Positions 1-20,861 of a DNA stretch of 20,861 nt are shown piece after piece. The stretch's first letter is position 1, and each line of letters begins with the position of its first letter. Under the pieces are notes generated by a model. The model saw nothing but the letters and a program-made list of their open reading frames with translations, was not told the origin of the DNA and did no database searches. The stretch is taken from positions 1 to 20,861 of IMG/VR virus record IMGVR_UViG_3300010354_010876. One strand, 5' to 3'. Source of the stretch: a virus. The translations under genes were made by a program, and so were the position numbers.

Positions 1-1599
1 ACCCTGCAATTCGTTCACCATCCTGAACGGGAACCCAGATAACATCTCGGCCCGTTCCTCATCCGTCTTAGACGGGAAGAGGTATTTCAGTGCTTCAATG
101 CTATCAACACCTAATTCCTGAAGATTTCGCACAACAATTGAGTTGTTCAAAATATCTTGCGTGGAATCTTCGTAGACAGGTCCCATCCAACGCCACAACA
201 CCGTAAGATCCCCATCTGGAATTAAGCCTATAACTCCAGGGGGGATCTGCTGCGTTTCTACACAAGCGAGCATTAATTTTTTAAGGGTGTCATTGTACTG
301 CTGTAAAGCAGCGTCATAAGCACTCTTTTGTTCTTCCGTGGCAGATGAATCTAAATCGATTGGTTTTTCAATCTGCGCGGCAGAAGCAAGAGAATTCTTA
401 AACAGTTGTTCCTCTTGATAAACAATCAATTCAAGACAACGACAAATGCCATGCGTGTAAATAGCGTTTGCTTTTTTCTTAGATGTTGCAGCAACACGAC
501 CAAACAATGATTTGTATTCTGTAGCAGTAACGCCTGCTGAAATAGAAAGTTCGTCTACCCCGCCTAGGGCTGTTCTAATTTCTTCTCTGTATTGACGAGC
601 AAATGCGTTTTGGTCGCCAGTGATGGCATCTGGGACGATGTAACCAACTCGGTCGTTTGGTTCCAGGTTTGCGATGATGCGTGGAACTCGAATTTGACCA
701 TCCATGCTCCGGCTGACTGGATCAGCCTTGAACATTGACCGGCTCAAGGAAGAAGGACTTGTAAAGCCTGCGTTTGCAGCAATAGAAGGCCTTTGAATGG
801 CAGTTTCGCCACCGGCTTCCATAAGGTCGGTTTTCGGCCTCGAAGACAGCAGTGTTGGATTACCAAAGAAGGTAATATTTTTTCTCATGGTACGCATCAA
901 TTCATCATGCGTACAAATGTGATTGGCCATGGCGTCAAATTCGCCAGTGCCTTCAGTAGAGAAGCCCTGGGGATTATTTACAATTTCAACACAAGGAATA
1001 AAACCAAGGCTATTCTTAAACGTCTTTGTACTACCCGTTAAAGAATAGGTGGGCATATCAAAAGAAAGCTCCCCATCCGAATGGGTTTCTTCAATTTCTT
1101 TTGCCTTGATAGAAAGACGGATGTAACGCTTTGCTCCTGGAGTCAGGGAAGTGGTTCTCCCGGAAGCAATTGAAGTGCTTAGTTGATCGCCAAAACCATT
1201 GCCACGCTTTACTTTGTAGCTGTAGATGATGATTACTTCGTCCAGCTCTCCGTCTACGTTGTAATAAGCTCTGTACTCGTGCTCTCGGAAATAGTAAAGA
1301 CGATAGTTTTGTTTTGTTGGACGAATATAAAACAGGCCTTTACCGTCACACAGGAAATACTCCCAGATTGAATCCAGGCGTGTATCCATCTTGTTGTACT
1401 TCAGTACGCGATCAAGAAAGTCTTTTCGCTGCGCACCAAAGTTATCTTGTGATGGGAAAAATTCGACACCCTGTCGGATGCCAAATAATTTCATCTGCGC
1501 AATGTGGGACGCAATGATGCCAGTATCAACAACAATGCTGCTATCTTTCTCAAGATAGGCATTGATGATTTCCTGGAGCCTGGCTTTAGCGTCCGACAT
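1..1599 (-). CDS. Phage portal protein, SPP1 gp6-like (3' end outside window)
   Basis: The ATG at 1599 opens a frame of 533 codons that runs off the left edge with no stop, so the C-terminus is missing. Portal proteins form the dodecameric ring at the capsid vertex through which DNA is packaged and leaves. The order of features matches SPP1 gp6-type portals: an N-terminal region rich in aromatic residues, a segment around residues 204-216 of the form VNNPQGFSTEG that precedes a helix carrying DELMRTMRKNITFFGNP, then a LGGVDELS motif near 343-350 followed by a basic helix YKSLFGRVAATSKKKAN, and a C-terminal helical part. The family knowledge and position downstream of TerL support the call. 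AAGG about 6 nt before ATG is a plausible SD site. The identification is from motif memory, not a search. Confidence 0.8.
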   Translation of the reverse strand, partial: MSDAKARLQEIINAYLEKDSSIVVDTGIIASHIAQMKLFGIRQGVEFFPSQDNFGAQRKDFLDRVLKYNKMDTRLDSIWEYFLCDGKGLFYIRPTKQNYRLYYFREHEYRAYYNVDGELDEVIIIYSYKVKRGNGFGDQLSTSIASGRTTSLTPGAKRYIRLSIKAKEIEETHSDGELSFDMPTYSLTGSTKTFKNSLGFIPCVEIVNNPQGFSTEGTGEFDAMANHICTHDELMRTMRKNITFFGNPTLLSSRPKTDLMEAGGETAIQRPSIAANAGFTSPSSLSRSMFKADPVSRSMDGQIRVPRIIANLEPNDRVGYIVPDAITGDQNAFARQYREEIRTALGGVDELSISAGVTATEYKSLFGRVAATSKKKANAIYTHGICRCLELIVYQEEQLFKNSLASAAQIEKPIDLDSSATEEQKSAYDAALQQYNDTLKKLMLACVETQQIPPGVIGLIPDGDLTVLWRWMGPVYEDSTQDILNNSIVVRNLQELGVDSIEALKYLFPSKTDEERAEMLSGFPFRMVNELQG

Positions 1600-1633
1600 T
1601 ATTAGCCTTATTTATTACTTAAATGATAACAGC

Positions 1634-1960
1634 TTAAGAGACGTATTTAGCATCAAAATTGGCTGGTAACTGGCCCATTTGTGGGCCACCATAAAACTGA
1701 GAATTTGCAAGTAATGCTCCGGTGTTACCAAGGGGTGTCATGCCTGGATTGCCTTGAGCTTGCTGGAAAGGAAAGCTGCCTGTCCTGAGCTGCTCACGCA
1801 CACGCATGATGTTCTCTTGGAGCCTTTGGCCCTCAGGAGTACTTTTGTGCCGCTCTTGAAAACGCCGTTGAATTTCGGATTCTGGCATGAAATAGCCGGG
1901 GCTGCCCGCAACCAAATTCCCTGGCGCACCGGGAACATTGCTCATTCCACCGTAAAACAT
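1634..1960 (-). CDS. Small Gly/Pro/Gln-rich protein between AbrB-like gene and portal
   Basis: A 108-residue protein that I do not recognise. Both ends are low in complexity and rich in Gly, Pro, Asn and Gln (MFYGGMSNVPGAPGN at the start, FYGGPQMGQLPANFDAKYV at the end), so the sequence FYGG occurs near both termini. The middle (about residues 28-60) is a charged amphipathic stretch with the look of a single helix. No membrane segment, cysteine or catalytic motif is visible. The ATG at 1960 is preceded by GAAGGT at good spacing. It lies between the AbrB-like gene and the portal in a leftward operon, so a minor virion or assembly role is possible, but that is inference from position only. Confidence 0.7.
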   Translation of the reverse strand: MFYGGMSNVPGAPGNLVAGSPGYFMPESEIQRRFQERHKSTPEGQRLQENIMRVREQLRTGSFPFQQAQGNPGMTPLGNTGALLANSQFYGGPQMGQLPANFDAKYVS

Positions 1961-1986
1961 CTACTTACCTTCTCAATCAATTTATT

Positions 1987-2169
1987 CTAATCCTCTATAA
2001 CCTCATACCCTGCGGCATCGTTTACTTTTGTGAGAACAATGCCGGTACCCCGTACGTCCCAATTCAAGATATCGCCTTCTTGCCAACCCAACTCTTCGAG
2101 CACCTCATCGGGTAACTGGATGAACGGATCTCCGTTCTCGTCTTCTTGCACCTCAAGAATGTAACTCAT
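1987..2169 (-). CDS. AbrB/MazE-like DNA-binding domain protein
   Basis: A 60-residue protein with the layout of an AbrB N-terminal (SpoVT/MazE) swapped-hairpin domain: strand ILEVQEDENGDPFIQLPDEVLEEL, then GWQEGDILNWDV and GTGIVLTKV. The LPDEVLEELGWQEGD core corresponds to the usual 'IPxxxREalGLkpGD' motif. Such proteins bind DNA as dimers and act as transcription factors or antitoxins; short acidic versions are common in phages of marine and freshwater picocyanobacteria. Its ATG overlaps the stop of the upstream gene as ATGA, so the two are probably translationally coupled. No toxin gene is visible beside it, so a regulatory or structural use is more likely than an antitoxin role. The C-terminal tail is acidic. 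Confidence 0.75.
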   Translation of the reverse strand: MSYILEVQEDENGDPFIQLPDEVLEELGWQEGDILNWDVRGTGIVLTKVNDAAGYEVIED

Positions 2170-2468
2170 TTTGCTTCAAACAATTTCTCCATTAGCTTAT
2201 CAAGTTTATTGTTGATTTGATTAAAATTATCATGCATTTGCTGGATTTCGCGAATAAAATCAACCTTAAGAACGTATTCAATCGGTAAGCGCTTTAGGTC
2301 GTCTTCCAAAACATCAATCCTGCGTTTTTGAGACCCAATATAATTAAAGGCTTGTTGGATCTGGTCGTTCTGCCTACCAAGTATTTTACCTGCCACCCAG
2401 CTGCCGCCAGTAATGGCTGATACTATGGCAGTTAGACCAATGGCAATATATTCTGGACCCACGACCAA
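2166..2468 (-). CDS. One-TM coiled-coil protein (holin- or spanin-like candidate)
   Basis: About 100 residues: an N-terminal hydrophobic segment (roughly residues 6-26, IAIGLTAIVSAITGGSWVAG) followed by a charged, helical, probably coiled-coil tail ending in INNKLDKLMEKLF. This shape, one TM helix plus a cytoplasmic or periplasmic coiled coil, is frequent in small cyanophage proteins placed beside terminase or portal and is often called holin-like, but no specific family motif supports lysis. There is no ATG at the start: TTG at 2468 or GTG at 2462 are the options and neither has a strong SD. Its stop overlaps the AbrB-like ATG. Function is inferred only from topology. Confidence 0.65.
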   Translation of the reverse strand: MVVGPEYIAIGLTAIVSAITGGSWVAGKILGRQNDQIQQAFNYIGSQKRRIDVLEDDLKRLPIEYVLKVDFIREIQQMHDNFNQINNKLDKLMEKLFEAK

Positions 2469-2495
2469 ATTTTTGCTTTTTTCTAATTCTAAGGT

Positions 2496-4022
2496 TTAGT
2501 AATCAAGTTGTAATTTCCCTTTACGCATTAATCCATTAATCATCCAAACTAAGGCGTCAACACAGTCATCATGACTGCTAACACCAAAGTTTGTCAGCTC
2601 CTCAAACATGGCCGTGAAATTGCGATAACGATTAAAGATAAGTTTACGGTCCTCAAAAAGACCCATGCAACCACGGAAACGTGCCAGTTTATCAGCTCTA
2701 AAACCTTTGACGGGATGCCAATTTAAGTTGTACAGGCTTTCATTGTTTAAACACACTCGTTTAAAGTCTGCCTCCAAGGAGGCCTGGTACTGCACCGCTT
2801 CTGAATAAATATCACACGTAGAGTAGGTCGGGAAATAATTTCCATTTTCATCTCGGCCAAGCACTGACCAATCATTCAATAATTCTTTTAGAGCATCAAG
2901 TTTTTCAAGATTACCCATTACACGTAAACGGCGATAGTCAATCACATGAATGCGATCATCAATGCGACCACCAAGAACCATGACGGTGTAATCATTTTTT
3001 TCTTTTGTACCAGCAGATAAGTCAACGCCAACTGCAAGACAATCAAATTCGGTAGCGATCTCAGCTTTGACAATCAGCTCTGGCGCCAGGGACAGTTCGT
3101 TTTGACGAACCACCTGATTCATGTATTGGAAAGAGAAGGCAATTGGTGCCTGTCGCTTCTTTTCTTTTAAGTAATCAAGAGACCACATTTCAGGCCAATA
3201 AGACATTTCATCGCCGGTTGCTGGGTCATTAAGAATTGCAGATAAAACAATCTGCATCCAATTGTTTTGAGGATTAAAAGTTGTGGCATGAATATCGTCG
3301 TGACGGAAGCGCGTCCCAAGACAAATTGCGCGTGCGCCTTCAAACATTGTTGGGGCGATCACAGCATTCCAGTTCTCCTGCATCTGTTTACGAATATCTG
3401 GATTCGCAATATCAGCGGCGGATTTGATGGCGTCATCAATCATTACCAGATGAGAACGCTTAGAAGTAACGGAGCCTTTTAAGCCAGCAGCGCATAGCGT
3501 GAACTGCTCTTCACCTGTCGTACTAATACCTGCAAATTTATGATCAATGGACCAGTACTCATTACTGGTTGCTGTCTTTAAAAGGCGTACTTTAGGAAAG
3601 ACTTCTTGATATCGTTTACTTTCAATGATGCGTTTAATTGTTGCTGATTTTGAGCGTGCAATATCTACGGTATACGAAAGATAAAGTATTTGCAGTGGCA
3701 TTTTGGCATGAGTATGAATACCTATTGCCCATGCCGTTAACAGGCCAAGCACTGTGGATTTAGCGGATCCCCGTGGTGCAAGCAGATCAATATTTGGGCC
3801 TGCAATTTTAATCAGACAACTGCTATTTTCTTCTGTTACGAAATGACGATGCCAATGTTTATGATGTTCAGCCGGAGGTTTATTTGCTACGTATTCACAG
3901 AAAAAACCAAAGTCTTGTCTTGCTAGCTCCAGGGCCTCAGCGTTTTTTGCTGGGCGAATTTGTTGTTGTTGCGCAATGGCACGCGCATTACGACGATAAG
4001 CAAGATGTTGGTATGCGGGCAC
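2496..4022 (-). CDS. terL: Terminase large subunit (ATPase and nuclease)
   Basis: A complete 508-residue large terminase, the motor that cuts concatemeric DNA and pumps it into the prohead through the portal. Walker A is APRGSAKST at residues 82-90, a form with Arg in place of the usual variable position as in many TerL proteins. Walker B with the catalytic carboxylate is HLVMIDD at 191-197. The C-terminal RNase H-fold nuclease shows VGVDLSAG (Asp334), TCDIYSEA (Asp404) and SSHDDCVDAL (Asp485/486), which is the expected metal-binding trio. Length is normal for the family. The start is GTG at 4022 (MPAYQHLAYRR), reading from GTGCCCGC; no better upstream start is seen. The gene lies between two small charged proteins and the one-TM protein. 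Confidence 0.95.
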   Translation of the reverse strand: MPAYQHLAYRRNARAIAQQQQIRPAKNAEALELARQDFGFFCEYVANKPPAEHHKHWHRHFVTEENSSCLIKIAGPNIDLLAPRGSAKSTVLGLLTAWAIGIHTHAKMPLQILYLSYTVDIARSKSATIKRIIESKRYQEVFPKVRLLKTATSNEYWSIDHKFAGISTTGEEQFTLCAAGLKGSVTSKRSHLVMIDDAIKSAADIANPDIRKQMQENWNAVIAPTMFEGARAICLGTRFRHDDIHATTFNPQNNWMQIVLSAILNDPATGDEMSYWPEMWSLDYLKEKKRQAPIAFSFQYMNQVVRQNELSLAPELIVKAEIATEFDCLAVGVDLSAGTKEKNDYTVMVLGGRIDDRIHVIDYRRLRVMGNLEKLDALKELLNDWSVLGRDENGNYFPTYSTCDIYSEAVQYQASLEADFKRVCLNNESLYNLNWHPVKGFRADKLARFRGCMGLFEDRKLIFNRYRNFTAMFEELTNFGVSSHDDCVDALVWMINGLMRKGKLQLDY

Positions 4023-4056
4023 TGTATCAAGTATTTGTTATTACTTGAATACTACC

Positions 4057-4221
4057 CTATTCGTCTTCTGGTTTGCGTTTTTTACGATTTTGATACTTAC
4101 GGGCCTTATCCAGGGCTGCTTTGCGTTTTTCCCTGTCGTCCATATCGGAGCCGTCTTCTTTCTTAGCCTCTTGCTTTTTGAAGTGCTCCAGGAGCTGGGG
4201 CGGCATTTTGTTTTTGCTCAT
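4057..4221 (-). CDS. Small basic/charged phage protein (MPPQLLEHFKK type)
   Basis: A 54-residue, highly charged protein beginning MSKNKMPPQLLEHFKKQ and ending in a Lys/Arg-rich helix and an acidic tip. Short proteins with the same 'MPPxLLExFKKK' head and K/R/E tail occur repeatedly next to terminase genes of cyanophages, where they have no assigned function. I chose the ATG at 4221; an in-frame ATG at 4245 would add MPFIKRNR and lengthen the overlap with the preceding gene, which ends at 4163. It overlaps that gene in another frame by about 59 bp, and ends shortly before the terL start region. Confidence 0.6.
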   Translation of the reverse strand: MSKNKMPPQLLEHFKKQEAKKEDGSDMDDREKRKAALDKARKYQNRKKRKPEDE

Positions 4222-4405
4222 TCTGTTTCTTTTGATAAAGGGCATTCATGACTTCTTGACCACCTGAAACCTTTTGCCCTAAAGGTGTTGCAGGAGCGTT
4301 TGCGCTTGTCTTCTGTCGATTTTTTTGAAGCTGGCGAACAACATCAAATAATCGACCGGCGATGTTTTCGCCGTATCCTACGGGGGGTGCGGTTTCGTTT
4401 TGCAT
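4163..4405 (-). CDS. Small Gln/Lys/Ala-rich hypothetical protein
   Basis: An 80-residue protein, not recognised. The N-terminus (MQNETAPPVGYGENIAGRLFDVV) could form an amphipathic helix and the rest is polar, rich in Gln, Lys, Asn and Ala, ending in an Ala/Pro-rich tail. It lies between the probable small terminase subunit and terL and overlaps the next small gene in a different frame. The ATG at 4405 has no SD; six bases upstream lies a TTTAAAATA box that recurs before other genes of this arm. A packaging accessory role is possible from position only. Confidence 0.6.
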   Translation of the reverse strand: MQNETAPPVGYGENIAGRLFDVVRQLQKNRQKTSANAPATPLGQKVSGGQEVMNALYQKKQNEQKQNAAPAPGALQKARG

Positions 4406-4423
4406 ATGTCTATTTTAAATTAA

Positions 4424-5080
4424 TTATTCATCTAATTGGATTTTAGCCCAGACACTCATTGACGCTTCTTCCAGGGGGATCTCAATAGGATCATCCTTGA
4501 AGACAGCTAGTAGCTCACATACGGCGCGATCAGCGCCCGCAAGTAACAAACCTTTTCGATCTCGATTAGACGTAAAAGTTTCAATCTGGGCAATGGTGCC
4601 ACGCAATTCTTTTTGCATCGACGCAATGCGTGCCACTCCAGCATCTCTTTTTACTACACCATTATCCACGTCATCCCTTAGCTTGCGGATGTCTTCTTGC
4701 ATCTCGCTAATTTCATATAAAAGTGTTTTGCGGTGATCAGGTTTTGGATAGTGTTTCTTAACCCAAAGTTCACACGCAATGATGCTACCTCGATAACCAA
4801 GGAAGCGAGCGTATAGATATGCTTCGATAACGGAATAATTATCTGCAGCAAAAGAATTAAAGGCTTCTTGCTGCGCGGAATCTAGGTTATCTAACCAATA
4901 AGTAAAGAGCTCAATATCGATAAGCTCGTTGGGCCTGCTCGTAATCTCTTTGTTCGTCTGACTGCTTGAAACGCTGTTCTTGTTCTGCAGACGTGCGTTG
5001 CTCCGTAGCTCCTTTGCCGATGGTTTCACGCTCTTGTTCCCCTGCAGTCTCAGCTTTTTTCTTGGAAAATTCGTAAGCAA
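4424..5080 (-). CDS. Probable terminase small subunit, start codon unclear
   Basis: The frame is open from a TTG at 5080 to the stop at 4424 (218 codons). The convincing protein begins near 4915: an N-terminal helical region (ELFTYWLDNLDSAQQEAFNS..) that could be a DNA-binding helix-turn-helix, then a long coiled coil (EISEMQEDIRKLRDDVDNG..) and a C-terminal oligomerisation-like part. This order and the position two genes before terL suggest TerS. The first 55 codons (5080-4916) overlap the preceding 83-residue gene in another frame and look like polar filler. Between 5029 (GTG) and the coiled coil no ATG, GTG or TTG exists in frame, so the start may be an ATT at 4915, a long overlap from 5029 or 5080, or a +1 frameshift from the upstream gene. 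Confidence 0.65.
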   Translation of the reverse strand: MLTNFPRKKLRLQGNKSVKPSAKELRSNARLQNKNSVSSSQTNKEITSRPNELIDIELFTYWLDNLDSAQQEAFNSFAADNYSVIEAYLYARFLGYRGSIIACELWVKKHYPKPDHRKTLLYEISEMQEDIRKLRDDVDNGVVKRDAGVARIASMQKELRGTIAQIETFTSNRDRKGLLLAGADRAVCELLAVFKDDPIEIPLEEASMSVWAKIQLDE

Positions 5081-5162
5081 CGCCAGCAGCTTGCCGATAT
5101 TTATCGATGTCGAACCAATCGTCGCTTAAATAGGTATCTTCGACGGGAATACTGCTGGTCAT
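4911..5162 (-). CDS. Small polar Glu/Gln/Arg-rich hypothetical protein
   Basis: An 83-residue protein starting MTSSIPVEDTYLSDDWFD with an ATG at 5162. The first third is acidic with aromatic residues; the rest (about residues 33-80) is a low-complexity helix made almost only of Glu, Gln, Arg, Lys, Ala and Thr, likely a coiled coil, ending in QRAYRY. Not recognised. It directly follows the third copy of the tandem 61-residue gene, with a TTTGGTG spacer that resembles the spacers between those copies. Its stop TGA at 4911-4913 sits inside ATTGA, where the following frame becomes TerS-like, so it may be coupled to, or fused by frameshift with, the next gene. Confidence 0.65.
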   Translation of the reverse strand: MTSSIPVEDTYLSDDWFDIDKYRQAAGVAYEFSKKKAETAGEQERETIGKGATEQRTSAEQEQRFKQSDEQRDYEQAQRAYRY

Positions 5163-5171
5163 TGCACCAAA

Positions 5172-5357
5172 TTAAAAATTACTCATCATGCTGGCAAGAC
5201 CCTGCGTATAGATATTACGACGAGACTCGACAGACTCTTGACGCTTTTGGCGTTTCTTGGAGGCCTCCAGGCGGTCCAGTAATGACTGAAATTCCGTAAT
5301 ATTAAACGGAGTCTCTGCGCCAAAAGGATCGGTGCTGGGATTAGTACTTACAGTCAC
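5172..5357 (-). CDS. 61-residue protein, tandem copy 3 of 3
   Basis: Third member of a triplicated gene. It begins with GTG (5357), unlike the other copies, with the SD AGGAG about 7 nt before it. The protein has a polar N-terminus with the strictly shared NPSTDPFGAETPFN block, a variable helix (TEFQSLLDRLEASK), a very basic shared block KKRQKRQESVESRRNI, and a C-terminus QGLASMMSNF. Its differences from the other two copies lie mostly in the first five residues and in the 21-31 helix. Function is unknown; small basic proteins of this kind in a virion module may coat or bind DNA, or act as minor structural proteins. Confidence 0.75.
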   Translation of the reverse strand: MTVSTNPSTDPFGAETPFNITEFQSLLDRLEASKKRQKRQESVESRRNIYTQGLASMMSNF

Positions 5358-5372
5358 TTAAGGGCTCCTAAA

Positions 5373-5558
5373 TTAGAAGTTGCTCATCATGCTGGCAAGA
5401 CCTTGTGCAAAGATGTTGCGACGGGACTCGACAGACTCTTGACGCTTTTGACGTTTTTTGGACCCTTCAAGACGATTTAAGAGGTCTTCAAATTCCGTAA
5501 TATTAAACGGCGTCTCTGCGCCAAAAGGATCGGTGCTGGGATTAGTGGAGGTGGTCAT
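5373..5558 (-). CDS. 61-residue protein, tandem copy 2 of 3
   Basis: Middle copy of the triplicated gene, ATG at 5558, with the SD TTTAGGA about 8 nt before the start. It carries the same NPSTDPFGAETPFN block, the helix TEFEDLLNRLEGSK, the basic KKRQKRQESVESRRNI block and the LASMMSNF end. Compared with its neighbours it has Thr at residue 3, Asn at 28 and Phe for Tyr near residue 50. Start-to-start distance to both neighbours is exactly 201 bp. Role unknown. Confidence 0.78.
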   Translation of the reverse strand: MTTSTNPSTDPFGAETPFNITEFEDLLNRLEGSKKRQKRQESVESRRNIFAQGLASMMSNF

Positions 5559-5573
5559 TTACTTTGTCCTAAA

Positions 5574-5759
5574 TCAGAAGTTACTCATCATGCTGGCAAG
5601 ACCCTGAGCGTAAATATTACGCCGGGACTCAACAGACTCTTGACGCTTTTGACGCTTTTTAGATCCTTCGAGACGATCCAGAAGGGCTTCGAACTCCAGG
5701 ATGTTAAACGGAGTTTCCGCACCAAAAGGATCGGTACTTGGATTAGGTGTTACCGTCAT
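5574..5759 (-). CDS. 61-residue protein, tandem copy 1 of 3
   Basis: First-transcribed copy of the triplicated gene, ATG at 5759. It has MTVTPNPSTDPFGAETPFN, the helix LEFEALLDRLEGSK, the shared basic block KKRQKRQESVESRRNI and the LASMMSNF end. Upstream lies a TATAAT-containing stretch (5780-5792, read on the minus strand) in the short gap after the coiled-coil gene, so a new transcript could begin here. The FNF/SNF ending resembles the last residues (GAFNF) of the upstream 247-residue protein, a hint that both bind the same partner, but this is weak. Confidence 0.78.
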   Translation of the reverse strand: MTVTPNPSTDPFGAETPFNILEFEALLDRLEGSKKRQKRQESVESRRNIYAQGLASMMSNF

Positions 5760-5779
5760 GTTAACAACTTAACTAGCTA

Positions 5780-5792
5780 ACTAGAATAATTA
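5780..5792 (-). promoter_or_regulatory. Candidate sigma70 -10 box before tandem genes
   Basis: On the minus strand the gap upstream of 5759 reads TTTTATAATTATT, containing TATAAT. A TTCAAT about 17 bp upstream is a poor -35. A near-identical TTTTATAATTA occurs at about 10514-10524 before another gene of this arm, which is the main support. Confidence 0.3.
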
Positions 5793-5805
5793 TAAAACAA
5801 AAGGT

Positions 5806-6549
5806 TTAGAAATTGAAAGCACCAACAAGTCCTTGAAGGATTCCTGCATTACGAGAGATATTTGCAATTTTAACTTGACCAGTTTGGCGCATTTTTTCTT
5901 GCTCTACGCCATATTTACCACCGATTGTCGCCACGTCCCTGGCTGTCAAACCCTCGACTTCTGCAACACTCTTCATGCCGGCGTTAATAATGGCCTGAAG
6001 ATCCAGGCGACCCTTGGATTCGATCTCAGCACGTTGCAGGATCGCTTCTTTTTCCCGATCTGAAACGTATCGAGTTGCGTCTGCAGAAATACCGGTGCTT
6101 CGAATTTGTGCATCTGCTGATAAACGTGCAGTTTCTTTACGTGCATCAGCATCAAGATTACCTAGTGTAATCCGAGTTTGGGAATCAACTCCCGCAAGAG
6201 TTTGCTCACGAACAGCTTCTTGCTCAAGAAAGGAAATCATGTCTTGAGCAGAGAAGACATTTTCGTTAATTGGAGCTACGAAAGGATCCTGCTTTGGTTT
6301 GGTATCTGTAACAGCGGGTGTAACAATAGGCGCTGCTGCTTTTGCCGCAAAGGCTGACGCAGAAGGATTCAACGAAACATTTGGACGGTTTTCCGCAAAT
6401 GTAACGGCACGCGCTGGTTGGAACCCAGCTTCTTGGAAGCCTTTAAGTTCTGGTTTGCTAATAACTTTCCCGTAGGTTTCCAGCATCTGCCGAGCTGTTA
6501 CCTTGGGTGCAGCAGCTGTAGTGGTCTTTTTGGCTTTAGGTACTGGCAT
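5806..6549 (-). CDS. Coiled-coil virion-type protein with Ala/Pro-rich head
   Basis: A 247-residue protein, not recognised. Residues 1-100 are low in complexity (MPVPKAKKTTTAAAPKVT, then Ala/Pro/Val-rich linkers), as in flexible arms. From about residue 105 to 235 it is a continuous Glu/Arg/Ala-rich helix with heptad character (QEAVREQTLAGVDSQTR.. ARLSADAQIRSTG.. EKEAILQRAEIESKGR..), likely a long coiled coil; the last ten residues are hydrophobic (GILQGLVGAFNF). Long helical rods with hydrophobic tips occur in ejection or internal core proteins and in scaffolds. ATG at 6549 has the SD AAGGAT at good spacing. Confidence 0.75.
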   Translation of the reverse strand: MPVPKAKKTTTAAAPKVTARQMLETYGKVISKPELKGFQEAGFQPARAVTFAENRPNVSLNPSASAFAAKAAAPIVTPAVTDTKPKQDPFVAPINENVFSAQDMISFLEQEAVREQTLAGVDSQTRITLGNLDADARKETARLSADAQIRSTGISADATRYVSDREKEAILQRAEIESKGRLDLQAIINAGMKSVAEVEGLTARDVATIGGKYGVEQEKMRQTGQVKIANISRNAGILQGLVGAFNF

Positions 6550-6570
6550 TGTGTTTATCCTTCTTATTTA

Positions 6571-7155
6571 CTATTTTCCCATGATTGTGTTTACGGCAGC
6601 TGCGGCAGAAGATGCAACTTTTTCGGGACGGAATAAAACAAGTCCTCGCATTAAGTTACCTTGCGCATCACGTGGCATATTTCCATACATCTGCTCCCAG
6701 GCAACATCTGCTTCTGTTTTTAACTTGCTTTGTCCTTCTCTGGAGGAGGCCAAAAGATCTCCAATAAAAGCGCCAAAAGCGCCAGGATCGCTTGGCTTGA
6801 TGCGAGAAGCACCTGCCGATTGGATGTCACGGGCAAGTTCACCTGCTGTTGGTGCACGTCCCAGGATGTCAAGATAGGAACGCTCAACAACAGGGGAGAG
6901 GCTGCTGTAACGTTCTGGCGCAATTGCCTGAGGAATCATGCTTTCGATTCGACGAGCAGCTCTTTCTGTACTGCCAGGACGCCAATCATATGCACTTGCA
7001 TAAGCGCGTAATGACTCAGCCGCCGACTCTGGAGTTTCCCCTCCAAGCTCAACTTGTTTCTTTAAGCTTTTAACAAAAGGTTTTTTCCTGCCACCTGCAT
7101 AGCGGTTGAGAATGCCTTCGAACAGACTTACATCGGGGGTATCAGAAGATGCCAT
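6571..7155 (-). CDS. DUF4214-like domain protein
   Basis: A 194-residue protein. The segment around residues 86-145 (SPVVERSYLDILGRAPTAGE.. followed by AFIGDLLASSREGQSKL) looks like a DUF4214 repeat, whose usual form is 'YrdvLGReaDaaGl...laSsEf'. DUF4214 units occur in secreted and virion-associated proteins and their function is not known. Before it is a Lys/Arg-rich segment and an Ala/Ser-rich helix; after it the protein ends in an Ala-rich tail. ATG at 7155 lies 5 nt after the stop of the preceding gene, so the two are probably co-translated. The domain call is from memory of the motif. Confidence 0.7.
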   Translation of the reverse strand: MASSDTPDVSLFEGILNRYAGGRKKPFVKSLKKQVELGGETPESAAESLRAYASAYDWRPGSTERAARRIESMIPQAIAPERYSSLSPVVERSYLDILGRAPTAGELARDIQSAGASRIKPSDPGAFGAFIGDLLASSREGQSKLKTEADVAWEQMYGNMPRDAQGNLMRGLVLFRPEKVASSAAAAVNTIMGK

Positions 7156-7160
7156 GGCAA

Positions 7161-7604
7161 TTAACCGTAATAGGAACCAGCAAAGCGTCGAGCAAATGCA
7201 GGGCCGTATTTACCTGCAAAAGCTGGGAATGTTTCTTGCCTGGCTTCAAAAGCGTCAGACTGTCTAAAGGCGGGTGAGTTTGTAAGTGCGATTTCTCGTT
7301 TTGTGTCGCGCCAATCAAGAAAACGTGGGAACTCTTGTGCATACATCGATGCACCAACTTGATAGCGCCTTTGTTCTTCTAATTGTTTCTTTGCTTCTTC
7401 TGCTGCTTTTGCGCCACCAAGTCCTTGCGCCAAGGAGCCAAGGAGACTTACTCCCATACCAACAGCACCCACTGGTCCTCCAAGGGCACCTAAGAGAGCG
7501 CTACCAAAACCACCACTGGTTGCGGCACCCGTAGCAAGGGCTCCTGCACCAGATAGACCAGAAAGTGTACTAGCCCCAAAAGAAGCGGGTGCTGCTGAAA
7601 ACAT
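7161..7604 (-). CDS. Gly/Ala-rich membrane-active small virion-type protein
   Basis: A 147-residue protein whose first 70 residues are almost only Gly, Ala, Ser and Leu, with glycine-zipper stretches (GSALLGALGGPVGAVGMGVSLLGSLAQGLGG) able to insert in membranes. A charged helix (AAEEAKKQLEEQRRYQ) and a polar aromatic C-terminus ending FARRFAGSYYG follow. This composition is typical of phage ejection proteins that form a channel through the cell envelope, for example T7 gp14, but no sequence family is recognised. It has one of the best SD sites in the window: AGAGGAGG about 8 nt before ATG 7604. Confidence 0.75.
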   Translation of the reverse strand: MFSAAPASFGASTLSGLSGAGALATGAATSGGFGSALLGALGGPVGAVGMGVSLLGSLAQGLGGAKAAEEAKKQLEEQRRYQVGASMYAQEFPRFLDWRDTKREIALTNSPAFRQSDAFEARQETFPAFAGKYGPAFARRFAGSYYG

Positions 7605-7608
7605 GAGA

Positions 7609-8109
7609 TTAACCTCCTCTACCTAAGCGTGAACGGATCGCCGAAAACCCTGGACGGCCAGAGCCAAATTGCGAGAAAATGTCTGGAACACTTTGGGTTT
7701 GTGCATACATTCCTTGCAGGGGAATTGCACGGAATGCATTCATTGTTGCAGGAATATCACGCAGTGCTTGGAGGCCTGCCCCCACCAGGTTTGATTGTAA
7801 ACCGTATTTCTGATTCGTAGCAGCAACGTCTTTATACCAGGGTCCCAGGACTTCTAGCTGTTCTTTCAAACGTTGTGGATCTTGTTGATATTCCCGTTGA
7901 CGATCAAGTAAATACGCAAGACTACCCGTTTCCTCGCCGAAGATATCTTTATATTGTTTTACAGCTCCGGGATCAATATTCATATACCGGCCAGCTAGGC
8001 CAGGTTTATTTAACTGGTCTTGGAGACCTTGCATGTTTAGGCTGCCTCCATATGACTGATACGAAGGTATGGTTCCCGAAAACTGACCCAAACCAAGTGG
8101 ATTATTCAT
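7609..8109 (-). CDS. Hypothetical virion-type protein, Gly/Gln-rich
   Basis: A 166-residue protein starting MNNPLGLGQFSGTIPSYQSYGG. It is rich in Gly, Gln, Tyr and Leu, with one charged helical stretch near residues 60-95 (YLLDRQREYQQDPQRLKEQLEVL) and a C-terminus rich in Gly and Arg (SRLGRGG). No domain recognised. I place the start at ATG 8109, five nt after the stop of the upstream gene; a TTG at 8118 in the same frame is the alternative. It sits inside the run of Gly/Ala-rich proteins, so an internal virion or ejection role is likely by context only. Confidence 0.7.
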   Translation of the reverse strand: MNNPLGLGQFSGTIPSYQSYGGSLNMQGLQDQLNKPGLAGRYMNIDPGAVKQYKDIFGEETGSLAYLLDRQREYQQDPQRLKEQLEVLGPWYKDVAATNQKYGLQSNLVGAGLQALRDIPATMNAFRAIPLQGMYAQTQSVPDIFSQFGSGRPGFSAIRSRLGRGG

Positions 8110-8114
8110 TGTTA

Positions 8115-9032
8115 TCAACCAAAGCGAATGGCGGGAGCCTGAAGGGTAGACCCTGCGTAAGGATTATTGGTTAATGCAGTACGGAGAGTTTCCCCGGTTT
8201 GTGCTTGAGCGCCTAATGCTAGTTGTCCAGCTGTTGCGACTGTACCAAGCATGGCGTATTGTTGACCCTGTGTATTAATCAATGCTTGTTGACGAACCAG
8301 GTCAGCATTTTTTAATTGGTTAATTAAAGGAATATTTCGTTGTAAATCAAGATAGGCTTGGTTGGAAGCATCACGACTCAAGTCTCGCATCGAGCTGGTG
8401 TATACACCCATCTGATCGCGATATTGCGTAGTGCCTAACTCACCCATCTGACGAGCCATCGTCATTTGAGTGCTGAACTCACCTTCTTTACCTTTGGTTG
8501 GCTCACCTGTAGCTTTTTGACGTATAGATTCCGCAGCGCTAGCAGCGGTAGGTGCGCCAATCAAACCACCAATGGCAGGAAGAACTGCACCAGCGACCTT
8601 GCCAAGAGGACCAGGGATCAAGCGGGCAGCACCAGCGCCTAACAATGCACCGGCACCACCGCCAACCAACGCACCTACCGCACCAGTGGGGCGACCGGCT
8701 TGAGCTTCTTCAACAGCAGTCATAGCTGGAGAAACGAGACCGGCAGCAAGCCCTACGCCACGGACAGGCAGACCACCAAGGAACGAACCAGCTGCACCAA
8801 GTCCTGCTTTGGCCTGCTCTAACGCTTTATTGGATAGCTCTTGTGCTCGCTGACGTGAAAACGTAGATTGAGCGGCAGGAGGGCGAGGGGCATTTCCTAA
8901 GGCACTAGGATCAAGGCCCATACGAGCTTGTACATCAGGCGGTAATTGCCGGATTTGCTCAGGTGTTAAATTAGCAAATGATTGTGGTCCGGTCGGTAAG
9001 CCTGGAATACCACCAAATTGAGGCGTTACCAT
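8115..9032 (-). CDS. Gly/Ala-rich membrane protein, candidate DNA-ejection protein
   Basis: A 305-residue protein. The N-terminal 45 residues are Pro/Gly-rich and contain LTPEQIRQLPPDVQARMGLDP. A central part (about 75-170) is strongly hydrophobic and Gly-rich, with two long segments (AGSFLGGLPVRGVGLAAGLV and GAVGALVGGGAGALLGAGAA.. GPLGKVAGAVLPAIGGLIGA) suited to a membrane hairpin. The C-terminal third is helical and Gln-rich. The pattern (soluble head, glycine-zipper membrane part, helical tail) is that of pilot or ejection proteins; no family is recognised. A TTTAAAATA box lies 17 nt before ATG 9032. Confidence 0.75.
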   Translation of the reverse strand: MVTPQFGGIPGLPTGPQSFANLTPEQIRQLPPDVQARMGLDPSALGNAPRPPAAQSTFSRQRAQELSNKALEQAKAGLGAAGSFLGGLPVRGVGLAAGLVSPAMTAVEEAQAGRPTGAVGALVGGGAGALLGAGAARLIPGPLGKVAGAVLPAIGGLIGAPTAASAAESIRQKATGEPTKGKEGEFSTQMTMARQMGELGTTQYRDQMGVYTSSMRDLSRDASNQAYLDLQRNIPLINQLKNADLVRQQALINTQGQQYAMLGTVATAGQLALGAQAQTGETLRTALTNNPYAGSTLQAPAIRFG

Positions 9033-9048
9033 CTAACTAACGTCATCT

Positions 9049-9057
9049 TATTTTAAA
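9049..9057 (-). promoter_or_regulatory. Candidate late-promoter box TTTAAAATA
   Basis: The 34-bp gap before 9032 reads TTTAAAATAAG on the minus strand. The same box occurs at 4411-4419 (TTTAAAATA) and 13262-13270 (CTTAAAATA), each just upstream of a minus-strand gene. It may be a phage-specific promoter motif; three copies in AT-rich gaps are not strong proof. Confidence 0.3.
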
Positions 9058-9066
9058 TAAATTCTA

Positions 9067-9954
9067 TCATTGCATGCCCTGAGTATATTCACTGGTTGTT
9101 GGTAATGTGGGGCGATTACCTGCAGCAATAACTTCGTTAATTACATTGCCCGTAAGCACGCCGCCAACAGACCCAGCGAAGCCAGCCGCAACAGTTTTTG
9201 CCAACCTATTTTTGCCGCCTGCAAGACGAGCAGTGGCTCCTGCTGAAGCGGCACCAGCGGCAACACCAAGTACAGAAGGAATGGTGACAGGGTAGCCAAG
9301 GAGACGCGCTTCTGGATAACCCTGAAGATTTTCTGGAGTTACTTTGAGTACCCCAAGGGTACCTTTGTCTTGGTAGTAATTACGCAGGAAATTACCGTAA
9401 CGTTCAGGAGTTAAATCTGGAATATCTTTTTTAGCTTCTTCGTAAGCAAGTGGACGGCCTGTTCTACCAAGGAAGAAACGTTCAAATAATTCAGGAACAG
9501 GCTGTGATGTTTCGCGTCTGTCTTCAGAACCAGGCTCTGCATATGCTTGAGCAAATCCCTTGGGCCTAAACATCTCACCTATATTAGTGATGTCATATGC
9601 ACCGGCTGCAGCAATAGCTGGAGCGACAGCGGCACTCATTGCAAGGCCTGTACCAAGTACACCTAATTCTTTGGATGCTTCCTTACCAATGGCAAGACGA
9701 GCAGCTTTATCAGCAAGTGCGTTGGGGTGATTAAAAGCCCACCACACAGCCCTTGTTCCATCTGTCACAACATCTGTTAAAAGACGTGCAGAATAAGCAC
9801 CCAAGAACTCTTGTGGTTTTTGTCGAAGTGTAATTCCCTCTTGCTTGAGTTCTTGTTTAAATTGAGGACCTAGAACGGTAACACGTTGTTCAGGGCGTTT
9901 GTCAATTAACTCGACCGCTTTCCTGGCACCTTGTACAAATCTACTATCAGCCAC
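9067..9954 (-). CDS. Large Ala/Gly-rich membrane virion-type protein
   Basis: About 295 residues, not recognised. The first 85 residues are a charged helical region; then there is a hydrophobic segment (ELGVLGTGLAMSAAVAPAIAAAGAY), a polar middle with FERFFLGRTGRP and ERYGNFLRNYYQDKG, and a second hydrophobic Gly/Ala part (TIPSVLGVAAGAASAGATARLAGG and TVAAGFAGSVGGVLTGN). I chose GTG 9954 because GGAGGT at 9962-9967 lies exactly 7 nt before it; a GTG at 9963 would lie inside that SD. This start overlaps the upstream stop by 8 nt. By composition and company it is a candidate ejection or internal virion protein. Confidence 0.75.
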   Translation of the reverse strand: MADSRFVQGARKAVELIDKRPEQRVTVLGPQFKQELKQEGITLRQKPQEFLGAYSARLLTDVVTDGTRAVWWAFNHPNALADKAARLAIGKEASKELGVLGTGLAMSAAVAPAIAAAGAYDITNIGEMFRPKGFAQAYAEPGSEDRRETSQPVPELFERFFLGRTGRPLAYEEAKKDIPDLTPERYGNFLRNYYQDKGTLGVLKVTPENLQGYPEARLLGYPVTIPSVLGVAAGAASAGATARLAGGKNRLAKTVAAGFAGSVGGVLTGNVINEVIAAGNRPTLPTTSEYTQGMQ

Positions 9955-10495
9955 GGGGTACACCTCCGGATTCTGCTAATAATGCAAGATCTTCTTGGCT
10001 TAAATAATCCATGTAAGAAGGCGGTTTCCTATTGACGTAATCATTTAGGAATTCAATACCGGTTGTTTGGAATTGTGTGCCAGGAGCAACAGCTTGTACG
10101 TCGAGACCATTAATGGCTGCACGCTGAGACATCTCCTGCATAATCTGTTGTTCTTGTGACATTACAGTTGGTGTCACAGGTTGAGCTCCGTATAAAAGAG
10201 AACTTGCGGCAACAGTGGAGCCAAGAGAGCCGCCGATGTTTGCAACGTTCTCCAAACCACTCCTCAGGGTTTGCGGTTGAATACCTAGTACTGGTTTAGT
10301 GATCTTTGTGCCCAACGCTCTTGCACCCATTGTCAGTGGGTAAGCCCCAAGGAAATCAGCAGCCCCGTACGCAAGCGCGGCTTTAGGTCCCTCCAGCATC
10401 CCAAAGCCTGCTGCTAGGGCGCTGCCAGGGGCAACACTCTTTGCTACCTCTTTTGAATTTTGTTTAACAAAATTTAAGAGCCCTTGAAAGTTCAC
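9947..10495 (-). CDS. Ala/Gly-rich virion-type protein with hydrophobic segments
   Basis: A 182-residue protein with GTG start at 10495 and AGGGG about 6 nt upstream. After a short polar head (NFQGLLNFVKQNSKEV) comes a Gly/Ala/Leu-rich region (residues 22-65: APGSALAAGFGMLEGPKAAL.. YGAADFLGAYPLTMGARAL), a Gly/Ser part (NVANIGGSLGSTVAASSLLYG), and a polar Gln/Asp-rich C-terminus. Not recognised. It precedes and slightly overlaps the next Gly/Ala-rich gene, and the two may form a functional pair. Confidence 0.72.
   Translation of the reverse strand: MNFQGLLNFVKQNSKEVAKSVAPGSALAAGFGMLEGPKAALAYGAADFLGAYPLTMGARALGTKITKPVLGIQPQTLRSGLENVANIGGSLGSTVAASSLLYGAQPVTPTVMSQEQQIMQEMSQRAAINGLDVQAVAPGTQFQTTGIEFLNDYVNRKPPSYMDYLSQEDLALLAESGGVPRG
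9962..9967 (-). promoter_or_regulatory. Shine-Dalgarno deciding the 9954 start
   Basis: GGAGGT on the minus strand, 7 nt before GTG 9954. It rules out the upstream GTG at 9963, which overlaps the SD itself. Confidence 0.7.
10456..10474. promoter_or_regulatory. Perfect 9-bp-arm palindrome inside gene start
   Basis: AATTTTGTT-T-AACAAAATT lies about 20 nt downstream of the GTG at 10495. It could form an mRNA hairpin or bind a dimeric protein. It also encodes the normal NFVKQN residues of the gene, so chance is possible. Confidence 0.35.
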
Positions 10496-10532
10496 TTATT
10501 TTCCCCTTTCTTTTAATTATAAAATAACTGTT

Positions 10533-11096
10533 TTATGTCTTTTTTTCTTGTTCTGTTTTTTCTGTGTTATCAGAGGTTTTCTCGGAAAGCAATTGTGCAA
10601 CTGACTTGTTGTTCTCAACTTCATTCTCAACTTTCTTTTCTGCTGCTGCCATGAGGTAACCTTTTGGATCTGGATTCTTGATCCTGGGCATAGGATTACT
10701 TGCCCGCTTATCTGGATTAATGGTTGGGCTAATGCCATAGGCTTCAACCCATACATCAGAAAAACCTGGTTGTTCTTCTGGTCTTAATGGGGTTAACGGG
10801 CGACCATTTTCAAAATCGTAACTTTCACTACGAACAAATCTACCAATATCTGCAAAAACCTCGTATTGCTCAGGCGTGGTACCAACAAAATTTAAACTTG
10901 GGTTTAATTGAAGTTTTCTTGTTTGTACACGGCGCAATAAATCACGTTGTTCAAAGCGACTGGGCATCCAGGGGGCTGCACCAGTTGATGCCTTGGCTTG
11001 AAAAAGATCGTCAAAATTTAATTGCCGTTTTTTAATAAACGGATCTTTGGTGTAATCAAAATAACGACCTAATTCAAGGCGGTGATCTTTAGCCAT
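10533..11096 (-). CDS. Hypothetical virion-module protein with acidic tail
   Basis: A 187-residue soluble protein starting MAKDHRLELGRYFDYTKDPF. The first 125 residues mix aromatic, Pro and charged residues, as in a compact fold (FADIGRFVRSESYDFENG, PGFSDVWVEAYGISP). The last 40 residues are a charged tail of Lys, Glu, Asn and Thr. No family recognised. The ATG at 11096 shares its A with the TGA of the upstream gene (TGATG); the TTG three bases earlier is less likely. It is followed by a 37-bp gap with a TATAAT-like box. Confidence 0.72.
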   Translation of the reverse strand: MAKDHRLELGRYFDYTKDPFIKKRQLNFDDLFQAKASTGAAPWMPSRFEQRDLLRRVQTRKLQLNPSLNFVGTTPEQYEVFADIGRFVRSESYDFENGRPLTPLRPEEQPGFSDVWVEAYGISPTINPDKRASNPMPRIKNPDPKGYLMAAAEKKVENEVENNKSVAQLLSEKTSDNTEKTEQEKKT

Positions 11097-11338
11097 CAAT
11101 CTTCCGTCTCAGATGATTTTTCATCTTTTCTTTTGTTCAAGCCTACCAGGGTTTTGCGGAGACGCGCTTGTTTTACAGTGCGGTCATCATAGTCATCTGG
11201 ATTGGCAAGGACATTTTCCTGGAGCTGAGCAGAAGTAATGCCCTTGCGTTTGGCCTTGGCAGTGAAGGCGCCTTCCTTCATCTCCGTGCCTTGAATCCAC
11301 TTTTTATCTTTCTTTTTCTTTTTATCAGACATGATCAA
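11096..11338 (-). CDS. Small Lys-rich WIQ-family phage protein
   Basis: An 80-residue basic protein (78 if ATG 11332 is used): a Lys run (SDKKKKKDKKWIQ), then EGAFTAKAKRKGITSAQLQ, NVLANPDDY and TVKQARLRKTLVGLNKRKD. Short proteins with a KKWIQ head, a 'G-F-kaAk-G-t' middle and a QARLAKTL tail are spread widely in phages and are usually found in the capsid region; their function is unknown, and a minor head or DNA-packing protein is plausible. It overlaps both neighbours by a few bases, so it is translated as part of the operon. Confidence 0.72.
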   Translation of the reverse strand: MIMSDKKKKKDKKWIQGTEMKEGAFTAKAKRKGITSAQLQENVLANPDDYDDRTVKQARLRKTLVGLNKRKDEKSSETED

Positions 11339-13227
11339 ACGTTGAAACCAAGATTACGTAAAACCACCTGAGGGTCGCGTCCTTCGATTCTAGCTCGACG
11401 AAGCGCTTCTGAAGCGATTAACGATTTTTGTGAAGATTGCGGTCCATACGTACGAGTAACTTGTTCTTGAGGCGGTGGGATTGGTACGTCACCTTCCGGA
11501 GAAGCCGACGCCTGCTCCAGGGCTTCTTCTACAAGCTCATTGGTTGTCAGTCGAGTCGGACGGGTCGTAGGTCCAGAGCGTTTAGCCGTTGGTTCAATGC
11601 CGTAGATGCCTTTTGAGCTACCTGTTTGACCTGCGGGATCGTATTCAGCGACAAGGCGGCCACCACCAGTTTTTGGTCCAAGATCAACTGATGGACGACC
11701 ACCACGGATTTCTAGCGTTTCCGGAATGATCCGCCCTAATTCGTCGTATTCATAATATGGACGTACACCTTCTTGTACGTTTGTCATCTTGTAGGTAGAA
11801 CCTAAGTCTTGCAAAGATTTCATTCGACCACGTACATAATCACGCTCCGCAAGGGCATCACCAATATCAACATTTAAGCTGCTGGGATCAGGAAGTTTTT
11901 GCTGTTGATTTTTGACTTGTGCAAACATACGGGAATATGCACCTCCAGAAGCAGGCTCGCGTTCCATCGCTACGCGTAACATCAGTTCTTGTTCACCAAG
12001 TTCTTGGGCTTTACGTCCCAAGGCTTCTTGTTGAGTGCCAAGTTTAGAAATTTGGTTTGTTAACTCGATATCTTCTACAAGCAAATCTCCAGTGTATTCA
12101 GGTAGTCCAGTTGGTTTAAAGAATTGGCTTGTGGGGAGATTTGTATCATTGAGGGACATTTGTACGGCTGGTTTAACCGTCAAAGGAGATGAAGGTGTTT
12201 GTGAAAAACGAGAAAGGACACTTGGATCTCCTGTTGCAGCATATAGTTCAGCAGCTTCAGCAATCGCTGGATTGGAAGAAAGAACACGTTCTGCCCTTGT
12301 TGGAGAGAAACGTCCTGTTAACTCCTGCCTCTGTTGAGAAAGAAAAGATTGTGCTTGTTCTAAAGCATTTGTTTGATCAACAGGAACACCATCGGAAGTA
12401 TTTGCTAATGCAATGTCAGCACTTCCAGTTTGCCGGGCAACACTATTGATTTGTGCAAGATCAAGATCTTCATTGCGTTGAGCACCAAGCATTGTGCGTC
12501 CTGTGATCTGATCTTCTCCAGATCCAAGGGCAGCAATGGCTTGCGTCGAAACTAATGCAGCATCTTCTTGACGCTGCCTGGCAAAATGAAGAAGACTTTG
12601 CGTTGCTTGATCACGACGTGCTGCAGCAACTTCAGCAGATACTGGTCCAAGTTTTGCGTAGTTAATATCCTGTGGGTCAGGACGATATTGGGGTAAGGTT
12701 CCTAAGTTTGTAAGTATTGTGCCAAGTTGAGAGGGCTTGGCTAAGGCAGCTATCTCTTCTGTTGTTGGTTTAGGGAAATTAGACGTTAATTGACGCGCGT
12801 ATTGTGCAAGGCTTTCTTCTTCAGTTGGAATTAAGCTTCTTGTTAAAGAAGTTTGGACCACACCTGCGGGACGCTCTTCTCTTGCTTGTCGAACAAACTC
12901 TTCGGCGCGTTGTTGTTTTCCAATTGCACCAAGATTTTGTACAGCTTCGACGCCTTGTTGTGTGAATACAGGTTTTTTGGAGGGAGCAACATTTGTTCTG
13001 CCAGCTAACCGACGTGCACCTAAGGCAGCAGCACCTAAAACACCTAGACCAGCGGTCACAGCACCCAAGATCCCTGGCAGATTTGACTCTTCTTGCTGTC
13101 CACGAAGCTGATTACGACGGAATTCCAGTACTTCAGGTGCTAACTCTGCCCTTTCCTCCGGATCTTCTGGGTATGGGGTTCCAGTAGCGCGGCTATAGGC
13201 TGCAAAATCAGCTGGAGAAAGTGCCAT
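11335..13227 (-). CDS. Large Gln/Ala-rich virion-type protein with N-terminal TM
   Basis: A 630-residue protein, first gene of the left arm. Residues 1-45 contain a charged motif (LSPADFAAYSRATGTPYPED, ELAPEVLEFRRNQLR), then a Gly/Ala/Leu-rich membrane-like segment at about 50-72 (LPGILGAVTAGLGVLGAAALGARRL). The remaining 550 residues are long helical stretches rich in Gln, Ala, Leu, Arg and Thr, with a predicted coiled coil near 385-425 (LTNQISKLGTQQEALGRKAQELGEQE), and a C-terminal GRDPQVVLRNLGFNV end. Length, position and composition suggest an internal virion or ejection protein. No family recognised. The ATG at 13227 lacks a clear SD. Confidence 0.78.
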   Translation of the reverse strand: MALSPADFAAYSRATGTPYPEDPEERAELAPEVLEFRRNQLRGQQEESNLPGILGAVTAGLGVLGAAALGARRLAGRTNVAPSKKPVFTQQGVEAVQNLGAIGKQQRAEEFVRQAREERPAGVVQTSLTRSLIPTEEESLAQYARQLTSNFPKPTTEEIAALAKPSQLGTILTNLGTLPQYRPDPQDINYAKLGPVSAEVAAARRDQATQSLLHFARQRQEDAALVSTQAIAALGSGEDQITGRTMLGAQRNEDLDLAQINSVARQTGSADIALANTSDGVPVDQTNALEQAQSFLSQQRQELTGRFSPTRAERVLSSNPAIAEAAELYAATGDPSVLSRFSQTPSSPLTVKPAVQMSLNDTNLPTSQFFKPTGLPEYTGDLLVEDIELTNQISKLGTQQEALGRKAQELGEQELMLRVAMEREPASGGAYSRMFAQVKNQQQKLPDPSSLNVDIGDALAERDYVRGRMKSLQDLGSTYKMTNVQEGVRPYYEYDELGRIIPETLEIRGGRPSVDLGPKTGGGRLVAEYDPAGQTGSSKGIYGIEPTAKRSGPTTRPTRLTTNELVEEALEQASASPEGDVPIPPPQEQVTRTYGPQSSQKSLIASEALRRARIEGRDPQVVLRNLGFNV

Positions 13228-13353
13228 TGGTATTTATTGCCGTTGTTTTACCAGGTATTTGTATTTTAAGAGCAAAAAATTTAAAAAGAAAAGGTAAGAT
13301 AGACTATGAGGAAGAAAATAGTTTAGACAGCCGTACAAAAAGGTTGCAAAGCG
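13228..13353. promoter_or_regulatory. Divergent intergenic region between the two arms
   Basis: About 126 AT-rich bases separate the leftward arm from the first rightward gene, so at least two promoters should lie here. Minus strand: CTTAAAATA at 13262-13270, 35 nt before ATG 13227, the same box as at 9049 and 4411. Plus strand: TAAGAT at 13295-13300 or TAGACT just after it could be a -10 box, but no good -35 is seen. Confidence 0.5.
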
Positions 13354-13563
13354 ATGAATCCATCAGATCGAGCGCAAAGAGTTGTTGCTTTAGAAGCCAT
13401 TAAAGAAAAAGCAACCGACTTAGCAAAGCAAGGTTTAGATTCTTTGGGTGTGCAAACCTTTGTCGAAGGTGCCAGGAAGAAATTAGCAGAAGAAAAGCCT
13501 GATCCGGAAACTTATTACAAGGCGGTAATGGCAGCAAAAACGCGTAAAGAGCGCGAATTTTAA
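13354..13563 (+). CDS. Small basic helical hypothetical protein
   Basis: A 69-residue, Lys/Ala/Glu-rich protein (MNPSDRAQRVVALEAIKEKAT.. ending AAKTRKEREF), predicted to be helical throughout, with a short PDPETYYKAV turn. Not recognised. It is the first rightward gene, is transcribed alone and is closed by a strong intrinsic terminator, so it has its own transcription unit. The ATG at 13354 follows AAAAAGGTTGC, an AAGG SD at acceptable spacing. A DNA-binding or regulatory role is possible because of its basic charge and place in the divergent region, but this is inference. Confidence 0.7.
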   Translation: MNPSDRAQRVVALEAIKEKATDLAKQGLDSLGVQTFVEGARKKLAEEKPDPETYYKAVMAAKTRKEREF

Positions 13564-13598
13564 AAAATTATATTTTTTTAGAAATATAAAAGAACATT

Positions 13599-13621
13599 CC
13601 GGGGCAAGACCCCGGTTTTTT
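13599..13621 (+). terminator. Intrinsic terminator after 13354-13563 gene
   Basis: Perfect hairpin CCGGGG-CAAGA-CCCCGG followed by TTTTTT, 35 nt past the stop codon. This is a textbook rho-independent terminator for rightward transcription and isolates the small gene from the right arm. Confidence 0.9.
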
Positions 13622-14074
13622 GTTGAAAAGTTTGGGTAAAACCAGTTGAAGTGTCACGTTTTTTACTAGGAAGCGGCCCTATAGGGCCTAAAAAGGAAAA
13701 TAAAATTCCTGAGCCTTCTCCAACACCCCACGCGAAGTGGATTGCGTATAGAAAAAAAAGAAAGGAGGGGTCCTAATACTATTTATAACGTTATGCGCAT
13801 AGACGCATACGTCAGGAAATGCTGACATCGAACGTTGACCATCGTCAACGAGAGAATTATGCACATTTCGTACAGATTTTACCTCATTTACTTTGGTTTC
13901 TAGGTATAAATACTCGCGCGCGACCCCTGTTTAGGCTACGGCTGGGGGTTGGTCAAACAGAACAGTTGCTTTGATTTGTTATAGATAATACCCGAGTTAT
14001 TAGGTCGGGATTAATTAGATTTAATCGTCGAGCTGGACGTTAAACGAAGCAACGTTCACTTCAACTTCAACACC
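13622..14074. other. Gene-free palindrome-rich control region, possible origin
   Basis: About 450 bp with no convincing gene on either strand. It holds the 14-bp palindrome GGCCCTATAGGGCC (13675-13688), an A/G-rich run with an unused AAAGGAGGGG (about 13760-13770), the abutting palindromes ATAACGTTAT (13785-13794) and TATGCGCATA (13792-13801), hairpins GTCAG-6-CTGAC (13811-13826) and CGTTGAC-CATC-GTCAACG (13833-13850), a TATAAATA box (13905-13912), an ACCCC/GGGGT hairpin near 13922-13952, and CCCGA/TCGGG near 13990-14008. The last part is the leader of the 14075 gene. Candidate roles are replication origin, major promoter with operators, or structured 5' UTR. Confidence 0.6.
13905..13912 (+). 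promoter_or_regulatory. TATAAATA box before the right arm
   Basis: TATAAATA about 160 nt upstream of the 14075 start. It equals the core of T4-type late promoters known in cyanomyoviruses and also fits a sigma70 -10. No -35 at 16-18 bp is evident. It is the only such box in the gap and a plausible start of the right-arm transcript. Confidence 0.4.
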
Positions 14075-14254
14075 ATGGACATCCATTGCGCTGTTAATAC
14101 CAAGCAAGCTGTCTACTTCTTCGTGGTTAACCATGACATTGGCTTAGCTCGCATCACCAAGCAAGTCCGTAAGGATTGCGAAGGTTACGATTGCAGCACC
14201 ACAATGTCAATTGATCAAGCACGCAAGTTTGTACGTCAGCTTCAAGCCAGGTGA
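14075..14254 (+). CDS. Small hypothetical protein, 59 aa
   Basis: A 59-residue protein read from ATG 14075: MDIHCAVNTKQAVYFFVVNH, then DIGLARITKQVRKDCEGYDC, then TTMSIDQARKFVRQLQAR. It looks like a compact alpha/beta fold with a strand, and a C-terminal helix that begins after 'S-I-D-Q-A-R', and has three cysteines. Not recognised. It is the first gene of the SD-less right arm; the 20 bases before the ATG are C/A-rich (CACTTCAACTTCAACACC). A 7-bp hairpin spans its stop codon. Confidence 0.7.
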   Translation: MDIHCAVNTKQAVYFFVVNHDIGLARITKQVRKDCEGYDCSTTMSIDQARKFVRQLQAR

Positions 14255-14264
14255 AAGCCTGGCT
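14245..14264 (+). promoter_or_regulatory. Hairpin across stop codon, head of next leader
   Basis: AGCCAGG-TGAAAG-CCTGGCT, seven perfect pairs, with the TGA stop in the loop. No T-run follows, so it is not a standard terminator. The C/A-rich leader of the next gene follows. A relative, CCAGG-TGCAAAC-CCTGG, occurs in the leader of the gene after that. Confidence 0.55.
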
Positions 14265-14300
14265 CTAGTCATTACAGCACTCATTTAACACCACACGATC

Positions 14301-14489
14301 ATGATCAAAGCAGAGACAACGTTTGCAGCAATCATCATCAGTGCATTTGGTCTTGGCATTCTTGTCGGTCCAGTCGCTGCATACTTCATTGATAAGGCGA
14401 CAGCTAAGCAATGCATTACGCATGACTGGCCAAAGGATGCTGACCAGATCCACAGAGATTGGTGCATTGCCAATGGCTACAAGATCTAG
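14301..14489 (+). CDS. Small single-TM protein with conserved Cys tail
   Basis: A 62-residue protein with a hydrophobic Gly-containing helix at about 8-30 (FAAIIISAFGLGILVGPVAAYFI), then a basic step and a short soluble tail with Cys38 and Cys55, ending DWCIANGYKI. Short membrane proteins with this C-x(15-20)-[WY]CI-x-NGY tail look like a family in cyanophages; no function is known. The gene at 14902 appears to be a distant paralogue. The ATG at 14301 is preceded by AACACCACACGATC and no SD. Confidence 0.7.
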   Translation: MIKAETTFAAIIISAFGLGILVGPVAAYFIDKATAKQCITHDWPKDADQIHRDWCIANGYKI

Positions 14490-14559
14490 CTGATACATAA
14501 ATTGTTAACCACCCGAGGGGGGCCTCCCAAATAATGGCCGTTAATTGTTGATCCGTTAA

Positions 14560-14629
14560 AGCGGGAGACCAGGTGCAAACCCTGGTCCAGTTATTGCCAC
14601 ATTCAGTGGCATCTACTCAACCCCACACC
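14560..14629 (+). promoter_or_regulatory. Two-hairpin leader of the 14630 gene
   Basis: After CCGTTAAAGCGG comes the hairpin CCAGG-TGCAAAC-CCTGG (14571-14587) and then TGCCAC-ATTCA-GTGGCA (14595-14611), followed by the unpaired TCTACTCAACCCCACACC and ATG. The first hairpin imitates a tRNA T-arm, but no acceptor or anticodon arm fits. No SD is present. Confidence 0.55.
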
Positions 14630-14878
14630 ATGATCTGTTATTACCCATACGAAGGCGCTACCGAACGTATCACTTGGCATGGCGGTCAATCGACCATGCT
14701 TCACTACCAGGTCCAAGTAGATAGTTACAACGGAGATCCAGATTGGATCGAACGTTACTCCCAGACATTGATGGGTGGTATCCCTTGTGGTACCAAGGAG
14801 TTACTAGCTGCTATGTCTGAGTACTACCAAGACATCAGCCAACTCCACCTCGACACAATGTCTGAAGCAGCCTTCTAA
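14630..14878 (+). CDS. Hypothetical protein, 82 aa
   Basis: An 82-residue soluble protein, not recognised: MICYYPYEGATERITWHGGQ, LHYQVQVDSYNGDPDW, then a C-terminal helix with acidic residues. The frame is open further upstream (to 14573), but those codons lie in the hairpin leader. The ATG at 14630, preceded by CTCAACCCCACACC, fits the start pattern of the other right-arm genes. Confidence 0.7.
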   Translation: MICYYPYEGATERITWHGGQSTMLHYQVQVDSYNGDPDWIERYSQTLMGGIPCGTKELLAAMSEYYQDISQLHLDTMSEAAF

Positions 14879-14901
14879 CTTACAACGAAACACAACGAAC
14901 C

Positions 14902-15105
14902 ATGACCACCAATCACTTTGTAGACTCCTGTGTTGCTATTGTTCTCGGCACTGGTTGTGGCTTACTCCTATCTGTTGGAGGCCAGAAGCTACTCAACCAA
15001 CACTACAAGAGAACATGTAACCAGCAACCAGGACATAACCTGATCTACGCCCAAGGTTTCCTTGGGGACACATACTATTGCATCAATGCAAAGTATTTGA
15101 ACTGA
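14902..15105 (+). CDS. Small single-TM protein, probable paralogue of 14301 gene
   Basis: A 67-residue protein: TM helix at about 8-31 (DSCVAIVLGTGCGLLLSVGGQKLL), a basic step KRT, Cys39, a polar loop, and TYYCINAKYLN at the end with Cys60. Layout and cysteine placement match the 14301 protein (TM, K-x-C, 16-20 residues, [WY]-C-I). Identity is low, so they are old duplicates or convergent. The leader is CTTACAACGAAACACAACGAACC with no SD and only 23 nt after the previous stop, so the two are probably co-transcribed. Confidence 0.7.
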   Translation: MTTNHFVDSCVAIVLGTGCGLLLSVGGQKLLNQHYKRTCNQQPGHNLIYAQGFLGDTYYCINAKYLN

Positions 15106-15107
15106 TC

Positions 15108-15155
15108 CCTGCACTTAACCCTTCTCATCTTTGTGATGAGTGGGTTTTCTGCAGG
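15108..15155 (+). promoter_or_regulatory. Long three-part hairpin before 15192 gene
   Basis: Paired segments in order: CCTGCA/TGCAGG, AACCC/GGGTT and CTCATC/GATGAG around the loop TTTGT, with small internal loops, about 17 pairs in 48 nt. GGGTTTTC follows the inner stem, so it may end the upstream transcript, and its outer stem recalls the CCTGGG/CCCAGG element farther right. The C/A-rich leader follows. Confidence 0.7.
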
Positions 15156-15191
15156 ACTCAACATCCTGCACATCATTCAACCTCAGCTCAC

Positions 15192-15476
15192 ATGACATCA
15201 ATCTCAATAGCACCAGCGGAAATCGCTGATGCACTCAAACACTTCAACATTACTGACGGTGACTACTATCTAGAGTTCACCGACAATACCATCTACCTGC
15301 ACTGGACTACATCACAGGACCAGGTGCAGCAATACATCGATGACCTCAAGGAGTGTCTAGATGTACAGCTTTATAACCACTGGATAGATACCTATGGTAG
15401 CTACGAAAGTGGTCACACAGTCCTGCTCCCAGAAGAAGACTACTTTTCCTGCAGGTACATCCTCGAAACTATCTGA
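15192..15476 (+). CDS. Hypothetical protein, 94 aa
   Basis: A 94-residue acidic protein starting MTSISIAPAEIADALKHFNI. It has an N-terminal helix, a strand-rich part (DYYLEFTDNTIYLHWTTS), a helix QVQQYIDDLKECLDV, and a C-terminal part rich in Tyr and acid (EEDYFSCRYILETI). Not recognised. I use ATG 15192 because the earlier in-frame ATG at 15078 lies in the previous gene and would translate the hairpin; the chosen ATG follows CATTCAACCTCAGCTCAC. Confidence 0.7.
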   Translation: MTSISIAPAEIADALKHFNITDGDYYLEFTDNTIYLHWTTSQDQVQQYIDDLKECLDVQLYNHWIDTYGSYESGHTVLLPEEDYFSCRYILETI

Positions 15477-15485
15477 TCTAACACA

Positions 15486-15680
15486 ATGAAGACCATCTAT
15501 TCTATGGGCAAGGGCAAGTACATCCACCTAGATTCTTATGGTGAGACTCATGAGAATCGTCTTGGATCAATTGCTATTGCCCTCCTCTCACTCCTCCTCG
15601 CCACCATCAGCGGGGCGGCACTTGTGGGAGTGGACATTACCAGGATCAATCCTCAGTCACAAACTACAATCATTCGTTGA
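15486..15680 (+). CDS. Small single-TM protein, 64 aa
   Basis: A 64-residue protein: polar, Lys/His/Tyr-rich N-terminus (MKTIYSMGKGKYIHLDSYGE), then a hydrophobic helix about residues 27-48 (GSIAIALLSLLLATISGAALVG) and a short polar tail. Not recognised. It begins 9 nt after the previous stop with CTAACACA-ATG and no SD. It ends 1 nt before the next ATG, so these genes form one cotranslated string. Confidence 0.65.
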   Translation: MKTIYSMGKGKYIHLDSYGETHENRLGSIAIALLSLLLATISGAALVGVDITRINPQSQTTIIR

Positions 15681-15681
15681 C

Positions 15682-16032
15682 ATGACAACTCAACTCAAAG
15701 AACACACCCAAGTACTTGAGGCACGCATCCAATGCCTAATCGACAAGCTGCTTGCAAACTACGCCAAGCAGTACGGAGAAGGTGGCATTGCTTTTGACAT
15801 CGTTAAAGGCGTCAAGTACTACAAGATCATTGAACGCTGCACCAGGGCTTCATCCCTTGGTGGTGGGACGTCAGTCCATGCGTTCATTCAGCGTCAATCT
15901 GGCGCTGTCTACAAGCCCGCATCATGGAAGGCACCGGCCAAACATGTGCGTTACAACTTGCTAGACGACGTATCATATGAGACCTGCCTCCACAATGCCG
16001 ATTGGGCAGGCGGATACCTCTACATGAAATGA
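15682..16032 (+). CDS. Conserved phage protein (VHAFI / VYKPASWKAPAK type)
   Basis: A 116-residue protein: N-terminal amphipathic helix (LKEHTQVLEARIQCLIDKLLANYAKQYGEG), then a strand-rich part with YYKIIERC, SVHAFIQRQSGAVYKPASWK (a Lys/Pro-rich loop) and APAKHVRYNLLDD. The block 'VHAFI...G.VYKPASWKAPAK..R.NLLD' is one I recognise from many phage genomes, usually unnamed. Function unknown. ATG 15682 lies one base after the previous TGA. It is the last gene before the first CCTGGG/CCCAGG element. Confidence 0.75.
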   Translation: MTTQLKEHTQVLEARIQCLIDKLLANYAKQYGEGGIAFDIVKGVKYYKIIERCTRASSLGGGTSVHAFIQRQSGAVYKPASWKAPAKHVRYNLLDDVSYETCLHNADWAGGYLYMK

Positions 16033-16041
16033 CTACAAATC

Positions 16042-16092
16042 CCTGGGCATTCACTGTTGAGAACTCTTCTCAATAGTGGTATAAGTCCCAGG
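16042..16092 (+). promoter_or_regulatory. Structured leader element, copy 1
   Basis: CCTGGG (16042-16047) pairs with CCCAGG (16087-16092). Inside is a 12-pair hairpin with a 3-nt loop (CACTGTTGAGAA-CTC-TTCTCAATAGTG, 16052-16078, one G-T pair). The 3' edge reads GTATAAGTCCCAGG. After it come TTAACC and the C/A-rich stretch CTTTACTCAACTCAAACA, then ATG 16122. See copies 2 (17018) and 3 (18420). Confidence 0.8.
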
Positions 16093-16121
16093 TTAACCAT
16101 CCACTTTACTCAACTCAAACA

Positions 16122-16250
16122 ATGACTAACCTCGATAACAACTTCAACGCAGACTTGCTTGACGCAATGGCTGACATTGCCTATGAACAAGAGCAAGCTA
16201 TGCGTGAATCAACGGAAGAAGAATGGGAGGGCTACGATGACGAATCGTAA
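16122..16250 (+). CDS. Very small acidic protein, 42 aa
   Basis: A 42-residue acidic protein, MTNLDNNFNADLLDAMADIA, then EQEQAMRESTEEEWEGYDDES. It is helical and strongly negative, the kind of small phage protein that may mimic DNA or bind a basic host protein, though nothing proves this. It begins right after the structured leader element and its CTCAACTCAAACA stretch. The last codons contain the ATG (16237) of a possible membrane-protein frame. Confidence 0.6.
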   Translation: MTNLDNNFNADLLDAMADIAYEQEQAMRESTEEEWEGYDDES

Positions 16251-16746
16251 TTACGAAGATGACATCGTCATTGTCATCCTTACCCTCATCTCCATTCTCA
16301 TTACAACACTCATCGATTCAATTCAATGTCTTATCTCACTGAACTCCAGAAGTTCTACCCTCACACCTACAAATTGCGTTACGCAATCCAGCGCTACAAC
16401 ACTCACGTCGAGTGGGAACACGAAGACCCAACGACTATCACCATCCACGAAACCACGCTTAACTACGGCGGTCCAGAAGAAGGTGGATGGTACTACCATG
16501 CAGGACTCCCAGTCCTTACCCACTGCATCTTCTCCAAGAAGCAAGCAGTCCAAACCTTCATCCAATACTTCGACGAGTACGAAATCCAAGAGCAGCCAAG
16601 CCTTGGACTCTCAACCACGTACTCAAACTACGAAGTCAACTTCGGTAACCAGTACGCCAAAGCGTACCCGCAAACGAAACCCCATTACTGCTGATGTCAA
16701 CACAACTATTGGACAAGGCCCCAGGCCTGACAATCAACCAGCGTAA
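16237..16746 (+). CDS. Possible overprinted membrane protein, 169 aa
   Basis: A frame of 169 codons that begins inside the acidic gene (ATG 16237, overlapping its stop). It starts MTNRNYEDD and then has an unbroken TM segment at about residues 10-32 (IVIVILTLISILITTLIDSIQCL). From residue 35 on it is a Ser/Thr/Gln/Lys-rich low-complexity tail ending in a basic stretch (TPKRTRKRN). It overlaps the 122-residue gene 16326-16694 entirely in another frame and the first codons of the 16694 gene. The TM part lies in DNA that no other gene uses, so at least a short membrane peptide is credible; the tail may be only a by-product of the overlapping gene. Confidence 0.4.
   Translation: MTNRNYEDDIVIVILTLISILITTLIDSIQCLISLNSRSSTLTPTNCVTQSSATTLTSSGNTKTQRLSPSTKPRLTTAVQKKVDGTTMQDSQSLPTASSPRSKQSKPSSNTSTSTKSKSSQALDSQPRTQTTKSTSVTSTPKRTRKRNPITADVNTTIGQGPRPDNQPA
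16326..16694 (+). CDS. Conserved phage protein (NYGGPEEGGW type), 122 aa
   Basis: A 122-residue protein with an N-terminal helix (TELQKFYPHTYKLRYAIQRY), strand TITIHETTLN, the motif YGGPEEGGWYYHAGLPV, a helix KKQAVQTFIQYFDEY, and the end STTYSNYEVNFGNQYAKAYP. The YGGPEEGGW[WY]Y motif is one I have seen in unnamed proteins of cyanophages and other phages. No enzyme motif is seen. ATG 16326 follows TCAATTCA. Its TGA overlaps the ATG of the next gene (TGATG), so they are coupled. Confidence 0.72.
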   Translation: MSYLTELQKFYPHTYKLRYAIQRYNTHVEWEHEDPTTITIHETTLNYGGPEEGGWYYHAGLPVLTHCIFSKKQAVQTFIQYFDEYEIQEQPSLGLSTTYSNYEVNFGNQYAKAYPQTKPHYC

Positions 16747-16948
16747 TCTCTATCTTTACTTCCTAAATCATAGGAAGAAGTATGGGAACACACCTTGCTT
16801 TGTACCAAGGTGTTCAACACAAGTATCTAGGCTTGATCAATATCTCAATGCATTGGTCAAGTTAGAACAATACGGATTACTATCCGTTGATCGCAGCAGT
16901 GAGAACTACACTGGCTGGATCATGCTCGAACCTAAGACCGGGCTATGA
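16694..16948 (+). CDS. Putative winged-helix DNA-binding protein
   Basis: An 84-residue protein: short N-terminus, then LTINQRNLYLYFLNHRKKYG (helix 1), FVPRCSTQVSRLDQYLNALV (helices 2 and 3 with a turn) and KLEQYGLLSVDRSSENYTGW (a strand-wing pattern). The order helix, helix, recognition helix, 'L...GLL.....' wing is typical of winged helix-turn-helix regulators. I infer DNA binding from pattern only. ATG 16694 overlaps the previous stop. It could control the leaders around it. Confidence 0.6.
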   Translation: MSTQLLDKAPGLTINQRNLYLYFLNHRKKYGNTPCFVPRCSTQVSRLDQYLNALVKLEQYGLLSVDRSSENYTGWIMLEPKTGL

Positions 16949-16970
16949 CTCCATAACACTTCCGTTATAT

Positions 16971-16995
16971 ATTTGCTATTCGCAAATAGCGAATA
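16971..16995 (+). promoter_or_regulatory. Overlapping inverted repeats with alternative pairings
   Basis: In 25 bases three mutually exclusive hairpins are possible: ATTTGC/GCAAAT, GCTATT/AATAGC and TATTCGC/GCGAATA. The set lies in the gap before the second structured leader element. It may be a regulatory RNA switch or an operator for a dimeric repressor. Confidence 0.5.
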
Positions 16996-17017
16996 CATGC
17001 CAATACATCAGTCCACA

Positions 17018-17058
17018 CCTGGGCTTCACCTACGTAAGTACGGTGTGTAAGTCCCAGG
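17018..17058 (+). promoter_or_regulatory. Structured leader element, copy 2
   Basis: CCTGGG (17018-17023) pairs with CCCAGG (17053-17058). The inner hairpin CACC-TAC-GTAA-GTA-C-GGTG has a GTAA (GNRA type) loop and one bulged base. The 3' edge reads GTGTAAGTCCCAGG. After it come ATTACTAACAACTTCGACTC and ATG 17079. Confidence 0.8.
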
Positions 17059-17078
17059 ATTACTAACAACTTCGACTC

Positions 17079-17543
17079 ATGACAAATGTAACTAACTCAA
17101 CACGTTCGCCAAGTGGCGGTAAATCTATTTACTGTCCACATTGCAACACACGTGTCACGGTCTATCACTTTGCATGGACGGCTCTTCAATGCCATCAATG
17201 CCTAAGGACCGTGAACAAACCTGATTGGTACCTAGAAGCTTACGTCAAACCAACCATGGAACAAACTCAGAAGTATCCGGAACTCACCTGGACAAAGAAT
17301 GAGTACCATCAATTGCAAGTCTGTTTAGATGCGCTGAAGAACATTCGCAATCGCGAAGATAGGCGTCATCAAATGGACGAGCATCTCGATCCACACACCC
17401 GTGATGTACTCGATGAAGTGATCAGTATGTTAAGCGATGAGCTTGACTACGATCCAACACCTAATGAACTTGGTGAACCACCCATCACTGCATCAGAAAT
17501 GCATGCAGCTGCATGGAAGGAGCACCAGGAAATGCATCGATAA
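17079..17543 (+). CDS. Zinc-ribbon protein, 154 aa
   Basis: A 154-residue protein with an N-terminal zinc ribbon: Cys19-x2-Cys22 and Cys38-x2-Cys41 in YCPHCNTRVTVYHF and LQCHQC. Similar short 'CxHC..ATVYHFs..sLQC..C' ribbons are frequent in phage proteins. After about residue 60 follows a separate acidic helical region (KNEYHQLQVCLDALKNIRN, LDEVISMLSDELDYDP) with no known family. Zinc ribbons bind DNA, RNA or protein; which one here cannot be told. It is preceded by the structured leader element and followed by a strong C/G hairpin. Confidence 0.75.
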   Translation: MTNVTNSTRSPSGGKSIYCPHCNTRVTVYHFAWTALQCHQCLRTVNKPDWYLEAYVKPTMEQTQKYPELTWTKNEYHQLQVCLDALKNIRNREDRRHQMDEHLDPHTRDVLDEVISMLSDELDYDPTPNELGEPPITASEMHAAAWKEHQEMHR

Positions 17544-17562
17544 CATCAAGTAGTACACATGT

Positions 17563-17603
17563 ATTCCCCCCTCATACTCCCCCAGTGGAGAACCAGGGGG
17601 AAT
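17563..17603 (+). promoter_or_regulatory. C-run/G-run hairpin after zinc-ribbon gene
   Basis: A single run GGGGG (17596-17600) can pair with CCCCC at 17579-17583 (a compact hairpin with inner TGG-AGAA-CCA) or, extended to ATTCCCCC/GGGGGAAT, with the C-run at 17566-17570. No long T-run follows, so it may be a weak terminator or a leader hairpin. Downstream to 17704 there is only an A/C/T-rich leader without a gene, with a lone TTGACA at about 17661. Confidence 0.6.
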
Positions 17604-17704
17604 CTTCTATATACATACGTACTACCCATGTATTACATCTACTTATACATCAATCAATACTTGACACACCTGATAGACTTCAACAGTCATTCCACTCAAC
17701 ACCA

Positions 17705-17914
17705 ATGCCAACACCCAACACTCCTCGTATTCCTGATTCAATTGACATCGAAAGACTCCAAGCTATGCAGCTTGTAGCCAAGATGAAAGAATCAGCTGAC
17801 AAACATGGCATCGGTTTTATTGGGGGCTTTGTTGCCCCCGATGGACAGAAATTCATCATGACAAATATGGATGACAATGATGCCATGGCACTCATGCCGG
17901 AGGACCTCAAGTGA
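17705..17914 (+). CDS. Small hypothetical phage protein, 69 aa
   Basis: A 69-residue protein starting MPTPNTPRIPDSIDIERLQA with a helix (MQLVAKMKESADKHG), the motif IGFIGGFVAPDGQKFIMTNM and an acidic end MDDNDAMALMPEDLK. The GFxxGFxxPDGxKFxM(T/S)N pattern is one I associate with short cyanophage proteins. Function unknown. I use ATG 17705, after CACTCAACACCA; the longer frame upstream is leader. Its stop overlaps the next GTG. Confidence 0.7.
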   Translation: MPTPNTPRIPDSIDIERLQAMQLVAKMKESADKHGIGFIGGFVAPDGQKFIMTNMDDNDAMALMPEDLK

Positions 17915-18249
17915 GCAAAGAACATCCCGTTGTTCCACCAACAGAACTGCTTAACAGATGGAGGCATGACCACAACTTTACCGTTAGCAGTTTCAATAAA
18001 GTTCTCATTGAAGCTGCACAATGGGGTGCAGATATTGAACTAGAAGAATGCTGCAAGCAATTCGAATCTAATTCAGTATGTGGCACCAAGTTTCAACGTC
18101 GTTCTTCTGTTCGTGATCTACGTAACAAACGCAGACCTGAACCTAAGCAAGTATCAATGACAGTATCTATTACTGGCACTGAAGAAGAACTTGAATCCCT
18201 ATTCCAAAAACTTTCCCATGACAGAGAAGTCTCCATTCAATTTCGATAA
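17911..18249 (+). CDS. Phage protein with AAQWGAD domain, 112 aa
   Basis: A 112-residue protein with GTG start at 17911 (GTGA overlap with the upstream stop) and the SD AGGA at 17901-17904, one of the few SD sites in this arm. The N-terminal part PPTELLNRWRHDHNF.. FNKVLIEAAQWGADIELEECCKQF matches a widespread phage motif, 'PxPELiqqW...aA.WGAD.ELEACCeWl', of unknown function. A basic linker (RNKRRPEPKQ) leads to a C-terminal strand-helix part, SMTVSITGTEEELESLFQKL. Two genes may have been fused. Confidence 0.75.
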   Translation: MSKEHPVVPPTELLNRWRHDHNFTVSSFNKVLIEAAQWGADIELEECCKQFESNSVCGTKFQRRSSVRDLRNKRRPEPKQVSMTVSITGTEEELESLFQKLSHDREVSIQFR

Positions 18250-18415
18250 GACGATTGCTGGATTCAATGTCACAGAACATGGAATCAAGTCGTACACAAA
18301 ATCATTTCAGCTTGGTCCGTTCCAGCTTACGCTCAATGCTCGTGAGTCTGGTGTTCGTGGATCGATTAGTATCCCTGGCACAGGGCTAAGCAAACGAAAC
18401 ATTAAATTATTCTAA
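18218..18415 (+). CDS. DUF4236-like small protein
   Basis: A 65-residue protein from ATG 18218, overlapping the previous gene by 32 bp. It has the signature of DUF4236 proteins: a KSFQLGPFQLTLNARESGVRG strand-turn part and the characteristic SIPGTGLSKR near the end; the family's usual form is 'k..i..g..lnlskgG...s.g.rG......pGtGlsyr'. These proteins are short and function is unknown. A TTG at 18191 is an alternative start. It is the last gene before the third structured leader element. Confidence 0.65.
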   Translation: MTEKSPFNFDKTIAGFNVTEHGIKSYTKSFQLGPFQLTLNARESGVRGSISIPGTGLSKRNIKLF

Positions 18416-18419
18416 AGAA

Positions 18420-18475
18420 CTGGGTGTCTGTACTCGCTGTGCAAACAGCACAGAAGGAGGCAGTGTAAGTCCCAG
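18420..18475 (+). promoter_or_regulatory. Structured leader element, copy 3
   Basis: CTGGG (18420-18424) pairs with CCCAG (18471-18475). The inner hairpin is CTGTGC-AAACA-GCACAG, unrelated in sequence to those of copies 1 and 2. The 3' edge reads GTGTAAGTCCCAG. Unlike the others it contains AAGGAGG (18454-18460), followed after two bases by GTG-TAA. Then come ATTTTGTCCACC and CTACTCAACTCAACACAGCACC and ATG 18509. Confidence 0.8.
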
Positions 18476-18508
18476 ATTTTGTCCACCTACTCAACTCAAC
18501 ACAGCACC

Positions 18509-18694
18509 ATGCCTAACACAGACACAAACATTGGTTTGTTCGAACGTATTAACATTGCACGTTGCGCCGCAGAGCGTGCGCATCAAAACTGTTTTGATCG
18601 CAATCGTTTTGTTGGCGAACACACAACTGCAAAGATGTGGACTCGTTACAAGTGCTACATCTCAACCACCGTCTCATTCGTGGAGCCTGACTGA
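18509..18694 (+). CDS. Small hypothetical protein, 61 aa
   Basis: A 61-residue protein: MPNTDTNIGLFERINIARCA, a helical AERAHQNCFDRNRFVGEH, then TAKMWTRYKCYISTTVSFVE. Slightly basic with three Cys. Not recognised. The frame is open 10 codons upstream, but the ATG at 18509 follows CTCAACTCAACACAGCACC, the pattern of this arm. Its TGA overlaps the next ATG (TGATG). Confidence 0.68.
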   Translation: MPNTDTNIGLFERINIARCAAERAHQNCFDRNRFVGEHTTAKMWTRYKCYISTTVSFVEPD

Positions 18695-18936
18695 TGACAG
18701 TCCTTGCAATCGAACATACTCAATTCACGGATACTCATGTCACAGTTACAGCAGTTGTTGACGAAATGCGCCTGCTCTATCGGGCGACTCGCTTCGACCC
18801 TGAAGAGTGGGCTCCTGCATTGTGTCAAGCAACTATTGAACTGGATCCAGAGGAACCAATTCCTCTTGACGAAGATGGCTTCTGTAGCTATCTTGATGAC
18901 CTCGATCCTCAGTGGCAACTCGTTGAACTTGACTAA
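18694..18936 (+). CDS. Small acidic hypothetical protein, 80 aa
   Basis: An 80-residue, strongly acidic protein starting MTVLAIEHTQFTDTHVTVTA, with a strand-rich N-terminus and a Pro/Glu/Asp-rich C-terminus (ELDPEEPIPLDEDGFCSYLD). Not recognised. It is translationally coupled to the previous gene by TGATG. After it comes a 110-nt leader with two hairpins. Small acidic phage proteins sometimes block DNA-binding host proteins, which is only a thought here. Confidence 0.68.
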   Translation: MTVLAIEHTQFTDTHVTVTAVVDEMRLLYRATRFDPEEWAPALCQATIELDPEEPIPLDEDGFCSYLDDLDPQWQLVELD

Positions 18937-18938
18937 CG

Positions 18939-19010
18939 TTTAACACGTCAACAAGTATGTGTTAAAAGAATTTCAAATCTTTAACGCATCGTCCTGAGCA
19001 TGACGTTAAA
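18939..19010 (+). promoter_or_regulatory. Two TTTAAC/GTTAAA hairpins in leader of PcfJ-like gene
   Basis: TTTAACAC (18939-18946) pairs with GTGTTAAA (18959-18966), and TTTAACG (18980-18986) pairs with CGTTAAA (19004-19010). The two stems share the TTTAAC edge, so strands could also exchange partners. A C/A-rich stretch ending CAACTACGAACTAAATTC leads to ATG 19047. Confidence 0.6.
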
Positions 19011-19046
19011 CCGCTCAACACTACGAACCAACTACGAACTAAATTC

Positions 19047-20759
19047 ATGCATTTTGCTCTCCCCTCTAACCTTCAACAAGAGCTGCTTGCCTACGATCCA
19101 AAGCTCAAGGCTTTGGTCAAAGAGCAGCAGCCTCAGAAGACCACTAAGAAAGCTAAGTACCCATTGGGTAACATCCCACATCTCATCCCTGAGACTGTGG
19201 TACGCAGCAGTCTGCAGCAAGATGCAATCGACCGTATCAATGGTGAGCTAGCACCAGGGCGATTCCATTCGTTTACCAAGGTGGTAGATGTGGCTACACC
19301 TCAGGCACGCACTGTGCCCTTTGCCATCATCTATCACTTCGAGCAATGCTGGTACGCAGCATGGCTTCCTCAACGGGGCGAAGACTATTTATATGGATAC
19401 GCCTATGCATTCAAGAACACTGCAGCTGCTGCTAAGCAGGTGCCACATCACATCTGGAATAGTAAAGATAAATGCGCTGAACACACCACTGGTCGTGGCG
19501 TGCAGATCTTTACTTACTCCACGACAGTAACTAAGCAAGACATTATCAATGGCAACGACGGTCGCAACTGGCGTGCCATGGGTATTGCTAGTTACTACCA
19601 GAAGTCACGTGATATTTATGAAGCACTTCTAGCATTTGAGCAAGAAGTGATGAATACTATTCCTACCTGGAGCGATTCTCGATCAATCTTTGATCGACTC
19701 AAGTGCAACAACATTGTTGATGCCTTGGATATGCCTACATTCTTTAGCTCTGTAATAGAAGATAAGACCAAGTATCACCTAACCGTTAACGGTTTGATTG
19801 AACACTGCAAGGAACTTGAACGTAAGAACAAAGCGCCAACGATGTTCTCAACGTTAGTTTCAATTGCGCACATTGCTGGTACACCAGCTATTGCAAATAA
19901 ACTGCAGTGTATGCTTAATCGTTCTACTAATGAATACAACAATCCTGATAACACAAGACGTAAAGATATTCAATACGGTTACAAAGAATTTGAACAAACC
20001 TGCAACTCTATCTACTTTATCAATAGGATCTGGCCTGACTGTCCTGTTGATCACTACCGTACATACTTTGACCAACTACGTAGAGTCAATCTCAATCACT
20101 TGCGCACCAATGATCAGTTAATTGCTTGGCTACGTAAGCATATGACTGTTGCATCTTTGTTCAACATGATGTCTAAACATGTTGAACAAAATGAGCAAGA
20201 AAACAGACGTTTATCTACATATAGTGACCATGATTATGTTATCTACGCATGGTATGAAATGAATGATACATTCTCTATGATCATGCGTATTTTAGATCAT
20301 GGCACAAAACTAGAACAACCCAAGCGCTGGCGTATGCCTGACTTCCATGACTATGTTCAAGCAGAAGCATGGAAAATAACCAATAAGAATGAGGCACTGC
20401 ACCAGGATTTATTCCCTGTGCCTATCAAGGTCAACATGGGTGACAGTGACTGGACATTCCTACAACCTATTGACACACATCAGCTATCCCAGTGGGGACA
20501 AGCTGTACGTAACTGTGTTGGCTCTGCGTCCCAGTATGCAGAGAACATCAAGAAACGCAAGCACTTCATTGTGCTTTGCATGATTGATGGTAAACCAACC
20601 TTTACTATCCAACTGGATGTATCAATGGGTGTTATGAATGTGATACAGATTTCTGGTGTAGCCAACCAACGGCTAGGCGAAGACCAGAAAGATAAGTACG
20701 CCAATGCATTCAAGCTAGCCTTGCAATCTCGCGAAAAGGAGCTAAGCTCTAAGAGCTGA
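19047..20759 (+). CDS. PcfJ-like domain protein, 570 aa
   Basis: The largest gene of the right arm. The C-terminal part (residues about 475-545) carries the PcfJ-like signature: WGQAVRNCVGSASQYAENIK (Cys490) followed by KRKHFIVLCMIDGKPTFTIQL and QISGVANQRL. In this family the pattern is '(H/N)CVGsY...i..gks.i..ir..gkp.aTiEl......Q..G..N'. The family is named after a protein of the conjugative plasmid pCF10, occurs in plasmids and phages, and has no defined activity. The N-terminal 470 residues are mixed alpha/beta with many aromatic residues and no recognised domain. ATG 19047 follows CGAACTAAATTC and no SD. Confidence 0.75.
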   Translation: MHFALPSNLQQELLAYDPKLKALVKEQQPQKTTKKAKYPLGNIPHLIPETVVRSSLQQDAIDRINGELAPGRFHSFTKVVDVATPQARTVPFAIIYHFEQCWYAAWLPQRGEDYLYGYAYAFKNTAAAAKQVPHHIWNSKDKCAEHTTGRGVQIFTYSTTVTKQDIINGNDGRNWRAMGIASYYQKSRDIYEALLAFEQEVMNTIPTWSDSRSIFDRLKCNNIVDALDMPTFFSSVIEDKTKYHLTVNGLIEHCKELERKNKAPTMFSTLVSIAHIAGTPAIANKLQCMLNRSTNEYNNPDNTRRKDIQYGYKEFEQTCNSIYFINRIWPDCPVDHYRTYFDQLRRVNLNHLRTNDQLIAWLRKHMTVASLFNMMSKHVEQNEQENRRLSTYSDHDYVIYAWYEMNDTFSMIMRILDHGTKLEQPKRWRMPDFHDYVQAEAWKITNKNEALHQDLFPVPIKVNMGDSDWTFLQPIDTHQLSQWGQAVRNCVGSASQYAENIKKRKHFIVLCMIDGKPTFTIQLDVSMGVMNVIQISGVANQRLGEDQKDKYANAFKLALQSREKELSSKS

Positions 20760-20766
20760 AGCCACA

Positions 20767-20803
20767 GCAGGGGCATCCTATCCTCGTAAATGGGATGCCT
20801 CTT
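20767..20803 (+). terminator. Hairpin after PcfJ-like gene, terminator-like
   Basis: GGCATCC (20772-20778) pairs with GGATGCC (20793-20799), seven pairs, followed by TCTTTACC. The T content is modest, so it may end the PcfJ-like transcript or serve as the hairpin of the next leader. Confidence 0.55.
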
Positions 20804-20808
20804 TACCT

Positions 20809-20861
20809 ATGGACTACACCGATGACCAGCTCCTTGCCATGGCCATGGCTAACATTGGTGA
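20809..20861 (+). CDS. Start of a further right-arm gene (cut by window edge)
   Basis: ATG at 20809 opens a frame to the window end: MDYTDDQLLAMAMANIG. Only 17 codons are present, so no family can be given. It begins just after the hairpin that follows the PcfJ-like gene and has the same SD-less start region (CTTTACCT-ATG). Confidence 0.45.
   Translation, partial: MDYTDDQLLAMAMANIG

Follow-up and report, generated by a model that had tools for sequence, protein, structure and literature searches.

A probable DNA-ejection module with an N4 gp52-like protein among the late genes of relatives of Synechococcus phage S-EIV1

The late gene block and its source phage

The stretch of DNA analysed here, called the window throughout, is a 20.9-kb IMG/VR virus contig (20,861 nucleotides) whose source is an uncultured phage related to Synechococcus phage S-EIV1 (KJ410740). 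S-EIV1, a member of the Caudoviricetes, is the nearest isolate to the window. On the minus strand, positions 7161-13227 hold a block of eight co-directional late genes, followed downstream by a terS-like gene, terL and the portal gene. Named by the lengths of their products in amino acids, the genes run in the order 630-80-188-182-298-305-169-147-194-247-61 (one to three copies)-83-terS-like-TerL-portal, and, apart from small variations, S-EIV1 and those IMG/VR loci that extend over the region share this order. The principal genes are listed here, with the number of IMG/VR loci, the identities and the profile matches where they bear on the text.

11335..13227, minus strand: 630-aa candidate ejection protein, first gene of the late run (89 loci; S-EIV1 AHV82205, 26%)
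11096..11338, minus strand: 80-aa basic, conserved soluble protein (phrog_20603, unknown function, E=5.7e-29; median identity 0.78)
10533..11099, minus strand: 188-aa conserved soluble protein (median identity 0.63)
9947..10495, minus strand: 182-aa Gly/Ala-rich candidate ejection protein with a borderline membrane segment (102 loci)
9067..9963, minus strand: 298-aa protein with hydrophobic helices (113 loci; median identity 0.54)
8115..9032, minus strand: 305-aa Gly/Ala-rich candidate ejection protein with a conserved C-terminal tail (117 loci; C-terminus 0.46 vs 0.27)
7609..8118, minus strand: 169-aa fast-evolving protein (93 loci; median identity 0.19)
7161..7604, minus strand: 147-aa probable N4 gp52/DEV gp73-like ejection protein, putative outer-membrane pore (PDB, hhalign and PHROG)
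6571..7155, minus strand: 194-aa helical protein, encoded next after the putative pore protein, a tunnel candidate by gene order
5806..6549, minus strand: 247-aa coiled-coil-like protein (124 loci; conserved hydrophobic C-terminal tail, 0.34 vs 0.15)
2496..4022, minus strand: terminase large subunit, TerL (phrog_38, E=4.3e-74; 80% identity to S-EIV1)
1..1599, minus strand: portal-like protein, truncated by the window end (phrog_20475, E=1.6e-215; phrog_64 portal, E=2e-4; S-EIV1, 75%)

Among isolates, the portal-like and 298-aa proteins match S-EIV1 only, and TerL is less than 25% identical to non-S-EIV1 proteins among the matches listed; more than 599 close relatives of TerL are present in IMG/VR. 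The 218-aa gene carries its terS label by position only, and no family model backs it. S-EIV1 appears, in one published remark, among short-tailed freshwater cyanophages (PMC7156551). Its late proteins of 527 and 901 aa, aligned for tail type, gave no PDB match, and the tail type used below thus depends on that single remark.

A first-pass annotation had described five open reading frames in one operon-like run upstream of terS-terL-portal, and all five are indeed present and co-directional on the minus strand. Four of the sizes it gave (630, 182, 305 and 147 aa) stand, while its 295 aa reflects a later start in a gene that encodes 298 aa from the first GTG. As a count of the proteins in the block, however, five is incomplete: the 80-, 188- and 169-aa genes had been omitted. 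Judged by sequence comparison, the five named frames are real genes, since each has homologues in 79-117 IMG/VR loci (iterated profiles), their order is constant, and an equivalent run exists in S-EIV1. The S-EIV1 genes concerned (AHV82205-AHV82213, all annotated 'hypothetical protein') have the same order as those of the window, with 26-79% identity for the pairs detected by blastp, but for the 169- and 147-aa pairs the correspondence comes only from position and profile.

Most genes of the block have diverged fast, with median identities to the window of 0.19-0.54 vs 0.89 for TerL and 0.84 for the portal. Fast divergence is reported for ejection genes in a review of these proteins (PMC8954989); the pattern fits such genes and equally fits other variable genes, and so is no proof of ejection.

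Membrane-type segments and Gly/Ala composition

All five named proteins had been credited with glycine-zipper or Ala/Gly membrane segments. By best 19-residue hydropathy, a membrane-type segment is supported for the 630-, 298-, 305- and 147-aa proteins (1.91, 1.73, 1.59 and 1.70, respectively) and is borderline for the 182-aa protein (1.04). Hydropathy of at least 1.3 is found in 80% of the relatives of the 630-aa protein, 98% of those of the 298-aa, 87% of the 305-aa, 32% of the 147-aa and 61% of the 182-aa protein, and the 80-, 188- and 169-aa proteins have no membrane-type segment by the same measure. Membrane segments do not in themselves prove ejection.

The zippers fared less well. Against composition-matched shuffles, GxxxG motifs are enriched in the 305-aa protein (10 vs 5.8 expected, z 2.3), and no excess was found in the 630-, 182-, 298- and 147-aa proteins, where GxxxG occurs as composition predicts; 'glycine zipper' thus mostly means Gly/Ala composition. 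That composition is concentrated in this part of the genome: in S-EIV1, four of the six Gly/Ala-rich hydrophobic proteins of at least 100 aa are encoded in the block, which accounts for 7 of 68 genes (P=6e-4, with thresholds chosen by the analyst). A further Gly/Ala-rich hydrophobic S-EIV1 protein, AHV82226, is encoded directly after the portal gene.

The 147-aa protein resembles N4 gp52 and DEV gp73

A lead to function comes from the 147-aa protein, for which the earlier statement that it matches no family is wrong. When a 24-sequence profile of its family was searched against all PDB sequences, the top two matches were DEV gp73 (8VXQ, E=0.0013) and the 16.5 kDa protein gp52 of N4 (9YF4, E=0.045). 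DEV gp73 was retained by a wider 48-sequence profile (E=0.0015). First for this wider profile stood a plant-virus coat fusion (E=6e-5), a match made of two weak pieces, with weaker single stretches, that we took as chance.

Profile-profile comparison points the same way. Against a target of 12 Schitoviridae gp52-like proteins, hhalign gave the 147-aa family a probability of 70%, and thirteen other families at most 0.6%; the score of 34.2 compares with 13.9 (s.d. 3.3) for block-shuffled columns and was reached by none of 200 controls. When the DEV and LUZ7 proteins were shuffled regionally, 0-1 of 500 shuffles scored as high in hmmsearch as the real sequences; for Littlefix the result was weaker, with 15 and 2 of 500. 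In single-sequence alignment with DEV gp73, the relative L104 scored 92 vs 51 (s.d. 10), a value reached by 0 of 200 shuffles, and the window sequence alone was not significant (49 of 500 shuffles reached its score). Finally, PHROG 2646 and 16623, which are matched by DEV gp73 and N4 gp52 (E 1e-46 to 2e-11), also match some members of the 147-aa family, the window protein weakly (2646, E=0.003).

T7 gp14 itself does not match the 147-aa family. With the Pfam T7_gp14 model (PF24072), whose cut-off is 27 bits, the window protein scores 14.7 and three of 24 relatives are found weakly (best E=8e-4); the PHROG gp14 model likewise draws weak, sub-cutoff matches from the family.

Size and general architecture agree with these results. 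The window protein falls within the range of about 140-180 aa typical of gp52-like pore proteins and has a hydrophobic Gly-rich part, followed by a long helix in a low-confidence model (pLDDT 62). Compared with solved structures, this poor model aligned to six chains, none with Z of at least 2. The gp52 similarity is remote and lies within a compositionally biased region. In our view, the 147-aa protein is likely to be an ejection protein of the gp52 type. Its proposed relatives N4 gp52 and DEV gp73 are the outer-membrane pore component of the Schitoviridae DNA ejectosome: DEV gp73 is a pore-former in bilayers and assembles with gp72 into a nine-fold channel (PMC10925440), and N4 gp52, found partly in the tail lumen, makes channels in bilayers (PMC12633501).

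The remaining proteins of the block

For the other named proteins, the claim that they match no family was borne out by the lack of any solved-structure or useful family match. PDB profile searches found no match for the 298-, 630- and 188-aa families and weak ones only for the 305- and 194-aa families, none of these to ejection proteins; the 305-, 182- and 630-aa families gave no useful match.

Structure prediction, which had been proposed as a check, gave the poor 147-aa model and, for the 298-aa protein, a confident AlphaFold2 model (pLDDT 85.5, pTM 0.76). Against PDB structures this model had no match at E<=0.001, its best VIA-align row being a designed protein (Z 5.0 over 63 residues), and its sole strong match was a viral protein of 40% identity. 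The lack of a PDB match is no proof that the fold is new. Conservation among the five is highest for the 298-aa protein, a candidate inner-membrane or connecting part. In the 630-aa protein (693 aa in its S-EIV1 counterpart), one membrane-type segment lies near residue 53, and a conserved N-terminus precedes a variable body (0.41 over the N-terminal 12 columns vs 0.13).

Genes after the putative pore gene

T7 and DEV encode the tunnel protein immediately after the pore protein, a place that is occupied here by the 194- and 247-aa genes. Some relatives have the 194-aa gene joined to the one after it, and S-EIV1, L065, L075 and L079 have one open reading frame in place of the two (292 aa in S-EIV1). 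The description of the 194-aa protein as DUF4214-like found no support: it matches no Pfam family at E<=1, and DUF4214 is absent from the matches of 48 relatives (E<=0.1).

No homologue of a periplasmic tunnel protein (T7 gp15, DEV gp72) or of T7 gp16 was detected by sequence comparison; when 14 window families were compared by hhalign with DEV gp72-like proteins and with T7 gp14, gp15 and gp16, nothing exceeded 1.6%. Tunnel-type proteins are often matched by size and position only (PMC8954989). By analogy with T7 and DEV, the helical products of the 194- and 247-aa genes would be our best guess for such a tunnel. A large gp16-like or vRNAP-like protein is absent from the cassette, whose largest block protein has 630 aa (693 aa in S-EIV1).

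Several late proteins without detectable relation to one another end in similar short hydrophobic C-terminal tails, such as LVGAFNF and ITSMFNF in the 247-aa family and LASMMSNF in the 61-aa paralogues; further downstream, the families of the 901-aa, M23 and lysozyme proteins have such tails as well. Tails that lack charge and have an aromatic residue or Met close to the end are found in 6 of 36 late genes of S-EIV1 vs 0 of its 87 others (P=5e-4). As this criterion was fixed after the tails had been seen, and misses two of the families that prompted it, we treat the shared tails as a lead only.

Comparison with known ejection systems

Among the closest known systems is the Schitoviridae cassette (N4 gp50-gp51-gp52; DEV gp71-gp72-gp73). 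Both encode, in a late co-directional cluster, a small gp52/gp73-like protein. Its length is similar in the two (139-177 aa for the Schitoviridae proteins collected, 133-177 aa for most relatives of the 147-aa protein), and its Gly-rich hydrophobic part is followed by a long helix (for the 147-aa protein, in the low-confidence model). In contrast to the Schitoviridae, the block has neither a detected homologue of the gp51/gp72 tunnel nor a giant virion RNA polymerase, contains several lineage-specific membrane-type proteins, and sits just before the terminase genes. Like T7 gp14-gp15-gp16, the block groups internal-type proteins that evolve fast and have membrane segments; the sub-cutoff gp14 matches are a further likeness. 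Unlike T7, it has no match to gp14 itself, no gp15 or gp16 homologue and no protein above 630 aa, and no hydrolase domain was found in it, the hydrolases of S-EIV1 being separate downstream genes.

A probable ejection module

An ejection set is supported by the relation of the 147-aa protein to gp52/gp73, seen by five routes, by conserved gene order and fast divergence, and by membrane-type segments together with their clustering in S-EIV1. We consider it fairly likely that the block serves a short-tailed cyanophage of the S-EIV1 lineage as its DNA-ejection (internal virion protein) module. Counting against this are the negative searches for a tunnel protein and for T7 gp16, the missing match to T7 gp14 itself, and the remoteness of the gp52 similarity together with the poor 147-aa model. 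The module is apparently of N4/T7 type, fast-evolving and split into many small proteins. The podovirus-like set proposed in the first-pass annotation is thus supported for its 147-aa anchor and plausible for the remaining proteins, and its word 'unrecognised' suits all but the 147-aa protein, given the N4 gp52/DEV gp73 likeness.

The main competitor, which we judge unlikely, is a mixed block in which ejection is limited to the 147-aa protein and perhaps one or two more, the rest staying in the particle as scaffold, portal-associated or capsid-lining proteins. Consistent with this, the 80-, 188- and 169-aa proteins are free of membrane segments, the first two are well conserved, and the terminase and portal genes follow within the same run. 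However, most relatives of four proteins other than the 147-aa one show membrane-type segments, which is unexpected for scaffold or capsid lining.

Very unlikely, in our view, is that the Gly/Ala-rich proteins are parts of the tape measure of a long-tailed phage. PHROG tape-measure profiles do match the 147-aa (8e-6) and 305-aa (phrog_167, 0.0015) proteins, but each match is confined to 50-120 residues within Gly/Ala-rich parts, whereas the profiles span about 1000-2000, and we set these matches aside as local compositional similarity; moreover, no block protein exceeds 630 aa and S-EIV1 is listed as short-tailed (PMC7156551). Slighter still is the chance that these are small lysis membrane proteins (holins, spanins): their small size and hydrophobic segments would suit that role, but they adjoin packaging genes, include the gp52-like protein, and have lysis-type genes elsewhere in the S-EIV1 genome. 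The idea of an internal virion membrane, suggested by several membrane-type proteins close to packaging genes, has a negligible chance and is unsupported, because the phage has a tailed-phage TerL (phrog_38) and a portal-like protein rather than the genes of a tailless membrane-containing virus, and its nearest isolate belongs to the Caudoviricetes.

For the ejection module, we infer virion location, ejection, assembly and division of labour as follows. Its proteins would be carried within the head or at the portal, as in relatives, and on adsorption would exit via the short tail and build a transient channel across the envelope. The 147-aa protein, again by comparison with relatives, would insert by its Gly-rich hydrophobic segment and give rise to an outer-membrane pore. 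The 298-, 305-, 182- and 630-aa proteins might provide the inner-membrane and connecting parts, and the 194- and 247-aa products, to guess from their position, the periplasmic tunnel. The M23 peptidase and Phage_lysozyme2 protein of the downstream late region of S-EIV1 could serve to breach the peptidoglycan, a task that in T7 belongs to the single protein gp16 (PMC8954989).

A bolder version, possible but doubtful, is a channel of new make-up, in which the N4-like pore is joined by at least four lineage-specific membrane proteins that replace one tunnel and one giant inner-membrane protein, the short hydrophobic C-terminal tails of otherwise unrelated late proteins serving as a common docking or loading signal.

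In the literature covered, which did not extend to the primary S-EIV1 paper, we found no description of DNA delivery by this lineage, which is abundant among public viral contigs, and no paper that combines S-EIV1 with virion proteomics. An N4-like pore gene would be the first anchor for its ejection machine and would extend gp52-like pores beyond the Schitoviridae to cyanophages, and the block provides a short list of proteins that could be looked for in virions of S-EIV1, the isolate at hand. Should the tasks of gp15 and gp16 be shared here among many small proteins, the S-EIV1 lineage would show how such a machine can be divided.

Genes near the terminase and portal

The large terminase subunit of Synechococcus phage S-EIV1 owes its length to roughly 330 extra residues inserted around position 200, whereas the TerL of the window (508 aa) lacks this insert. 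Judging by its sequence at the start and end, the insert looks like an intein, and we regard it as a candidate. Two small genes lie between TerL and the portal gene in the window; the MazE/AbrB-like one is kept in relatives, and the product of the other matches phrog_462 (lipoprotein, E = 4.7e-11) and phrog_739 (Rz-like spanin, E = 0.0035).

L081 (S-EIV1 locus):14081-16621 = KJ410740 54080-56620, S-EIV1 TerL, 846 aa
1987-2169, 60-aa protein of MazE/AbrB-like DNA-binding type (E = 1e-6 to Pfam PF04014)
2166-2468, 100-aa protein, membrane helix at the N-terminus

Insertions, paralogues and an early gene

In two relatives, SET-domain genes are inserted in the block of late genes proposed as a DNA-ejection module, between the genes for the 194- and 247-aa proteins. 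Relatives carry one or two copies of the 61-aa gene that is tandemly repeated in the window; these paralogues also share a relationship with the 83-aa gene. A protein with a PcfJ-like domain is unusual for a phage early region.

L073:7192-7587, small protein with a SET domain (E = 2e-9 to Pfam PF00856)
L009:3067-3474, small SET-domain protein (PF00856, E = 2e-12)
5172-5759, three tandem 61-aa paralogous genes (201-bp period, 2.9 copies)
19047-20759, + strand, 570-aa protein containing a PcfJ-like domain (E = 5.5e-9 to Pfam PF14284)

Hydrophobic tails and a further Gly/Ala-rich protein

Similar short hydrophobic tails end late proteins that are otherwise unrelated (window 5806-6549 and 5172-5759; S-EIV1 AHV82231, AHV82234 and AHV82241). 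Such tails are enriched among S-EIV1 late genes, by a criterion set post hoc, and are possibly a docking or loading signal. Outside the block, two genes past the portal in S-EIV1, lies one further gene, whose product may be part of the same proposed ejection machine as the block proteins.

L081:20270-20746, AHV82226, Gly/Ala-rich membrane-type protein, 158 aa
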